From assembly GCA_934378195.1 (NCBI GenBank), contig CAKRPO010000005.1, positions 1-64,000 of the forward strand: a stretch of 64,000 nucleotides of DNA. Reading direction: 5' to 3'. The position numbers were made by a program, and so were the translations under genes. The notes beneath the pieces are model-generated. The model saw nothing but the letters and a program-made list of their open reading frames with translations. It did not search any database and was not told where the DNA came from. Origin of the DNA: an uncultured Blautia sp. (GTDB taxonomy: Bacteria > Bacillota > Clostridia > Lachnospirales > Lachnospiraceae). Of the stretch, positions 1 through 64,000 are shown piece after piece (position 1 is the stretch's first letter; each line of letters starts with the position of its first letter).

Positions 1-1
1 A

Positions 2-88
2 CCTATGCAATTAGTTGTAACTGCAGTTGTTGCTTTTGGTGGAGCTGCTGTGATCAAGCTGGTACTGGTGTATTTTTTCTGCTTATAA
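2..88 (+). CDS. C-terminal end of an unidentified membrane protein, cut by the left edge
   Basis: An open frame enters from the left edge and stops with TAA at 86-88, leaving 28 visible codons. An ATG at 5 would give a 27-residue peptide, but no ribosome site can be seen because the sequence starts there. The visible residues are almost all hydrophobic (runs of V, A, G, L, F) with a single lysine, so this is probably the last transmembrane helix of a longer protein. No family can be named. It could also be non-coding. Confidence 0.3.
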   Translation, partial: PMQLVVTAVVAFGGAAVIKLVLVYFFCL

Positions 89-130
89 GTATTTTCAAAT
101 TCGTATTATATACTATGGAAAAAGAACTTT

Positions 131-159
131 TTGACATTTCCACAGATGCGTGATAATAT
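131..159 (+). promoter_or_regulatory. Strong promoter of the antitoxin RNA
   Basis: A perfect TTGACA at 131-136 is followed by exactly 17 bases and TAATAT at 154-159. The transcript would start near 166 and reach a terminator only about 100 bases on, with no credible ORF on this strand, so the promoter serves a small RNA. Confidence 0.65.
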
Positions 160-165
160 GATTAT

Positions 166-266
166 AGAAAAAGAGTGCTACCGATAGACGGTTAGTCCGT
201 TATACTATTTAGAATATCTATCAAAGATAACCGCTTAGTTTGCAGACAGGGCGGTTATTTTTGTGG
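166..266 (+). ncRNA. Candidate antisense antitoxin RNA of a type I toxin-antitoxin pair
   Basis: This is a short transcription unit of about 100 nt from a consensus-like promoter to a hairpin terminator at 227-263. It has no start codon with a ribosome site and no meaningful ORF. It converges with the small toxin gene at 255-353 on the other strand. The 3' ends overlap through the shared terminator stem, which is the layout known for TxpA/RatA- and Fst-like type I systems. The inferred role is base-pairing with the 3' end of the toxin mRNA to block its expression or mark it for decay. Expression has not been shown. Confidence 0.6.
227..263. terminator. Shared bidirectional terminator of the toxin and antitoxin transcripts
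   Basis: Arms ATAACCGC (227-234) and GCGGTTAT (251-258) form a perfect 8-bp stem. The plus strand continues with a T run; on the minus strand the same stem is followed by a short T-rich stretch. The last codons of the toxin lie in the stem, so toxin mRNA and antisense RNA are complementary across it. Confidence 0.7.
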
Positions 267-353
267 TTTATGATTATCTTTGCCTAATGTATATCCGATA
301 CTAAAGCAGGTTAAGCCGAAGCTCACTACTGCTATGAAGTCAACAATACTCAT
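255..353 (-). CDS. Small hydrophobic type I toxin, putative holin-like family
   Basis: This is a 32-residue ORF with ATG at 353-351 and TAA at 257-255. It is preceded at 370-362 by the excellent ribosome site AAAGGAGGG, 8-9 bases from the start. The peptide opens MSIVDFIAVVSFGL, continues as one transmembrane segment with Phe, Cys and a GYTLGKD motif, and ends in a charged tail (His, Lys, Gln). That is the architecture of the short peptides annotated as putative holin-like toxins in Firmicutes (TxpA/BsrG-like), which damage the membrane when over-produced. The convergent antisense RNA with an overlapping 3' end supports a type I toxin-antitoxin locus. Family assignment is from remembered sequence pattern, not a search. 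Confidence 0.72.
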   Translation of the reverse strand: MSIVDFIAVVSFGLTCFSIGYTLGKDNHKPQK

Positions 354-401
354 TGGCTTAGCCCTCCTTTCCATTGGATTCCTTTACTGGTTTCTATGTA
401 A

Positions 402-948
402 TCAGAGGGTCACAGGTCTCCGTTTCACTTTGGTCGTTGCAAAACGAGTGCCACTGGCACTCTGCAACCCTCTGGAGAAGGTGAAAAGTCCGTCTGCATT
501 GTGGGAAGCTCCAGAGGAAATGAAGTGCAGCAGATCTACTGCTGTTCGAAGCTGGTGAAAAAGTTTCGGCAGCTGGAAGCGGAAGGGCGGATCTGTGAAG
601 GTCATAAAATACTGATCATTCCATCGTTAAATCCATACTCCATGAATATACAGAAGCGTTTCTGGCCGACGGATAATACGGATATCAACAGAATGTTTCC
701 GGGATATGATCTGGGAGAGACAACACAGAGGATTGCAGATGGTGTATTTCGTGAAATCTCAAAATATCAGTTTGGAATTCAGTTTACTTCTTTTTATATG
801 CGTAGGACAGCCACTTGCAAACATCATTCATCCTTATGAGAGTGAACTGATAGAGACACTGTATGCACCGGTGGATGGAAGAATCTTTTTTATCCATAAT
901 GATCCGCTGACCTATGCAAACACGGCAGTGATAAAGCTGGTACGGTAA
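402..948 (+). pseudogene. Decayed succinylglutamate desuccinylase/aspartoacylase-family (M14) gene
   Basis: One frame (about 483-790) reads SVCIVGSSRGNE, then the conserved stretch with INRMFPGYDLGETTQRIA and QFTSFYM. These are hallmarks of the zinc-dependent AstE/AspA deacylase-like branch of M14. After QFTSFYM the meaningful frame shifts, and the next recognisable part (about 806-948) is the family's C-terminal end: GQPLANIIHPYE, YAPVDGRIFF, DPLTYANTAVIKLV. Roughly 150 residues between these blocks are missing. Upstream, the N-terminal strand is broken by a frameshift and a 33-bp palindrome. No start codon with a ribosome site remains. The intact family removes acyl groups from amino acids. 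This copy cannot make a working enzyme. An NhaC antiporter follows downstream. Confidence 0.82.
436..468. repeat. 33-bp imperfect palindrome inserted in the broken M14 gene
   Basis: The left arm begins GTTGCA and carries GAGTGCC. The right arm is GGCACTC followed by TGCAAC. The arms differ only by four extra bases (AAAC) on the left. The palindrome separates two parts of the pseudogene that should be contiguous (FHFG and GEKSVCIVG), so it looks like a small insertion rather than native coding sequence. Confidence 0.55.
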
Positions 949-1012
949 GAGCTGAGTTATTGTTTACCTCAGTCGAGAAGATTCCCACCTTTTAGACGGT
1001 TAGTCTTTTCAA

Positions 1013-1190
1013 GAATGCTTCTGCATTCTTGCTGCGAGATGCGCGTCATGCAATGCATGACATACTTCTTCTGCGCATCTCTGCAATCCTGCCGGAGGCT
1101 ATATCAGATGGGGGATTGACTCCCACCACTGATACTGATTTGTTACTCGCCACCTACAGAGGTGGGAGTCATCTCACATCTGATATATGT
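1013..1190. repeat. Long intergenic palindromic repeat, family A, full form
   Basis: The element starts with a small hairpin (AAGAATGC / GCATTCTT) and contains TGCTGCGAGATGCGCGTCAT. It has a large imperfect hairpin with 26-27-base arms (ATATCAGATG...CCCACC at about 1101-1128 against its complement at about 1155-1182), ending in CATCTGATATAT. The two ends without the 100-base middle recur in opposite orientation at 23212-23270, so this is a dispersed repeat. The stretch 949-1012 before it contains CTCAGTCGA and ATTCCCACCT, resembling the separate repeat near 13.7 kb. No gene was found between 949 and 1397. Confidence 0.65.
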
Positions 1191-1237
1191 TTTGGCACGC
1201 AGTGTACGGAACAGGGAAAGCCAATCGCCGTCTGGGA

Positions 1238-1319
1238 TTGACAGAACCAGAGAAATAACCTATTATAATGACAGAGATAAAGATTTTTACATGGGAAGCT
1301 TAGCCTTCCCATATTTTTT
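1238..1319 (+). promoter_or_regulatory. Promoter and leader hairpin of the NhaC gene
   Basis: TTGACA at 1238-1243, 17 bases, then TATTAT at 1261-1266 (or TATAAT at 1264-1269 with 20-base spacing). About 20 bases into the predicted transcript lies the terminator-like hairpin ATGGGAAG (1291-1298) / CTTCCCAT (1305-1312), followed by T6. It could attenuate the antiporter gene or close a short upstream transcript. The antiporter starts 79 bases later. Confidence 0.5.
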
Positions 1320-1397
1320 ATGTAATAGGAAATGTTCAATAACAGAAAGTTATTCTGCAATATTTTTCTATATTATGAAAAGGATGAGGTTTGTATA

Positions 1398-2714
1398 ATG
1401 AAAAAAGAAAAAGGCAATGTCATCGCCCTTCTGCCAATTGGTGTATTTCTCATACTCTACCTTGGTCTGGGGATTTTATTTGAATATATAATGAGAATTC
1501 CGATGGGATTTTATAATGTACCGATCGTGGTTGCATTTCTGGCTGCAATTCTGGTTGCCTGTCTGCAGAACAGAGAGGTGAATTTTGAAAGGAAACTGGA
1601 AATTATGGCACATGGAGTAGGAGACAAAAATATTATTACCATGCTTCTGATTTTTCTTGCAGCAGGGTCTTTTGTTGGTGTGGTTGGAAGAAATAGTGCA
1701 GAAAGTGTAGCATACTTTATGCTGACACTGATACCGGCAAGATTTTCAGTGGCAGTTTTATTTGTTGTAGCGTGCTTTGTGTCGGTAGCAATGGGAACTT
1801 CTGTGGGAACAATTACACTTCTGGTACCAATCTCGGCGGCTGTTTCCAGTGCGTCAGGTTTTGACCTTGCATTTTGTGTAGCTTCCGTTATGGGAGGGGC
1901 AATGTTTGGAGATAACCTTTCCTTTATTTCTGATACTACGATTGCTGCCTGTAATGGACAGGGCTGTGAGATGAAGGATAAATTCCGGGAAAATTTTTGG
2001 ATTGCATTTCCGGCAGCAGTAGTAACGCTGGCCGTAATCCTGTTTCTTTCTTTTCAGACAGAAATTCAGGGACATATCAGTCAGGAATATCATTTGCTGC
2101 AGGTACTGCCGTATGTGTTGGTACTAATTGGCGGTATTATAGGAATCAATGTTTTTGTAGTTCTTTTGATGGGAATTGTTTCTGGTGCAATCATTATGCT
2201 TGCCGGAGGACACATTGTACCGGTGGAACTTCTGACCAATATGGGGTCTGGTGTGTCGGGAATGTTTGAAACATGTATAGTTGCGATTCTTGTTGCAGCG
2301 ATGTGTGCATTGATTCGTGAATATGGTGGATTTGATGCACTGCTTGGCTGGATACGTAAAATCTTCCGCGGAAAAAGGGGCGTACAGCTTGGAATGGGAC
2401 TTCTTGTTGGAATGATGGACATTGCGACAGCAAACAATACAGTTGCCATTGTTATGGCTAATCCGATTGCGAAAGAGATGGCACAGGAATATGGAATCAC
2501 ACCAAGAAAAACAGCTTCTATATTGGATACTTTTTCCTGTATCTTTCAGGGAATCATTCCTTACGGAGCACAGATGCTGGTGGCTATTTCAGCAGTTAAT
2601 GAGCTGGGCAGTGAAATTTCTGCATTTCAGATTATGCCAAAGCTTTTTTATCCAATGTTCCTCCTGTTCATGTCGTTGATCGTGATCATGAGAAGCGAAA
2701 AGACAAAAATGTAA
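1398..2714 (+). CDS. nhaC: NhaC-family Na+/H+ antiporter
   Basis: This is a 438-residue polytopic membrane protein with about 11-12 hydrophobic segments. The start at 1398 follows AGGATGAGG. An upstream in-frame codon would add a poor N-terminus without a ribosome site. Diagnostic stretches are VAMGTSVGTITLLVPIS and GAMFGDNLSFISDTTIAA in the first half, and MMDIATANNTVAIVMANPIA in the second, typical of the NhaC family (PF03553). Such proteins exchange cytoplasmic Na+ for protons, and some relatives move organic acids or amino acids. It sits next to a broken M14 deacylase gene. A 12-bp imperfect hairpin with no T run (2707-2756) separates it from the next gene. Confidence 0.88.
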   Translation: MKKEKGNVIALLPIGVFLILYLGLGILFEYIMRIPMGFYNVPIVVAFLAAILVACLQNREVNFERKLEIMAHGVGDKNIITMLLIFLAAGSFVGVVGRNSAESVAYFMLTLIPARFSVAVLFVVACFVSVAMGTSVGTITLLVPISAAVSSASGFDLAFCVASVMGGAMFGDNLSFISDTTIAACNGQGCEMKDKFRENFWIAFPAAVVTLAVILFLSFQTEIQGHISQEYHLLQVLPYVLVLIGGIIGINVFVVLLMGIVSGAIIMLAGGHIVPVELLTNMGSGVSGMFETCIVAILVAAMCALIREYGGFDALLGWIRKIFRGKRGVQLGMGLLVGMMDIATANNTVAIVMANPIAKEMAQEYGITPRKTASILDTFSCIFQGIIPYGAQMLVAISAVNELGSEISAFQIMPKLFYPMFLLFMSLIVIMRSEKTKM

Positions 2715-2772
2715 AACTTGCGTTTTAATATAGAAACATGAATAAAAAGTTTTGCATTACAGGAGGACAAGG

Positions 2773-3261
2773 ATGATGAAAAAGAAAATACTTATTACCG
2801 TAGGAATTTTGGCAGCATTGGCAGTAGCTGCTGGTGTGTGGTATTTTTATCCGATTCCCGGAAAGGTAGACCAGGAAATTCTGGGTCGATTTGAAGGTGG
2901 ATATGGAGTTCCATCTGATGATGACATGGATGATGATGAATATTATGATAATGGATGTTTCTGGGAGATGGCTATTTATACAGAGGCAGACGGATTCTTT
3001 ACAACGAAACCACCGGTACTGATGATTTATGATGGTGAGGCGGGAGACCCTGGTCTTGCCGGAACGATCATAAATCTGGATGCGGATACAATAAAACTGA
3101 AGATTGATAATCTCATGACAGATAAGGAATATTATCCGTCTGGATGGGAAATTAATACCATGTCCAATACTATAGAATTTTCATATGAGGAAACAGAAAA
3201 CGGGTTGGAACTGACCAATCATGGAAAAACATATCCATTTGTAAAATATACAGAAAATTAA
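2773..3261 (+). CDS. Secreted or membrane-anchored protein of unknown function
   Basis: 162 residues if the first of two adjacent ATGs (2773, 2776) is used; AGGAGG at 2761-2766 serves either. Residues 1-25 form a signal anchor (MMKKKIL followed by a run of I, V, A, L) with no lipobox cysteine, so the rest is predicted to be outside the cell. An acidic stretch (SDDDMDDDEYYDNG) is followed by alternating beta-type segments, compatible with a small beta-sandwich or calycin-like domain. No family was recognised. It ends 10 bases before the MerR promoter and is probably not part of that unit. Confidence 0.75.
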   Translation: MMKKKILITVGILAALAVAAGVWYFYPIPGKVDQEILGRFEGGYGVPSDDDMDDDEYYDNGCFWEMAIYTEADGFFTTKPPVLMIYDGEAGDPGLAGTIINLDADTIKLKIDNLMTDKEYYPSGWEINTMSNTIEFSYEETENGLELTNHGKTYPFVKYTEN

Positions 3262-3270
3262 AAAAAACAC

Positions 3271-3301
3271 TTGACCTTCCACCTTATGGAAGCTGTATAA
3301 A
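3271..3301 (+). promoter_or_regulatory. MerR-type promoter with 19-bp spacer and centred operator
   Basis: TTGACC at 3271-3276 and TATAAA at 3296-3301 are separated by 19 bases, the over-long spacing typical of promoters activated by MerR-family twisting. Within the spacer lies the perfect inverted repeat CTTCCA (3276-3281) / TGGAAG (3287-3292) with a 5-base centre. The next gene encodes a MerR protein, so autoregulation is the natural reading. Confidence 0.75.
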
Positions 3302-3358
3302 ACAGATACAGACAGCGATTTGAACGGTTTTCAGGCTGTCGGGAAAGTAAGAGGTAGC

Positions 3359-4003
3359 ATGATGAAGATCAAACAGGTGGAAGAGCTTGTCGGAATCACA
3401 AGAAAAAACATCCGTTTTTATGAGGACCAGGGGCTTCTTAATGTAGAGCGTGCCGAAAACGGATACCGGGAATATCATCAGGGGGATGTCATCCGACTAC
3501 AGGAAATTAAATTATTCCGCAAGATGGATATTTCCATAGAAGAAATGAAACTTCTCTTCGAGAAAAAGAAAAGCCTGCAGATCTGTCTGGAACAGCATCT
3601 CAAAGAACTGGAACATCGAAAGGAAGGTATTTTGAAGATGCAGGACATGTGTGAACGCCTGATCCTGGAACACCGGTCACTGGAATCTCTGAATGCAGAG
3701 GAATGTCTGGAAGAAATTGAGCAGATGGAGAAAGAAGGTGTGAGGTTTATGAACGTAAACAAGACGGATGTCCACAAGAAAAAAAGAACAGGAGCAATTA
3801 TCGGTGCAGCAGTTATGATAGTACTTATGCTGATTACGATCATAATCGTACTCTGGGCGAATACGATGGATCCTGTCCCACTGGGAATGCTTCTGTTCAT
3901 AACAGGGATCCCGATAGTCGTTATTGTGGGAACGCTCATAGCACTTGCTGGAAGAATGAAAGAGATTGAAGGAGGAGAAGAAGATGAAGCTTCTAAGTAT
4001 TGA
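3359..4003 (+). CDS. MerR-family regulator with C-terminal membrane segments
   Basis: 214 residues. The N-terminus (about 1-70) is a MerR winged helix: MKIKQVEELVGITRKNIRFY, then EDQGLL and a YREY wing. A coiled-coil dimerisation helix rich in K, E and L follows to about residue 125. The protein then has two transmembrane helices (about 145-167 and 175-195) and an acidic tail, which is unusual for MerR and suggests a membrane-tethered regulator. Start 3359 is the first of two ATGs after AAGAGGT. It lies under a MerR-type promoter and overlaps the next gene by 20 bases, so the two are co-translated. The inducer is unknown; there are no metal-binding cysteines in the usual positions. Confidence 0.85.
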   Translation: MMKIKQVEELVGITRKNIRFYEDQGLLNVERAENGYREYHQGDVIRLQEIKLFRKMDISIEEMKLLFEKKKSLQICLEQHLKELEHRKEGILKMQDMCERLILEHRSLESLNAEECLEEIEQMEKEGVRFMNVNKTDVHKKKRTGAIIGAAVMIVLMLITIIIVLWANTMDPVPLGMLLFITGIPIVVIVGTLIALAGRMKEIEGGEEDEASKY

Positions 4004-4295
4004 ATATATTCCGGGTGTGGATTTTGAGCCACTTGGAATTGTAAAAGGAACCGTTGTACAGACCAAGAATGTCGGCAGAGATTTTATGGCAGGCATGAAA
4101 ACACTGGTTGGTGGAGAGATTGTAGGCTATACCGAAATGTTAAATGAAGCAAGACAGATTGCCACGAAACGTATGGTGGATGAAGCAAAAGAGATGGATG
4201 CGGATGCGGTGATCGGTGTTAAATATGGATCCTCGCAGGTTATGTCCGGGGCAGCAGAAGTGATTGCTTATGGTACGGCAGTAAAATATAAATAA
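3984..4295 (+). CDS. YbjQ/UPF0145-family protein
   Basis: 103 residues, close to the normal family length. The fold signature is present: GIVKGTVVQTKNVGRDF, GGEIVGYTEMLNEAR, and DADAVIGVKYGSS near the end. YbjQ proteins form small pentameric assemblies of unclear function and are often annotated as heavy-metal-binding. GGAGGAG at 3971-3977 supports the start, inside the end of the MerR gene. Coupling to the membrane MerR suggests a common response. A strong terminator follows. Confidence 0.85.
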   Translation: MKLLSIEYIPGVDFEPLGIVKGTVVQTKNVGRDFMAGMKTLVGGEIVGYTEMLNEARQIATKRMVDEAKEMDADAVIGVKYGSSQVMSGAAEVIAYGTAVKYK

Positions 4296-4337
4296 AAAGA
4301 TAGTGTGTTAGACAAATAGAAATATAAGAAAGAACAG

Positions 4338-4376
4338 AAATCTCATATCACAGTTTAATGTGGTGTGAGATTTTTG
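4338..4376 (+). terminator. Terminator of the MerR-YbjQ operon
   Basis: AAATCTCATATCACA (4338-4352) pairs with TGTGGTGTGAGATTT (4359-4373) around a short loop, and T5 follows. The stem of about 13 bp includes one G-T pair. Confidence 0.85.
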
Positions 4377-4560
4377 TAGGTGAAAAAAGAATACATAAAA
4401 AGTTTCGTAAGATATGTGGTATATCATAGAAAGATGATGAAAACATATTATAAACCATGTATAATAGAGATATTGGATGATATGCAGAAGATACCTGAAA
4501 CCATGAGATAGAATTCAGATCTGCATAACAGAATGGAAATAAAACGGATGAGGAAATCAA

Positions 4561-5898
4561 ATGGAAGGAAATTTAACCAAAGGTCCTATTTTGAAAACAC
4601 TGACAAAGCTTGCCATTCCGATCATGGCATCATCGTTTCTGGGGACTTTGTACAATATTACCGATATGGCATGGATCGGTCTGCTTGGATCCAAAGCCGT
4701 CGCCGGAGTTGGAGTTGGTGGCATGTTTACCTGGCTTTCGCAGGGGCTTGCTTCTATGGCAAGGATGGGTGGACAGGTGCAGGTGGCACAGTGTATTGGA
4801 CGTGGTGAAAGAGATAAGGCACATGGATTTGCACAGACAGCAGTGCAGCTGGCTGCTCTTATGGGAATAGCATATGCGATTTTGACATTGGCCTTTACGA
4901 AACAGATGGTAGGATTTTTTCAGCTTGCGGATACTGAGGCATATGTGGCAGCTATGTCGTATACGAGGATTGCGTGCGGGCTGATCGTATTTTCCTTTAT
5001 GACGCTGACATTGACGGGACTTTATACAGCACAGGGGGATTCGAAGACACCGTTTCTGGCGAATCTGATAGGACTTGTGACAAATATGATCCTGGATCCG
5101 GTCCTGATTCTTGGACCAGGGCCTTTTCCGAAGCTTGGTGTGATTGGAGCAGCAATTGCGACAGTGACGGCACAGGCAATTGTTATGAGCATTATGATTT
5201 TTGCAATTATCGTGCGGAAGAAAGAAAATGTATTGAAAGGAATTCGGCTTTTTGCCAGAATTCCACGTGAATATCTGAGTGGAATCTGCAAGATTGGAAT
5301 TCCAACAGCAATTCAGGGAATGGCATATTGTGCAATTTCCATGATTTTGACACGTATGGTATCCGGGTATGGAGCAGAGGCTGTTGCCACACAGAGAGTC
5401 GGTGGTCAGATTGAGTCAATTTCCTGGAACACTGCAGATGGTTTTGCGGCTGCCTTGAATGCTTTTATCGGACAGAATTATGGCGCGGGCAAGATGGACC
5501 GTGTAAAGAAAGGGTACAGAACCTCTTTATGGACAGTAGGAATCTGGGGAGTACTGATTTCAGCGGCATTTATCTGTTTCCCGAATGCAATTGCTGATAT
5601 CTTTTTCCATGAGCCGAAAGCAATTGAGACAGCAGTTGGTTATCTTGTGATCATTGGCTTCAGTGAGGCATTTATGTGTGTGGAACTGACGACAGTAGGG
5701 GCATTGTCAGGACTTGGCAGAACAAGGCTTTGCAGTATTATCAGTATTACGTTCACCAGTGCAAGAATCCCGCTTGCAATCATTCTCGGAGGAATCATAG
5801 GACTCAGCGGAATCTGGTGGGCACTTTCTGTAACATCGATCGTCAAGGGAATCATATTTACCTGTACATTCTTCTGGATTACCAGGAAGAGAGGATAA
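4561..5898 (+). CDS. MATE-family efflux transporter
   Basis: 445 residues with about 12 transmembrane segments, the normal MATE length. The opening MEGNLTKGPILKTLTKLAIP, then GTLYNITDMAWIGLLG, and the second-half stretch NAFIGQNYGAGKMDRVKKGY are typical MATE signatures (MatE repeated twice, PF01554). The family exports cationic drugs or metabolites using a Na+ or H+ gradient. A weak GATGAGGA ribosome site precedes the ATG. The next gene begins 5 bases after the stop, so the two are in one operon. The substrate cannot be predicted. Confidence 0.9.
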   Translation: MEGNLTKGPILKTLTKLAIPIMASSFLGTLYNITDMAWIGLLGSKAVAGVGVGGMFTWLSQGLASMARMGGQVQVAQCIGRGERDKAHGFAQTAVQLAALMGIAYAILTLAFTKQMVGFFQLADTEAYVAAMSYTRIACGLIVFSFMTLTLTGLYTAQGDSKTPFLANLIGLVTNMILDPVLILGPGPFPKLGVIGAAIATVTAQAIVMSIMIFAIIVRKKENVLKGIRLFARIPREYLSGICKIGIPTAIQGMAYCAISMILTRMVSGYGAEAVATQRVGGQIESISWNTADGFAAALNAFIGQNYGAGKMDRVKKGYRTSLWTVGIWGVLISAAFICFPNAIADIFFHEPKAIETAVGYLVIIGFSEAFMCVELTTVGALSGLGRTRLCSIISITFTSARIPLAIILGGIIGLSGIWWALSVTSIVKGIIFTCTFFWITRKRG

Positions 5899-5903
5899 AG
5901 CTT

Positions 5904-6998
5904 ATGAAAACAGCAAAAAAGATTCTTAAGATTATCGGAATCATTCTGGGGATTATAGTACTTGCACTGATTGGATATATCATCTATTTATTTGCAAGTT
6001 ATCATCGCATTGAGGACAATCTGCCACTTGAGGTAGAAGCTCATGCAGAGCAGGCAGGGGCGGATACAGAACTTACAACGGATAAAGAATATTCTGCACT
6101 TACATATAATATTGGATTTGGTGCATATACACCAGATTTCAGCTTCTTTATGGATGGGGGCAAATCTTCCTGGGCGAAGAGCAAAGACAGTGTACTTGAG
6201 ACAGTTCAGGGAGCAGGAGAACTTGTAGCTTCTTATGATCCGGATTTTGCACTTATTGAGGAAGTAGATCTGAATTCTACAAGAAGTTACCATGTAAATG
6301 AATATTCAATATTAAAAGACTGCCTGTCAGACTATGACACAGTATTTGCACAGAATTATGATTCTGCTTTCCTGTTTTATCCATTTACCCAGCCGCATGG
6401 TAAGAGCAGATCAGGTCTGGCGCTGTTTTCCAGATATCCGGTGACAGATTCTCTGCGAAGAAGCTTTCCGGTATCCACGTCATTTAGTAAATTCTTTGAT
6501 CTTGATCGTTGCTACAGTATTTCCAGAGTTCCGGTCGATAACGGTAAAGAACTTGTAATCTTTGAGCTGCACATGTCTGCTTATGGAAACAGCGATGCGA
6601 TTCGTGAAGGACAGATCCGTATGCTGGCTGAAGATATGCAGAAAGAATACGAAGCTGGGAATTATGTGCTCTGTGGTGGTGATTTCAATCATGACCTGAA
6701 AGCAGCAGAAGAGGATTCTGAGAACAGAGAATCCTGGGCATATCCATTTCCAAGAGAAGAGCTTCCAGAACATTTTGCGTTTTGCATTGATCAGCTGACC
6801 GAACAGGAAAAAAACGATCTCTGGGACAGTGCGCGTAATGCAGATATGGAGTATGTGCCGGGAGTGACCTACACCGTTACATTGGATGGATTTATCATAT
6901 CCGATAATATAAAATGTACTTCTTATGAAGATATCAATACCGGATACTCTTATGCAGATCATGATCCGGTATATATGAAATTCAGATTGCAAAAATAA
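5904..6998 (+). CDS. Membrane-anchored endonuclease/exonuclease/phosphatase-family protein
   Basis: 364 residues. Residues about 6-30 form an N-terminal transmembrane anchor, leaving the catalytic domain outside. The domain carries the EEP order of motifs: LTYNIGFG, LIEEVD (metal-binding Glu), CGGDFNHD (Asp/Asn) and the closing YADHDPV (catalytic His). It could cleave phosphodiesters of nucleic acids, lipids or inositol phosphates; the sequence does not tell which. GAGGATAAAGCTT sits directly before the ATG and overlaps the end of the MATE gene. No terminator was seen before the lyase-like gene 44 bases downstream. Confidence 0.85.
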   Translation: MKTAKKILKIIGIILGIIVLALIGYIIYLFASYHRIEDNLPLEVEAHAEQAGADTELTTDKEYSALTYNIGFGAYTPDFSFFMDGGKSSWAKSKDSVLETVQGAGELVASYDPDFALIEEVDLNSTRSYHVNEYSILKDCLSDYDTVFAQNYDSAFLFYPFTQPHGKSRSGLALFSRYPVTDSLRRSFPVSTSFSKFFDLDRCYSISRVPVDNGKELVIFELHMSAYGNSDAIREGQIRMLAEDMQKEYEAGNYVLCGGDFNHDLKAAEEDSENRESWAYPFPREELPEHFAFCIDQLTEQEKNDLWDSARNADMEYVPGVTYTVTLDGFIISDNIKCTSYEDINTGYSYADHDPVYMKFRLQK

Positions 6999-7042
6999 AA
7001 CATAAATTAAACTTAAATATTTTATTTCAGGAGGATTTTCTA

Positions 7043-7531
7043 ATGAGAGAAGTAAAAGCAGTCAAGATCAATGCAGCAGATTTTGCTCCGTATGGAACAT
7101 TCTGCAACATGACAGAACCGGAGGGATATCCGTTACAGGGTGAGATACATAAGTTTTATCCGGATCGTATTTCAGGCACCAGCATGGGAAGCATTGCATT
7201 TTCTCCAATTGCAGTTCGCAAAGATGAGAGAATCATTAAAGCAGCGGAATATCATACAACCACATGGGAAGGAATTGTTGCACTGGATGATGATATGATC
7301 ATTCATGTAGCACCGGCATCTGGTGGTACACCAGTCCCGGAACTTGCCAAAGCATTCATTGTACCGAAAGGATACATGGTCAAGATCAACGCAGCAATCT
7401 GGCATCTCTGTCCGCTTCCGTTAAATAATGACGAGCTTCATGCAATGATCATTCTCCCGGAATGTACCTATGCAAATGACTGTACCGTCGTTGATTTTGA
7501 AGAAAAAGACTGGTTTAAGATTACCGTATAA
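7043..7531 (+). CDS. Ureidoglycolate lyase-family cupin
   Basis: 162 residues, the usual length of AllA-type ureidoglycolate lyases (PF04115). It begins MREVKAVKINAADFAPYGTF and contains SIAFSPIAVRKDE, EYHTTTWEGIVALDDDMIIH and IWHLCPLPLNNDELHAMIIL, which match the cupin strands of the family. The known enzyme releases urea from ureidoglycolate in allantoin catabolism. No other purine-degradation genes are nearby, so the in vivo substrate is uncertain. CAGGAGGA lies just before the ATG. Confidence 0.75.
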   Translation: MREVKAVKINAADFAPYGTFCNMTEPEGYPLQGEIHKFYPDRISGTSMGSIAFSPIAVRKDERIIKAAEYHTTTWEGIVALDDDMIIHVAPASGGTPVPELAKAFIVPKGYMVKINAAIWHLCPLPLNNDELHAMIILPECTYANDCTVVDFEEKDWFKITV

Positions 7532-7546
7532 GCGTAAAATACATAC

Positions 7547-7611
7547 AAAAACTTCTCCAGGCAGCCAGTTGTTTCCTTAAGGAAAATAGCCATCCCGGAG
7601 GAGTTTTTTTG
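7547..7611. terminator. Bidirectional terminator between convergent genes
   Basis: AAAACTTCTCC pairs with GGAGGAGTTTT around an inner hairpin (TTTCC TTAA GGAAA). A T7 run follows on the plus strand, and the minus strand also runs into Ts. It serves the lyase gene and the convergent NSS gene. Confidence 0.75.
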
Positions 7612-7626
7612 TGAAGATTCAGTAAA

Positions 7627-9027
7627 TCAGAAGATCAGATCTGCAAATCCGGTAGATACCAGGAATAAAACCAACATAACAACTGGTACAACATAGCGAA
7701 TCATAAAGCGATAAAGTCCGGCACGTTTGAAGCGCTCGCCGTTTCGTTCTACCTCGCCTACGATCCAGTCCGGGCCGATCACCCATCCGATCAGAATACT
7801 GGTCAGAAGTGAGATAAACGGCATCAGGAAGCTGTTGCTGATATAGTCCATAACATCCAGAAGCTGTCCCACAGAGCCGTTTGGAAGCTTCAGTTCAAAG
7901 TACAGTTTATTGTATCCGAGACAGATCAGTATGGCAGTGATCAGAGAGTAGATACCGACAGCACCACACATTTTTTTACGGGGTTTGTGGTAAAGTTCCA
8001 TGCAGTTTGCAACCAGAGTTTCCATAACAGAAACACAGGAAGTCAGTGCAGCAAATCCCATCATCAGGAAGAAGGCGATTGCTACCGGACGGCCAAGTAC
8101 ACCCATTGCATCAAAGACCTTTGGCAGTGAGATGAAGATAAGGCTTGGTCCGGAAGCCATACCGTCTGTGCCAAGAAATACAAATACAGCCGGGATGATC
8201 ATCATTCCTGCAAGGAATGCAACACCGGTGTCAAAAATTTCAATCTGGTTTGTTGCCTCGTTCAGATTAACTTCGTTTTTAACATAGGAACCGTAGGTGA
8301 TCATAATCCCCATGGAAACGCTTAAGGAAAAGAAAAGCTGGCTCATCGCATCCAGAAGGATTTCCAGGAAACGCTTTACAGTCAGTCCACTGAAATCAGG
8401 TTTTATATAAAAAGCAAGTCCCTGCAATCCAGTGCGGACAGTACCATCTGCATCAGTATGTGTCAGGGTCAGTGAAAAAATGGCAATGATCAGAATCAGA
8501 AGAATCAGCCCTGGCATGATGATTTTGGAAAATTGTTCAATTCCCTTTTCTACACCACGGTATACGATCCATGCGGTCAGCGCAAGAAAAACAAGCATAA
8601 ATACGATTGGTGCAATGTCTGATGTGATGAAAGAAGTAAAATATCCATTCGCTGCGGCGTCTTTTCCATCAGATATAATATAGGTAACAAAATATTTTGT
8701 GATCCATCCGCCGATGACAGAGTAATAAGTCATGATCAGTGTCGGTACAAGAAATGTCAGTTTGCCAAGAAACTTCCATTTCGGGCTAAGCGCTTCAAAA
8801 GCTTTCAGTGCATTTTTCTTTGTTTTTCGTCCGATTGCGACATCTGTTGTCAGCAGTACAAACCCGAAGGTCAGTACCAGAACCAGATAGACCAGCAGAA
8901 ACAGTCCGCCACCATCCTTGGCACAGAGATATGGAAATCTCCAGATGTTTCCCACACCGACGGCACTTCCGGCAGCCGCCAGAACGAAGCCGATCGATCC
9001 GGAAAAACTACTTCCTTTTTCTTTCAT
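7627..9027 (-). CDS. NSS-family Na+-dependent amino acid (solute) transporter
   Basis: 466 residues and about 11-12 transmembrane segments. The N-terminal signature SAVGVGNIWRFPYLCAKDGG is the sodium and substrate site of LeuT-like transporters (SNF, PF00209). Later hallmarks are SLSVSMGIMITYGSY and GFAALTSCVSVMETLV. The family imports amino acids or related amines with Na+. The start follows GAGGGG. It lies downstream of the YibE/F gene on the same strand with a weak hairpin between them. The substrate is not predictable; a second family member occurs at 38780-40249. Confidence 0.92.
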   Translation of the reverse strand: MKEKGSSFSGSIGFVLAAAGSAVGVGNIWRFPYLCAKDGGGLFLLVYLVLVLTFGFVLLTTDVAIGRKTKKNALKAFEALSPKWKFLGKLTFLVPTLIMTYYSVIGGWITKYFVTYIISDGKDAAANGYFTSFITSDIAPIVFMLVFLALTAWIVYRGVEKGIEQFSKIIMPGLILLILIIAIFSLTLTHTDADGTVRTGLQGLAFYIKPDFSGLTVKRFLEILLDAMSQLFFSLSVSMGIMITYGSYVKNEVNLNEATNQIEIFDTGVAFLAGMMIIPAVFVFLGTDGMASGPSLIFISLPKVFDAMGVLGRPVAIAFFLMMGFAALTSCVSVMETLVANCMELYHKPRKKMCGAVGIYSLITAILICLGYNKLYFELKLPNGSVGQLLDVMDYISNSFLMPFISLLTSILIGWVIGPDWIVGEVERNGERFKRAGLYRFMIRYVVPVVMLVLFLVSTGFADLIF

Positions 9028-9047
9028 TTTCGATTTTCCCCTCTACA

Positions 9048-9082
9048 TAAAGTTTAATTAAGGGCCAGAAAAATTCTGACCC
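9048..9082 (-). terminator. Hairpin between the YibE/F and NSS genes
   Basis: On the minus strand GGGTCAGAA pairs with TTCTGGCCC around three bases and is followed by TTAATTAAACTTT, a weak T tract. It probably ends part of the transcription of the YibE/F unit. Confidence 0.5.
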
Positions 9083-9163
9083 AGTAACTATATTTTAACG
9101 CCAATATTTATGTATGTAAATACCAGAAGTAGAGAGTTTTATATATAAAATATGGAAAAATAA

Positions 9164-10324
9164 TTATCTCTGCGAAGAAGCTCCATTTTTATGATACAGA
9201 ACCGTGCAGATTAAAACCGTCAGCGGAACGGAAAGCACGATACCGAAGCTTCCGGCAAGTCCCTGCATGATCGCGATGCCAATATTATTGGAATTGATAA
9301 TCTGCTGATAGGGAAGGTCGTAGGCATAATTCAGAAGAAGTGTACTGACGCTGCTTCCGGCGAATGCGAGGATCAGGGTATTGCTGTCTGTTCCCATCAT
9401 GTCCCTTCCGACACGCATGCCTGCTTTGAACAGTTCCTTTCGAGTCAGGGAAGCATTCTGTTTGTAGATCTCATCAATGGCACTGCTGATCGACATGGCG
9501 ACATCCATAACGGCTCCGAGACACGAGATCAGAAGTCCGGAGAAAAGAAGTCCGCCAACCTGGATACGGTTGGTATTCCAGAGAGTCATAAGTGTCTCGA
9601 TATCAGATACATTATAACCGGAGATGCCGGATGCTTTGCTGAAGCACCATGCGGAAAGACCGGCAAGAACAACACCTGCCAGTGTACCAAGTGTCGCTGC
9701 ACAGGTCTTTTTTGTAGCTCCACCGATGAGATACATGGTGACCAGTGTGGTAAGAAAACAGATAAATACAGCCGCCCAGAACGGTGAAAACCGCAGATAT
9801 ACAAGTGGAAGATAAACGAAGATCACACAGAAAAAAGTGAAGATCAATCCAAGACAGCCTTTGATTCCCTGCTTTCCCCCGATGACACATAATGCGAGAA
9901 GATAGAGAAGGGCAAAAATATAAATGACCCATTCGCGATCCTGAGAATAAACACTGGCAATTGTGGTTTCACCGGCAACGCTCTGCATAACGATAACTTT
10001 CATTCCGACTTTGCAGGCAGCACCGAAGAGATAACCGGAACTGCTGGTAATATCAAGTTTTTCCCCTTTTCGTGTTCCGGTGAGCATTTTTACACGCACT
10101 TTCTGCTCACCGACACGTGTTCCATTGGAAGCGAGGTTATCTTCGAGAATTTTTGTGACTTCTGCTTTTTCAAATGTCTGACCTGTCCGGACGACCAGTT
10201 CTGTTTTTTTAACCTGATTAAGCTTGAAGACAAAAACAGCGAACATACAGACAAATAGTAAATAAATAAGATACCGGACCACTTTTTTTCTGGAAAGTAG
10301 TCCGGTAAAACTGGTGTGAGTCAT
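9164..10324 (-). CDS. YibE/F-family membrane protein
   Basis: 386 residues. One N-terminal helix (about 18-37) is followed by an extracytoplasmic beta-rich part (about 40-125, with RTGQTFEKAEVTKILEDNL) and then seven or eight helices. MYLIGGATKKTCAATLGTL and SCLGAVMDVAMSISSAIDEI are the conserved YibE/F (PF07907) blocks. The role is unknown; Lactococcus and Clostridium relatives are annotated only as multitransmembrane proteins. It starts 15 bases after the phosphoesterase stop, so the two are an operon. Confidence 0.87.
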   Translation of the reverse strand: MTHTSFTGLLSRKKVVRYLIYLLFVCMFAVFVFKLNQVKKTELVVRTGQTFEKAEVTKILEDNLASNGTRVGEQKVRVKMLTGTRKGEKLDITSSSGYLFGAACKVGMKVIVMQSVAGETTIASVYSQDREWVIYIFALLYLLALCVIGGKQGIKGCLGLIFTFFCVIFVYLPLVYLRFSPFWAAVFICFLTTLVTMYLIGGATKKTCAATLGTLAGVVLAGLSAWCFSKASGISGYNVSDIETLMTLWNTNRIQVGGLLFSGLLISCLGAVMDVAMSISSAIDEIYKQNASLTRKELFKAGMRVGRDMMGTDSNTLILAFAGSSVSTLLLNYAYDLPYQQIINSNNIGIAIMQGLAGSFGIVLSVPLTVLICTVLYHKNGASSQR

Positions 10325-10339
10325 AGGATTTCAGAATCC

Positions 10340-11959
10340 TTAATTGGCAGAAGTATCGGATTCCGTTTCGGCAGCATCTGTGGTGTCGGCAGATGTGTCT
10401 GTACCGGATTTCTGGATTGTAAAGGTATCGTCAATAGCTTCTGCTTTACCGTCATCGGTGATCTGGTATGTATCAATAGAGAAAGAATCAGCAGTCATTG
10501 TGATTACGGAGTAGCTTGGAAGCCAGTTCTGACTGCGGGCTGCGATGTAATCTTGCTGGGTGGAAAGCAGCTCATAATATTTAGAACCGGAGGCGGAGTT
10601 GGCTGTCATATAAAGGATTCCCTGCGGATCTGTGACAGTATTGCCGTCTACGTCCTCAATTGTGTAGCAGTTGTTATCTTCATGGAATGCATCCAGAGCA
10701 GCCTGTGCGTCAGTATCGCCTTCTTCCGGAGCAAGAGTAATCTGATCACCGGTATCTACATTTGTCGCATGATCCCAGTCATAGTCTGTTCCATCTGCAT
10801 TTAAACTGAATTCATATTTTCCGTGTGTCTGACCATCACCATAGAGCATTTTGGAACGGCTGTAAGTATGATCGTGTCCCTGAAGAACAACGTCGATATC
10901 GTTTGCATCGAATACAGGAGTAAGCTGAGTACGAAGAATCATACCATCTGTATCAGAATGGTCAAGACCGGAACCGTAAATATCCTGATGGATGGTTACG
11001 ATACGCCATTTTGCATCCGGATAAGCTTTGACAGCTTCTTCGATGGTGTTCTGATGTTCTGCCACATTGTAGTTGTTTGTATTCAGAACAATAAAAAGTC
11101 CTTCGCCGTAGCTATAGTAGTAGTCACCGCCGGCAGCAGTTTTACCATTTTCGGTATTATTCGGGTTATTGAAATGATAGAAATAATCAGGATTCAGGGA
11201 ATCGTGGTTACCAATCGTTGTTGCCACCGGAAGAGATTTCAGAGCATCTGCACTCAGATAGGAAGCATACTCTTCTTCTTTTGCCTCACCGGTTTTGTTT
11301 ACCTGATCACCTGCGGAGATAACAAAGTTTACATCCGGGTTTTCGGAAAGAGCAGTGTTGAGTGTACGATTCCAGGAAAAACCATCGTTTTCAGCAGCAG
11401 TATTGGCAGCACCGGATTCGTTTGTCAGTTCTGCACCGTTCTGAGTCTGGCCTTTGGAAGCACCAATCTGTGGGTCTCCGACATAGAGCATTTTTACAGT
11501 ATCTGTTTTCTGAGTTTTATATTCACATACGTCTGTCTGCTGGCCATTTTTTTCTACTGTATAATAGTAGGTTGTTTCAGGTTCAAGGCCGGTTACAGTT
11601 ACGTGGTTATATTCATAGGCTTTGTCACCGGTAAGTTCCTGATCCACATCACCGGCAGTACCTTCAAAGGTTTCAAGATTATCTTTGTCAGTTCCAAAAT
11701 GTACAACAGGAGTAGCATCGCTGTCACCTTTTTCGCTGTACCATGCAAAGTTGAGCTGTGTATCATCAGCACCTGGAGTAAGAGAAACTTTTGTAAAATC
11801 AGCGGCTGTATCTGCCCAGTTTGCATCCCAGTCAGACCATCCGGAATCAGCACCGGTAACACTGCTGTCTGTGTAGTGATCAGTAGAAGCATAGACAGTA
11901 GGACATACAGTTGCAATGGAGCAGAGAGTTAAAAAACCGACGATTAATTTTCTTTTCAT
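10340..11959 (-). CDS. Secreted purple-acid-phosphatase-like metallophosphoesterase
   Basis: 539 residues. A signal peptide (about 1-24, ending VYAS) is followed by a fibronectin-like domain (about 45-145, with WYSEKGDSDATPVVHFG and HVTVTGLEPETTYYYTVE), as in purple acid phosphatases. The calcineurin-type domain has YVGDPQIG, VISAGDQVN, IGNHDS, VTIHQDIYGSG and LQGHDHTYSRS, which together supply the two-metal site. The C-terminal 40 residues are Thr/Ser/Asp/Ala-rich and look like a flexible tail without LPXTG. The likely role is hydrolysis of extracellular phosphate esters or cell-surface polymers. AAAGGAG lies upstream. The leader contains a MITE. Confidence 0.9.
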   Translation of the reverse strand: MKRKLIVGFLTLCSIATVCPTVYASTDHYTDSSVTGADSGWSDWDANWADTAADFTKVSLTPGADDTQLNFAWYSEKGDSDATPVVHFGTDKDNLETFEGTAGDVDQELTGDKAYEYNHVTVTGLEPETTYYYTVEKNGQQTDVCEYKTQKTDTVKMLYVGDPQIGASKGQTQNGAELTNESGAANTAAENDGFSWNRTLNTALSENPDVNFVISAGDQVNKTGEAKEEEYASYLSADALKSLPVATTIGNHDSLNPDYFYHFNNPNNTENGKTAAGGDYYYSYGEGLFIVLNTNNYNVAEHQNTIEEAVKAYPDAKWRIVTIHQDIYGSGLDHSDTDGMILRTQLTPVFDANDIDVVLQGHDHTYSRSKMLYGDGQTHGKYEFSLNADGTDYDWDHATNVDTGDQITLAPEEGDTDAQAALDAFHEDNNCYTIEDVDGNTVTDPQGILYMTANSASGSKYYELLSTQQDYIAARSQNWLPSYSVITMTADSFSIDTYQITDDGKAEAIDDTFTIQKSGTDTSADTTDAAETESDTSAN

Positions 11960-12001
11960 AATAATATAAACTCCTTTGATTAAGAAAAATATAGTAGTAA
12001 G

Positions 12002-12161
12002 TAGAACTGATTAATGTTCACAGGTAGTATCCCGCGAGGCGTTTTGCCATGAATAATGGCAAAATCCCGAGACATACAGGGCAAAATCCCATCACCGTAG
12101 GTGATTTGGAATGGATTTTGACCAAGTTGCTGTGAACGGAGTGAACAGTAACTAGAACTGA
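12002..12161. mobile_element. 142-bp MITE-like element with 9-bp target duplication
   Basis: The nine bases TAGAACTGA occur directly repeated at 12002-12010 and 12153-12161. Between them the element starts TTAATGTTCAC and ends GTGAACAGTAAC, a terminal inverted repeat with one mismatch. The interior is two hairpins: TTTTGCCAT / ATGGCAAAA near 12041-12064 and CAAAATCC...GGATTTTG around ATCACC/GGTGAT near 12082-12120. There is no ORF. The last 24 bases are found identically at 30878-30901. The element lies in the long leader of the phosphoesterase gene. Confidence 0.8.
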
Positions 12162-12205
12162 AAGAATATACAGGCCTGATTGTTTGTCCTCAGTTGACGA
12201 GGTGA

Positions 12206-12234
12206 AGTATAACACTGCAATTTTCAGAAAACAA
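12206..12234 (-). promoter_or_regulatory. Putative promoter of the phosphoesterase-YibE/F operon
   Basis: On the minus strand TTGTTT (12234-12229) is 17 bases from TATACT (12211-12206). Transcription would start near 12200 and give a leader of about 240 nt that includes the whole MITE. The remaining stretch to 12416 contains nothing else recognised apart from a weak GATAAT -10 for the next gene. Confidence 0.45.
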
Positions 12235-12416
12235 TAGCATTTACGGAGGTTTGATAGACATTTTACGGAAACTTAAAAATGCTTCATGTTACACGATTTT
12301 TGGTGCTGTTTGGTTTGGTATTTTGTGAATTTCGTGAATAGGAAAATATGCTGTGGGATGTTATGATAATAGACGCAAAAATAACAGACATAATATAGAA
12401 GGAAAGATGAATATTC

Positions 12417-12824
12417 ATGAAAAAAAATTCAAAAATTTTAGTACTGGTTCTTGCAGTTGCAGTTATATCAGGTTGTGCAGCGAATATGCAGAATCAGGAG
12501 GTCGTTGAGGCATATAACATCGAGGCATCCTATATTACGATCAAAAACAGCACAGCATTTACACTGGAAAATGTTCACGTAATCTATAACGGGGACAAAG
12601 AGATTGAAGCCGGAGACATCCGTACCAGCAGTTCAGAAACGGCAGAAATCCTTTTGGATGACAGACGGATCACAGAGGTAAAGGTTACAGGAGAAATCTT
12701 TAATGGAAAGAAATTCTTCGGTACATTCAGTGGAATCGTAAACAATGATACACTCATTACCGTAGACATGGATGAGGATTTTTTCCTGTTTGTGACATCC
12801 AATATTGATGATTTTGATTATTGA
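12417..12824 (+). CDS. Small lipoprotein of unknown function
   Basis: 135 residues. The signal peptide MKKNSKILVLVLAVAVISGC carries a proper lipobox with the cysteine at residue 20, so it should be lipid-anchored on the outer face of the membrane. The rest is alternating beta-strand sequence (SYITIKNSTAFTLENVHVIY, then VKVTGEIFNGKKFFGTFSG), compatible with a single small beta-sandwich. No family was recognised. GAAGGAAAG is upstream. It is monocistronic, with its own terminator. Confidence 0.75.
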   Translation: MKKNSKILVLVLAVAVISGCAANMQNQEVVEAYNIEASYITIKNSTAFTLENVHVIYNGDKEIEAGDIRTSSSETAEILLDDRRITEVKVTGEIFNGKKFFGTFSGIVNNDTLITVDMDEDFFLFVTSNIDDFDY

Positions 12825-12836
12825 TTCAGCCAGGAG

Positions 12837-12881
12837 AAGCACAGAAATGAAAGGTAAAAGTTTCATTTTCTGTGCTTTTTT
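12837..12881 (+). terminator. Terminator of the lipoprotein gene
   Basis: AAGCACAGAAATGAAA (12837-12852) pairs with TTTCATTTTCTGTGCTT (12861-12877) with a one-base bulge, followed by a T run. Confidence 0.85.
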
Positions 12882-12952
12882 GTGTAAGGATGTATTGGAA
12901 AGAAATTGGATCTATGATATGGTAAAAAAAAAGAATCACGAGGAAACCTGAT

Positions 12953-13657
12953 ATGAACAACAAGATAAAAGTCCTCTTCCTGGATATAGATAACACGCTT
13001 CTGGACTTTGATGCCGCAGCAGCATGGAGCATGGAACAGTGTTTTCTGAAAGCAGGGTTGAAATACAGACCGGAAATGTTCGCTGTTTTTACAGAAGAAA
13101 ATAATAAAATCTGGCAGCGCATCGAGAGCAAAGAACTGACAATAGATGATTTGTTTTATGTGCGCTGGCAGGCAATCCTTGGACGATTGGGTCTGACTGC
13201 TGACGGAGTTGAAATGGAAAAAGAATTCCGTATACTTCTCAACTCAAGCGCTGTACCGGTTGATGGGGCAGAAGAAATTCTTACATATTTAAAAGAGAAA
13301 GATTACTGTCTGTGTGCGGCAAGCAACGGACCATATGGCCAGCAGATTAACCGCCTGAAAAAGGCAGATATGCTGAAATATTTTGCACACTGTTTTGTTT
13401 CCGAAAAAGTAGGGGCAGACAAGCCGGGCAAACAGTTCTTTGACGGCTGCATGAAAGAACTTCCGGGAGTACGGCCGGAAGAATGTATGATGATCGGAGA
13501 TTCCCTGACCGCAGATATTACTGGAGGCAGGGCTTATGGAATGTCCACATGCTGGTATGTGCCTTCTGTGGAAAAATACAATGAAAAAAAAGCCAAAAGT
13601 GGAAAACCAGCGGATTACATCATTCATGATTTACTGGAATTAAAGAAAATTCTGTAG
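12953..13657 (+). CDS. yjjG: HAD-family nucleotidase, YjjG type
   Basis: 234 residues. HAD motif I is LFLDIDNTLLDFD at the N-terminus, motif II is CAASNG, the lysine is in VSEKVGADKPGKQFFD, and motif IV is MIGDSLTADITGG. The cap type and spacing fit the YjjG noncanonical pyrimidine nucleotidase subfamily, which dephosphorylates nucleoside monophosphates such as dUMP and damaged pyrimidine nucleotides. ACGAGGA is 7-9 bases before the ATG. It is flanked on the right by a short palindromic repeat and then a MATE gene; no obvious operon. Confidence 0.85.
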   Translation: MNNKIKVLFLDIDNTLLDFDAAAAWSMEQCFLKAGLKYRPEMFAVFTEENNKIWQRIESKELTIDDLFYVRWQAILGRLGLTADGVEMEKEFRILLNSSAVPVDGAEEILTYLKEKDYCLCAASNGPYGQQINRLKKADMLKYFAHCFVSEKVGADKPGKQFFDGCMKELPGVRPEECMMIGDSLTADITGGRAYGMSTCWYVPSVEKYNEKKAKSGKPADYIIHDLLELKKIL

Positions 13658-13697
13658 TAGTTCAAATTGACATGAGAGCGCTGGGAGACTTATAATT

Positions 13698-13756
13698 TAT
13701 CTCAGTCGACTTGAACCCAGTCGAAAAGACTTCCACCTCTTTCAGGTGGTGAGTAA
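13698..13756. repeat. Short palindromic intergenic repeat
   Basis: This contains CTCAGTCGA and a second CAGTCGA, then TTCCACCT / AGGTGGTGA forming a 6-bp stem. A related but decayed version (CTCAGTCGA, ATTCCCACCT) occurs near 968-1000. The repeat ends just before the ribosome site of the second MATE gene and could affect its leader. Confidence 0.45.
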
Positions 13757-13787
13757 ATGAAAGAATTACATATAGAAGGTGAAAAAA

Positions 13788-15152
13788 ATGTCAACATCTA
13801 TGACAAAGGGCAGCCCGCTGAAACTGATGCTTCAGTTTGCACTGCCGCTGTTGATGGGGAATCTCCTTCAGCAAACTTATAATATTATTGACGCGGCAAT
13901 CGTAGGTCAGATCCTTGGTGCTGATGCGCTTGCAAGTGTTGGATCGAGCAGCAGCGTACAGTTTCTGGTCTTAGGCTTCTGTATTGGATGCTGTGCCGGC
14001 TTTGGCGTTCCGGTTGCCAGATATTTTGGCGCTGGGGATCATCGTACTATGCGAAATTACATATTTAATGGTGCGGTACTCACAGCAATTATTGCGGCAA
14101 TCCTTATGATTGCCTGTTCGTTATTCTGTGGACAGATCCTGCATCTGCTTTCTGTTCCGGATGATATTTTTGGAAATGCGTATGCATATCTGATCGTTAT
14201 TTTTATCGGAATACCATTTACACTGCTGTACAATTATCTGTCCAGCATTCTGCGTTCTGTAGGCGATAGCCGGACACCTTTCCTGTTCCTGGGGTTTTCA
14301 GCGGTCCTGAATATTTTTCTGGATCTGTTCTGTATTATCGTTTTGAAATGGGGCTGCATGGGAGCTGCGATCGCAACGATCACAGCACAGGCAATCAGTG
14401 GAATTCTCTGTTTCTTTTACATAAGAGGGAAGATGCAGCTTCTTCGCCTGGAGAAAGAAAACATGATCATACAAAAGAATGCTGTAGGGGAACTTCTGGG
14501 CATGGGACTTCCGATGGGATTGCAGTTCTCGATCACAGCAATCGGGAGTATGGTCATGCAGGCGGCGAACAATGGACTTGGAAGCATTTATGTTTCTGCT
14601 TTTACAGCGGCTATGCGTATTAAGCAGTTCCTTCTGTGTCCGTTTGATGCGATTGGAACAGCGGCATCTGTATTCTGCAGCCAGAATCTTGGTGCGCGTC
14701 AGGCAGACAGGATTAAAAAAGGTGCACTTGAGGCAACGATCGCAGGCTGCATTTATGGTTTTAGTGCCGGTCTGATACTGATTTTTTTCGGAAGACCACT
14801 TTCAATGATTTTCCTGAGCAAAAATGCGACCGCAGTTCTGGATGCATCTGCAAAATATCTGCGCTGTCTGGGATTCTTCTTCGGAATTCTTGGAATCCTC
14901 AATGTGTGCAGAATGGTGACGCAGGGGCTGGGATATTCCGGAAGAGCTATTTTCTCAGGTGTTATGGAAATGATCGGACGAGTAATTGTAAGTGTTGGAT
15001 TTGTAGGAACTTTGGGTTATACAGCAATCTGTTTTGCAGATCAGGCTGCATGGATAGCGGCCAGTTGCTATATTGGACCGACCTGCATCTGGTGTATCCG
15101 CCGTTCCATTAAATTACTGGAAGGAAAACAGGCACAAAATCCTGAAAAATAA
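13788..15152 (+). CDS. MATE-family efflux transporter
   Basis: 454 residues, about 12 transmembrane segments. The start MSTSMTKGSPLKLMLQFALP, NLLQQTYNIIDAAIVGQILG and the later SQNLGARQADRIKKGA identify a MATE protein (two MatE repeats) of the NorM/DinF-like branch common in Clostridia. ATG 13788 is preferred over the GTG nine bases earlier because AGAAGGTG lies 6 bases in front. It differs clearly from the other MATE at 4561-5898. An SseB-like gene begins 13 bases after its stop and is probably co-transcribed. Confidence 0.9.
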   Translation: MSTSMTKGSPLKLMLQFALPLLMGNLLQQTYNIIDAAIVGQILGADALASVGSSSSVQFLVLGFCIGCCAGFGVPVARYFGAGDHRTMRNYIFNGAVLTAIIAAILMIACSLFCGQILHLLSVPDDIFGNAYAYLIVIFIGIPFTLLYNYLSSILRSVGDSRTPFLFLGFSAVLNIFLDLFCIIVLKWGCMGAAIATITAQAISGILCFFYIRGKMQLLRLEKENMIIQKNAVGELLGMGLPMGLQFSITAIGSMVMQAANNGLGSIYVSAFTAAMRIKQFLLCPFDAIGTAASVFCSQNLGARQADRIKKGALEATIAGCIYGFSAGLILIFFGRPLSMIFLSKNATAVLDASAKYLRCLGFFFGILGILNVCRMVTQGLGYSGRAIFSGVMEMIGRVIVSVGFVGTLGYTAICFADQAAWIAASCYIGPTCIWCIRRSIKLLEGKQAQNPEK

Positions 15153-15165
15153 ATAAGGAGTAGAT

Positions 15166-15594
15166 ATGATCATGAAAGATTACAAAGCAGATAAGGGACT
15201 TCAGGGCAATGATAAAATAGAAAAAGCAATCGCCGGGCTTCAAAAAGAAACTACACAGGAGATGCTGGCGCATACACTTACCGTTATCCGCAGACGCATG
15301 AAAGATGCGGGTCAGTTTATCATTGCTGTAGAACCACCCAGTGGTGACGGTCAGCTTCGCCTGGAAGCAGTCAGAACAGAAGATGGTAAGAACTGGTGGG
15401 CTGCATTTACCAGTTTTGAAGAGGAACTGAAAGGTGGCGGAAGCGTCAAATCAACGTTTTTGACGGATATCGACAAATTATTTGAACTGACTCTTCAGAC
15501 CGATGAGATTGAAGGTGTGATTCTCAATCCATGGAACCGTACCATTATGTTGGATAAATATCTGATTGAGATTATTTTGGGAAAAACTGCATAA
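15166..15594 (+). CDS. SseB-like N-terminal domain protein
   Basis: 142 residues. The stretch FIIAVEPPSGDGQLRLEAVR, then WWAAFTSFEEE and the end EGVILNPWNRTIMLDKYLIE, resembles the SseB N-terminal domain (PF07179), where a conserved region ends with a buried Leu/Asn-Pro-turn. The function of these proteins in Firmicutes is unknown. AAGGAG at 15155-15160 fits the start at 15166; ATG 15172 is an alternative. It sits between the MATE gene and the ferritin-like gene. Confidence 0.65.
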   Translation: MIMKDYKADKGLQGNDKIEKAIAGLQKETTQEMLAHTLTVIRRRMKDAGQFIIAVEPPSGDGQLRLEAVRTEDGKNWWAAFTSFEEELKGGGSVKSTFLTDIDKLFELTLQTDEIEGVILNPWNRTIMLDKYLIEIILGKTA

Positions 15595-15655
15595 ATTTTT
15601 CTGTATGACAGATACTATCATCGTATTCCAAAATGAAAGAGAGGAAGCAGGTACG

Positions 15656-16114
15656 ATGATATTAAAAGAAAAAGAACGCACAACGATTGAAGATTTACAG
15701 ACACAGGAAAAAAGCTGCATTGAGAAATACGGAAGATATGCACAGCAGGCAAAAGATCCTGAGCTGAAAAATCTTTTTCAGACTTTACAGCAAAAAGAAC
15801 GTGAACATTATGATTCCCTTGACCGTGTGCTGAGAGGAGAAGTTCCGCAGTGCAACTGTAATGACAGTGATGGACGAGATTATCAGCCAAAGGCAACTTA
15901 CACAGCAATGAGTTCACCGGAGGATAAACAGCAGGACTCATTTCTTGCAACAGATTGTATTGCAACAGAAAAGCTGGTGTCAGGAGAATATAACTCAGAA
16001 GTATTTGCTTTTGGCGACAGCGGCGTGCGCAAATTGCTTGCAGATATTCAGGTAGAAGAGCAGAATCACGCAGAAATGTTATATAAATACAAAATGGCCA
16101 ATAATATGGCATAA
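15656..16114 (+). CDS. Ferritin-like / spore coat F-like helical protein
   Basis: 152 residues, highly helical. Two EKxxIEKYxxYAxxAxDPELxxLF-like helices (about 10-60) and the C-terminal QVEEQNHAEMLYKYK provide Glu and His spaced as in ferritin-like bundles, and the layout matches coat F-type proteins. The middle has a Cys pair (QCNCND). ATG 15656 is favoured because GAGAGGAAG lies upstream; the in-frame stretch before it is poor. The likely role is stress- or spore-associated, but sporulation genes are not seen here. Confidence 0.6.
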   Translation: MILKEKERTTIEDLQTQEKSCIEKYGRYAQQAKDPELKNLFQTLQQKEREHYDSLDRVLRGEVPQCNCNDSDGRDYQPKATYTAMSSPEDKQQDSFLATDCIATEKLVSGEYNSEVFAFGDSGVRKLLADIQVEEQNHAEMLYKYKMANNMA

Positions 16115-16158
16115 AAAAGAGAGACTATGGCTCAAAGCAATGAGTCATAGTCTCTTTT
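16115..16158. terminator. Bidirectional terminator
   Basis: An 18-19-bp stem (AGAGACTATGGCTCA / TGAGTCATAGTCTCT) has A runs on the left and Ts on the right, so it can work for both the ferritin-like gene and the convergent aldo/keto reductase. Confidence 0.85.
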
Positions 16159-16180
16159 GACGTATGGAAATTGTAAAAAA

Positions 16181-17140
16181 TCAGTCTGGATAATATTCTT
16201 TAAGGAATGGAATAGAAAAAGTTTCCATTGCATCTTTAAGATCTTCAATGTTTCTTGGACCATAAAGTGGCAGGCAGGTGAAGTCACGACAGGTCAGATA
16301 ACCAAGGACTGCCTGTGTAAGTGAAATCTGATATTCGCCCATCAGTCCATGAAGTCCTTCGGCAATCTTGAGATTTTCTGGTGTGTAGTATTCGGAATTT
16401 TTCACAGCATCAGCTCCGCCAGCATATAATTTGTGGAAAAATCCACTGGCAACAGACATATAAGGCATAGCCAGATTCTGAGGATTTTCGATGTGATATT
16501 GTTGCATTTCCGAGTCCATGATCTTCAGGGTATCATCTTCAAGAGGTTTCATGGAAGCAGAAGCGATATTAAACAGAGCCTCATTTGCTACAAAACCGCG
16601 GTAACCTTTGGATGCTGCGTAAGCATCAGCCTCTCTCATGCGTGCAGTACTCCAGTTGGAGCAGGCATAGTAGCGGATCTTGCCTTCTTTTCGGAATTCT
16701 TCCATGATTTCAATCAGTTCTCCGGCAGAAATTGCTTCATTATCTCTGTGATAAAAATAAATATCAATATAATCAGTGCCAAGGGCACGAAGAGAAAGCT
16801 TCAGATCATGACGCATATTTTCTGCTGAAATTCGAGATGCATGCATGTCCGGAACAGCAGGAGTCATATCCGGGTGCCCGCCCTTGGAGACAAGGATGAT
16901 ATCATGACGTTTGTCACTTTTATGGAGCCACTGTCCAAGGACACGTTCGCTTCGACCAATTTCCGGAGGAATCCAGTCTGCATACACGCGGGCAGTGTCA
17001 TAAACGGTTCCGCCCATATCCAGAAAAGCATCAAAAATTCTGAAAGCATCTTTTCCCTCCCATTTGATACCGGCATTGACGCAGCCCATTCCCATTGGAG
17101 AAAGTTCAAGATCAGTGTTTGGAATTGTTATTTTCTTCAT
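16181..17140 (-). CDS. Aldo/keto reductase
   Basis: 319 residues from the ATG at 17140, preceded by AGGAAAGGG; an upstream in-frame ATG would add 21 poor residues. The TIM-barrel order is visible: MGMGCVNAG, GTVYDTARVYADW (catalytic Asp and Tyr), LVSKGGH (catalytic Lys), DYIDIYFYHRDN (His) and YYACSNWSTARM. The family reduces carbonyl compounds with NAD(P)H. The substrate is unknown. It is monocistronic. Confidence 0.9.
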   Translation of the reverse strand: MKKITIPNTDLELSPMGMGCVNAGIKWEGKDAFRIFDAFLDMGGTVYDTARVYADWIPPEIGRSERVLGQWLHKSDKRHDIILVSKGGHPDMTPAVPDMHASRISAENMRHDLKLSLRALGTDYIDIYFYHRDNEAISAGELIEIMEEFRKEGKIRYYACSNWSTARMREADAYAASKGYRGFVANEALFNIASASMKPLEDDTLKIMDSEMQQYHIENPQNLAMPYMSVASGFFHKLYAGGADAVKNSEYYTPENLKIAEGLHGLMGEYQISLTQAVLGYLTCRDFTCLPLYGPRNIEDLKDAMETFSIPFLKEYYPD

Positions 17141-17248
17141 AATATGTCCCTTTCCTGTTATGTGATTGAAAAAGAATCTGTTTTGTTGTGGTACGCATAG
17201 CACTTTATGAGTTTATTATAACTATCTTTGTAATGCAGGTCAAAGGGT

Positions 17249-17317
17249 TTTACCAGAACCTTTTTACAAAGATTTTACAGTGACATGATTATGTATTTTA
17301 CTTTTCTTCCATATAAT
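17249..17317 (+). promoter_or_regulatory. Pho-box-like promoter of the pst operon
   Basis: TTTACA at 17263-17268 and again at 17274-17279 are spaced 11 bases apart, the periodicity of PhoP boxes in Firmicutes. TTTACC (17249) and TTTTAC (17296) are flanking weaker copies. TATAAT lies at 17312-17317 with only a poor -35 (TTATGT), as expected for an activator-dependent promoter. The leader begins with a CTTGTCG / CGACAAG hairpin (17323-17345). Confidence 0.65.
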
Positions 17318-17391
17318 TGCACTTGTCGATGAGGAATACGACAAGCAAATAAAACAAAAATTAAATAAAGCAAATAAAGAGGAGATTTATC

Positions 17392-18255
17392 ATGAAGAAA
17401 AAAGTTTTAGCAATCGTTACAGCAGCACTGATCGGAACAACAGCATTCGCAGCAACTGCAAGCGCAGCAAGCGGAGCAATTGATGTTATTTCCCGTGAAG
17501 ATGGATCCGGTACAAGAGGAGCATTCATCGAACTGTTCGGAATTGAAGAGAAACAGGGTGATGAAAAAGTAGATATGACAACAGAAGATGCAAGCATCAC
17601 AAACAGCACATCCGTTATGATGACAACAGTAGCCGGTGATGAAAATGCAATCGGATATATTTCCCTTGGTTCCCTGAACGACACAGTAAAAGCAGTTAAG
17701 ATTGATGGTGCTGAGGCATCTGCAGAAAACGTAGCAAACGATACATACAAAGTATCTCGTCCATTCAACATCATCACAACTGACAAACTCAGCGATGCAG
17801 CACAGGATTTTGAGAACTACATCATGAGTGCAGATGGACAGCAGATTGTAGAAGACAACGGGTACATCAAAGTAGCAGATGATGCAAAAGCTTACGAACA
17901 GAGCGATGCAGAAGGCAAAGTTGTAGTAGCTGGTTCTTCTTCTGTAACACCGGTTATGGAAAAACTGAAAGAAGCATATGAAAAAGCAAACGGCGGTAAG
18001 ATCACTGTAGAAGTACAGCAGAGCGATTCCACAACAGGTATCACATCCGCAGCAGAAGGTATCTGTGATATCGGTATGGCATCCCGTGAACTGAAAGATG
18101 AAGAAACAAAAGAAAACCTTACAGCTACTGAAATTGCAAGAGATGGTATTGCAGTAGTAGTAAATAATGACAACGATGTTGATGAGCTGACCAGTGACCA
18201 GGTAAAATCTATCTTCACAGGTGAGACAACAGACTGGGAAGACCTGGCTAAATAA
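17392..18255 (+). CDS. pstS: Phosphate-binding protein PstS with circularly permuted lobes
   Basis: 287 residues. The signal peptide (1-26, ending ASA) has no cysteine, so it is not a lipoprotein. In ordinary PstS the GSSSV phosphate loop and DIG.ASR come first, and REDGSGTR and IGY come later. Here the order is reversed: SREDGSGTRGAF at 34-45, NAIGYISLGSL at 85-95, SRPFN at 122-126, then VAGSSSVTPVME at 179-190, GICDIGMASREL at 223-234, DGIAVVVN at 251-258, and it ends FTGETTDWEDLAK. The break falls at the normal hinge after the W of TTDW, so both lobes are complete but permuted. It heads pstSCAB-phoU-phoR. Confidence 0.9.
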   Translation: MKKKVLAIVTAALIGTTAFAATASAASGAIDVISREDGSGTRGAFIELFGIEEKQGDEKVDMTTEDASITNSTSVMMTTVAGDENAIGYISLGSLNDTVKAVKIDGAEASAENVANDTYKVSRPFNIITTDKLSDAAQDFENYIMSADGQQIVEDNGYIKVADDAKAYEQSDAEGKVVVAGSSSVTPVMEKLKEAYEKANGGKITVEVQQSDSTTGITSAAEGICDIGMASRELKDEETKENLTATEIARDGIAVVVNNDNDVDELTSDQVKSIFTGETTDWEDLAK

Positions 18256-18262
18256 GACAGAC

Positions 18263-18318
18263 AGACATAGACAAAAGCAGCGAGCCCGGAATTAGTATAC
18301 CGGGCTTCGCGTATGTCT
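18263..18318 (+). other. Intercistronic hairpin between pstS and pstC
   Basis: Outer arms AGACATA (18263) / TATGTCT (18312) and inner GCGAGCCCGG (18280-18289) / CCGGGCTTCGC (18300-18310) make a stable hairpin without a T run. Such hairpins after binding-protein genes commonly protect the upstream message, giving more PstS than permease. Confidence 0.6.
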
Positions 18319-18356
18319 GATAGAGTGAACTGATTAGGAGAGAGGAAGAGTCCTGT

Positions 18357-19214
18357 ATGAATAGATTTAAAGAACAGGCCATGAAAATTGTTTTTATGGT
18401 GGCTGCCTGTGCTTCAGTCCTGGCAGTATTTCTGATATGTTTGTTCCTGTTTGCCAATGGAATTCCGGCGATCGCCAAGATCGGGCCGCTGAAATTCCTC
18501 CTTGGAACGGTGTGGAAACCATCCAATGACAAATTTGGAATTTTCCCGATGATCATTGCCAGTATTTATGTGACAGGCGGAGCAATCCTGGTTGGAGTTC
18601 CGATCGCATTGTTAACTTCAGTATTTATGGCACGCTATTGCCCACAGAAAATTTACCGTCCACTGAAATCCGGAATTGAGCTGATGGCAGGTGTTCCTTC
18701 TATCGTATATGGCTTCTTCGGACTGGTGCTGATGGTACCGCTGATCAGAAGTACCTTTGGCGGAACCGGAACCAGCTGGCTGGCAGCATCCCTCCTTCTG
18801 GGGATCATGATCCTTCCGACAATCATTGGACCTACAGAATCTGCACTTCGCAGTGTACCGGAAAGCTATTATGAAGGCTCTCTTGCACTGGGTGCGACAA
18901 AAGAAAGAAGTATCTTTGTAGTTATGCTTCCGGCAGCAAAATCCGGTATTCTCGCAGCGGTTGTCCTTGGAATCGGACGTGCGATCGGGGAGACAATGGC
19001 AGTCATCATGGTAGCCGGAAACCAGGCAAGAATGCCAGCAGGACTGCTCAAAGGTCTTCGTACTATGACAGCAAATATCGTTACAGAAATGGGTTATGCG
19101 ACAGGTCTTCACAGAGAAGCACTGATCGCAACAGGAGTTGTACTTTTTGTATTTATCCTGATCATCAACCTCAGTCTTTCCTTACTGAACAGGAGGTCCG
19201 AGAATGCAAACTAA
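18357..19214 (+). CDS. pstC: Phosphate ABC transporter permease PstC
   Basis: 285 residues with about six helices. GIELMAGVPSIVYGFFGLVL and the EAA-loop SYYEGSLALGATKERSIFVVMLPAAKSGI are the PstC/BPD signature. It forms the membrane channel with PstA and passes phosphate delivered by PstS. GGAGAGAGGAAG precedes the ATG. It overlaps pstA by 11 bases. Confidence 0.95.
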   Translation: MNRFKEQAMKIVFMVAACASVLAVFLICLFLFANGIPAIAKIGPLKFLLGTVWKPSNDKFGIFPMIIASIYVTGGAILVGVPIALLTSVFMARYCPQKIYRPLKSGIELMAGVPSIVYGFFGLVLMVPLIRSTFGGTGTSWLAASLLLGIMILPTIIGPTESALRSVPESYYEGSLALGATKERSIFVVMLPAAKSGILAAVVLGIGRAIGETMAVIMVAGNQARMPAGLLKGLRTMTANIVTEMGYATGLHREALIATGVVLFVFILIINLSLSLLNRRSENAN

Positions 19215-20109
19215 CGCAGCAGTAGCAGAACCGATGGTGGAAAAAATGAAAAAAAGAAATGAAACAACAGCAGCAGATCGTATCCGTTCTTATCTGCGTC
19301 ATCCGGGTTCAGGAGTTCTTGCACTCCTTACAATTGGAGCAGCGATCGTTACTTTCGCAGTACTGATCTTCCTGGTAGCATATATCCTTGTAAAAGGTAT
19401 TCCATATCTGACACCAAGTCTGTTCAGTCTGGAATATACATCAGATAATGTATCTCTGATGCCGTCACTGATCAATACCTTTATTATGACAGCGTTGTCC
19501 CTGGTGATTGCAGCACCACTTGGAATCTTTGCAGCAATCTATCTTGTAGAATATGCAAAAAAAGGAAATAAACTGGTACAGGTCATCCGTATCACTGCGG
19601 AGACACTTTCCGGTATTCCTTCTATTGTATATGGCCTGTTTGGTATGCTGTTCTTTGTAACGGCACTCCACTGGGGAATGTCTCTTCTGGCAGGTGCATG
19701 TACCCTTGTGATCATGGTTCTTCCACTGATCATGAGAACTGCTGAAGAAGCATTAAAAGCAGTTCCGGATTCTTACCGGGAGGCAAGTTTTGGACTTGGA
19801 GCCGGTAAACTTCGTACCATTTTTACCATCGTACTTCCATCCGCAGTACCGGGGATTCTTGCAGGAATCATTCTTGCAATCGGTCGTATCATTGGTGAGA
19901 CAGCTGCTCTTCTGTACACATCAGGAACTGTTGCACAGGTCCCAAACCTGATGGGTTCCGGCCGTACACTGGCACTTCATATGTATGTACTTTCCAGTGA
20001 AGGACTTCATATGAACCAGGCATCTGCGACTGCAGTTGTGATTCTCTTATTTGTATTAATTATCAACGGTTTGTCCGGTATGGTGGCAAAACGTATCGCG
20101 AAAGGATAA
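19204..20109 (+). CDS. pstA: Phosphate ABC transporter permease PstA
   Basis: 301 residues. A 30-residue cytoplasmic N-terminal extension rich in Lys and Arg precedes the first helix. Diagnostic blocks are ETLSGIPSIVYGLFGMLF and SYREASFGLGAGKLRTIFTI followed by VLPSAVPGI. It partners PstC. The ATG lies inside the pstC end with AGGAGG just upstream, indicating coupled translation. Confidence 0.95.
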   Translation: MQTNAAVAEPMVEKMKKRNETTAADRIRSYLRHPGSGVLALLTIGAAIVTFAVLIFLVAYILVKGIPYLTPSLFSLEYTSDNVSLMPSLINTFIMTALSLVIAAPLGIFAAIYLVEYAKKGNKLVQVIRITAETLSGIPSIVYGLFGMLFFVTALHWGMSLLAGACTLVIMVLPLIMRTAEEALKAVPDSYREASFGLGAGKLRTIFTIVLPSAVPGILAGIILAIGRIIGETAALLYTSGTVAQVPNLMGSGRTLALHMYVLSSEGLHMNQASATAVVILLFVLIINGLSGMVAKRIAKG

Positions 20110-20115
20110 CAAAAC

Positions 20116-20874
20116 ATGAGTGATAATATTAAACTTTCAATCGAAGATATGAATCTTTATTACGGGAATTTTCATGCGTTACATGACATCAATATGCATA
20201 TCCCGGAGAAAGAAATTACTGCTTTTATCGGACCAAGTGGATGTGGTAAATCCACACTTCTGAAATCTCTGAATCGTATGAATGACCTGGTAGAAGGTTG
20301 TAAGATCACCGGTAAAGTTGAGCTTGACGGAGAAGATATTTATGGAGACATGGATGTAAATGTTCTTCGTAAAAGAGTTGGAATGGTATTCCAGAAGCCG
20401 AATCCATTCCCGATGAGTATCTATGATAATGTAGCTTACGGACCGAGAACGCACGGCATCCGTTCCAAGGCAAAACTTGATGAGATCGTAGAAAAATCTC
20501 TTCGTGACGCAGCTATCTGGGATGAAGTAAAAGACCGGTTAAAGAAAAGTGCACTTGGAATGTCTGGTGGACAGCAGCAGAGACTCTGCATTGCAAGAGC
20601 TCTGGCAGTACAGCCGGAAGTGCTTCTGATGGATGAACCTACATCCGCTCTTGACCCGATCTCCACATCCAAGATCGAGGAACTTGCGATGGAATTAAAG
20701 GGCAAATATACAATCGTGATCGTTACGCATAACATGCAGCAGGCGACCCGAATTTCTGATAAAACAGCATTCTTCCTTCTGGGTGAAGTTGTAGAATTCA
20801 GCGACACAGATACTCTGTTTTCCATGCCAAAAGACAAGAGAACAGAGGACTATATTACAGGGAGGTTTGGTTGA
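20116..20874 (+). CDS. pstB: Phosphate ABC transporter ATPase PstB
   Basis: 252 residues, full length. Walker A is GPSGCGKST (near 37-45), the Q loop is [20 protein letters not shown] (typical of PstB), the signature is [10 protein letters not shown] and Walker B is [13 protein letters not shown], with VTHNMQQA as the H loop. It powers PstCA. The start is 6 bases after pstA ends. Confidence 0.97.
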
Positions 20875-20876
20875 TT

Positions 20877-21533
20877 ATGGCAACGCATTTCGAACGGCAG
20901 CTTGAAGAACTTCATGTGCAGATCATCACCATGGGAAGTCTCTGTGAAAAGGCTATTTCCCTTTCAAACAGAGCGATTCGCGGAGAAAACTGTATCCAGG
21001 AAATCTTCGATACAGATAAAGAAATTGATACGAAAGAACGTGAGATCGAGAATCTCTGTATGCGTATCCTGCTTCATCAACAGCCGGTTGCAAGGGATCT
21101 GAGAGAGGTTTCAGCAGCACTGAAAATGATTTCAGATATGGAAAGAATCGGGGACCAGGCATCAGATATTGCAGATCTTTCCAAGTTTATTGAAGAAAAC
21201 CATGTAGAGATTCCGGAGCTGATCGGCAAGATGGCAGAAATGACAGTAGGAATGGTGACAGAAAGTGTAGATGCTTTTGTTAAGAGAGATCTGGATCTTT
21301 GTCGTAAAGTTATTGACGATGATGATCAGGTAGATGATGCATTTAATCAGATCAAAGAAGAGCTGGCAGAGCTTATGTATCAGAATCTGGATGCAAAAGC
21401 AGGTCTTGACCTTCTTATGACTGCAAAATATATGGAACGAATCGGAGATCACGCAGTGAATATTGCAGAATGGGTTGAGTATGCAATTACAGGTGTTCAC
21501 AGAAACAATGAACATCAATTAGGAGGCCATTGA
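20877..21533 (+). CDS. phoU: Phosphate signalling protein PhoU
   Basis: 218 residues using the ATG at 20877; a TTG six bases earlier is possible, as GGAGG (20861) fits either. It has two repeats of the PhoU three-helix bundle: RDLREVSAALKMISDMERIGDQASDIA in the first and DLLMTAKYMERIGDHAVNIAEWV in the second, each with the E/D-R-IGD metal cluster. It links Pst to PhoR and dampens the response when phosphate is sufficient. It overlaps the pstB stop region and sits one base before phoR. Confidence 0.95.
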   Translation: MATHFERQLEELHVQIITMGSLCEKAISLSNRAIRGENCIQEIFDTDKEIDTKEREIENLCMRILLHQQPVARDLREVSAALKMISDMERIGDQASDIADLSKFIEENHVEIPELIGKMAEMTVGMVTESVDAFVKRDLDLCRKVIDDDDQVDDAFNQIKEELAELMYQNLDAKAGLDLLMTAKYMERIGDHAVNIAEWVEYAITGVHRNNEHQLGGH

Positions 21534-21534
21534 C

Positions 21535-23205
21535 GTGACAAAAAAGATTTTTAAATCAAACATACTGGTAGCTGCGGCTGTACTGATTTTTGGGATTGCG
21601 TGTGTTATGGCAATCCTTTATCAGCATTTTGGTATACAGATCAATACAGAACTGGAAAAAGAGGCTTCTTATCTGGCATATGGCGTAGAACAAAATGGCG
21701 CTGATTATCTGAAGCTCATCAAAGAGAAGGACGACCGTATCACTTATATTGCAGAAAACGGAAAGGTTCTCTATGATAATCAGGCAGATGCAGATTCCAT
21801 GGAAAATCACAGTGACCGTAAAGAGATTCAGGAAGCATTGAAGACGGGAAGCGGACATGCGGAACGTACATCCAAAACGCTGTCACAGAAAACCATGTAT
21901 TATGCATTACGTCTGTCTGATAACAGTGTCCTCAGGGTATCCAGTACGCAGTATTCTGTCTGGGTGCTTCTTATGGAAATGGTACCACCACTTATCGGTA
22001 TTGTTGTTGTGATGCTCATTTTGGCAGCAGTTATGTCTGTTCATATGGCAAATAAAATTGTAGAACCGATCAATAATGTAGATCTGGAACATCCGGAAGA
22101 AAATCAGGTTTATGAAGAAGTTGGACCGCTTTTGAGTAAGATCTACAAGCAGAACCGGCAGATCAAGAGTCAGCTGGAGGCAGCCAGACGAAATCAGGAA
22201 GAGTTTGGAATTATTACAGAAAACATGCAGGAAGGTCTTCTTGTGATCGACAGTTATACGATGATTCTTTCAGGAAATTCCAGTGCATGGCGAATGTTTC
22301 AGCTGAAAGATCCGAAGATTGGAGACAGCATTTATTCTCTGAACAGAAATGAAGATTTTCGTTTACTGATCGAACAGGTACTGAAGGGACAGCATGGAAG
22401 TGTCCTCCTTCATATGGGAAGTGAAGCCATCCAGATGATCGCTAATCCTGTAAACAGAGAACACAAGGTTGTAGGTGCAGTCATTCTTCTGATGAATGAG
22501 ACGGAAAAAGTTGAGAGAGAACAACTTCGCAGAGAATTTTCAGCGAATGTATCACACGAACTGAAGACACCATTGACATCTATTTCCGGGTTTGCAGAAA
22601 TTATTCAGGATGGTTTTGTCAAAGAAGAAGATGTCAGGAAATTTGCCGGCAGGATTTACAATGAAGCACAGCGACTGATTACACTGGTAGAGGATACGAT
22701 TAAAGTTTCGCAGCTGGATGAGGGTGAAAATCCATATGAATGGGAGAAACTGGATGTCTATACGGTAGTAAAGGATGTCTGTGGCCGTTTGAAAGAAGTT
22801 GCAGAGAAAAAGAATGTACATCTTTATATTGACGGGGACAAGATGATGCTTACTACGGTACATCCAATTCTTGATGAAGTAATCTATAATCTCTGCGACA
22901 ATGGAATCAAGTACAACAGAGATGATGGAACGGTAAGTATCCATCTGCGTGATCTGGGCGATGATGTGGAGATTCGTGTGAAAGATAACGGAATCGGTAT
23001 CCCTGTCGAGGACCAGAATCGTGTCTTTGAAAGATTTTATCGTGTGGACAAGAGTCATTCCAAGGCGATTGGAGGAACTGGTCTGGGGTTGTCCATCGTC
23101 AAACACGGTGTGACCTTCCTTGGAGGTACGTTGAAAATGGTCAGTGAGGTTGGAAAAGGAACCGAGATTACGATGGCATTTCCGAAAGAACGGAAGGTTG
23201 TTTGA
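21535..23205 (+). CDS. phoR: PhoR-type sensor histidine kinase
   Basis: 556 residues with GTG start behind GGAGG. Transmembrane helices at about 9-31 and 145-168 flank an extracellular sensor region. A short juxtamembrane and PAS-like region follows (about 225-330). HisKA is ANVSHELKTPLTSISGFAEI with the phospho-His near 345; HATPase_c has the N box YNLCDNGIKYN, DNGIGIP and GTGLGLSIVKHG. It should autophosphorylate at low phosphate and pass the phosphate to PhoP. The partner regulator gene is not adjacent: downstream is a terminator, and upstream is phoU. It must be elsewhere or lost. Confidence 0.92.
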   Translation: MTKKIFKSNILVAAAVLIFGIACVMAILYQHFGIQINTELEKEASYLAYGVEQNGADYLKLIKEKDDRITYIAENGKVLYDNQADADSMENHSDRKEIQEALKTGSGHAERTSKTLSQKTMYYALRLSDNSVLRVSSTQYSVWVLLMEMVPPLIGIVVVMLILAAVMSVHMANKIVEPINNVDLEHPEENQVYEEVGPLLSKIYKQNRQIKSQLEAARRNQEEFGIITENMQEGLLVIDSYTMILSGNSSAWRMFQLKDPKIGDSIYSLNRNEDFRLLIEQVLKGQHGSVLLHMGSEAIQMIANPVNREHKVVGAVILLMNETEKVEREQLRREFSANVSHELKTPLTSISGFAEIIQDGFVKEEDVRKFAGRIYNEAQRLITLVEDTIKVSQLDEGENPYEWEKLDVYTVVKDVCGRLKEVAEKKNVHLYIDGDKMMLTTVHPILDEVIYNLCDNGIKYNRDDGTVSIHLRDLGDDVEIRVKDNGIGIPVEDQNRVFERFYRVDKSHSKAIGGTGLGLSIVKHGVTFLGGTLKMVSEVGKGTEITMAFPKERKVV

Positions 23206-23211
23206 GAATAA

Positions 23212-23270
23212 TATATCAGATGTGAGATGACGCGCATCTCGCAGCAGGAATGCCTCGGCATTCTTGAAAA
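23212..23270. repeat. Family A palindromic repeat, short form
   Basis: The sequence ATATATCAGATGTGAGATGA followed by CGCGCATCTCGCAGCAGGAATGC and GCATTCTT is, in reverse complement, the two ends of the longer repeat at 1013-1190 with its middle missing. It lies between phoR and its terminator. Confidence 0.65.
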
Positions 23271-23273
23271 AGT

Positions 23274-23314
23274 AAAAAAGATGTTGACACGTTTGATGTG
23301 CCAACATCTTTTTT
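23274..23314. terminator. Bidirectional terminator of the pst-pho operon
   Basis: AAAAAAGATGTTGACAC pairs with GTGCCAACATCTTTTTT around a seven-base loop; A run left, T run right. It also can end the Cys-rich gene coming from the other strand. Confidence 0.88.
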
Positions 23315-23319
23315 CAGTG

Positions 23320-23508
23320 TTAATAACAATATGCGCCTTCATAGCTGTTGCAGGATTCTTTCTTATGGGAAAGATTCTCGCAGGAACTGCAGTGGTCGCA
23401 GAATTCCTGTTCATAACAGGTGGCGCAGACACAATTCCCACAGTGGCTGCGGTCATAGGCCGGAGTACAGGTGTAGGGAAGAGTATCTTTTTTGGCTTTT
23501 TCTTCCAT
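23320..23508 (-). CDS. Cysteine-rich 62-residue protein
   Basis: ATG at 23508 is preceded by AGGAGAGGTG. The protein has ten cysteines in 62 residues, grouped as CGNCVCATC, CDHCSSC and single ones at the start and end (ending GAYCY). No signal peptide is present, so it is probably cytoplasmic and might bind zinc or an iron-sulfur cluster, or be a modified peptide precursor. No maturation enzyme is next to it. It is convergent with phoR and shares the terminator. Family not recognised. Confidence 0.65.
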   Translation of the reverse strand: MEEKAKKDTLPYTCTPAYDRSHCGNCVCATCYEQEFCDHCSSCENLSHKKESCNSYEGAYCY

Positions 23509-23677
23509 ATACGATTCACCTCTCCTGAAGTTACCGTTTGTTTCGCTCAAAGTAACTTACTGATACGTTTTTGATACTGATATTATATCGCTGTACATCA
23601 GGAGATTCAAGAAAATAATGATAAAAAGTATCAACTTTCAGAATATATTTCGAACCAAATATATCTCTCAATATGCT

Positions 23678-24538
23678 CTATTTCGCTTCCCAGCGGCCGG
23701 AGGCGCCACATGGAAGCACCAGTCCATTGGAAGTTACAGGGAGACCGATTTCCTGGGAATCGACATGTCCGTTAAAGTCTTTCAGTTCTGTAGCCAACAT
23801 GTAAGTCAGCACCGCCGGAGCAAGCCCGGTTGTATAAGAGTTGATCAGGAAAAACAACGGGTTCGGGCTTAAAAGCTTCACACACAGCTTGATGAGCGGA
23901 TGAATTGCTTCTTCAATTTTCCAAATCTCACCTTTGGGTCCACGGCCGTAAGATGGTGGATCCATGATGATCGCATCGTAGTGATTGCCACGGCGGATCT
24001 CGCGCTCTACAAATTTCACACAGTCATCGACCAGCCAGCGGATTGGGGCTTCGGAAAGACCGGATGCAGCTGCGTTTTCTTTTGCCCAGGTAACCATACC
24101 TTTGGAGGCGTCAACGTGTGTAACCTGTGCACCGGCAGCAGCGGCAGCCAGGGTTGCACCGCCTGTATAAGCAAAAAGATTCAGGACTTTGATCGGACGT
24201 CCTGCGTTACGGATCTTATCGCCAAACCAGTCCCAGTTGACTGCCTGTTCCGGGAAAAGTCCGGTATGTTTGAAACTGAATGGTTTCAGATGGAAAGTAA
24301 GATCTTTGTAATGAAGATCCCACTGCTGTGGGAGATCAAAGAATTCCCATTCACCGCCGCCCTTTTTGCTTCTGTGGTAGTGGGCGTTCATATTTTTCCA
24401 TCCACGGCTTATCTTTGGAGTATCCCATATTACCTGCGGGTCCGGGCGTACAAGCGTATATTTTCCCCAGCGCTCGAGTTTCTCACCACAGGAAGTGTCA
24501 ATTACTTCATATTCTTTCCAGTCATTTGCAATCCACAT
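23678..24538 (-). CDS. Class I SAM-dependent methyltransferase (RlmI/RlmK-like)
   Basis: 286 residues using ATG 24538, which has AAGAAAGG nine bases ahead; an in-frame ATG at 24559 would add seven residues. The SAM-binding motif I is VLNLFAYTGGATLAAAAAGA, the acidic motif II is VTHVDASKGMVTWAKEN, and the catalytic-type motif IV is IMDPPSYGRGPKGE, as in DPPSY-type rRNA cytosine-C5 or guanine-N2 methyltransferases. The N-terminal part lacks a clear PUA domain. The probable substrate is 23S rRNA; the position is unknown. Confidence 0.85.
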   Translation of the reverse strand: MWIANDWKEYEVIDTSCGEKLERWGKYTLVRPDPQVIWDTPKISRGWKNMNAHYHRSKKGGGEWEFFDLPQQWDLHYKDLTFHLKPFSFKHTGLFPEQAVNWDWFGDKIRNAGRPIKVLNLFAYTGGATLAAAAAGAQVTHVDASKGMVTWAKENAAASGLSEAPIRWLVDDCVKFVEREIRRGNHYDAIIMDPPSYGRGPKGEIWKIEEAIHPLIKLCVKLLSPNPLFFLINSYTTGLAPAVLTYMLATELKDFNGHVDSQEIGLPVTSNGLVLPCGASGRWEAK

Positions 24539-24636
24539 ATATGATAACCTTTCTTTCATAACCTGATTTGTATATTCTGCTTATTTAGTATAGGTGAAAG
24601 CTCGAGATTCTGCAAGTTTTTTTATACGACGGGGAC

Positions 24637-24666
24637 TTGACAATCAGTACTTTACCATACTAAAAT
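24637..24666 (+). promoter_or_regulatory. Promoter of the aminotransferase gene
   Basis: TTGACA at 24637-24642, 18 bases, then TAAAAT at 24661-24666. The gene starts about 100 bases downstream behind a GAGGAGG ribosome site. No terminator or riboswitch was recognised in the leader. Confidence 0.55.
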
Positions 24667-24769
24667 ATACGGGATAATAATTTAGCGTAAAAGCTATATC
24701 AGAAAAGCTATTTTAAAATGAAATTTTTGCCGGGACAGGATTCTGGAGGCGGCACGAGGAGGACGAACA

Positions 24770-26059
24770 ATGCAGAAATACAGTGAGATGAGCAAAGAAC
24801 AGCTTCAGGCTCTCAAGAAAGAGCTGGATCAGCAGTACGCAGAAATCAAGGCACAAGGACTTGCCCTGGATATGTCACGTGGTAAACCGTCAGTTGATCA
24901 GCTGAATATTTCCATGGATATGATGGATGTTCTGTCAAGCAGTACAGACCTGAGATGTGAGACAGGCGTTGACTGTCGTAACTATGGTGTAATGGATGGT
25001 ATTCCGGAAGCCAAACGTCTTCTTGGAGAAATTTCAGAGGTTGATCCGGAACACATTATTATTTATGGAAACTCCAGCCTGAACGTTATGTTTGATACTG
25101 TATCACGTTCTATGACCCATGGTATTATGGGAAACACTCCATGGTGTAAACTGGATAAAGTAAAATTCCTCTGTCCTGTTCCGGGATATGACCGTCATTT
25201 CAAGATCACAGAGTTCTTTGGAATTGAAATGATCAATGTCCCGATGTCACCGGAAGGCCCGGATATGGATATGGTTGAGAAACTGGTAAGTGAAGATCCG
25301 GCGATCAAAGGTATCTGGTGTGTACCGAAATATTCCAATCCGCAGGGATACACTTATTCAGAAGAAACTGTTAAACGTTTTGCAAATCTGAAACCGGCAG
25401 CACCGGATTTCCGTATTTACTGGGATAATGCTTACAGTGTACATCATCTCTATGATGATGAGAAAGAGCAGGATTTCCTTCTTGAAATTTTGGATGAATG
25501 TGCAAAAGCCGGAAACCCGGACATGGTTTATAAATTTACATCTACATCCAAGATCAGCTTCCCAGGATCAGGTATTGCAGCTCTGGCGGCATCTAAAGCA
25601 AACCTGGATGATATCCGCAAATACATTACGGTACAGACGATCGGACATGATAAACTGAATCAGCTTCGTCATGTAAAATTCTTCAAGAATCTTGATGGTG
25701 TTCATGCACATATGAGCAAACATGCAGCAATTCTTCGCCCGAAGTTTGAAATGGTTGAGGCAACTCTTGAGAAAGAACTTGGTGGACTTGGAATTGGAGA
25801 ATGGACAACACCAAAGGGTGGATATTTCATTTCGTTCGAATCCATGGAAGGATGCGCAAAGAAGATCGTAGCAATGGCAAAAGAAGCAGGCGTTGTTATG
25901 ACCGGAGCCGGAGCTACTTATCCATATGGCAAAGACCCGAAAGACAGCAATATCCGTATTGCACCGTCTTTCCCGCCAATTGATGAGCTTGAAAAAGCAG
26001 CACAGGTATTTGTCGTTTGTGTAAAACTTGCCAGCGTAGAGAAATTACTGGCAGAATAA
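24770..26059 (+). CDS. PLP-dependent aminotransferase, MocR-like/AspAT type Ic family
   Basis: 429 residues. The opening LALDMSRGKPSVDQLNISMD and NYGVMDGIPEAKRLLGEI are typical of the PF12897 aminotransferases, some of which are aspartate aminotransferases. YGNSSLNVMFD, GIWCVPKYSNPQGYTYS, YWDNAYSVHH (PLP-pyridine Asp) and TSTSKISFPGSG (PLP lysine) are present. There is no DNA-binding domain despite the family name. It is followed, after a 32-base gap, by the cell-wall operon. Confidence 0.88.
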   Translation: MQKYSEMSKEQLQALKKELDQQYAEIKAQGLALDMSRGKPSVDQLNISMDMMDVLSSSTDLRCETGVDCRNYGVMDGIPEAKRLLGEISEVDPEHIIIYGNSSLNVMFDTVSRSMTHGIMGNTPWCKLDKVKFLCPVPGYDRHFKITEFFGIEMINVPMSPEGPDMDMVEKLVSEDPAIKGIWCVPKYSNPQGYTYSEETVKRFANLKPAAPDFRIYWDNAYSVHHLYDDEKEQDFLLEILDECAKAGNPDMVYKFTSTSKISFPGSGIAALAASKANLDDIRKYITVQTIGHDKLNQLRHVKFFKNLDGVHAHMSKHAAILRPKFEMVEATLEKELGGLGIGEWTTPKGGYFISFESMEGCAKKIVAMAKEAGVVMTGAGATYPYGKDPKDSNIRIAPSFPPIDELEKAAQVFVVCVKLASVEKLLAE

Positions 26060-26091
26060 AATTTCATATTTCCGAATGTTAAGGAGGCGCC

Positions 26092-27549
26092 ATGGCGGAA
26101 GATAACAAGAGTATGGACAAAGGAAGAAAACTACTGATCGGTTTCATTATTGTACTGCTCCTGCTCACCGCAGGCGCCTACTTTTTTGGAGTTTACTATT
26201 TCACCGGGCATTTTCTTCCTGGTTCTCAGGTAAATGGATTTAACTGTTCTTATATGACAGAGAAAGAAGCAGAGAATCTGCTGGAACAGAAGACCGGGGT
26301 TTATGCACTCGCTGTACAGACAAGAGGTAATGGACAGGAAGGTATTACTGCGGATGAAATTAAGTTGAAATACACTTCCGATGGAAGTGTGAAGAAACTT
26401 CTTCATGAACAGAATCGTTTTATCTGGTTTCTGGCATTCAGCCAGCAAAAGACTTATGAACTACCTTCTTCTGTATCTTATGATGAGACATTGTTTGAAC
26501 AGAAGATTAACAGTCTGAAATGTATGCAGGACAATGTAGAGCCGGTAGATGCCTATATTAACGAGATTGATGACGGATTTGAAGTGGTTCCGGAGATTGA
26601 GGGTACAAAGATCGATCGTGAGAAACTGATGGAAGACATCAGAGATGCTGTCACTACTGGAAGAACTGTAGCAAATCTGGAAGATGACGGATGTTATATC
26701 AATCCGACTGTGTATGCAGATGACCTGACCAGGGACTGTGAGCAGATGAATGAGCTGACAGATGTGGTGGTTACTTATGATTTCAGTGACCGTAAGGAAA
26801 CAGTAGACAGAAGCGTGATCAAAAACTGGCTTACAAAAGATGAAAATGATGATCTGGTGCTGGATAAGGCTGTGATTGCCGATTATGTTTCCGGGCTTGC
26901 CCGGAAATATGATACGGTTGGAACAGAACGTACTTTTGATACATATGATAATCAGGAGATTACGGTATCCGGAGGTAATTATGGATGGGTGATCGATCAG
27001 GAGAAAGAAACAGAGGCACTGTATCAGGACATTATGTCTAAGAAGACAGAAGTTCGTGAGCCTGTTTACAAACAGGAAGCACAGAGCCGCAATGTAAATG
27101 ATATCGGATATTCATATATAGAAATTGACCTGACCCATCAAAGAATGGTATTATATCAGAATGGATCTCCGGTTGTAGATACCGGATTTATGGCAAGTAG
27201 CAGCACGCCGACAGGAGTTTACAGACTGGGTGAAAAGAAAGAATCTGCAATCCCGGGAAAGGATGCTTCGGACGAGACTGCCGTTTCAGATGCAAATGCT
27301 ACTTCGGTAGATTTCTGGATGCCATTTACAGATACACTTGGTATTTATGGAGAGCCGGGACTGGTTATTACGGATATGGATCTGACGGATTCAGCAGGAG
27401 AACTGGCTGATTTTGGAAGTTCTGATGATATGGAATTCAGTTCATCAGACAGCTGGATGAGCACAGAGGGCTGCGTGGTCGTACCGGAAGACCAGGCACA
27501 GACAATATATCAGAACGTAGATTCTGGATTGCCGATAATTATATATTGA
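26092..27549 (+). CDS. YkuD-type L,D-transpeptidase-like protein with altered active site
   Basis: 485 residues. Signal anchor at about 14-38, two peptidoglycan-binding-like domains (about 45-330), then a YkuD domain from about 342 (YSYIEIDLTHQRMVLYQNG). Active relatives in Clostridia read LHD...SHGC.N. Here they are GIYG (Tyr419 for His) and MSTEGCVVVP (Glu for His, Val for Asn/Arg); only Cys461 remains. The enzyme class crosslinks peptidoglycan stems 3-3. With the His lost, it may be inactive or use another route. Upstream of ddl and murF, and AAGGAGG precedes the ATG. Confidence 0.85.
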   Translation: MAEDNKSMDKGRKLLIGFIIVLLLLTAGAYFFGVYYFTGHFLPGSQVNGFNCSYMTEKEAENLLEQKTGVYALAVQTRGNGQEGITADEIKLKYTSDGSVKKLLHEQNRFIWFLAFSQQKTYELPSSVSYDETLFEQKINSLKCMQDNVEPVDAYINEIDDGFEVVPEIEGTKIDREKLMEDIRDAVTTGRTVANLEDDGCYINPTVYADDLTRDCEQMNELTDVVVTYDFSDRKETVDRSVIKNWLTKDENDDLVLDKAVIADYVSGLARKYDTVGTERTFDTYDNQEITVSGGNYGWVIDQEKETEALYQDIMSKKTEVREPVYKQEAQSRNVNDIGYSYIEIDLTHQRMVLYQNGSPVVDTGFMASSSTPTGVYRLGEKKESAIPGKDASDETAVSDANATSVDFWMPFTDTLGIYGEPGLVITDMDLTDSAGELADFGSSDDMEFSSSDSWMSTEGCVVVPEDQAQTIYQNVDSGLPIIIY

Positions 27550-27574
27550 TATTGATCGTGAGGATGATGAGAAA

Positions 27575-28609
27575 ATGAAAATTGTTGTATTAGCAGGTGG
27601 AACCAGTACAGAAAGAGATGTTTCAATCGTATCAGGAACAGGAATCTGTGGAGCGTTGAGACAGAAAGGACATCAGGCAATCCTGGTGGATGTTTTCTGC
27701 GGTCAGGAAGAAATAAACTGGGAAGATCCGTTCCCGGAAGAATATGATGTAGAGAAGGCAGTAGCTTATATCAGAGGATTTAATTCTCAGATGGCTGATC
27801 TGAAAAAAACAAGAAAAGATTTCTTTGGACCAAACGTGATCGAGCTCTGCAAGAAAGCAGATTTCGTTTTCCTGGGACTCCACGGAGCCAACGGAGAAGA
27901 CGGCAAACTGCAGGCGTCATTTGACCTGATGGGAATTCCATATACCGGAACCGGATATCTGAGTAGCGCTATGGCAATGGATAAGGGCGTGACCAAGGCT
28001 ATGTTCCAGATGAGAGGTGTTCCAACTCCTGCCGGCAAGGCAATGAAGAAAAAAGACCGTCTGGAAACTCCGCAGGAATTGGGCATGGATTTTCCGGTTG
28101 TAGTCAAGACCTGTTGCGGTGGTTCCAGCATCGGAGTTTATATCGTAGACAATCAGGAAGATTACACGAAGGCACTGGATGGTGCATTTACTTATGAAAA
28201 TGAAGTGGTTGTAGAAGAATTTGTAGAAGGTGTTGAGTATACAGTTGCCGTTGTTGACGGAACTGCTTATCCGGTAGTGCAGATCGTTCCAAAAGAAGGA
28301 TTCTATGATTATGAGAACAAATACAAACCAGGTGCAGTACAGGAAACCTGTCCGGCTCCAATCTCTGAAGAACTGACAAAACGTCTGCAGGAAGCGGCAG
28401 TAGATGGTTATCATGCACTGGAGATGGAGAGCTATGCCCGTCTTGACTTCATCGTGACCAAAGATGAAAAGATTTACTGTCTGGAGGCCAATACTCTTCC
28501 GGGAATGACACCGACCAGCCTGATTCCGCAGGAAGCGGCAGTTCTGGGAATGGATTATCCGACACTGTGTGAAGAACTGATTAAAGTGTCACAGAAGAAG
28601 TACGAATAA
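27575..28609 (+). CDS. ddl: D-alanine--D-alanine ligase
   Basis: 344 residues. ATP-grasp ligase: N-terminal LAGGTSTERDVSIVSG, GLHGANGEDGKLQ, the lid region MKKKDR, VVKTCCGGSSIGVYIV, EEFVEGVEYTVAVVDG, and the metal-binding C-terminal MESYARLDFIV and CLEANTLPGMTPTSLIPQ. It makes the D-Ala-D-Ala dipeptide for peptidoglycan. GTGAGGATGA is upstream, 25 bases after the transpeptidase-like gene. Confidence 0.95.
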   Translation: MKIVVLAGGTSTERDVSIVSGTGICGALRQKGHQAILVDVFCGQEEINWEDPFPEEYDVEKAVAYIRGFNSQMADLKKTRKDFFGPNVIELCKKADFVFLGLHGANGEDGKLQASFDLMGIPYTGTGYLSSAMAMDKGVTKAMFQMRGVPTPAGKAMKKKDRLETPQELGMDFPVVVKTCCGGSSIGVYIVDNQEDYTKALDGAFTYENEVVVEEFVEGVEYTVAVVDGTAYPVVQIVPKEGFYDYENKYKPGAVQETCPAPISEELTKRLQEAAVDGYHALEMESYARLDFIVTKDEKIYCLEANTLPGMTPTSLIPQEAAVLGMDYPTLCEELIKVSQKKYE

Positions 28610-28660
28610 CAGACGAATATGTGCCTGAATTGAGGCAGCATATCAGGAGAGGAAATTATC

Positions 28661-30031
28661 ATGAAAAATCTTACTTTGAGAAATCTCACAAAAGTATGCA
28701 ATGGTATCTGGCATGGAGATGATGCCCTGCTGGATCAGGAGATTTCTGCAATTACCACGGACAGCCGTAAGATTGAAAAAGGCTGCCTGTTTGTGCCAAT
28801 CGTAGGCGAGAGAGTGGATGCACACCGTTTTATTCCGGATGTGATGAGAAAGGGAGCGCTTGCAACGCTTTCAGAGAGAGAACTTCCGGATGCAGACTAT
28901 GCATATATTCAGATAGAATCTTCTCTGCAGGCAGTCAAAGACATTGCGGAATTTTATCTGGAGCAGCTTCAGATTCCGGTCGTTGGAATTACGGGAAGCG
29001 TTGGAAAAACAAGTACCAAAGAAGTGATCGCATCCGTTTTGAAAGAAAAATACCGTACTTTGAAAACACAGGGAAACTTTAATAATGAACTTGGACTGCC
29101 GCTTACTGTTTTCAGACTTCGTGATGAAGATCAGATTGCAGTTCTTGAAATGGGAATCAGTGATTTTGGAGAGATGACGCGTCTGACAAAGATTGCGAAA
29201 CCAGATACCTGTGTAATCACAAACATCGGTACCTGCCACCTGGAAAATCTGGGAGACAGAGATGGTGTTCTGAAGGCCAAGACAGAGATTTTCCAGTCTA
29301 TGAAAACGAATGGACATATTGTGCTGAATGGCGATGATGACAAACTTATCACGGTCAGTGAATACAATGGCGTGAAACCGGTTTTCTTTGGCCTGAATGA
29401 TAATCGTGATGTATATGCAGACCAGATTGAGAGCAAGGGACTGAAAGGGGTTGCCTGCCGTATCCATCTTGGTGAGGAGGCATTTGACGTTCTTGTCCCG
29501 ACACCGGGAATACATATGGTCTATAATGCACTGGCAGCAGCAGCCGTGGGACGTATTTATGGACTGACGATTGATGAGATCAAACGCGGCATTGAAAGCC
29601 TTGAGACGATCCGCGGACGTTTTAAAATGATCGAGACAGACAAGTTCCTGGTCGTAGATGATTGCTATAATGCCAATCCGATGTCTATGAAAGCATCTCT
29701 GGATGTACTTCATGATGGAGAGGGACGCAGAGTGGCGATTCTTGGCGATATGGGTGAACTTGGCGAAGATGAAATCGTACTTCATGAAGGAGTTGGTACA
29801 CATGCGGCGACATGTGGAATTGACGCCTGTGTATGTGTCGGAGATCTTGCCCTTCATATTGCGGAAGCTGCACGTAAAGCAAATCCGGAATTTCCGGTAT
29901 ATTATGAAAAAACAAGAGAATCTTTTCTGGAACATCTGAACGATTATGTGCAGAAAGGCGATACGATTCTTGTAAAAGCATCACATTTCATGAAATTTGA
30001 AGAAGTTGTAAAAGCACTGGAAGAAATGTAA
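28661..30031 (+). CDS. murF: UDP-N-acetylmuramoyl-tripeptide--D-alanyl-D-alanine ligase
   Basis: 456 residues. Mur-ligase layout: N-terminal ITTDSRKIEKGCLFVPIVGE, ATP loop VVGITGSVGKTSTKEVIASV, central TNIGTCHLENLGDRDGVLKAK, and the C-terminal VDDCYNANPMSMKASLDVL and LGDMGELG. It adds the Ddl product to UDP-MurNAc-tripeptide. AGGAGAGG precedes the ATG. A terminator follows, so the unit LDT-ddl-murF is closed. Confidence 0.95.
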   Translation: MKNLTLRNLTKVCNGIWHGDDALLDQEISAITTDSRKIEKGCLFVPIVGERVDAHRFIPDVMRKGALATLSERELPDADYAYIQIESSLQAVKDIAEFYLEQLQIPVVGITGSVGKTSTKEVIASVLKEKYRTLKTQGNFNNELGLPLTVFRLRDEDQIAVLEMGISDFGEMTRLTKIAKPDTCVITNIGTCHLENLGDRDGVLKAKTEIFQSMKTNGHIVLNGDDDKLITVSEYNGVKPVFFGLNDNRDVYADQIESKGLKGVACRIHLGEEAFDVLVPTPGIHMVYNALAAAAVGRIYGLTIDEIKRGIESLETIRGRFKMIETDKFLVVDDCYNANPMSMKASLDVLHDGEGRRVAILGDMGELGEDEIVLHEGVGTHAATCGIDACVCVGDLALHIAEAARKANPEFPVYYEKTRESFLEHLNDYVQKGDTILVKASHFMKFEEVVKALEEM

Positions 30032-30059
30032 TAATGTAACATTATAAAGAACAGTTTTT

Positions 30060-30096
30060 GCGCAGGCGGCCGTATAGTTGTCCTGCGTAATTTTTT
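30060..30096 (+). terminator. Terminator after murF
   Basis: CGCAGG (30061-30066) / CCTGCG (30082-30087) with further imperfect pairing, then AATTTTTT. Confidence 0.75.
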
Positions 30097-30242
30097 GCGA
30101 GAATTTGACGAACGATTTTTGTTTCTTATCCTTTTTAACAGGTGTAGAATAAGCTTAACGGTAACACTGTGATCCTGCATTTCACGGTGAACGTATCTTG
30201 TGGGATTACAGAAAAACAGACTGTGAATTCAAGGAGGGGCTT

Positions 30243-30863
30243 ATGCTGGAACGAATCATGGACCTGCAGATCCTGCTCTATCTGATGACTGTTCTTGGAA
30301 CAGTGGGAGGGATAGGCATGCTGGCGGTACACCTTACTTACAGAAGAACCCTGCGAAAGACAAAAGCAACAACGAACCTGAGAGAAAAATGGCTGAGTCT
30401 GTGGAAAACACGAGACAAACTTCTGAATCGGATGAATTTCCTGGTGTGGATTCCATCCTTACTGTCTACGGCTTGTTTGGGGCTGGCGCTTTTTTTTGTA
30501 TCGAGAATGCGGGACAACCAGGGCCTTTCCATGGGATATCTGTATATTGGAGCAGCAGTTCCGATCGTTCTTCTTGTTCTCAGACAGGCACTGGATTTCA
30601 GTTTCAAGGAAGAACTGGTAATGAATTCTCTGGCTGATTATATCCTTCAGGCAAGATCACGTAAAGAAAATCCACCTGCAGCACGAAAATATGAGCCAAC
30701 ACCGGCTGCACAGAAACTGGATCCGGTGCGTAAGGAAGAAATGGTAGAACAGATTGCTGCAAGTATCCGGCAGACCGCTGCTACAGGAAGTCATTTCAGT
30801 AAAATGCTCAGTCCGGAAGAAGAGGAGATTATGAGGGAGATCATTCGGGAATTTATGGAGTGA
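30243..30863 (+). CDS. Membrane protein of unknown function
   Basis: 206 residues from the ATG at 30243, behind AAGGAGGGG. The first hydrophobic helix is about 11-30 and two more are about 60-80 and 93-112. The long cytoplasmic tail is charged and rich in Glu, Arg and Ala, with EEEEIMREIIREFME at the end. No family was recognised; it is monocistronic. The stretch to the next gene holds repeat units only. Confidence 0.65.
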   Translation: MLERIMDLQILLYLMTVLGTVGGIGMLAVHLTYRRTLRKTKATTNLREKWLSLWKTRDKLLNRMNFLVWIPSLLSTACLGLALFFVSRMRDNQGLSMGYLYIGAAVPIVLLVLRQALDFSFKEELVMNSLADYILQARSRKENPPAARKYEPTPAAQKLDPVRKEEMVEQIAASIRQTAATGSHFSKMLSPEEEEIMREIIREFME

Positions 30864-30867
30864 GGAA

Positions 30868-30998
30868 TGACCAGGCGGCTGTGAACGGAGTGAACAGTAA
30901 CAGCGATAGTTCTTGTAGGTATGAGAAGGATTTGTTATACTTTTGATGCAGTATGTTTACTGTAGCAAAATATAACTGTGAACGTACTGAACAGTTAC
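30868..30998. repeat. Two copies of the MITE-end repeat between genes
   Basis: The 24 bases at 30878-30901 are identical to the right end of the MITE at 12129-12152, and TGACCA before it also matches. A diverged copy (CTGTGAACG...GAACAGTTAC) lies at 30976-30998. They could be the remains of another insertion or solo ends. The rest of 30864-31029 shows nothing else. Confidence 0.65.
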
Positions 30999-31068
30999 AA
31001 CAAATTTACGAAGGAGTACAAAAGTCGGAATGATCGTTGGAGATCATCAGGACTTCTATGAAGACACT

Positions 31069-32139
31069 ATGAATAAAAAAAGAGTTAGCTGGATTGAGCT
31101 GCTACGTATCATGGCATGCATCGGAGTGATCGGAATTCACGCAGGATCACAGCATTTTCGGGATATGCCGGTGGAATCTTCTGTATGGGCAGTTTCAAAC
31201 TTTTATCATGGAATTAATCGATTTGCGGTGGCTGTGTTTATCATGATCAGTGGATGTTTATACCTTGATGCGAAGCGTACCTGGGATCTGAAACGATTGT
31301 GGAAGAAAAATATTCTGCCGATAGCTGTTGCGTATGTTTTCTGGCAGGTATTTTATGCAGTATATCGGATTGTGATGAATGGGATTACTGCAAATGGAAC
31401 GAAGGCTGTTCTGATCAAATTTATGGTATATATCAGTAAATCGTATTTTCATCTCTGGTATCTCCCGATGCTGATCGGACTTCTGATCATTACACCGATG
31501 ATCTGGGAAATCGTAAACAGCACCAGAGGCAGGCAATGGGAAGAATATATGATCGTACTGTTTCTGGTATTTCAGATACTGCCGTATACTGTAAATTATT
31601 TTCCGCTTCCATGGAAAGAACATCTGATGGATATTCTGAATACTGTGCATCCGGAAATGGTCACCGGCTACATAGGATATTTTGTACTTGGGCATTACCT
31701 GTCTCATTATGAGATATCAAAGAAACTGGAATATCTGGTCTATGTATTGGGAGCAGGCCTGATTCTGGCGGCAATTGGACTTTGTTATATCAGTTCACAG
31801 AAAGCAGGAAAACCGGTACAGTCTTTCTATGAGAACTACACACTGGCCGGATTTTTCTGGGGAACTTCATTCTTTTTGTTTTTCAAAAATCATGTATCGA
31901 AGATGAAATGGAGTGAGAAGCAGGAGCAGATCATCTGTTATCTGGGAAGCTGCACATTTGGAATTTACCTGATTCATGCAGTTTGCAGAGATATTCTGCA
32001 CAGAGCAGGAATCGACAGCATGATGATCGGGAATACCGTGATCGCGATTCCAATCGTGATCGCAGTGATCTTTGTGGTCAGCCTCGTAGCGGTGATGATC
32101 ATTAAGAAGATTCCGGTGATTGGAAAGTGGATTGTATAA
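31069..32139 (+). CDS. Acyltransferase-3 family membrane protein
   Basis: 356 residues from ATG 31069 (an ATG at 31030 has AAGGAG at 13-base spacing and is possible). About ten helices. The N-terminal WIELLRIMACIGVIGIHAGS has the catalytic-type His of the family (PF01757), then ISGCLYLDAKRTWDLKRLWK and the end GSCTFGIYLIHAVCRD. These proteins transfer O-acetyl or succinyl groups to cell-wall polysaccharide or teichoic acid. The acceptor is unknown. Confidence 0.82.
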   Translation: MNKKRVSWIELLRIMACIGVIGIHAGSQHFRDMPVESSVWAVSNFYHGINRFAVAVFIMISGCLYLDAKRTWDLKRLWKKNILPIAVAYVFWQVFYAVYRIVMNGITANGTKAVLIKFMVYISKSYFHLWYLPMLIGLLIITPMIWEIVNSTRGRQWEEYMIVLFLVFQILPYTVNYFPLPWKEHLMDILNTVHPEMVTGYIGYFVLGHYLSHYEISKKLEYLVYVLGAGLILAAIGLCYISSQKAGKPVQSFYENYTLAGFFWGTSFFLFFKNHVSKMKWSEKQEQIICYLGSCTFGIYLIHAVCRDILHRAGIDSMMIGNTVIAIPIVIAVIFVVSLVAVMIIKKIPVIGKWIV

Positions 32140-32158
32140 AATGGTGAATATGCTTTAA

Positions 32159-32208
32159 AAAAACTCTGCCGGAGCCAGGGAATACCTGAACTTCGGCAGA
32201 GTTTTTGT
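32159..32208. terminator. Bidirectional terminator
   Basis: AAAACTCTGCCG (32160) / CGGCAGAGTTTTT (32194) with inner CAGG / CCTG pairing. It closes the acyltransferase gene; on the other strand it also ends in Ts and serves the 88-residue gene. Confidence 0.85.
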
Positions 32209-32279
32209 TTACTGGATTATTGAAATTTCTGGTTCAGAAGCTTGCGGACCTTTTACGGCAAATGAAATAGGCGGCGACT

Positions 32280-32546
32280 TCAATCTTCCTCAATTACCTG
32301 AATCTCAAGATAATCAAATTCAATATGCTCAATAAAGCTGTCCTGACGGAACCGGGTCTTTGAATGGCGCTTGAAATCAGAGATGTTGCTCTCCAGCCAG
32401 ATTGGATTCTCCAGATCAAAATCATAGCAGATTTCCTGCAATGCATGAAAGATCTTGTGTGTCCTTGTATCTTCCGAGTCATCGTCAATGACCAAATCTT
32501 TTAACATGTGGTTGTCTTTCCACATCTTTCCCCATAAACGAAACAT
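32280..32546 (-). CDS. Conserved hypothetical protein, 88 residues
   Basis: ATG at 32546 is preceded by AGAAAGG. Charged, mainly Asp/Glu-rich (DDDSEDTRTH, FDLENPIWLESNISDFKRHS), no membrane segment. The pattern WLESNI.DFKRH.KTRF resembles small uncharacterised proteins of Lachnospiraceae, recalled but not checked. It is followed downstream by the bidirectional terminator; upstream on the same strand is DUF1413. Confidence 0.7.
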   Translation of the reverse strand: MFRLWGKMWKDNHMLKDLVIDDDSEDTRTHKIFHALQEICYDFDLENPIWLESNISDFKRHSKTRFRQDSFIEHIEFDYLEIQVIEED

Positions 32547-32603
32547 AATATTGTTACCTTTCTGTTGAAATACTGAATTTTTTAATATTGGTGAAAAATC
32601 AAA

Positions 32604-32855
32604 TTAAAGTTTTTTATATATCTGCTGATTTTGTGGTGTTTTGCCTAAAGGTTCTATGACAGAAGAACCATCATTGCTATTGGCATAGGCAAGAACCATG
32701 GAACCTAATTTGGTACGATTGCCTTTTTTTATTCGATTCCATTCGAAACCTCGGAAAAGTTCTTTTACGATGAAAGATTCGCCTGTTTTTACATCATCCA
32801 GTGTTCTGATGACAATTTCAAATAAATCCTGTAATGAGGTATTCATATCTACCAT
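32604..32855 (-). CDS. DUF1413-domain protein
   Basis: 83 residues with AAGGAG before the ATG at 32855. The stretch GESFIVKELFRGFEWNRIKK, then NRTKLGSMVLAYANS, is the DUF1413 motif (PF07205), also found beside restriction or replication genes in other Firmicutes. Function unknown. The gene has a near-perfect promoter crossed by two operator-like repeats. Confidence 0.8.
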   Translation of the reverse strand: MVDMNTSLQDLFEIVIRTLDDVKTGESFIVKELFRGFEWNRIKKGNRTKLGSMVLAYANSNDGSSVIEPLGKTPQNQQIYKKL

Positions 32856-32877
32856 AATAATACTCCTTTCATATAAT

Positions 32878-32930
32878 GGCTACTAGCTACTTGTTAAAAG
32901 AATTATAGCTACTAGCTATTGATTTGTCAA
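32878..32930 (-). promoter_or_regulatory. Consensus promoter with two operator repeats before DUF1413
   Basis: On the minus strand TTGACA (32930-32925), 17 bases and TATAAT (32907-32902). TAGCTAGTAGC lies in the spacer (plus 32908-32918) and again 29 bases away near the start of the mRNA (plus 32879-32889). A perfect promoter masked by two identical boxes suggests tight repression. Confidence 0.72.
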
Positions 32931-32962
32931 GCACTTTTATTATATGTTCTCGTCAAAATTGA

Positions 32963-32991
32963 TTGCAGATTTTAGTGAGATAAAGTATAAT
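32963..32991 (+). promoter_or_regulatory. Promoter of the aconitase-family gene
   Basis: TTGCAG (32963-32968), 17 bases, TATAAT (32986-32991). The gene starts about 65 bases downstream. It lies back to back with the DUF1413 promoter. Confidence 0.55.
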
Positions 32992-33056
32992 AAAAACACA
33001 TTTGGCATAAATCGCAGGGCGATGAATGTGTAATCTTTATGAATGGAGGAGTTACA

Positions 33057-35315
33057 ATGAAGCTTTATGACAGTGGTATTTATCTGGTAAATGGCCGTGA
33101 TATCGTAGAAGAAGCAAATATGACAGAGCCGGTTTCCAGAGAAGAAGCAGCCAGAAATACAATGGCTTATGGTATCCTGGAAGCACACAATACTTCCGGA
33201 AATATGCAGAAACTGCAGATTAAATTTGACAAGTTGACATCCCATGATATTACATTTGTAGGTATCATCCAGACAGCACGTGCTTCAGGACTTGAGAAAT
33301 TTCCGGTTCCGTATGTACTGACTAACTGCCACAACTCTCTTTGTGCAGTAGGTGGAACAATCAATGAAGATGACCATATGTTTGGTCTTACCTGTGCAAA
33401 GAAATACGGTGGAGTTTATGTACCTCCTCATCAGGCAGTTATCCATCAGTTTGCACGTGAGATGCTTGCAGGCGGCGGTAAGATGATCCTCGGTTCTGAC
33501 AGCCATACTCGTTATGGCGCACTTGGTACCATGGCAATGGGTGAAGGCGGTGGAGAACTGGTTAAACAGCTTCTTTCCCAGACTTATGATATCAATATGC
33601 CGGGAGTTGTTGCAATTTATCTGAAAGGTGAACCACGTCCGGGCGTAGGACCACAGGACGTTGCACTTGCAATTATCGGCAAAGTATTTGCCAACGGTTA
33701 TGTGAAGAATAAAGTTATGGAGTTCGTAGGACCTGGTGTAGCCGGCTTAAGTGCAGACTTCCGTATTGGCATTGATGTTATGACTACAGAGACTACATGT
33801 CTTTCCTCTATCTGGCAGACAGATGAGGCTATCGAAGAATTCTACGAGATCCATGGTAGAAAAGAAGATTACAAAGAACTGAAACCAGGTAAAGTTGCAT
33901 ATTATGATGGTTGCGTAGAGGTTGATCTGAGTGAGATCAAACCTATGATTGCTATGCCATTCCATCCAAGCAATACATATACCATTGATGAACTCAAAGC
34001 AAATCTTTATGATATCCTTGATGATGTTGAGAAGAAGGCTCAGGTCAGCCTGGATGGCAAAGTACCTTATACACTGAAAGATAAAGTCATCGACGGACAG
34101 CTTTATGTGGATCAGGGAATTATTGCAGGTTGTGCCGGCGGTGGATTTGAGAATATCTGTGCAGCAGCAGACATCCTTCGCGGAGCAAGTATCGGAGCGG
34201 ATGCGTTTACACTCAGCGTTTATCCGGCAAGTACACCGATCTATATGGAACTTGCAAGAAATGGTGTTCTGGCAGATCTTCTTGCGACAGGTGCAGTGGT
34301 CAAGACTGCATTCTGCGGACCATGCTTTGGTGCCGGAGATACACCTGCCAACAACGCATTCAGTATCCGTCATACGACCAGAAACTTCCCGAACCGTGAA
34401 GGTTCCAAGGTTCAGAACGGACAGATTTCTTCAGTTGCTCTTATGGATGCAAGATCTATCGCAGCTACAGCAGCAAACAAGGGCTTCCTGACCTCCGCAG
34501 AAGAATTTACCGGAAGCTACAGACATCAGAAATACTTCTTTGATAAGACAATTTATGAGAATCGTATCTTTGACAGCAAGGGCGTTGCAGATCCAAGCGT
34601 AGAGATTCAGTTTGGTCCAAACATCAAAGACTGGCCGGAGATGCCAGCACTGGCAGAGAATCTGGTACTTAAAGTTGTTTCAGAGATTCATGATCCGGTT
34701 ACTACTACAGACGAGCTGATCCCATCCGGAGAAACTTCATCCTTCCGTTCCAATCCGCTTGGACTGGCTGAGTTTACTCTTTCCCGTAAGGATCCGGCTT
34801 ATGTTGGACGTGCGAAAGAAATCCAGAAAGCTGAGAAAGCTCTTGAAGCAGGAGAATGCCCGACAGAGGCAGTTCCGGAACTGAAACCGGTTATGGACGC
34901 AATCAAAGCACAGTTTGCTGATGTCAGCAAAGAGAATGTAGGCATCGGAAGTACGATCTTTGCGGTAAAACCTGGAGATGGTTCTGCACGTGAGCAGGCT
35001 GCATCATGTCAGAAGGTTCTTGGTGGATGGGCAAACATTGCCAATGAATATGCAACTAAACGTTATCGTTCAAATCTGATCAACTGGGGCATGCTTCCGT
35101 TCTTGATTGAGAAGGGTGATCTTCCATTTGCAAACGGCGATTATCTCTTCTTCCCACAGGTACGTAAAGCTGTGGCAGATAAAGTGGACAGCATTACCGG
35201 ATATGTAGTAAAAGAAGAGGGATTGAAAGAATTCCAGGTAACACTTGGGGAGCTGACAGATGATGAACGCGAGATCATCCTGAAAGGCTGCCTGATCAAT
35301 TACAACAGAAACTAA
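33057..35315 (+). CDS. Aconitase-family hydratase
   Basis: 752 residues. GGAGGAG is 7-10 bases ahead of ATG 33057. Aconitase landmarks are seen: [27 protein letters not shown] (about residue 250), [20 protein letters not shown] and [15 protein letters not shown]; the last two supply Cys of a 4Fe-4S cluster. The order and sequence match the hydratase-annotated branch, which may isomerise citrate or hydrate related acids. No citrate synthase or isocitrate dehydrogenase is nearby. Single-gene unit with a terminator after it. Confidence 0.85.
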
Positions 35316-35362
35316 GAGTTTAAGTGACCCGTAAGATATAGAATTGATATAGAATAACAGAG

Positions 35363-35408
35363 ATTCCCGGTGACGGACTGGAGTGACCAGCGAGTTACCG
35401 GGATTTTT
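35363..35408 (+). terminator. Terminator after the aconitase-family gene
   Basis: ATTCCCGGTGAC (35363) / GTTACCGGGAT (35394) followed by TTTTT. One mismatch in the stem. Confidence 0.8.
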
Positions 35409-35518
35409 CTATTTTTTATAAATTATCAGAAATTAATATAAAATACATAAAAATAATAGAATTAAAACAAAGATATAATATAATAATAAATTAATTTGAA
35501 AAATAATGTAAAAATGTA

Positions 35519-35547
35519 TTGACAAATAGTGCGGGCAGTGTTATTAT
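35519..35547 (+). promoter_or_regulatory. Strong promoter opening the non-coding region
   Basis: TTGACA at 35519-35524, 17 bases, TATTAT at 35542-35547 (with TATAAT overlapping at 35545-35550). No ORF of useful length follows for nearly 1 kb. Confidence 0.6.
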
Positions 35548-35553
35548 AATCCC

Positions 35554-36486
35554 ATCAAAAGAAAACAAGAAAAAATAAAAACAACAAACTAAACTAAAAA
35601 ATCATTCAATTCATAGCATATATAAATGTTACATGAAAAGGATGAAATCAAAGAAAGGTAAAGGTGATACCATTGGGAAAGTAGTCATTCATCTTCAATA
35701 TGAGAAGTGACAGAGATCAAGTTTCCTGCAAGAAAGACCTGATACATAAATTATCCATTATTTAAATCAGATTATCGAAATACATTCGGAAGAAAATATT
35801 AAATATATTACCTGGCGAACAGGACTTTCAGAAAAAGAATAATCTTTATAAACGTATTACAGGTATATAGAATTGATCACTCATATTGAATAACTGTCAC
35901 AGACCTGACACAAAGACTTTTGAATCTGTGTAAAGAAACATTTTCAAATATTGCGATCCATAAGACGTGAGTTATATGAATCAAAGCTTTGCTTCAGAAG
36001 AATATCTTCTCACAAAAGATATTAGTATAGAAATAACAGAAACCTTATTCCCGAAGAAAACAGTTTGAAATTTAAGAAGTTAAGTTTGGAGCTGCTCTAG
36101 TCTGACGGAAAAGATTTCAGAGATTATTTCAAGAAGAAATTATAATCCGTAAATTATAATTTCAACTCTATCAACTTTCTAAATGAACCGAATGATAAAC
36201 ATCATATCGTTTATGAGCAGGAAATTAAAGAGCTGTAACTGAAAAGACACAATAAAATATATAAAAACATAAAATAAAAACTAAATATAGAAGATTGAAT
36301 GAAGTATACTATAAGAGGTATCAGAGGATTTCAATCAGCAAACAAGACGAAAAGTTTTGAAAGAACAAAGAGGTAAATTAAAATTGAATATTGAAGATTG
36401 TTAAGACGGTCATCATTTCAGGATTATGAAAAATAGTTGTTAAGAGAAGTGATGACCGTCTTACTGTTGTGTAAAGAAGTTTTTTA
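35554..36486 (+). ncRNA. Candidate long structured non-coding RNA, about 900 nt
   Basis: There is no ORF over 60 codons on either strand from 35316 to 36550, and no ribosome site with a good start. The region is much richer in A and T than its neighbours. It is bounded by a good promoter and an 18-base hairpin (36402-36419 with 36446-36463), with a T6 run about 17 bases later. Inside are several perfect hairpins: 11-bp at 36136-36146/36153-36163, 8-bp at 36001-36008/36016-36023, 6-bp at 35898-35903/35925-35930 and 36195-36200/36209-36214, and GAA/CAAAG around 35978-35995. A conserved structured RNA is one reading; decayed genes are the other. It does not match a known riboswitch I recognise. 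Confidence 0.45.
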
Positions 36487-36552
36487 CGTTATACTCTCCA
36501 TAGAATGCAGACATGATATATACGATAGCTGCATAAAAGGAGAGCTTTTTTT
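36467..36552 (+). promoter_or_regulatory. Promoter and RBS-sequestering hairpin of the RluA gene
   Basis: TTGTGT (36467-36472), 17 bases, TATACT (36490-36495). CTCTCC (36494) can pair with GGAGAG (36539-36544), and ATGCAG (36505) with CTGCAT (36529). GGAGAG is the ribosome site of the pseudouridine synthase gene, and T7 follows directly. In read-through RNA from the non-coding unit this is at once a terminator and an RBS mask; RNA starting at the local promoter lacks the outer arm. Confidence 0.55.
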
Positions 36553-37254
36553 ATGTGGAATAATATAGAAGATATGATCTTATTTGAGGATAAAGATATT
36601 CTGGTATGTCACAAGGCAGCCGGACTTGCGGTGCAGAATGCAAGAATTGGCGCAGCGGATATGGAGAGTATGCTGATGAATTATCTGGCAGCCGAAAATC
36701 CGGGTAAGATGCCATATCTGGGAATTGTACATCGCCTGGATCAGCCGGTAGAAGGGGTGCTTGTATTTGCAAAAAATAAAAAAGCAGCAGCCGGACTGAC
36801 AAAGCAGATCACATCCGGCAGCGTAGTTAAGGAATACCTGGCGGTGACAGACCGGATGCCGGAGAAACGGACGGGACGCCTGGAAGATTTTCTGAAAAAA
36901 GACGGCAGGAATAATACATCTTCTGTTGCAGCGGCTGGGGGAGATGGAGCGAAGAAAGCAGTTCTGGATTATGAAGTGCTTCAGGAGATTGCAGATGAAC
37001 GGACTGGTACAGGTAAACGCATTCTTGTGAAGATTCAGCTGGGAACCGGACGTCATCACCAGATCCGTGTACAGATGGCACATGCGGGAATGCCGCTTCT
37101 TGGTGATCGCAAGTATAATCCAGGAGATACTTCACACTTACCGTTGGGATTATGCTCCTGCCATCTGGTATTCCGTCACCCGATCAGTGGGAAAAAGATG
37201 GAATTTACGGTTACACCGAAGGGAGATTCTTTTGCAGGATTCCCAAATCTTTGA
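36553..37254 (+). CDS. RluA-family pseudouridine synthase
   Basis: 233 residues. MILFEDKDILVCHKAAGLAV, LGIVHRLDQPVEGVLVFAKN (catalytic Asp in HRLD), KEYLAV, and the closing GTGRHHQIRVQMAHAGMPLLGDRKY are RluA-family marks. In most members the motif is HRLDR.TSG; here it is HRLDQPVEG, so Arg and the Thr-Ser are replaced. It isomerises uridine in rRNA or tRNA. The usual N-terminal S4 domain is absent. It is preceded by the hairpin with its RBS. Confidence 0.87.
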   Translation: MWNNIEDMILFEDKDILVCHKAAGLAVQNARIGAADMESMLMNYLAAENPGKMPYLGIVHRLDQPVEGVLVFAKNKKAAAGLTKQITSGSVVKEYLAVTDRMPEKRTGRLEDFLKKDGRNNTSSVAAAGGDGAKKAVLDYEVLQEIADERTGTGKRILVKIQLGTGRHHQIRVQMAHAGMPLLGDRKYNPGDTSHLPLGLCSCHLVFRHPISGKKMEFTVTPKGDSFAGFPNL

Positions 37255-37410
37255 TTTTAAAACTGGTAAAATTGCTGTATTTTCTTCTGAAAAATGAAAA
37301 AACTATGAAATCTATAGACGCAAAAATGAAAATGTGTATAATGTAGAAAGATAATGACTACTATTCAAGGCGCATTTGTATAAAATATATTCAGAAAAGA
37401 GGAAAATACG

Positions 37411-38556
37411 ATGAGGAAAGCAGCTGTTGTGGTGCTTTTTCTTGCGGGTGCAGTTGCAATAGCAGGAGAAACAGGTGTAATGGATGGCTTTGGTAATTTT
37501 GTTGCGGATGTGCAGGCAGAAGATGAACTGCCGGATAACAGTGAAGGCCAGGATGAATCCGTAGAAGAAACAACCCTGGAAGAAACTGGTGATGAAGCAC
37601 AGGAAAATGACAGAGTATCTGAAATTGATACAACGATCACTCTTGGAACAGGAAGTCGGATTGCAGTCGTAAGTAAGGCTACAGATGGAGAATACTGGAA
37701 ACTGGTTCGACAGGGGATGGAAGACGCTGTGAAGGATATCAACACAGCATATGATTTTTCTTCCGATGAAGCAATTACGATGACATTTGAAGGTCCTTCC
37801 GATGAGCAGGATGTTGAGACGCAGATCAATACATTGGACGCGGTTATTGCAGAGAATCCGACTGTTCTGTGTATGTCGGCAGGGGACATTGAATCCTGTC
37901 AGGCACAGCTGGAGGCAGCCAGTGAGAATGGTATTCCAGTCGTAGTTTTCGATTCTAATGTCAGCGAAGATGAGCTTGTATCTGCATTTCGCGGTACGGA
38001 CAATACTTATGTAGGAAAGCTTGCTGCAGAAAAACTCGCAGATGCAATTGGTGGTTCCGGTAAGATTGCAGTATTTTCTGCACAGGAGAAGACAGAGAGT
38101 TCACAGAAACGTGTAGAAGGATTTAAGGAAGTGCTTGCAGATTATCCGGACATCACGATCGTGAGTGAACTTTATACTGATAAGGTAAAGGATATGTCCG
38201 ATGCAATGGCGGATGTACTGAAGAGATATCCGGATCTGAACGGGGTGTTCTGTACGAATGAGAGCGTTTCTGATCAGTATCTTGCTCTGGAAAAAGGCGA
38301 GAGCTCGCCAGTCATGGTAGGTGTGGATGCGACGACTGTTCAGCAGAAGGCCATTACAGATGGACAGGAGATTGGAGTGGTCTCTCAGGATCCGTATGAG
38401 GTAGGATATCAGACGATCATTGCAGCGGCACAGGCGATGTCCACAGATGAAGCACAGGCTGCAGCAGTAGAGAAAAACGTTCTCCTTGAGCCGGAATGGA
38501 TTGATGCAGCGAATATCGATGATCCGGGGAACAGCAATTATCTGTATACAAAATAA
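37411..38556 (+). CDS. Orphan periplasmic-binding-protein-like sugar-binding protein
   Basis: 381 residues. Signal-like segment at 3-19 without a lipobox Cys, an acidic linker (DELPDNSEGQDESVEETTLE) to about residue 70, then the RbsB-type fold: RIAVVSKATDGEYWKLVRQGMED, IPVVVFDSNV, FRGTDNTYVGKLAAEKLAD, PDLNGVFCTNES and VGVDATTVQQKAI. No transporter genes are adjacent. It could serve an unlinked ABC transporter or be a sensor protein. A weak GAGGAAAA is upstream. Confidence 0.8.
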   Translation: MRKAAVVVLFLAGAVAIAGETGVMDGFGNFVADVQAEDELPDNSEGQDESVEETTLEETGDEAQENDRVSEIDTTITLGTGSRIAVVSKATDGEYWKLVRQGMEDAVKDINTAYDFSSDEAITMTFEGPSDEQDVETQINTLDAVIAENPTVLCMSAGDIESCQAQLEAASENGIPVVVFDSNVSEDELVSAFRGTDNTYVGKLAAEKLADAIGGSGKIAVFSAQEKTESSQKRVEGFKEVLADYPDITIVSELYTDKVKDMSDAMADVLKRYPDLNGVFCTNESVSDQYLALEKGESSPVMVGVDATTVQQKAITDGQEIGVVSQDPYEVGYQTIIAAAQAMSTDEAQAAAVEKNVLLEPEWIDAANIDDPGNSNYLYTK

Positions 38557-38684
38557 TGCACATTTAGTTCAAGTCGAACATCCGTGAGACTTGGCGCGTG
38601 ATTCTGGTCAGCATAAGCTGACATATTCTTTACAGAATCCCTGTGTTGATTAATTTGACTTAAATTAATTGGTTTTTAACTCTG
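38557..38684 (+). other. Intergenic region with small hairpins
   Basis: GTCAGC / GCTGAC around ATAA (38609-38624) inside GATTCT / AGAATC, and TTAATTT / AAATTAA near 38650. No ORF. It may hold a terminator for the binding-protein gene, but no T run was seen. Confidence 0.4.
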
Positions 38685-38723
38685 ACAAGGACAGTTCACA
38701 TTGAACTGTCCTTGTGCTATAAT
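38685..38723 (+). promoter_or_regulatory. NSS promoter inside a perfect 14-bp palindrome
   Basis: ACAAGGACAGTTCA (38685-38698) and TGAACTGTCCTTGT (38702-38715) are perfect inverse copies around CAT. TTCACA (38695-38700) and TATAAT (38718-38723) at 17-base spacing put the -35 inside it. The palindrome precedes the transcript start, so it is a DNA operator candidate rather than a leader hairpin. Confidence 0.62.
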
Positions 38724-38779
38724 AAATAAGATTCGACGAAATTGTAGTGAATCGAATTATGATAGAGGAGGAAACTTTT

Positions 38780-40249
38780 TTGAAGGAAAGAGAAACATTT
38801 GGATCAAGACTTGGATTCATTCTGGTTTCAGCAGGATGTGCAGTGGGTCTTGGAAATGTATGGAAATTTCCGTACATGACAGGTAAATACGGCGGCGCCG
38901 CTTTTATCCTGATTTATCTTATCTTTCTTGTGCTGCTGGGGCTGCCGATTCTTGTAAGTGAATTTGCAGTAGGACGAAGCAGCAGGCTGAGTACGGCAAG
39001 AGCATTTCACAAACTGGAGCCGGAGGGCTCTAATTTCCATAAGTACAGTTATATGGGAATGATCGGTAATTATATGCTGATGATGTTTTACACCATGGTT
39101 GCAGGCTGGATGATGTATTATTGTTATGTTATGGCAAGTGGGAAACTGAGCGGAGCTTCTTCTGAGGAAGTTGGCGGCTTTTTCTCGAATCTGATGACAT
39201 CTACCGGAACAATGACCGGCTGGATGATCGCCGCTGTTCTTCTGGCATTTGGCGTATGTTCTCTGGGACTTCAGAATGGAATCGAGCGTATCACAAAAGT
39301 CATGATGATATGCCTTCTGGCATTGATCGTGGTACTGGCGGTCCATTCTGTAACGCTGGACGGAGCGATGGAAGGTGTGAAATTCTATCTTGTACCGAAC
39401 CTCGACAATATCCGTGAGGCCGGTCTTGGAAACGTGATCTTTGGTGCATTGTCGCAGGCATTCTTTACTTTGAGCATCGGTATCGGCGCAATGGAAATCT
39501 TCGGAAGCTATATGGGTAAGGAACATACCCTTGCAGGAGAAAGTATCAACATTCTGATCCTGGATACTTTTGTTGCCTTAATGGCAGGACTTATTATTAT
39601 TCCGGCATGTTTTGCATTTAATGTAGAACCTGGTGCGGGTCCGGGACTTGTATTCATTACTCTGCCTAACGTGTTTAACCAGATGGCAGGTGGCAGACTC
39701 TGGGGAGCTCTGTTCTTCCTGTTTATGTCCTTCGCGGCGCTGTCTACCGTTATTGCAGTATTTGAGAATATTCTGTCCTTTGCAATGGACCTGTGGGGAT
39801 GGAAACGAAATAAAGCTGTCCTGTTTAATATTGTTCTGATCATTGTACTTTCCATGCCGGCAATCCTTGGTTTCGGACCATGGTCCGGAATTCAGATTCT
39901 CGGTGAAGGAACAAATATCATGGACCTTGAGGACTTTATTATTTCCAACAATATTCTGCCGCTTGGTTCTGTAATCTTTGTAATCTTCTGTGCATCTAAG
40001 AATGGATGGGGATGGGACAACTTCATTAAGGAAGCCAATACTGGAAAAGGAATGAAATTCCCGACATGTATCAGAAATTACATGTTGTGGGTAATTCCGG
40101 TCGTTGTAGCGATTATTTATCTGAAAGGTTATTATGATATGTTCCAGCCAAAGGGAAATGCCTATCTGATTCCGTGGATGATCGTGGGCATCGCCATGCT
40201 GGTGCTTGTAGGATGGATTTCGTTCGGACACAGCAAAAAGAAAAAATGA
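38780..40249 (+). CDS. NSS-family Na+-dependent transporter
   Basis: 489 residues from TTG 38780, which has GAGGAGG eight bases ahead; upstream in-frame starts (GTG 38747, ATG 38759) would put the RBS inside the gene. SAGCAVGLGNVWKFPYMTGKYGG is the LeuT-type site. Also ALSQAFFTLSIGIGAMEIFG and FAALSTVIAVFENILSFAMD. It is longer at the C-terminus than the other copy and linked with an aminotransferase 64 bases on, suggesting uptake and transamination of an amino acid. Confidence 0.92.
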   Translation: MKERETFGSRLGFILVSAGCAVGLGNVWKFPYMTGKYGGAAFILIYLIFLVLLGLPILVSEFAVGRSSRLSTARAFHKLEPEGSNFHKYSYMGMIGNYMLMMFYTMVAGWMMYYCYVMASGKLSGASSEEVGGFFSNLMTSTGTMTGWMIAAVLLAFGVCSLGLQNGIERITKVMMICLLALIVVLAVHSVTLDGAMEGVKFYLVPNLDNIREAGLGNVIFGALSQAFFTLSIGIGAMEIFGSYMGKEHTLAGESINILILDTFVALMAGLIIIPACFAFNVEPGAGPGLVFITLPNVFNQMAGGRLWGALFFLFMSFAALSTVIAVFENILSFAMDLWGWKRNKAVLFNIVLIIVLSMPAILGFGPWSGIQILGEGTNIMDLEDFIISNNILPLGSVIFVIFCASKNGWGWDNFIKEANTGKGMKFPTCIRNYMLWVIPVVVAIIYLKGYYDMFQPKGNAYLIPWMIVGIAMLVLVGWISFGHSKKKK

Positions 40250-40313
40250 AGATGCCACGGAACAATCCGTAAGTATCGTAAATAATAAACAAATAAGAGG
40301 AGGCACAAGTATT

Positions 40314-41501
40314 ATGATAGCAGAAAAAATGAAACCTTTTGTACAGAACAATTCAGCAATCCGTATGATGTTCGAAGAAGGAAACCGTCTCCGTGCAAAA
40401 TACGGTGCAGATAAAGTATATGACTTCAGCCTTGGTAATCCAAGTGTTCCGGCCCCGGACTGTGTACGTGAAGCGATTATAGATCTTGTAAACAACGAAG
40501 AACCGACTGTCCTTCACGGATACATGAACAACGCAGGCTTTGAGGATGTCAGAGAGACAATCGCACAGTCTCTGAACCGTCGTTTCGGGACTGCTTTTTC
40601 TGCACATAATCTGATCATGACTGTTGGCGCTGCCAGCGGTCTGAATGTGATCCTCAAGACAATCCTGAATCCTGGCGAGGAAGTGATTGTTTTTGCACCG
40701 TATTTTCTGGAATATGGTGCATATGTGCGTAATTATGATGGCAAGCTTGTGGAAATCTCACCGAACACAGAGACATTTCAGCCAAATCTGAAGGAGCTGG
40801 AAGAAAAGATCACAGCCAGCACCCGTGCAGTGATCGTAAATACACCGCATAACCCAACTGGTGTTGTTTATTCTGAGGAGACTATCAAAGAACTTGCTGC
40901 AATCCTTGAGAAAAAGCAGCAGGAGTTTGGTTCGGTGATCTATCTGATCTCTGATGAGCCATACAGAGAGCTTGCTTACGACGGCGTAGAAGTTCCGTAT
41001 CTGACTAAATACTACAAGAATACGGTTGTAGGATATTCTTACAGCAAATCCCTGTCCCTGCCGGGAGAGCGTATCGGTTATCTGGTCATTCCGGATGAAG
41101 TGGAGGACAGTGCTACCGTTATCACTGCGGCAGCAATCGCAAACCGTGTGCTTGGAAGTGTTAATGCACCGTCTCTGATGCAGAAAGTTATCCAGAGATG
41201 CGTAGATGCAGAAGTGGATGTGGCTGCTTATGACAGAAACCGTCTGGCACTTTACAATGGCCTTAAAGAATGTGGATTTGAATGTATCAAACCACAGGGT
41301 GCTTTTTATCTGTTTGTGAAGTCTCCGGTTGCGGATGAGAAACAGTTCTGTGAGGCTGGTAAGAAATATAATATCCTGATGGTTCCAGGAAGTTCCTTTG
41401 CCTGCCCGGGATATGTCAGATTGGCATACTGTGTTTCTTATGAGACGATCCAGAATTCCCTGCCTGAATTTAAGAAGCTGGCTGCGGAATATGGGCTGTA
41501 A
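40314..41501 (+). CDS. Class I/II aminotransferase, AspC-like
   Basis: 395 residues. YDFSLGNPSVPAPDCVREAI, TVGAASGLNVILKTILNPGE, VNTPHNPTGVVYS, DEPYRELAYDG (PLP Asp/Tyr) and YSYSKSLSLPGERIGYLVIP (PLP lysine in SKS) show a fold-type I aminotransferase. It probably works on aspartate, tyrosine or a broad range of 2-oxoacids. AAGAGGAGG leads the ATG. It closes an operon with the NSS transporter, then a terminator. Confidence 0.9.
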   Translation: MIAEKMKPFVQNNSAIRMMFEEGNRLRAKYGADKVYDFSLGNPSVPAPDCVREAIIDLVNNEEPTVLHGYMNNAGFEDVRETIAQSLNRRFGTAFSAHNLIMTVGAASGLNVILKTILNPGEEVIVFAPYFLEYGAYVRNYDGKLVEISPNTETFQPNLKELEEKITASTRAVIVNTPHNPTGVVYSEETIKELAAILEKKQQEFGSVIYLISDEPYRELAYDGVEVPYLTKYYKNTVVGYSYSKSLSLPGERIGYLVIPDEVEDSATVITAAAIANRVLGSVNAPSLMQKVIQRCVDAEVDVAAYDRNRLALYNGLKECGFECIKPQGAFYLFVKSPVADEKQFCEAGKKYNILMVPGSSFACPGYVRLAYCVSYETIQNSLPEFKKLAAEYGL

Positions 41502-41544
41502 GAATGTGTAATAGAAGTGTATAAGAATAGAAACAGATAAAACA

Positions 41545-41586
41545 GACGCAGGAGCTGGCAAATATGTCACGCCCCTGCGTTTTTTG
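41545..41586 (+). terminator. Terminator after the aminotransferase
   Basis: ACGCAGG (41546-41552) / CCTGCGT (41574-41580) with further G-C pairs, then T6. Confidence 0.85.
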
Positions 41587-41625
41587 CATTGCATATCGAG
41601 GAAGCGCCGGTGGCGCGTCCGCTGC

Positions 41626-42321
41626 TCAGATCTTGTCGATTTTTTTGCGGATATCCAGCATCTTCTGATCGAGCTGTGTGATCACAGAGGCACACTGCTG
41701 TAATTCTTCATTGATCACTGCTGCCTGTTTCTGTCCACGTTTGTATCGTAGCTGATGGTCGAGATTGGCCCAGTAATCCATAGCTGCGGTACGAAGCTGC
41801 AGTTCCAGCTTGATCCACTGATTTTCGTCCTGGAATGGAATGGCAATCTCCAGAATCAGATGAAGACTCTGGTAGCCGGATTTCTTTGGCTGTTTCACAT
41901 AGTCTTTGACTTTGAGGATACGGATATCCTGCTGTTTCTCGATTAGGTCAGCTACTTTATAAATATCATCTACATAAGCACATACGGCGCGGACGCCGAT
42001 CAGGTCATTGATTTTTTCCAGTGCCTGGTTAAAATTCAGATCCAGTCCTTTTTTCTGCATTTTCTTACAGACACTGTCATAGCTTTTGAGTCTTCCTGTT
42101 TTCATCTGAATAAAATTTCGGTTATATTTCATCAGTAAAAATGTGTTGATAATGTCGATTTTTGTCATCATAAGATTGATGGCACATTGTCCTTTGATAC
42201 TGAACTCGCTGTCAGTCAGCATATTCTTAAGAAGTTCTTTCTTTTTCAATTTCTGTCTTTCTTCCTCTAATTGTATCAGTGTAAAAGTTTCGTTTGCCCG
42301 TAATGCATTGCCCGTTCCCAT
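41626..42321 (-). CDS. Small alarmone synthetase, (p)ppGpp synthetase of the RelA_SpoT family
   Basis: 231 residues. The synthetase core reads KTGRLKSYDSVCKKM, INDLIGVRAVCAYVDDIYKVADL, VKDYVKQPKKSGYQSLHLIL and KLELQLRTAAMDYWANLDH, matching RelQ/RelP-type small alarmone synthetases. There is no HD hydrolase or TGS/ACT region. It would add pyrophosphate from ATP to GDP or GTP under stress. GGAGGAG is upstream of the ATG. The C-terminal 40 residues are helical and may mediate tetramers. Confidence 0.9.
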   Translation of the reverse strand: MGTGNALRANETFTLIQLEEERQKLKKKELLKNMLTDSEFSIKGQCAINLMMTKIDIINTFLLMKYNRNFIQMKTGRLKSYDSVCKKMQKKGLDLNFNQALEKINDLIGVRAVCAYVDDIYKVADLIEKQQDIRILKVKDYVKQPKKSGYQSLHLILEIAIPFQDENQWIKLELQLRTAAMDYWANLDHQLRYKRGQKQAAVINEELQQCASVITQLDQKMLDIRKKIDKI

Positions 42322-42709
42322 TAAAATACTCCTCCAATAATAAATCTGTACGTTGTTTGTGTTAAATCAGGGTTAAACTGTCATATTGCCATAGCAGGAC
42401 TATAGCCTGTTCGTAAGAACAGAGATTTTCCGTTTCCCATCATTTAATCTATGAAGGAGAATAGAAAAATATGACAACAGAAAACAGAATTGCCGGAATC
42501 TTTGAAAGAAGAAAAGAGGGGCGAGAAATCCACACAACTTTGTTATAAAAATCACAATAATTTGGGGCGAAAAATGGACTGTACGTATGAAAAAAGTGAA
42601 GGAGATGTCCGTGACTGAAAAGAAAATACAAAATAAAAGATTGTATAAAATGCTGATAGATAGCGAAAATAGTGAATATTATTTAGATAATATTTTATAA
42701 AGTTACGGA
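42322..42709 (+). other. Region upstream of adhE, with two possible tiny ORFs
   Basis: No gene over 60 residues. ATG 42471-42548 (25 residues, MTTENRIAGIFERRKEGREI then HTTLL) has AAGGAG 11 bases in front. GTG 42611-42700 (29 residues, MTEKKIQNKRLYKMLIDSEN then SEYYLDNIL) has AAGGAG 6 bases in front and ends 9 bases before the adhE promoter. Either may be a real microprotein or chance. No terminator was recognised for them. Confidence 0.25.
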
Positions 42710-42772
42710 TTGACAAATGATTAACGAACACGTATAATAAACGCATACCAAATATTGATAAATAATTAACGT
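42710..42772 (+). promoter_or_regulatory. adhE promoter with two Rex-like boxes
   Basis: TTGACA (42710-42715), 17 bases, TATAAT (42733-42738): full consensus. The box TTGACAAATGATTAACGA (42710-42727) overlaps it, and TTGATAAATAATTAACGT (42755-42772) lies 45 bases on. Both have the Rex pattern TTGNNAA, four bases, TTAACNN. Binding of the NADH sensor Rex would block expression at low NADH. Confidence 0.7.
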
Positions 42773-42850
42773 TAATAAATTGACGGAGTTGTTTATCGGA
42801 TTAAAGGATAAGGATCATATCATAAAACAGAAAAGCAGGAGGATTTACAA

Positions 42851-45460
42851 ATGGCAAAGAAAGAAACCCACATCCCGGCAATCATTGATACTCCGGAAGC
42901 ACTGGAAGCAAAGATCGCTGCGATGAAAGAAGCACAGAAACTTTTCGCCACTTACACACAGGAACAGGTAGACAAGATCTTCAAAGCTGCCGCAACTGCG
43001 GCAGACAAAGCACGTATCCCGCTTGCCAAAGCCGCTGTTGAAGAAACAGGAATGGGTATCGTAGAAGATAAGGTCATCAAGAACCACTATGCATCTGAAT
43101 ATATCTACAATGCATACAAAAACACTAAGACCTGTGGTGTCCTTGAAGAAGATACGGTTTACGGAATCAAGAAAATTGCAGAGCCGATCGGTCTGATCGC
43201 CGCAGTTATCCCGACTACAAACCCGACTTCCACAGCAATCTTCAAAACTCTGATCGCTTTGAAGACAAGAAATGCAATCATCATCAGCCCACATCCACGT
43301 GCAAAAGGAAGCACCATCGAAGCTGCAAAAGTTGTTCTTGAAGCAGCCGTTAAAGCAGGTGCTCCGGAAGGAATCATCGGATGGATCGATGTACCAAGCC
43401 TTGAGCTGACAAACCTTGTAATGAAAGAAGCTGACATCATTCTTGCAACAGGTGGTCCTGGAATGGTTAAGGCAGCATATTCCTCCGGCAAACCGGCACT
43501 TGGAGTTGGAGCCGGAAATACACCGGTTATCATTGATGACACTGCAGATGTGCGTCTGGCAGTAAACTCTATCATTCACTCCAAAACATTTGATAATGGT
43601 ATGATCTGTGCATCCGAACAGTCCGTAACAGTTCTCGAAGGTGTATATAAAGCAGTTAAAGAAGAATTCCAGTACAGAGGATGCTACTTCCTTAAGAAAG
43701 ATGAAATCGAAAAAGTAAGAAAAACAATCCTGATCAATGGTGCCCTGAATGCCAAGATTGTTGGACAGAAAGCAGCTACGATCGCTGAAATGGCAGGCGT
43801 TACTGTTCCGGCAGAAACCAAGATCCTGATCGGTGAAGTAGAATCTGTAGATATCAGCGAAGAGTTCGCACACGAGAAACTTTCTCCGGTACTTGCCATG
43901 TACAAGGCAAAGACATTCGATGAAGCAATCGCAAAAGCAGAACAGCTGGTAGCTGACGGCGGATACGGACATACATCTTCTCTGTACATCAATGTAAATG
44001 AGAAAGAAAAGATGGAAAAACATGCAGCAGCAATGAAGACCTGCCGTATCCTTATCAATACTCCATCTTCTCAGGGTGGTATCGGAGATCTCTACAACTT
44101 CAAACTCGCTCCGTCTCTGACACTTGGATGCGGTTCCTGGGGTGGAAACTCTGTATCTGAAAACGTTGGTGTAAAACACCTGATCAATATCAAAACTGTT
44201 GCTGAGAGGAGAGAGAACATGCTCTGGATGAGAACCCCGGAAAAAGTTTACTTCAAAAAAGGCTGCCTGCCGGTTGCTCTGGATGAGCTGAAAAACGTGA
44301 TGGGCAAAAAACGCTGCTTCATCGTAACTGACTCCTTCCTTTACAAGAATGGATACACAAAGAAGATCGAAGACAAACTTGATGAAATGGGAATCGTTCA
44401 TACATGCTTCTCTGATGTAGAACCAGACCCGTCCCTCGCTTCTGCAAGAGCAGGTGCTGCAGCAATGCGTGCATTCGAGCCGGACTGCATCATTGCAATG
44501 GGTGGTGGATCCGCAATGGATGCCGGTAAGATCATGTGGGTTCTTTATGAAAATCCGGATGCAGATTTTGATGACATGGCAATGGACTTCATGGATATCC
44601 GTAAGAGAATCTATACATTCCCGAAAATGGGTAAAAAAGCTTACTTCATCGCCGTACCGACATCTTCTGGTACCGGTTCTGAGGTAACACCTTTCGCTAT
44701 CATCACAGACAAAGAAACAGGAATCAAATGGCCATTGGCTGATTATGAACTGTTACCGGATATGGCAATCGTAGATACAGATAACATGATGAGTGCACCA
44801 AAAGGACTGACAAGCGCTTCCGGTATCGATGTTATGACACATGCGATCGAAGCATACGTATCCATGATGGCTTCTGACTACACAGATGGACTTGCACTTC
44901 GTGCCATCAAACTGGTATTTGACTATCTGCCAAGAGCATACAGAGACGGAAACGATGTAGAAGCGAGAGACCATATGGCAAATGCTTCCTGCATGGCTGG
45001 TATGGCATTCGCAAATGCATTCCTTGGAGTAAACCACTCACTGGCTCACAAACTGGGTGCTTTCCATCACATTCCTCATGGAATTGCAAACGCTCTGGTA
45101 CTTACCGATGTTATGCGTTACAATGCAGCAGAAGTTCCGACCAAGATGGGTACTTTCCCACAGTATCAGTATCCGAAGACACTGTCCCGCTATGCTGAGA
45201 TCGGACGCTTCGTAGGACTGACAGGAAAAGATGATAAAGAAGTATTTGAGAAACTTCTGGAGAAACTGGAAGAACTCAAGAAGATCATTGATATCAAACC
45301 TACGATCAAAGACTATAACGTAGATGAGAAATATTTCCTTGAGACTCTTGATGAAATGAGCGAGCAGGCATTTAACGATCAGTGCACCGGCGCTAACCCG
45401 AGATACCCACTTATCGCAGAACTGAAAGAGATTTACCTGAAAGCATACTATGGTAAATAA
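42851..45460 (+). CDS. adhE: Bifunctional acetaldehyde-CoA/alcohol dehydrogenase AdhE
   Basis: 869 residues, the normal length of the fusion. The aldehyde dehydrogenase half (about 1-440) includes VIPTTNPTSTAIFKTLIALK, GAGNTPVIIDDTAD and NGMICASEQS with the catalytic Cys. The iron-dependent alcohol dehydrogenase half (about 455-869) has AMGGGSAMDAGKIMW and TSSGTGSEVTPFAII, then iron ligands in NASCMAGMAFANAFLGVNHS and LAHKLGAFHHIPHG. It reduces acetyl-CoA to ethanol, using two NADH and regenerating NAD+. AGCAGGAGG precedes the ATG. Rex-like boxes lie in the promoter. Confidence 0.97.
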   Translation: MAKKETHIPAIIDTPEALEAKIAAMKEAQKLFATYTQEQVDKIFKAAATAADKARIPLAKAAVEETGMGIVEDKVIKNHYASEYIYNAYKNTKTCGVLEEDTVYGIKKIAEPIGLIAAVIPTTNPTSTAIFKTLIALKTRNAIIISPHPRAKGSTIEAAKVVLEAAVKAGAPEGIIGWIDVPSLELTNLVMKEADIILATGGPGMVKAAYSSGKPALGVGAGNTPVIIDDTADVRLAVNSIIHSKTFDNGMICASEQSVTVLEGVYKAVKEEFQYRGCYFLKKDEIEKVRKTILINGALNAKIVGQKAATIAEMAGVTVPAETKILIGEVESVDISEEFAHEKLSPVLAMYKAKTFDEAIAKAEQLVADGGYGHTSSLYINVNEKEKMEKHAAAMKTCRILINTPSSQGGIGDLYNFKLAPSLTLGCGSWGGNSVSENVGVKHLINIKTVAERRENMLWMRTPEKVYFKKGCLPVALDELKNVMGKKRCFIVTDSFLYKNGYTKKIEDKLDEMGIVHTCFSDVEPDPSLASARAGAAAMRAFEPDCIIAMGGGSAMDAGKIMWVLYENPDADFDDMAMDFMDIRKRIYTFPKMGKKAYFIAVPTSSGTGSEVTPFAIITDKETGIKWPLADYELLPDMAIVDTDNMMSAPKGLTSASGIDVMTHAIEAYVSMMASDYTDGLALRAIKLVFDYLPRAYRDGNDVEARDHMANASCMAGMAFANAFLGVNHSLAHKLGAFHHIPHGIANALVLTDVMRYNAAEVPTKMGTFPQYQYPKTLSRYAEIGRFVGLTGKDDKEVFEKLLEKLEELKKIIDIKPTIKDYNVDEKYFLETLDEMSEQAFNDQCTGANPRYPLIAELKEIYLKAYYGK

Positions 45461-45505
45461 GAAACAAGTACATTTTCTTCCATAAAAAATTTATTATAAA
45501 CGGCA

Positions 45506-45549
45506 GCTGCCCCGGTATTACAGGAACGTGATACCGGGGCAGCGATTTT
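45506..45549 (+). terminator. Terminator of adhE
   Basis: A perfect 13-bp stem, GCTGCCCCGGTAT (45506) / ATACCGGGGCAGC (45531), then GATTTTG; a weak T run. Confidence 0.8.
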
Positions 45550-45618
45550 GTTCAAGCAGGTTTTGTTGGAAGTGAAATATCATCTCACTCATTAGTCATA
45601 GATAGTAAGCTCCTTGAA

Positions 45619-46335
45619 ATGACAAAAATTGTTCTTTCAGATTTTAAATTACTATATGATGCTTTGGCAATAAAAAAAGCAGCATTACCAGTTAAATTAC
45701 TGCGTAGATTTAAGGACGAGCTTTATACATTTGCATTGACTCAACAACCAGGACCGACAATGCAGGTTGCATCATTGGATGATGGTCGTATCGATGAAAA
45801 TATGCTTGCTTTATCCATAGATTTGGCTGCGATAGGTGTATATGGATTAGCAAGAGCAGTCAATTCTGAGCAGTGGTATAGGAATATAATTTTACACGAT
45901 TCGCTATATTCATTTGATCAGCTGTTAGAATTTGTATATCCAGAGCTTGCAAAACAGAATTCATGGAAACTGCCAGTTTGGTATTACATTACAAATTTAA
46001 AGAATAAAAACAAATTGGAAGAAGAAAAGACCCCATATTTGTATAATGACATTGTCACAGAAGTAACCATAAGACGTAACAAATCAGCAATAGCTGATCG
46101 TACTGCTTGGCAAATATGGATAGATGAAAAAGAAAATTTGATGAAGGCAATTCGATTATTGGGATGTTTACCAGAAGATAAAATAGATATTGTTCAGTAT
46201 CAGAGTATTTTGGAGTCTATATTTGCAGATAACAACAATATTCTGAATTCCTTGGATAGTCCTAATCGTAGTGATCTTCATAGAATGATAAGAATATATG
46301 ATCTTCTAAAATATGGGCAAAAAAAGACCCCGTGA
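45619..46335 (+). CDS. Unrecognised AT-rich protein, 238 residues
   Basis: ATG 45619 has no convincing ribosome site, so the start is uncertain and part of the N-terminus may be lost. The sequence is mainly helical (DFKLLYDALAIKKAALPVKL, RFKDELYTFALTQQPG, SIDLAAIGVYGLARAVNSEQ) with no membrane segment and no signal. Base composition and codon choice are visibly more A/T-rich than adhE next to it, which suggests transfer. No family was recognised. It ends right before decayed ABC and DJ-1 fragments. Confidence 0.5.
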   Translation: MTKIVLSDFKLLYDALAIKKAALPVKLLRRFKDELYTFALTQQPGPTMQVASLDDGRIDENMLALSIDLAAIGVYGLARAVNSEQWYRNIILHDSLYSFDQLLEFVYPELAKQNSWKLPVWYYITNLKNKNKLEEEKTPYLYNDIVTEVTIRRNKSAIADRTAWQIWIDEKENLMKAIRLLGCLPEDKIDIVQYQSILESIFADNNNILNSLDSPNRSDLHRMIRIYDLLKYGQKKTP

Positions 46336-46425
46336 TTCAAGCATCTGCTAGCAGACACCATCACGGAGATGCGGATGGCTGGGTATAATCCAGAGCCTGG
46401 GAAAGTCTTCGGAATATGGGGATAA

Positions 46426-46644
46426 ATCATACAGAAACAGATCCTGGAATTGCTAATCGGGTTGAAACAGAAAGAGAACCTGTCATTTATCCTGATCTGC
46501 CACGACCTTGCTCTGGTACAGGCGTTCTGTGACAAAGTACTGGTTCTTTATCATGGAAAGACTGTAGAATACGGAACCCCGGATGATGTCATCAATCACC
46601 CAAAGATGGATTATACAAAGAACTTAATAGATTCAGTTTTATAA
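46426..46644 (+). pseudogene. C-terminal fragment of an Opp/Nik-type ABC ATPase
   Basis: The frame reads QKQILELLIGLKQKENLSFI then LICHDLALVQAFCDKVLVLY and HPKMDYTKNLIDSVL. This is the end of a dipeptide/nickel ATPase after Walker B: the H loop (ICHD) and the C-terminal HP...YT motif. Walker A, signature and Walker B are missing; a stop lies at 46423. The intact Nik-like operon starts 0.7 kb on, so this is a remnant of a related locus. Confidence 0.8.
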
Positions 46645-46671
46645 AATAAAAAAGACCGGAGGGCAGGAATT

Positions 46672-46928
46672 ATGGTAGTAAATATTTTCCTGTTTGACGA
46701 TTTTGAAGTAATGGATGCATTTGGTCTGGCACAGATTTTTGGCGGTGCACTGGAGAAGTTTTACATACGTTATATAGAAAGGCGTCAAAAGTTTTCTTCA
46801 TATAGAGGGAGAAAACGAAAAGAAATTGCTGAAAGTTGCGGTTTCGGAGGCAGGTTGCCAGTTATGATTATGATGAAAACTGGAAACAGGCTATCACTGG
46901 GATCCGGAAAGTGAATCGGATTTTGTGA
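46672..46928 (+). pseudogene. DJ-1/PfpI-family remnant
   Basis: It starts well (MVVNIFLFDDFEVMDAFGLA and GGAL...FYIRY), as in DJ-1/PfpI or AraC-type N-terminal domains. It then passes into unrelated sequence, and the family's C-terminal piece (YDYDENWKQAITGIRKVNRI) continues in another frame, ending at 46928. A deletion of most of the domain is likely. GGAGGGCAGG precedes the ATG. Confidence 0.7.
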
Positions 46929-46942
46929 TATAAAAAATATAT

Positions 46943-46983
46943 AAAAAAGGTACTTTCCACAGTGCAGGAAAGTACCTTTTTTA
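46943..46983 (+). terminator. Terminator after the remnant
   Basis: AAAAAAGGTACTTTCC / GGAAAGTACCTTTTTT, a perfect 16-base stem with an eight-base loop; bidirectional in form. Confidence 0.9.
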
Positions 46984-47200
46984 TATGGGTAGACTGCCTT
47001 GTTTTCTGAGTCAAATGCGGAGGTTAAGCCTCAGAAATGGCGTATATCTGATGTGCATAGCAAGGAAGGAGGTCCATACACTTAAACAGTCATCATGTTC
47101 GGAGGGACAGATAACTGATATCAGATAAGATGAACACAATGTAGTCATGTGTCATACTATGATTATATTTTAACAAAATTCAGTGCAAAAACAAGCCTCC

Positions 47201-47345
47201 CGGGGGGTTGTTGAGATATGAAAATAAAACAGAATCTATGCGATATATGAATGGGTCAATATCCCCCCGTAAGGGTTTTGGGAATAATGGCAGGCTGTTA
47301 TAATTGGTACAGATTTATGGCTATTGTGAACAAAGTTAACAATAG
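47201..47345 (+). promoter_or_regulatory. Control region of the nickel/peptide importer
   Basis: GGGGGGTTGTTGA (47202-47214) and TCAATATCCCCCC (47256-47268) form a 13-base inverted repeat with two mismatches. TATAAT at 47299-47304 with a weak TTTTGG -35 gives the start near 47311. The leader carries CTATTGTGAAC (47321) / GTTAACAATAG (47335). One could be an operator and the other an RNA hairpin. 46984-47200 shows no gene. Confidence 0.5.
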
Positions 47346-47376
47346 CATATACATACAATAAGGAGGACATGAATTA

Positions 47377-48975
47377 ATGAAAAGAAAATTTCTGGCAGTA
47401 TTAACAGCGCTTTGTGTAAGCGTTTCTCTGGCTGGGGGAGCGGTGACTGTAAGTGCATCATCACAGAAGGAAGCAACAGACAGTACACTGGTAGTATCTT
47501 ATTCAGCAGATACAGGTGATCTGAATCCCCATTCCTATGGAAGCCCTATGTGGGTACAGTCATTAGTATATGAAGGTCTGACACGTTTCGTAGACGGCAA
47601 AGTTGTTCCAGGTATTGCGGAATCCTGGGATATTTCTGACGATGGAAAAACCTATACATTTCATCTGGATAAGGATAATGTTTTCAGTGACGGGACACCG
47701 GTGAATGCAGATATCGTGAAGAAAAACTTTGATGCCGTTCTGAAAAATAAAGACAGACATAACTGGATGGAAACTTATCAGGTTCTGGAGTCTGTAGATG
47801 TTGTGGATGAATATACTGTGCAATTAAATCTTAATGCGCCTTTCTCAGGACTTTTACAGGAATTATCTTTATCACGTCCGGTTCGCATTGGTGGAGAAGC
47901 AATGTTTCCGGAAGATGGTGACACAAGTGAATCCATTAAGGAACCAATAGGAAGTGGTCCATGGAAACAGGTAGAACACGTAGACAGCCAGTATACAGTT
48001 TTTGAAAGAAATGATAATTACCATGGTACAAAGCCACAGTACAAATATCTTAAAGTAATGGTGATTCCGGACATTAATACTGCGGCCAATTCACTGAAGG
48101 CCGGTGAGATTGACATGATCTACGACATTGAGAGTCAGATGACAGGAGATGTGTTTAATGAACTTCAGGCGTCTGGTTTCACAGCAGAATTATCAGATCC
48201 TGTCACTACTAATATGATTCTTGTAAATACAAACAGCGGTCCGACAAAAGATCTGGCAGTACGTCAGGCGTTGGAATATTGCATCGATAAACAGAGTATT
48301 TCAGATAATGTTTATGGCGGACTGCAGCCGGTAGCAGATTATCTGATGAATCCAAAGACACCATATTGTGATGTGCCGGATATTACAGTATATGATTATG
48401 ATGAAGAGAAAGCAAAAGAACTACTGGATGAAGCCGGCTGGACTCTGGAGGATGGAAAAGATATTCGTACAAAGGACGGCGAAGAACTTACACTCAGATT
48501 CCTGTATGAAGGAGACAACGATTCAGTTTCTATCATGGGACAGGTTATTCAGGCAGAGTGCAAAGATGTGGGAATCAATGTAGAGCTTGTTGCACAGGAT
48601 GCGACTAATTATGGCACATCTCAGAAAGAAGGTCTTTTTGAACTTCTTCAGGCAGAAACATGGGGAGATCCATTTGATCCTCATTCTTATATGAGTTCAT
48701 TCAGAGTAACTACTCATGGAGATTATGCAGCACAGTTGGGACTGGAAAACAAAGCTGAAATTGATGAAAAAATAACAACAGCACTGAATTCAACAGATGA
48801 AAAAGAAGTAGAAGAGAACTATCAGTATGTATTGAAAACTCTTACAGATCAGGCTGTATATGTACCGATCACTTATACAACGAAGGCATATATCTACAAT
48901 CCGGATGTTGTCTCCAATGTGGGATATAATACATATCTTGATGTGATGTATGAAGAATTTACAGTAAATAAGTAA
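47377..48975 (+). CDS. Nickel/peptide-type ABC substrate-binding protein, NikA-like
   Basis: 532 residues, SBP_bac_5. Signal peptide 1-28 (ends VSA) without a lipobox cysteine. LNPHSYGSPMWVQSLVYEGL, GIAESWDISDDGKTYTFHL, FDAVLKNKDRHNWMETYQVL and LQELSLSRPVRIGG resemble NikA more than OppA. The ligand could be Ni2+ bound to a small chelator, or a peptide. AAGGAGG lies 10 bases upstream. It heads an operon with permeases and ATPases; an internal terminator follows. Confidence 0.88.
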   Translation: MKRKFLAVLTALCVSVSLAGGAVTVSASSQKEATDSTLVVSYSADTGDLNPHSYGSPMWVQSLVYEGLTRFVDGKVVPGIAESWDISDDGKTYTFHLDKDNVFSDGTPVNADIVKKNFDAVLKNKDRHNWMETYQVLESVDVVDEYTVQLNLNAPFSGLLQELSLSRPVRIGGEAMFPEDGDTSESIKEPIGSGPWKQVEHVDSQYTVFERNDNYHGTKPQYKYLKVMVIPDINTAANSLKAGEIDMIYDIESQMTGDVFNELQASGFTAELSDPVTTNMILVNTNSGPTKDLAVRQALEYCIDKQSISDNVYGGLQPVADYLMNPKTPYCDVPDITVYDYDEEKAKELLDEAGWTLEDGKDIRTKDGEELTLRFLYEGDNDSVSIMGQVIQAECKDVGINVELVAQDATNYGTSQKEGLFELLQAETWGDPFDPHSYMSSFRVTTHGDYAAQLGLENKAEIDEKITTALNSTDEKEVEENYQYVLKTLTDQAVYVPITYTTKAYIYNPDVVSNVGYNTYLDVMYEEFTVNK

Positions 48976-49020
48976 ATCCACTGTGACTGTATAATAGTAT
49001 AGCAGTTGCAGCCAGTTACA

Positions 49021-49090
49021 AAACTCTGTGTCTGTTTTTCCGGAAAGATTCGAGACTGAGATCTTTCAATAAACAGATACAGAGTTTTTT
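49021..49090 (+). terminator. Partial terminator between binding protein and permease genes
   Basis: AAACTCTGTGTCTGTTT (49021) / AAACAGATACAGAGTTT (49071) with inner AAAGAT / ATCTTT and T6. Being inside an operon it probably lowers permease and ATPase expression relative to the binding protein. Confidence 0.78.
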
Positions 49091-49110
49091 GAAAGGAAAA
49101 GGTGAACAGA

Positions 49111-50043
49111 ATGCTCAGATACGCAATAAAAAGAATATTGCTTCTGATACCTATCGTATTTATTGTGTCAATATTTGCATTTGGACTGGTAAGATTGATG
49201 CCTGGAAGTGCGGAAATGGCTTATCTGCAGGCGGCTGGTATTCCACCTTCAGATGATGCTATAGAGGCTGCCTCAGAAGAACTTGGTCTGGATCGTCCGA
49301 TTTATACCCAGTATATAGAATGGGTTGGGAATGCAATTCATCTGGATTTTGGACAGTCCTATATCAATAACAAAGAAGTAAAAGATGAAATACTTGGAGC
49401 TTTCAGAAATACTATGCAGCTGGCGGGCTGTGCTACTCTTATTATTCTTGTGATCAGCATTCCCATGGGAATACTGTCCGCAGTAAGGGCTAATAAAGAA
49501 CTGGATAATATCAATCGTGTGCTGGCATTTCTGGGAAGTTCTATGCCGTCATTCTGGTTGGGTCCCCTGCTTGTACAGCTATTCTGTCTTAAATTGAAAT
49601 GGCTTCCGGTACAGGGAATGAATGACTGGAAAAACCTGGTGCTTCCATCAATTACTATGGCAGTATTATATATAGCAACATATTCACGGTCACTTAGAAA
49701 CAGTCTTCTGGAGAATATAAACAAAAGATTTGTTATGTACAGCAGGGCCAGAGGAATCAGTGAAAATAAGATCATAACGCATCATGTGCTCAGAACATCT
49801 TTGATTCCCTCGGTAACTACTTTTGGTGTCAATTTCGGACATATGATGGCGGGAACAGCTATTGTGGAGATCCTTTTTTCATGGCCGGGACTTGGAAGAC
49901 TATGTGTGTCTTCTGTAAATTCACGGGATTTTCCGATGCTGCAGGGGTATATAGTGCTGATGGCAATTGTATTCATAACAGTGAATCTGATCACAGATCT
50001 GATTACAGTAGCGTTAGATCCTAGAATGAGGGAGTCTTTATAA
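49111..50043 (+). CDS. ABC permease, NikB/DppB-like
   Basis: 310 residues from ATG 49111 with AAAAGG eight bases ahead; GTG 49102 is an alternative. Six helices. MLRYAIKRILLLIPIVFIVS, then SMPSFWLGPLLVQLF and the EAA-type YSRARGISENKIITHHVLRT. Paired with the next gene as the membrane channel. Confidence 0.92.
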   Translation: MLRYAIKRILLLIPIVFIVSIFAFGLVRLMPGSAEMAYLQAAGIPPSDDAIEAASEELGLDRPIYTQYIEWVGNAIHLDFGQSYINNKEVKDEILGAFRNTMQLAGCATLIILVISIPMGILSAVRANKELDNINRVLAFLGSSMPSFWLGPLLVQLFCLKLKWLPVQGMNDWKNLVLPSITMAVLYIATYSRSLRNSLLENINKRFVMYSRARGISENKIITHHVLRTSLIPSVTTFGVNFGHMMAGTAIVEILFSWPGLGRLCVSSVNSRDFPMLQGYIVLMAIVFITVNLITDLITVALDPRMRESL

Positions 50044-50044
50044 A

Positions 50045-50878
50045 ATGAAATTAAAACAATTCTTTAAAAAATTATTCAACAGAAAAGCTACATTGTTTTT
50101 TCTGATCATTGTTATTGTGATGATAGCAGCAGGACTTCTGGCACCTGTAATCGCACCACATGATCCACTGGAACAGAATCTGGTAATGAAATTTTCCATG
50201 CCATCCCGGGAATACCCAATGGGAACGGATAATCTGGGAAGATGCATTTTTTCCAGAATACTCTATGCAACAAGAACTACTCTTGGATTTTCAGTTTTAT
50301 GTACTGTACTGGCGGCTGTAGTGGGAATTACATTAGGAGTTACAGCCGGATATAAAGGCGGTGCATCAGACATGGTGATCATGCGTATCTGTGATGTACT
50401 TTATGCGTTTCCGGCACTTGTACTGGTAATGGCAATTGTAGGATTTATCGGCGTGGGGATTTTTAATGTTGTAATAGCGATGCTTATTCAGCAGTGGCTA
50501 TGGTATGCAAGGGTATCCAGAAACCTGGCAGCAACGGAGTCTGTCAAAAGTTATATTGCAGCAGCCAGACTTTGCGGCACTCCTGACAGAAAAATAATAT
50601 TCAGGCATATTTTACCAAATATAATTCCCAATATGCTTGCAATTTTTACCGTGGATTTCGGACATACGATTCTGGCTATTTCCGGATATTCATTCCTTGG
50701 GCTGGGCGTGCAGGTACCCAATCCTGAGTGGGGAGCTATGATCAGTGAAGGAAGAAACTTTATTAATACAGATCCCTGGTTAATGTTCTGGCCAGGTATC
50801 ATGATTCTGATTTCAGTGATCGCCGTTAATATTATTGGCGATAATATGCGTGATGCACTGGAAGGACAGAGTAATTGA
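50045..50878 (+). CDS. ABC permease, NikC/DppC-like
   Basis: 277 residues. LLAPVIAPHDPLEQNL, YPMGTDNLGRCIFSRILYAT and the EAA loop YIAAARLCGTPDRKIIFRHI, then YSFLGLGVQVPNPEWGAMIS, as in NikC/OppC. It starts one base after the NikB-like stop. Confidence 0.93.
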   Translation: MKLKQFFKKLFNRKATLFFLIIVIVMIAAGLLAPVIAPHDPLEQNLVMKFSMPSREYPMGTDNLGRCIFSRILYATRTTLGFSVLCTVLAAVVGITLGVTAGYKGGASDMVIMRICDVLYAFPALVLVMAIVGFIGVGIFNVVIAMLIQQWLWYARVSRNLAATESVKSYIAAARLCGTPDRKIIFRHILPNIIPNMLAIFTVDFGHTILAISGYSFLGLGVQVPNPEWGAMISEGRNFINTDPWLMFWPGIMILISVIAVNIIGDNMRDALEGQSN

Positions 50879-50889
50879 CGGGGGTAGAA

Positions 50890-51891
50890 ATGGAATCAAT
50901 ACTTGAGGTTCATGAACTGCAGATAAAACTGAAAAAGAATAAAAACAGACAGATAACGGCTGTGGAGAATCTTTCCTTCAGTATGAAAAAAGGAAGAACT
51001 CTGGGAATTATAGGAGAAAGTGGAAGTGGTAAATCTCTTACCTGTATGGGAATTATGGGACTTCTGGATCCCAAAATATGGAGTGTAAAAGGAAATATAA
51101 ATTTCGGAAGTGAAAACCTGGATATCAGCAGGCGAAAAAATATGTCAGGAATCTGTGGGAATAAAATAGCGTTGATCATGCAGAATCCAATGAGTGCGTT
51201 TAATCCGGTTATTACTATAGGAGCACACTTTTATGAAACAATGAATAAGTCCGGGATGAAAAAGAAATCCCGGACAGAAATTGAAAAAAATGCGTCAGAA
51301 CTTCTCCAGAAAATGCATATACGAGATCCGCAGGCAGTTCTTCGTTCTTATGCGTTTCAGTTATCAGGGGGAATGCTCCAGAGAATCATGATTGCACTCG
51401 CACTGGCGGTGGAACCAGATATACTGATTGCTGATGAACCGACTACAGCACTGGACCTTTCTGTGAGAAATGAGATTCTGAAGATTTTGAAGGAATTACA
51501 AAAACAATACAAGATGACAATTCTGATAGTATCTCATGACCTGAGTGTTATCAGAGAGCTGTCAGATGATATTGCAGTTATGTATGCCGGAAATTTTGTA
51601 GAATATGGAAAAGCAGATGAAATTTTAAAAAATCCGCAGCACCCTTATACCAGAGGTTTGTTTATGTCAAGACCGGCTTTTTCCAAAGACCGCCTTATTA
51701 TGATGGAAGGACAGCCACCGACACTGGAAGAAAGAGGAAAAGGGTGTGGATTCTACCCACGATGCCCGGAAAAAACAATGGAGTGCAAAAAGTATTGTAT
51801 CCGACCAGAATTATACGGAGACAGTCACGTGGTCAATTGCATGAGAATGGACGAGAAAAGAGGAAAAAATGGATTTACTGACGATAAATAA
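50890..51891 (+). CDS. ABC ATPase, NikD/DppD-like
   Basis: 333 residues from ATG 50890 behind GGGGGTAG (a TTG at 50875 is possible). Walker A GESGSGKS, Q loop IMQNPMSAFNP, signature LSGGMLQRIMIALALA, Walker B LIADEPTTALD. C-terminal Cys-rich oligopeptide domain CGFYPRCPEKTMECKKYC. Overlaps the next gene by 23 bases. Confidence 0.93.
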   Translation: MESILEVHELQIKLKKNKNRQITAVENLSFSMKKGRTLGIIGESGSGKSLTCMGIMGLLDPKIWSVKGNINFGSENLDISRRKNMSGICGNKIALIMQNPMSAFNPVITIGAHFYETMNKSGMKKKSRTEIEKNASELLQKMHIRDPQAVLRSYAFQLSGGMLQRIMIALALAVEPDILIADEPTTALDLSVRNEILKILKELQKQYKMTILIVSHDLSVIRELSDDIAVMYAGNFVEYGKADEILKNPQHPYTRGLFMSRPAFSKDRLIMMEGQPPTLEERGKGCGFYPRCPEKTMECKKYCIRPELYGDSHVVNCMRMDEKRGKNGFTDDK

Positions 51892-52831
51892 TGTAAAGAA
51901 GAATTATAAAGTCCGGAAAAAAGGAAATTCCTATCGATTGAAAGCAGTGAGTAATGTTTCTTTTTCTGTAAAAGAAGGCGAATGTGTAGGACTGGTAGGG
52001 GAAAGCGGCTGTGGTAAAAGTACGCTTGGACGCCTTATAACCGGTTTGGAAGTGCCGGATACGGGTGACATTGAATTTAAAGGGGAATCCATTTATGGAG
52101 GAAAGAATAAAAGACTTAAATTCTGTCAGAATATACAAATGGTATTTCAGGACAGCCTGGAGGCTGTAAATCCACGTTTCACTGCCAGGCAGATAGTGGA
52201 AGAGCCTCTTATTAATCTGAAGAAAATATCTGCGTCAGAAAGAAGCAATGAAGTGGAAAAACTTCTGAAACAGGTAGGTATACCTGCTGACGAAAAAAAT
52301 AAATATGCGCAGGAGTTCAGCGGAGGGCAGCTTCAGAGAGTGTGTATAGCCAGGGCACTGGCTTCCGAACCGGAACTGATTGTTCTGGATGAACCCCTGA
52401 GTTGTCTGGATGTATCTGTACAGGCGCAGGTGTTGAATCTTCTGAGAGATATCAAAGAGCAGAGAAGGTTGTCCTATATTTTGATTTCACATGATCTGGA
52501 AGCGGTATACTATCTTGCTGATTCTCTGGTAGTTATGTATGGTGGACAGATTATGGAAAGAATTGAAGATATATCTTTGTTTGAAAAAATGATCCATCCC
52601 TACACCAGAATGTTACTTAGATCTGTACCGGAATACAGGGAAAAATTTGGGGAAAAAGAAAGCCAGGCAGAATCTGTATGGGTGGATCTTGGGGTTCAGA
52701 AAGAAGGATTTGAAGGCTGCCCTTACTATGGCCGCTGTCGGGAGGAATTACCGGTATGTAAAGAACAGAGACCGGATATGAAAGAAGTTGAAAAAGGACA
52801 TTTTGTAGCATGTCACAAATGGAGGAAATAA
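51869..52831 (+). CDS. ABC ATPase, NikE/DppF-like
   Basis: 320 residues. Walker A GESGCGKST, Q loop MVFQDSLEAVNPRF, signature SGGQLQRVCIARALA, Walker B IVLDEPLSCLDVS, and the C-terminal GCPYYGRCREELPVCKEQ. It completes the importer. A half transporter gene follows after 11 bases. Confidence 0.93.
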   Translation: MDLLTINNVKKNYKVRKKGNSYRLKAVSNVSFSVKEGECVGLVGESGCGKSTLGRLITGLEVPDTGDIEFKGESIYGGKNKRLKFCQNIQMVFQDSLEAVNPRFTARQIVEEPLINLKKISASERSNEVEKLLKQVGIPADEKNKYAQEFSGGQLQRVCIARALASEPELIVLDEPLSCLDVSVQAQVLNLLRDIKEQRRLSYILISHDLEAVYYLADSLVVMYGGQIMERIEDISLFEKMIHPYTRMLLRSVPEYREKFGEKESQAESVWVDLGVQKEGFEGCPYYGRCREELPVCKEQRPDMKEVEKGHFVACHKWRK

Positions 52832-52842
52832 TTTAAGAAGGT

Positions 52843-54582
52843 ATGAAATATTATATACGAGTAGCAAAATTCAATAAATATATAAAGGGCGAATTGTTTC
52901 TGAAGGTGTTCCTGAGTCTTCTTGTAACAGCAACCTATGTACTTCAGGCAATCTGTCTTTCGCAGGGGATTGCAAGAGTCTTTTCGGGCGATAACTTTCA
53001 AAAGGCAGCAGTATGTTATGTGGCAGTTGCTGCATTGATAGCCATTCGTGCTTTGCTTGTCAGGTATCTGGAGGGTTATACAAAAAAAGTAGCGGGTAAA
53101 CTGAAAGGAATTTTAAGAGAAAAGATCATTGGGAAACTGTTGTTGCTTGGCCCTGCTTATCAGGCAGACAAAAGATCAGGAAAAATGCAGTCTCTGGTTA
53201 CTGATGGAGTAGAATACCTGGAACCCTATCTTGTTAATTATATTCCACAGATATTTGTAGTTCTTTTGTCAGTAATACCAATGTGGATCTATATTTTTGT
53301 TCTGAGCAAAGAAGCCGGTATTATTTTGATAGCGGCTATTATTCTGGCAATTATTGTGCCTCATATGCTGATGCCGTTTACAAGTAAGTCTTCGATAGGT
53401 TACTGGAGAGAATATGCCGTATTAAATGCCCAGTATGTAGACACCATGCAGGGAATGAACACTTTAAAAATGTTTGCATCAGAAAAAAATAAAGGCGAAG
53501 AACTTCACAGGAACAGTGAGAGTTTTCGGCAGAGACAAATCGTAAATACAAGAAATTCGCTGGTATCATCAGCTTTTATTATATTTATGATGGGTGCAGG
53601 AACTTCAATTACTACAGGAATTGCAGCTTACTCCTGCAGCAGAGGAACGCTTTCCTATGTGGGACTTCTGAACATAATGTTTCTGGTTATCGAATGTGTC
53701 AGGCCGGTAGGTGAAATGAATAATGCCTGGCATTCCAGCTATCTTGGATTATCTGTGTCAAGGGAATTCATTGAAATTATGGATGAACCGGTAAAAATAC
53801 AGAAACCAAAACACCCGGAAAAATTTGCTGCCACAAAAACTCTCCCTGACATTGAATTCCGGAATGTGGAATTTAGTTATGATTCCAGGAGAGAGATGGC
53901 TTTAAGAAACGTATCTTTTGAAGTAGAAGGTGGACAGACGGTTGCTTTTGTAGGAGAGTCAGGTTCGGGAAAATCAACAATTATAAATTTACTTATGAGA
54001 TTTTATGATGCAGAGAATGGCCAGATACGTATAAACAATATAGATATTAAAAAAATGGATCCGGATGAACTGCGTAAAAATATGGCAGTAGTATTCCAGA
54101 ATACATATCTGTTTTTCGGAACAGTAATGGAAAATATCCGTATGGCAAGACCGGAAGCATCCGAAGCAGAAGTTTATCAGGCAGCTAAGATCGCACATGC
54201 ACATGAGTTTATCATGGAACTGGAAAATGGGTACGATACTCTTGTTGGAGAAAGAGGAACTACTTTGTCAGGAGGACAGAGACAGAGAATATCAATTGCC
54301 AGAGCTATCCTAAAAAATGCATCGATACTGATCATGGATGAGGCAACTTCCAGTGTGGATGCGGCCACAGAAGAAATAATCCAGGAAACATTAAATGGTC
54401 TCAGAAAGAAATATACAACAATTCTGATCGCCCATCGCCTGTCTACTGTTCAGAATGCGGACAAAATTTATGTGTTAAATAACGGAAAGATTGTCGAGGA
54501 AGGAAAACATGAAGAATTAATAGAAAAGAAAGGATTCTATTACTCGCTGATTGAGGCACAGAAAAAGGGTGAACAGTTATGA
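52843..54582 (+). CDS. ABC-exporter-fold half transporter, CydD-like
   Basis: 579 residues. Six-helix membrane domain (about 1-310) with DGVEYLEPYLVNYIPQIFVV, like CydD; then the nucleotide domain: Walker A GESGSGKST, LSGGQRQRISIARAI signature, Walker B LIMDEATSSVD and LIAHRLST. Same operon as the importer and overlapping the next gene by 4 bases, so the pair forms a heterodimer. Direction is open: such pairs export in most bacteria, but YbtPQ-type ones import metallophores. Confidence 0.9.
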   Translation: MKYYIRVAKFNKYIKGELFLKVFLSLLVTATYVLQAICLSQGIARVFSGDNFQKAAVCYVAVAALIAIRALLVRYLEGYTKKVAGKLKGILREKIIGKLLLLGPAYQADKRSGKMQSLVTDGVEYLEPYLVNYIPQIFVVLLSVIPMWIYIFVLSKEAGIILIAAIILAIIVPHMLMPFTSKSSIGYWREYAVLNAQYVDTMQGMNTLKMFASEKNKGEELHRNSESFRQRQIVNTRNSLVSSAFIIFMMGAGTSITTGIAAYSCSRGTLSYVGLLNIMFLVIECVRPVGEMNNAWHSSYLGLSVSREFIEIMDEPVKIQKPKHPEKFAATKTLPDIEFRNVEFSYDSRREMALRNVSFEVEGGQTVAFVGESGSGKSTIINLLMRFYDAENGQIRINNIDIKKMDPDELRKNMAVVFQNTYLFFGTVMENIRMARPEASEAEVYQAAKIAHAHEFIMELENGYDTLVGERGTTLSGGQRQRISIARAILKNASILIMDEATSSVDAATEEIIQETLNGLRKKYTTILIAHRLSTVQNADKIYVLNNGKIVEEGKHEELIEKKGFYYSLIEAQKKGEQL

Positions 54583-56300
54583 AAAATGTGAGATATCTTC
54601 TGAGTCAGCTGAAACCATATAAACTAAAAATCGTACTGGTGGTAGTTTCAGGAATACTAAAAGAATTAAGTGTGATAGCAGCTGTAGGTATCTGTGCATA
54701 CATGGCAGCAGTAGCAGGTATTGGAAATATGCCTTTGAAAAAAAGTTATCTGGAAATACTTTTTCTTGTAGTACTTTCGAGAGCAGTTTTTTCCTATACA
54801 GAAAGTTTTCTGTCACATGATGTGGCCTACCATATTCTGGTTGATTTTCGAGTAAAGCTTTATAACAGTTTTATTCATTTATGTCCCGATATTTTGTTCA
54901 GACAACGTTCAGGTCAGATTTCCACAACGTTGATGAATGATGTGGAAGTACTGGAGTGGTTTTACGCTCATACAGCGGGATATGTTGTTGTCGATTCAGT
55001 GGTAGTTCTGATACTTGTGGTTTTTCTCTGGAGCAGACACTGGAGTCTTGGCGTTCTGCTTTTGCTTGGAGTTGGAGTACTTCTTGTTATTCCGTTTCTT
55101 ATGAAAAACAAAGCAGATATACAGGGAAAAGAAAGCAGATTCAGACTTGGTGAAGCCAATTCAGTAACACTTGAGGGTGTTAATGGAATGAATGAATTGC
55201 TGATGTTGAATGCAGTAGACAGATATCAGAAAAAGAACAGAAAATTCATGGATGCACTGGTAGATATACAGGTGAAGTATGCACAGAGAATGGGAACAGA
55301 AGGGGGACTTCTTCAGATGACTTCCGGCATCACTGCTGTCATTATTAATATTTGTGCAGTATGGCTGGTATTACATAACCAACTCAGCCTGAACTGGTTT
55401 GCAGTAGTGGGAACTACTGTCTGGCTGACATTTGCACCTGTTCTTGAATTATGTAATATGGCCAGAAATTTTGGTATAATATTTGCCGCCTCTGGAAGAA
55501 TCAGTAATGTTCTTACAGGAGAACCGCTGGTAAAAGATAAAGGACAGGATATAGCAGTGACTGAAGTAAATCCGGAAATAAAATTCGAGCATGTGTATTA
55601 TCGTTATGTGAATACTGCAGAAGATGTATTAAAAGATATTTCTTTTGCAGCACCAAAAGGAAAGGTTACAGCACTGGTAGGAGAATCCGGAGCAGGAAAA
55701 ACAACCTGTAGCAATCTTCTTATCAGAATGTGGGATGTGAAGTCAGGACAGATTTCCATAGGCGGAAAGGATATCAGGCAGATGTCTCTGGACAGCCTGC
55801 ATCATCTGATTTCTGTAGTTCCCCAGGAGGTTTACCTTTTTAATGTTTCTATTGGGGATAATATTCGGCTGGGACGTCCGGAAGCCACAGATGAAGAGGT
55901 AAGGCAGGCTGCAGAGATGGCCAGAGTGGATGAATTTATTGAAAGTCTGCCGGAAGGATATAATACAGTAACAGGAGAACGTGGTGTTCAGATATCCGGT
56001 GGTCAGCGCCAGAGGATTGCTATCGCCAGAGCCCTTCTTATGGATGCCCCGATACTGGTTATGGATGAAGCTGTTTCCAGTTTGGATACCAAGACAGATC
56101 TTGAAATTCAGAAAACTTTGCGCAGCATTGCAAAAAAGAAAACTATTATTCTGGTTGCACACAGACTTTCGACAATTCGTGAAGCAGATAAGCTGGTCGT
56201 TTTCAAAAATGGTGAGATAGTAGAGACAGGTACACATGAACAATTATATAAAAATGACGGATATTATAAAGAACTCATAAAATCTCAGGTACAGTTATAA
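54579..56300 (+). CDS. ABC-exporter-fold half transporter, second subunit
   Basis: 573 residues. Membrane domain to about 320 (FRQRSGQISTTLMNDVEVLE, NSVTLEGVNGMNELLMLNAV), nucleotide domain with Walker A GESGAGKTT, ISGGQRQRIAIARALL, Walker B LVMDEAVSSLD and VAHRLST. Both catalytic Glu are present in the pair. It closes the seven-gene operon. The next sequence is a surface-protein stub on the other strand. Confidence 0.9.
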   Translation: MKNVRYLLSQLKPYKLKIVLVVVSGILKELSVIAAVGICAYMAAVAGIGNMPLKKSYLEILFLVVLSRAVFSYTESFLSHDVAYHILVDFRVKLYNSFIHLCPDILFRQRSGQISTTLMNDVEVLEWFYAHTAGYVVVDSVVVLILVVFLWSRHWSLGVLLLLGVGVLLVIPFLMKNKADIQGKESRFRLGEANSVTLEGVNGMNELLMLNAVDRYQKKNRKFMDALVDIQVKYAQRMGTEGGLLQMTSGITAVIINICAVWLVLHNQLSLNWFAVVGTTVWLTFAPVLELCNMARNFGIIFAASGRISNVLTGEPLVKDKGQDIAVTEVNPEIKFEHVYYRYVNTAEDVLKDISFAAPKGKVTALVGESGAGKTTCSNLLIRMWDVKSGQISIGGKDIRQMSLDSLHHLISVVPQEVYLFNVSIGDNIRLGRPEATDEEVRQAAEMARVDEFIESLPEGYNTVTGERGVQISGGQRQRIAIARALLMDAPILVMDEAVSSLDTKTDLEIQKTLRSIAKKKTIILVAHRLSTIREADKLVVFKNGEIVETGTHEQLYKNDGYYKELIKSQVQL

Positions 56301-56326
56301 ATGTCATGTGTCAGGCAAAACACTGC

Positions 56327-56578
56327 CTACTTAACTTTTATGGTTGTAAAAGCTTCGTTTTTGTTTTTATCTCGTGTTGCAATTCGGAGTCTGGTTCCTT
56401 TTTTCTGTTTCGCAATACGTACAGAGAATTTTCCGTTTGCAGATACCTTGCTTTTGTATGTTTTCTTTCCACCGGTGATGATAATGGAGGTTTTTTTCTG
56501 TACTTTGTCGGTTACTTTTCTGAAAGACGAACGAACCTTTTTCGCAGAGATGCGGGAAAGGTTTTTTGCTTTATAGGA
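56327..56578 (-). pseudogene. C-terminal stub of a surface protein with an Ig-like domain
   Basis: On the minus strand the frame reads KKTSIIITGGKKTYKSKVSA, then NGKFSVRIAKQKKGTRLRIA and ends FTTIKVK, the form of a bacterial Ig-like (Big_6/Ig-modular) repeat. The region upstream on that strand is the group II intron start, so the gene is cut at 56578. No continuation was found beyond the intron. Confidence 0.7.
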
Positions 56579-56847
56579 GTGTGCCCAGCAAAGCTGGGGC
56601 ACACCAATCGGTGTAAGTCCGATTATGGTAATCACCAGTGAGCCATATAGTCAAATCCGGTGCGTTGTAGTAATACAGGGTACTAAGCGGATGGGTAATG
56701 TAGCTTCATAAGAAGTGCTAACAATCATGCAGACCGCAACATAAAGTGAATCCTGCCGTATCGTAAATAAAACTTCTATGATCTCTCGGAATTCTGATTG
56801 ATCATGCCAGAGAAACTCTGGCTAGTGTAATGTCTCATTGACTTTCA

Positions 56848-56960
56848 GTTAAATAACGCAGAATGTTTTTTCATCGACAAGGCGACTGAACGAGGCGATG
56901 CGGTGGCATCGTTGAGCGAAGTCAACGCAGTGCGATGAGAAAACAGACAAGTTATTTAGC
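56848..56960. repeat. Palindromic insertion within the intron remnant
   Basis: Outer GTTAAATAAC (56848) / GTTATTTAGC (56951); inner CATCG / CGATG and CGATGC / GCATCG around GGTG. TTGAGCGAAGTCAACG is in the middle, a pattern like the other GAACGNAGTGAAC repeats. No ORF. Confidence 0.6.
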
Positions 56961-56975
56961 GAAATATCAATGATA

Positions 56976-57503
56976 CAGTACACTAGGATTCTTGTAAGAT
57001 ACGCCGACGATACAGTAATAATCTGTAAAAACAAGAAAAGTGCGAATCATGCACAAAGCCTGTTGCAATATATCATGGGAAAGCTGGACTTAAGATTACA
57101 CCCAGTAAAAACGAAAATAATAAACATATGGGACGGGACAGAGGGATTTGACTTTCTTGGACTGCACCACAGGAGATTTTCGAAAATAAATAAGAAAGGG
57201 AACCGATATGGAGAGACATATCAATACCCAAGCAAGAAAGCCATGAAGAAAATGAAACGGACTGTCAAAGAGAGTATAAATCAGAGATATCTGTTGGTAA
57301 AAACAGAAGAAGAATTGATAAAAGTTCTAAATCTTAAAATAACAGGATGGAGAAACTATTATAAAACGGGGAAAGAGGGCAAAAGCCCTCTGACCTACTC
57401 TACAACAAAACAGGAAATCTGTGTGTTGCAAATAAAGAATGTGGATGTTACAATGTACTGCAACAAGAAGAGTAAAATAAATGTTACTGCTCATTTAGTT
57501 TAA
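56976..57503 (+). pseudogene. Group II intron reverse transcriptase/maturase fragment
   Basis: Reads TRILVRYADDTVIICKNKKS (YADD catalytic pair), then LDLRLHPVKTKIIN, GFDFLGLHHRR, and the maturase X-like VLNLKITGWRNYYKTG, after which the sequence is altered and stops. About 200 N-terminal residues of a full RT are missing. Confidence 0.85.
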
Positions 57504-57504
57504 T

Positions 57505-57553
57505 CTGTGAACAGTTACAAATAAATCTGTCTGTGAAAGGACAGAACAGTTAC
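57505..57553. repeat. Two diverged copies of the MITE-end motif
   Basis: CTGTGAACAGTTAC at 57505-57518 and a longer one from CTGTGAAAGG to GAACAGTTAC at 57531-57553, related to the MITE end at 12130-12152. Confidence 0.5.
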
Positions 57554-57613
57554 AGACAAACAGAAAATCACAGATATGTGATACAGAAAAGACAGCTTCA
57601 GGGGGCATGATTA

Positions 57614-58915
57614 TTGAAACAAAATGAAAACACAAAATATGTGAAACTTGGTATTACAGGAGCAGCAGTTCTGGCATTTGGACTTGCTATCATGTACATT
57701 CTGAATCAGAGCAAGAATATTGCAGCTGGTATTCAGACAGTATTTAATATTCTGAAGCCATTCCTGTATGGTGCACTGATTGCATATCTTCTGGCACCAA
57801 TCTGCAATCGGATGGATGAATGTTTTTTAAGATGGTTTCCGAAAGCAACAGAGAAACAGAAAAAAGGATTGAAATTTCTTTCTATAGCGATTGCTGTTAT
57901 CTGCGCGGTAACAATTGTAGTATTGCTGATTATTCTGATTCTTCCACAGGTATGGGACAGCACAGTTAAGATTATTCGGCTCCTTCCATCAAGACTTGCA
58001 TACTGCAACCGTATGATCGATAAGCTGCTTGCAGATCAGCCGGAACTGCAGACATATTTCAATCATTTTTCTTCACAGATTGAGAGTGGACTGAATGATA
58101 TTCTGAATGCAAACTCCAGCATGATGCAGACGATTCAGGGAATTGTCAACAATATTACTGTACAGCTGATCGAGGTATTGAGTGTATTCAAGAATATGTT
58201 TCTTGGATTCTTGATCGCTGTTTATCTCCTTGCAAGCCGCAAGCTGTTCGGTGCACAGGCAAAGCTTCTTCTGTATGGAATCTTCCCAAACAAATGGGCC
58301 AGGATCATTGAAGAAGAAGTCCGTTATACAGATAAGATGTTCAACGGATTCTTCGTTGGAAAGATTATTGATTCTGCAATCATTGGCCTGATCTGTTTTG
58401 CAGGAACGACTTTGCTGGGATTTGAGTCCGCGGCGTTTATCAGCGTGGTGATCGGCGTGACAAATATTATCCCGTTTTTTGGTCCGTTTATCGGTGCAAT
58501 TCCGTGTGCGTTATTGCTGCTTCTGGGAAGGAATCCATGGGATGCTTTGTATTTTCTGATCTTTATTGTTATTCTGCAGCAGGTAGATGGAAATATCATC
58601 GGACCGAAGATCCTTGGAAATACGACAGGAGTTTCCAGTTTCTGGGTACTGTTTTCAATTCTCTTATTCGGTGGTCTTTGGGGAATTGTCGGAATGGTGA
58701 TTGCAGTTCCGTTGTTTGGAGTACTTTATGATATTATCCGTAAACTCACGACCCGTGGACTTCAAAGAAACAGGCGGGAAGATATGCTTGAGGAATACGA
58801 TGAGAATTTCCATATGAAGAAAGAAGAGATGGAGAAGGATTCGAAACCTTCATTCAGCGAGAAAATCAATGAACGTATTAATGAGCGTATAAATAAAAAT
58901 GCAAATAATAAATGA
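57614..58915 (+). CDS. AI-2E family transporter
   Basis: 433 residues from TTG 57614, with CAGGGGGC upstream; no ATG is available in frame nearby. Helices at the N-terminus and six or more later. PFLYGALIAYLLAPICNRMD, NIIPFFGPFIGAIP and DGNIIGPKILGNTTGVSSFW are PF01594 marks. Some relatives export AI-2 or act as Na+/H+ antiporters. The charged tail (EEYDENFHMKKEEMEKDSKP) is long for the family. Confidence 0.85.
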   Translation: MKQNENTKYVKLGITGAAVLAFGLAIMYILNQSKNIAAGIQTVFNILKPFLYGALIAYLLAPICNRMDECFLRWFPKATEKQKKGLKFLSIAIAVICAVTIVVLLIILILPQVWDSTVKIIRLLPSRLAYCNRMIDKLLADQPELQTYFNHFSSQIESGLNDILNANSSMMQTIQGIVNNITVQLIEVLSVFKNMFLGFLIAVYLLASRKLFGAQAKLLLYGIFPNKWARIIEEEVRYTDKMFNGFFVGKIIDSAIIGLICFAGTTLLGFESAAFISVVIGVTNIIPFFGPFIGAIPCALLLLLGRNPWDALYFLIFIVILQQVDGNIIGPKILGNTTGVSSFWVLFSILLFGGLWGIVGMVIAVPLFGVLYDIIRKLTTRGLQRNRREDMLEEYDENFHMKKEEMEKDSKPSFSEKINERINERINKNANNK

Positions 58916-58987
58916 GAACAATGAATAAGAGCAATGAATGAAAAGTGCTATCATTTGTATTTGCAGAAGATGGTTTTATAGAAAAAT

Positions 58988-59032
58988 GAAACAGCGTAGC
59001 TTTTGAGTAATCTCATTGGCTACGCTGTTTTT
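58988..59032. terminator. Terminator between convergent AI-2E and typA genes
   Basis: AAACAGCGTAGC / GCTACGCTGTTT with inner GAG / CTC, T5 on the plus side; weaker on the minus side. Confidence 0.8.
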
Positions 59033-59054
59033 CTATTGAAATATTTTATTCAAA

Positions 59055-60887
59055 TCACTGCTTACGGAATGCAGCACGTTTTCTTTCTCTAGGATCAAGG
59101 ATTCTCTTACGGATACGAAGACTTTCTGGTGTTACTTCCAGAAGTTCGTCCTGATCGATGAATTCGATTGCCTGTTCCAGGCTGAGAACTCTCGGCGGTG
59201 TCAGCTTCAGAGCTTCATCAGCGGAAGAAGAACGGGTATTGGTCAGATGTTTGGTCTTGCAGACATTCAGCTCGATATCCTCGGCTTTACCATTCTGACC
59301 GATGACCATACCACTGTATACTTTTTCGCCAGGTCCGACGAAGAGTGTTCCACGATCCTGTGCGGAGAACAGACCATATGCAACAGCTTCACCGGATTCG
59401 AATGCGATCAGGGATCCCTGTTTACGATACTGGAAATCTCCCTTGTATGGTGCATATCCATCGAATGTAGTATTCAGAATACCGGTACCCTTGGTAGAAG
59501 TAAGGAACTCACCACGGAAACCGATCAGTCCACGGGATGGGATATGGAATTCCAGACGTACGGAACCATCACTTGCGGTACTCATTCCCTGAAGTTCACC
59601 TTTACGTTCACTCAGTTTCTGAATGACTGTACCGGAGAATTCTTCCGGAACATCAACATAAGCGATTTCCATTGGCTCAAGCTTCTTGCCACGTTCATCA
59701 ATATGATACAGAACTTCTGGTTTACTTACAGCGAATTCATAACCTTCACGACGCATGTTCTCAATCAGTACGGACAGATGAAGCTCACCACGTCCGGAAA
59801 CTTTGAAGCACTCTGTGGAATCCGTGTCTTCTACACGAAGGCTGACGTCTGTGTTCAGCTCGCGGTAGAGACGGTCACGAAGATGACGGGATGTAATATA
59901 TTTACCTTCCTGTCCGGCAAGCGGGCTGTCATTTACCATGAAATTCATGGAAAGAGTAGGCTCGGAGATCTTCTGGAATGGAATGGCCTCCGGGTTATCT
60001 CCGCCGCAGAGAGTATCACCGATATGGATATCTTCGATACCGGAGATTGCTACGATGGATCCGATGGAAGCTTCTTTGACTTCTACTTTGTTCAGACCAT
60101 CAAACTCATAGAGCTTGCTGATCTTTACTTTCTTACGTTTATCGAGATCGTGGTGGTTCAGAAGAGTCAGCTCCTGGTTGACTGCAATCTTACCATTTTC
60201 AACTTTGCCGACACCGATACGTCCAACATATTCATTGTAATCGATCGTACTGATCAGTACCTGTGTGTCAGCATTCGGATCACCTTCCGGTGCCGGGATA
60301 TATTTCAGGATCGTTTCAAACAGCGGAGCCATGTTTTCCGGGGTGTCTGAGAGATCAAGAACAGCGTGTCCGGCTTTGGCGGATGCATACAGGAACGGGC
60401 AGTCGAGCTGCTCGTCAGATGCATCAAGGTCCATGAGAAGTTCCAGAACTTCATCAATAACTTCCTCTGGACGAGCTTCCGGACGGTCGATCTTGTTGAT
60501 GCAGACGATGACGTGAAGGTTCAGCTCCAGAGCTTTACGGAGAACGAATTTAGTCTGCGGCATGGCACCCTCAAAGGCATCTACCAGAAGAATAACGCCG
60601 TCTACCATTTTGAGGACACGTTCTACTTCACCACCGAAGTCTGCATGTCCAGGTGTGTCGATGATGTTGATCTTGACTCCTTTGTAATGAACAGCAGTGT
60701 TTTTGGATAAAATAGTAATTCCACGCTCACGCTCAATGTCATTGGAGTCCATGACACGTTCCTGAACTTCCTGGTTTTCACGGAATACACCACTCTGTTT
60801 GAGCAGCTGGTCAACCAGGGTTGTTTTACCGTGATCGACATGGGCGATAATGGCAACGTTACGTACGTCTTCGCGTTTGGTCTTCAT
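59055..60887 (-). CDS. typA: Ribosome-associated GTPase TypA/BipA
   Basis: 610 residues, full length. G1 [18 protein letters not shown]2 ERGITI, G3 [15 protein letters not shown]4 NKIDRPEA, then EF-G-like domains ([17 protein letters not shown]) and C-terminal [18 protein letters not shown]. It binds 70S ribosomes, aiding 50S assembly and stress adaptation. AAAGGA is upstream of the ATG. Single gene. Confidence 0.96.
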
Positions 60888-61080
60888 AAAAATCGAAATC
60901 CTTTCTTTTTCTTTCTATATTAATGTAAAATTTTTTTTGTGATACGATATTCCAGTTTACCACATTTTTCGCAGATTACAAGGAGTTATAGAAACTTTTT
61001 TAAATTTTTGGTTCTAAATCTTCCAGGGTATTCATAGCTTAGTATAGATAAAATACCCAAAGAGGAAGGAGAACAACATT

Positions 61081-61707
61081 ATGGCAGACAAAATCATTGA
61101 AAACAATCAGGTATCAATTATGGGGAAGATTGATACCGGCTTTACATTCAGTCATCAGGTATTTGGTGAAGGCTTTTATACCATGGAGCTTCTTGTGCAC
61201 AGGCTGAGTGATTCTGAGGACAGGATTCCGGTTATGGTCTCTGAAAGGCTTCTGGATATAACACAGGACTATACAGGGCAGTATATAGAGATTCATGGGC
61301 AGTTCCGCTCCTATAACAGGCATGAGGAGAAACATAATCGACTGGTTCTTTCTGTTTTTGCAAGAGAGGTGAATTTTGTGGAAGAACAGGATGAGACGGC
61401 ACCAGTCAATCAGATTTTTCTGGATGGTTATATCTGTAAACCTCCGGTTTACCGTAAAACTCCGCTTGGAAGGGAAATTGCGGATATGCTTCTGGCAGTA
61501 AACAGACCTTATGGAAAATCGGATTACATACCATGTATCTGCTGGGGCAGAAATGCCAGATATGCATCGGCATTTACAGTTGGAGGGCATGTGCTTCTGT
61601 GGGGAAGGATCCAGAGTCGTGAATATATGAAGAGAACCGGTGAAAATCAGTCTGAGAGAAGGACTGCATACGAGGTTTCTGTAAGCAAACTGGAATATAT
61701 AGATTAG
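61081..61707 (+). CDS. Tandem OB-fold, SSB-like protein
   Basis: 208 residues with two OB modules: about 8-100 (VSIMGKIDTGFTFSHQVFGE, then YTMELLVHRLSD) and about 110-205 (NQIFLDGYICKPPVYRKTPL, AVNRPYGKSDYIPCICWGRN). The second resembles canonical SSB (PF00436), the first is diverged. There is no acidic SSB tail. Probably binds single-stranded DNA, but this is not the replication SSB. AGGAAGGAG upstream. Confidence 0.75.
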   Translation: MADKIIENNQVSIMGKIDTGFTFSHQVFGEGFYTMELLVHRLSDSEDRIPVMVSERLLDITQDYTGQYIEIHGQFRSYNRHEEKHNRLVLSVFAREVNFVEEQDETAPVNQIFLDGYICKPPVYRKTPLGREIADMLLAVNRPYGKSDYIPCICWGRNARYASAFTVGGHVLLWGRIQSREYMKRTGENQSERRTAYEVSVSKLEYID

Positions 61708-61720
61708 GGGTAATGATTCA

Positions 61721-61776
61721 GCAATATTCTTCACGTAGTGTCATGTGGGGGCAAAGTAGTTCGGTATTGCTTTTTT
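61721..61776 (+). terminator. Weak terminator after the SSB-like gene
   Basis: GCAATA (61721-61726) / TATTGC (61765-61770) then T6. The stem is short and the loop large. Confidence 0.5.
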
Positions 61777-61846
61777 AGCGGAACTGAGGTAAGATAAAAC
61801 CAATAATGCGATAAGCGAGTCTTAAACAACATTAAGAGGAAGTATT

Positions 61847-62341
61847 ATGGAGAAAGAATTAACAGAGGTGTATTGCGGAAACGGCAAAGGCAAGACTGCC
61901 TTGGCTATCGGACAGAGTCTCCGTGTGGCTACCCAGGGCAAAAGTGTGATCGTGATCCAGTTCCTGAAGGGAAGAGAACAGCGTTCGCTGGATTTCCTGC
62001 AGGATGTGGACAAGCTGGACTTCAAGATCTTTCGCTTTGAGAAGAGAGACTGCTGTTATGAGGATCTGACAGAAGAAGAGAAGGCAGAGGAGAAATCCAA
62101 CATTCTGAACGGACTGAATTTTGCCCGTAAAGTTGTTGTGACTCAGGAATGTGATTTTCTGGTTCTTGATGAGATTCTTGGACTTCTTGACTGTGGTATT
62201 ATTACAGTAGAAGGAATCGCAGACATATTGAAACATAAGGATGAATCTATGCATATTGTCATGACGGGATGGAATTTCCCGGAAGAATTAAGACCGTATG
62301 TAGATGTGATCACAACACTGAATACAGAAGAGGTTCAGTAA
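61847..62341 (+). CDS. Corrinoid adenosyltransferase-like P-loop protein, CobA/CobO type
   Basis: 164 residues. EVYCGNGKGKTALAIGQSLR (P loop), IQFLKGREQRS, CDFLVLDEILGLLDCGIIT, MTGWNFPEELRPY, as in BtuR/CobO enzymes which adenosylate cob(I)alamin. No other cobalamin genes are nearby, so the role here is by family. AAGAGGAAG precedes the ATG. Confidence 0.82.
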   Translation: MEKELTEVYCGNGKGKTALAIGQSLRVATQGKSVIVIQFLKGREQRSLDFLQDVDKLDFKIFRFEKRDCCYEDLTEEEKAEEKSNILNGLNFARKVVVTQECDFLVLDEILGLLDCGIITVEGIADILKHKDESMHIVMTGWNFPEELRPYVDVITTLNTEEVQ

Positions 62342-62354
62342 CTGTTTACAGATT

Positions 62355-62374
62355 CTGTGAACGAAGTGAGTAAC
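62355..62374. repeat. MITE-end-like motif
   Basis: CTGTGAACGAAGTGAGTAAC, 3 bases shorter than the copies at 12130 and 30879, between the corrinoid gene and dapA. Confidence 0.5.
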
Positions 62375-62440
62375 AACGGAGTTCATCCCTCAGATGCCAA
62401 CGAATACTATAAATTACAGAAGAATAAAGGAGGAGTTAAA

Positions 62441-63334
62441 ATGGCAATTTTTAAAGGTGCGGGCGTTGCAATCGTTACCCCGATGTATGAAGACGGAAAG
62501 GTGAATTACGATAAGCTGGAAGAACTGCTGGAATTCCAGATCGCCAACAGCACAGATGCCATTATTATCTGTGGAACAACCGGTGAGTCTTCTACCATGA
62601 CACATGGAGAACACCTCAAAACGATCAAATTTGCAATCGATAAAGTAAACAAACGTGTACCGGTTATCGCAGGAACAGGTTCCAATTGTACAGAGACAGC
62701 GATCATGATGTCCAAAGAAGCTGCATCTTATGGTGCAGATGCATTACTGATCGTGACTCCTTACTATAATAAAGCAACACAGAAGGGGCTTATCGCTCAC
62801 TATACTGCAATCGCAAATGCAGTTCCGGAGACCCCGATCATCATGTACAACGTACCGAGCCGTACAGGATGCAATATCCAGCCGGCAACTGTTGCTGCAC
62901 TGGTTAAGAATGTTAAGAATATCGTAGGCCTGAAGGCTGCAAGCGGAGACCTCTCTCAGATTGCCAAGACCGTATCTCTGGCAGGAGCTGATCTGGAACT
63001 GTATTCCGGAAATGATGATCAGGTGCTTCCGATTCTTTCACTGGGCGGACTTGGTGTTATTTCCGTACTTTCCAACGTTGCACCGAAGGAAACACATGAC
63101 ATGGTCATGAAATTTATGGAAGGTGACACAGCAGGAGCTGCCAAGATCCAGATTGATGCTATTCCGCTGATCAATGCACTGTTCTGTGAAGTCAACCCGA
63201 TTCCGGTCAAGACTGCACTGAACCTGATGGGTATGAATGTAGGACCTCTTCGTATGCCACTTTGTGAGATGGAAGAAAGCAACAAAGAAACCCTGAAGAA
63301 AGCAATGAAGGATTTCGGTATCAAGCTTGCATAA
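62441..63334 (+). CDS. dapA: 4-hydroxy-tetrahydrodipicolinate synthase
   Basis: 297 residues from ATG 62441, with GGAGGAG just in front; an in-frame ATG 84 bases earlier adds a poor leader. GAGVAIVTPMYEDGKVNYDK, CGTTGESSTMTHGEH, TPYYNKATQKGL (catalytic Tyr), YNVPSRTGCNI and VGLKAASGDL (Schiff-base lysine). First committed step of lysine/diaminopimelate synthesis. dapB follows after 67 bases. Confidence 0.95.
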   Translation: MAIFKGAGVAIVTPMYEDGKVNYDKLEELLEFQIANSTDAIIICGTTGESSTMTHGEHLKTIKFAIDKVNKRVPVIAGTGSNCTETAIMMSKEAASYGADALLIVTPYYNKATQKGLIAHYTAIANAVPETPIIMYNVPSRTGCNIQPATVAALVKNVKNIVGLKAASGDLSQIAKTVSLAGADLELYSGNDDQVLPILSLGGLGVISVLSNVAPKETHDMVMKFMEGDTAGAAKIQIDAIPLINALFCEVNPIPVKTALNLMGMNVGPLRMPLCEMEESNKETLKKAMKDFGIKLA

Positions 63335-63401
63335 TTGGATTAAGAATGCATGTTGAGAAGGTTGCTATGAGCAATGATATAAGATACGGAGGAAGATTAT
63401 T

Positions 63402-64000
63402 ATGGTAAGAATTATCATGCACGGATGCTGCGGACATATGGGCCAGGTGATTTCTGATCTGGTTGCCAAGGATGCCAATGCAGAGATCGTAGCAGGAATT
63501 GATGTAACAGATAAAGGCAATACTACTTATCCGGTATTTACCAATATTAAAGAGTGCCAGACAGAAGCCGATGTCCTGATTGACTTCTCTTCTGCGAAGG
63601 CTGCTGATGCATTACTGGAATATTGTACAGAGCGTAACCTTCCGGTTGTTCTCTGCACGACAGGTCTGTCTGAAGAACAGCTTGCAAAAGTAGAAGAGAC
63701 AGCAAAGAAGATTCCGGTTCTGAAATCCGCAAATATGTCACTTGGCATCAACACCCTGATGAAATTGATTCAGGAAGCTGCCAAAGTTCTGGCAACAGCC
63801 GGATTTGATATGGAGATTGTTGAGAAACATCATCATCTGAAACTGGATGCTCCGAGCGGAACAGCACTGGCACTTGCCGACAGTCTGAATGAAGCTATGG
63901 ATAACCAGTATCACTATGTATATGACAGAAGCCAGAAGCGTGAGATGCGTGATGAGAAAGAAATCGGTATTTCCGCAGTCCGTGGCGGTACGATCGTTGG
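63402..64000 (+). CDS. dapB: 4-hydroxy-tetrahydrodipicolinate reductase, cut by the right edge
   Basis: 199 complete codons are visible, the frame stays open to the edge. Start ATG 63402 has CGGAGGAAG upstream. VRIIMHGCCGHMGQVISDLV (NAD(P)H loop), VLIDFSS, TTGLSEEQL, EIVEKHHHLKLDAPSGTALA (substrate and catalytic His) identify DapB. It reduces the DapA product. Confidence 0.95.
   Translation, partial: MVRIIMHGCCGHMGQVISDLVAKDANAEIVAGIDVTDKGNTTYPVFTNIKECQTEADVLIDFSSAKAADALLEYCTERNLPVVLCTTGLSEEQLAKVEETAKKIPVLKSANMSLGINTLMKLIQEAAKVLATAGFDMEIVEKHHHLKLDAPSGTALALADSLNEAMDNQYHYVYDRSQKREMRDEKEIGISAVRGGTIV

What the first reader, a model, noticed from the sequence alone, without database searches (positions are those of the whole stretch)
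35519..36486. Candidate 0.9-kb structured non-coding RNA between the hydratase and RluA genes
There are 1.2 kb with no ORF over 60 codons in any frame, a good promoter at the start, at least six perfect or near-perfect local hairpins (the best with 11-bp arms at 36136-36163) and an 18-base closing hairpin at 36402-36463. Very A-rich single-stranded stretches lie between. This is the size of the large structured RNAs (OLE, GOLLD, ROOL) but I cannot match it to them. Of all features here it is the best candidate for something undescribed.
Basis: partly seen in the sequence, partly recalled or inferred. Interest (0 to 1): 0.72.

Follow-up and report, generated by a model that had tools for sequence, protein, structure and literature searches.

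The report
Large pseudoknotted RNA with ribosome-binding site
A stretch of DNA between two genes of a gut bacterium appears to make a long, elaborately folded RNA that matches no catalogued RNA family, is kept by many related bacteria, and carries a conserved landing site for the ribosome just before its knotted core.

Summary
The gap at 35519-36463 encodes a stand-alone, + strand structured RNA of about 0.9 kb. It matches nothing in Rfam and is not the tmRNA, RNase P or 6S RNA. It occurs in 59 of 64 genomes of its genus and at least 65 of 397 of its family, usually once. Copies share a TTGACA-N17-TATTAT-like promoter, a terminal hairpin, and a core whose helices covary: in 31 of 53 copies, 96.2% of cells pair, 20 of 28 pairs change on both sides, 0 of 500 shuffles as good. 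New here: a Shine-Dalgarno sequence and NTG start codon just before the core (103 of 105 copies; first base never C) open a micro-ORF, 3 codons in most Blautia copies, mostly 15 or more elsewhere, running in frame through the 5' strands of the pseudoknot. It is not a leader of rluA, which has its own promoter (34 of 41). I found no description in the papers searched. Likely role: a stand-alone RNA or RNP tied to ribosome loading. No expression data were available.

The parts
35519..35547 (+). Promoter: -35 TTGACA (35519-35524), N17, extended -10 TGTTATTAT (hexamer 35542-35547)
   Evidence: TTGACA upstream in 53 of 53 full copies of the genus set, with -10 boxes of varying fit, and a TTGAC[AT] promoter in 19 of 20 weak family hits
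35553..36463 (+). Predicted transcript of the large structured RNA (start estimated from the conserved CATCAAAA after the -10; end at the terminal hairpin)
35652..35672 (+). Shine-Dalgarno / 16S-tail complement: AGAAAGG (35652-35658), AGGTGAT (35662-35668), CCA (35670-35672)
   Evidence: best duplex with the 16S 3' tail in 53 of 53 copies at this place;
35673..35684 (+). Micro-ORF TTG GGA AAG TAG (start codon, two codons, stop)
35695..35704 (+). Helix A, 5' strand (pairs with 35880-35889)
35880..35889 (+). Helix A, 3' strand
35707..35713 (+). Helix B, 5' strand; pairs with 35894-35900 and crosses helix A (pseudoknot)
35894..35900 (+). Helix B, 3' strand
35715..35720 (+). Helix C, 5' strand (pairs with 35873-35878)
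35873..35878 (+). Helix C, 3' strand
35721..35729 (+). Helix D, 5' strand, long range; pairs with 36217-36225 and crosses A and C
   Evidence: 470 of 476 cells paired but no covariation in the genus set
36217..36225 (+). Helix D, 3' strand
35731..35736 (+). Helix E, 5' strand AGAAAG; pairs with CTTTCT 36175-36180
   Evidence: 293 of 297 cells paired, no covariation; matching one-base deletions on both strands in L093 and L117
36175..36180 (+). Helix E, 3' strand
35737..35864 (+). Variable stem-loop V (58-318 nt among copies as measured)
   Evidence: its basal five pairs were not supported
35905..35997 (+). Helix G: 35905-35915 with 35987-35997, one invariant A-C mismatch, enclosing stem F (35918-35948, conserved GTGTRAAGAAAC loop)
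   Evidence: 521 of 530 cells paired outside the mismatch; F
36136..36163 (+). Hairpin H1, 11 bp in the window
   Evidence: 21 branch-wise pair-keeping double changes against a null mean of 6.9
36186..36212 (+). Hairpin H2
   Evidence: 190 of 219 and 114 of 142 cells paired but no covariation beyond the null
36402..36463 (+). Terminal hairpin T, terminator-like; T-rich sequence follows in many copies (seven T in L104)
36467..36495 (+). Separate promoter of rluA: TTGTGT, N17, TATACT (bounds the RNA unit; not part of the RNA)
   Evidence: 34 of 41 rluA-flanked copies against 7.6% of shuffles

Best explanation
The gap encodes an independently transcribed structured RNA of about 0.9 kb, a new class spread through the family of Blautia (Lachnospiraceae). 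Shown by sequence comparison: a promoter of its own; a terminal hairpin; a core in which helices A, C and V nest, B crosses A, and D and E reach 440-490 nt downstream and cross A and C; further helices G, F, H1, H2. Also shown: a conserved Shine-Dalgarno sequence and start codon just 5' of the core, opening a micro-ORF. Inferred: 30S subunits load there. In most copies from outside Blautia the ribosome would read through the 5' strands of A and B and into C; in most Blautia copies it would stop three codons in, close to helix A. Ribosome traffic would therefore decide when, or whether, the pseudoknotted core closes. The closed RNA then acts by itself or as an RNP, in the manner of large stand-alone RNAs such as OLE, ROOL and GOLLD, and not as a leader of the next gene. 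Which molecule the core acts on is unknown.
For: Structure: in 31 of the 53 full copies (those with a short stem V) 96.2% of 850 cells pair, 20 of 28 pairs change on both sides, 0 of 500 shuffles as good, slid versions 26-46%. In 38 copies, 22 of them from outside the genus, 98.7% of 607 cells in helices A and B. On the tree of 53, pair-keeping double changes against null means: B 15 against 1.3, C 17 against 3.6, T 14 against 3.2. Stand-alone unit: TTGACA in 53 of 53 and a promoter in 19 of 20 weak hits; rluA has its own promoter (34 of 41); the RNA keeps its parts where rluA is not the next gene (L101 YgjP-like, L107 Na/Pi cotransporter) and where it lies tail to tail with rluA (L012/L070). 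Ribosome site: the best duplex with the 16S tail is at the same place in 53 of 53 (11 of them average -20.3 kcal/mol against -13.7 +/- 2.0 in 55 shuffles) and upstream of helix A in 48 of 52 other copies; the tail was read from 8 of 16 genomes. First base of NTG: T 58, G 23, A 22, C 0 of 103, with C at 16% locally. Of 50 other copies with the anchor, 38 stay open 13 codons or more, and 36 of these 38 reach helix A in frame, 24, 27 or 30 nt on, against 7 of 12 short ones.
Against: No transcript, ribosome binding or phenotype was seen; all of this is comparative. The peptide is not conserved and is only 3 codons in 44 of 53 Blautia-set copies. My unbiased all-pairs covariation scan, of my own making, called only one pair significant, on two alignments. 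D, E and H2 show no base covariation beyond the null, and the basal pairs of V only 54% pairing. The anchor search forces the letters TG, so only the first base of the start codon is tested. Copies are related, so counts are not independent events.
Confidence: 0.55

Rival explanations
1. A stand-alone scaffold, RNP or RNA-only particle like OLE, ROOL or GOLLD, in which the micro-ORF is incidental or merely protects the 5' end.
For: Size, pseudoknots, own promoter and terminal hairpin, usually one copy per genome.
Against: Shine-Dalgarno and start codon are found in 103 of 105 copies, and outside Blautia the frame is kept, although the peptide is not conserved; an incidental ORF does not explain this.
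Confidence: 0.25
2. A 30S or anti-Shine-Dalgarno sequestering RNA: the 5' motif is complementary to nearly the whole single-stranded 16S tail and holds 30S subunits in a non-productive complex beside the pseudoknot, as a translation brake.
For: In the genus set both halves of the 16-nt tail are matched in the common form (AGAAAGG and AGGTGAT..CC), best site in 53 of 53; a very early stop in most Blautia copies.
Against: Outside Blautia the motif is mostly an ordinary AAGGAGG-like sequence with normal spacing and the ORF mostly stays open.
Confidence: 0.12
3. A giant cis-acting leader (riboswitch or attenuator) of rluA.
For: In at least 41 of 53 genus-set copies the RNA lies just upstream of and codirectional with rluA, and it ends in a terminator-like hairpin.
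Against: rluA has its own promoter behind the hairpin in 34 of 41; the RNA persists with other downstream genes and in tail-to-tail orientation.
Confidence: 0.04
4. A base-pairing regulatory RNA whose invariant single-stranded segments pair with mRNAs.
For: Long A-rich unpaired linkers; conserved loops such as GTGTRAAGAAAC.
Against: The conserved segment CTTTGCATCAG, which looked single-stranded, proved to be one side of helix G. mRNA targets were not searched for.
Confidence: 0.04

Closest known systems
OLE RNA
   Same: Large stand-alone structured RNA of Gram-positive bacteria with highly conserved stretches (abstract start in the listing); that OLE could sequester ribosomal protein RpsU is a hypothesis named in a passage of PMC12286853; that RpsU sits near the anti-Shine-Dalgarno region is recalled
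   Different: No Rfam match even at permissive thresholds; here a conserved ribosome-binding site and micro-ORF. OLE's helices were not compared one by one
ROOL and GOLLD RNAs
   Same: Size class; multiple pseudoknots, stated for ROOL in PMC12286853 (passages)
   Different: Those are phage and prophage RNAs often near tRNA islands; this one is chromosomal and mostly syntenic, no tRNA in the window, no hit in viral contigs with three patterns
tmRNA
   Same: Pseudoknots together with a short reading frame in one RNA (recalled)
   Different: The genuine tmRNA is present separately in 6 of 6 genomes; ARAGORN finds no tRNA or tmRNA in the window; translation here would start at a Shine-Dalgarno sequence
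rpsO-type 30S-entrapping mRNA pseudoknots
   Same: A pseudoknot beside a ribosome-binding site can trap 30S subunits (recalled; papers seen only in the listing)
   Different: Those control the following protein gene (recalled); here there is no protein gene, and the pseudoknot lies 3' of the start codon within a 0.9-kb RNA
smtA motif (Soda Lake RNA)
   Same: A large structured RNA of unknown function (section 14 of PMC11109978)
   Different: Found exclusively in Thioalkalivibrio and over 350 nt; found by a screen of GC-rich gaps, whereas this RNA averages 31% GC in a window of 33-48% per kb, the lowest bin being this gap

Membership tests
OLE / ROOL / GOLLD (Rfam families) | Covariance-model match | tested here: not met
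   No match at gathering score in the window, nor at permissive E-values in the region or in 28 loci with relatives (8, 20)
ROOL / GOLLD | Carried by phages or prophages, often near tRNA islands | tested here: not met
   No tRNA in the window; 0 hits in viral contigs for 3 exact patterns; only a 32-base A-rich match in 2 phages; chromosomal locus, mostly syntenic
OLE / ROOL / GOLLD | Forms RNA homo-oligomers | not testable with these tools
   Needs cryo-EM or native gels; the AAGCTT palindrome in helix G is in 40 of 53 only
tmRNA, RNase P RNA, 6S RNA | It would be the genome's missing copy of that RNA | tested here: not met
   Each is found elsewhere in 6 of 6 genomes (6S over cut-off in 5 of 6)
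cis-regulatory leader or riboswitch of rluA | Same transcript as, and fixed association with, the regulated gene | tested here: not met
   Separate rluA promoter in 34 of 41; other neighbours; tail-to-tail copy
Structured RNA | Compensatory base changes | tested here: met
   against: only 1 pair significant in my all-pairs scans
Translated small ORF | Shine-Dalgarno sequence, start codon and reading frame conserved | tested here: met
   a complement of 6 nt or more upstream of NTG in 51 of 53 and 44 of 50 against 9% of random positions. The frame test applies outside Blautia only
Translated small ORF | Conserved peptide or ribosome footprints | tested here: inconclusive
   Peptide only 3 codons in 44 of 53; elsewhere often a QYESG-like stretch that the RNA helices may explain; footprints not available

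The most novel reading that the evidence does not exclude
A ribosome-gated RNA machine: a giant stand-alone RNA whose 5' core strands are at the same time the coding sequence of a micro-ORF, so that translation initiation or termination on it sets the fold, and the fold reports on or acts on the translation state of the cell. I know of no large RNA class that works this way.
Probability: 0.3. Interest if true: 0.92.

Novelty: new variant of a known kind. Interest (0 to 1): 0.85.

Why it matters
Large structured RNAs of bacteria with unknown function are few, and their roles are an open question. This one sits on the chromosomes of gut Lachnospiraceae, has a fold defined well enough to test, and carries a clue to mechanism: a conserved ribosome-landing site feeding into a pseudoknot. 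Being AU-rich, it is of the kind that screens of GC-rich gaps would pass over (inference from how those screens are described).

Tried and rejected
Decayed gene: thought unlikely (no ORF over 43 aa, compensatory changes); no protein-level search of the gap was run. An earlier reading of the ORF from the upstream GTG (6 codons) was dropped because its start or frame breaks in many copies; the NTG nine bases further on keeps its place. Homodimer palindrome AAGCTT: 40 of 53 only, and it overlaps helix G. A hairpin of TTCC with GGAA around the start codon: judged by eye to break in the TTGAAA variants; not counted. The all-pairs G-test scan with a tree-based null, written by me, gave one significant pair (35720-35873) on two alignments; I take this as low power, but it counts against a stronger claim. 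In one search helix A looked unpaired (35.5%, 0 pair-keeping double changes) because the A-B spacer varies; re-anchoring on TCAA and TTGA gave 526 of 530, of which the four anchor pairs are fixed and 314 of 318 are free. Basal pairs of V (35737-35741 with 35860-35864) gave 54% and no covariation; the five pairs above them gave 92.9% in 31 copies. Rows dropped: L069 (5' end missing) from all full-length counts; 22 of 53 copies with a longer stem V from alignment A2; L173, L175, L181 (too long), L176 (left out by choice), L182, L184 and L185 from A3; L182, L184 and L185 from the counts; 2 copies without the NTG anchor from the 103. The class-wide hit in G642 (L185) looked coding and lacked a promoter: judged spurious. 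Literature: listings showed no description of this RNA; word searches for Blautia and Lachnospir in the main texts of PMC8040213, PMC11109978, PMC12286853 and PMC8632094 gave 0. Subscription papers and supplements were not searched.

Full report
What is there. The window gap between an aconitase-family gene (ends 35315; Pfam) and rluA (36553) holds no ORF over 60 codons. It has a TTGACA-N17-TATTAT promoter with an extended -10 at 35519-35547 and an 18-bp closing stem at 36402-36463. The + strand is far more stable than its shuffles (z -5.85, 0 of 20). The - strand is equally so, hence orientation rests on the promoter, the terminator and the wobble bias: 240 G-U against 49 A-C cells over nine helices, with H1 alone undecided at 21 against 22. 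Rfam 15 has no match at gathering score in the window other than a group II intron far away, and only matches far below gathering scores at E up to 10 in the region.

Relatives. The RluA protein fetched 55 genome loci, and 26 of 55 have a blastn match to the gap at E 0.01. Record titles place the closest in Blautia. A covariance model of the 3' domain (R1) finds one copy in 53 of 64 genomes of that genus; a model of the 5' core (R2) finds 6 of the 11 misses, making 59 of 64. In 397 family genomes the counts are 2 with R1, 30 with R2 (both at E 0.01) and 65 with the broader R3 (E 0.001). Only 6-9 candidates per genome were scored there, so these are lower bounds. Class-wide (391 genomes, R2) there were 3 matches: G001, G091, which is a family handle, and G642, which I judge spurious. 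Order-wide (295, R3) there were 10, all with handles drawn in the genus or family searches, so I infer that the class is confined to this family. One genome (G146) has two copies. Twenty of the weaker R3 matches were fetched; 19 of 20 have a TTGAC[AT] promoter upstream. Of the 20 loci scanned, 18 come from outside the genus search; none matches an Rfam family at its gathering score.

Architecture. Fifty-three full copies (the window and 52 others) span 783-1161 bases from TTGACA to the end of the terminal hairpin, at 27-38% GC (the L104 length there is cut arbitrarily, and its hairpin, followed by seven T, is seen). The core has a definite order: A B C D E V C' A' B' G F G' H1 E' H2 D' T. A-A', C-C' and V nest. 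B-B' crosses A-A'. D-D' and E-E' reach 440-490 nt downstream and cross A and C. So the core contains at least two pseudoknots if D and E are accepted, and one (A with B) on covariation alone.

Covariation. On 31 of the 53 copies, chosen for a short V, 28 pairs of A, B, C and V: 96.2% of 850 cells pair, 20 pairs change on both sides, 0 of 500 shuffles reach any of the five measures, and sliding by 1-3 columns gives 26-46%. On 38 sequences, 22 of them from outside the genus, A and B pair in 98.7% of 607 cells, with 12 of 16 pairs changed on both sides. On the tree of the 53, pair-keeping double changes against null means of all double changes are: B 15 against 1.3, C 17 against 3.6, H1 21 against 6.9, T 14 against 3.2, F2 6 against 1.4, F1 20 against 13.2. 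Helix A pairs in 526 of 530 cells after anchoring, 314 of 318 not counting anchor pairs. Helix G pairs in 521 of 530 with one invariant A-C mismatch. D (470 of 476) and E (293 of 297) are almost invariant and show no compensatory change in the genus set, but in L093 and L117 both strands of E have lost one base together. H2 and the basal pairs of V show none beyond the null. My own all-pairs scan with a tree-based null gave only one significant pair, so the case rests on named helices.

A transcription unit of its own. In 34 of 41 copies followed by rluA there is a second promoter (TTG..., N16-18, -10) between the terminal hairpin and rluA, against 7.6% of shuffles. rluA is the neighbour in at least 42 of the 53; in L070/L012 it is tail to tail with the RNA. 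Elsewhere the next gene is a YgjP-like (L101) or Na/Pi-cotransporter (L107) gene. Among 35 further loci (one of them the spurious L185), rluA is seen within the fetched flank in 16 and the aconitase gene in 14. Promoter and core persist without that neighbourhood, so the RNA is not a leader of rluA. RNase P RNA, tmRNA and 6S RNA are all found elsewhere in 6 of 6 genomes, 6S over its cut-off in 5.

The ribosome site. Just 5' of helix A lies, in the common forms, AGAAAGG-n-AGGTGAT-n-CC in Blautia and AAGGAGG-N5-TCCA elsewhere. The 3' end of 16S rRNA, matched in 8 of 16 genomes searched, is GGATCACCTCCTTTCTA. In 53 of 53 copies the strongest duplex with that tail in the whole RNA is at this place (-13.3 to -21.2 kcal/mol; 11 copies average -20.3 against -13.7 +/- 2.0 for 55 shuffles). 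In 48 of 52 other copies the best site is likewise upstream of A. Right after it comes NTG, in 103 of 105 copies. The search forces TG, but the first base is free: T 58, G 23, A 22, C 0, with C at 16% locally. A complement of 6 nt or more lies within 20 nt upstream in 51 of 53 and 44 of 50, against 9% of random positions.

The micro-ORF. In the Blautia set it stops at the fourth codon in 44 of 53. In the 50 other copies (5 of them from the genus, all short) it is open for 13 codons or more in 38, against 21 and 9 in the other frames. Of those 38, 36 reach helix A in frame, 24, 27 or 30 nt on, while short ones do so in 7 of 12 and Blautia short ones in 28 of 52. The peptide itself is not conserved except for a QYESG-like stretch that helices A and B may dictate. 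An earlier frame starting at the upstream GTG was tested and dropped.

How it probably works. Established knowledge (recalled): a strong Shine-Dalgarno sequence about 9 nt before NTG loads 30S subunits. Inference: a ribosome on this ORF covers or melts the 5' strands of A, B and C, so the core can only close when ribosomes are absent or have terminated. The RNA would thus be a stand-alone machine coupled to translation. I hold the RNA class itself at about 0.97, the start site being a genuine initiation site at about 0.8, and the coupling at about 0.5. What the closed core does is open.

Novelty. Rfam 15 and the paper searches (listings; passages; one section) gave no description. Large structured RNAs are a known kind; one with a conserved ribosome-loading site whose coding strand is the pseudoknot strand is, as far as I could check, new.

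Noticed in passing
window 56605-56744: Rfam group-II-D1D4-4 intron match on the + strand (E 2.6e-16)
   Followed up: no
L055:254-418: Clostridiales-1 RNA (Rfam) some 2.6 kb from the copy of the new RNA in the same locus
   Followed up: no
L080, L084, L085, L089, L091, L105, L106: Stem V is expanded to 255-318 nt with strong predicted structure (-49.5 to -61.2 kcal/mol); in L003, the same genome as L091, model R2 matches twice side by side
   Followed up: no
G146 (L166 and L221): The only genome seen with two copies of the RNA, each with a promoter upstream
   Followed up: partly
window 35603-35648: A possible 5' hairpin (TCATTCAATTCAT ... ATGAAAAGGATGA) conserved in many but not all of the copies aligned
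   Followed up: no
window 35420-35518: The A-rich stretch upstream of the promoter also matches among Blautia copies, perhaps an UP element
   Followed up: no
helix G, window 35910 and 35992: An A-C mismatch is invariant in 53 of 53 copies; on the other strand it would be a G-U pair
   Followed up: partly
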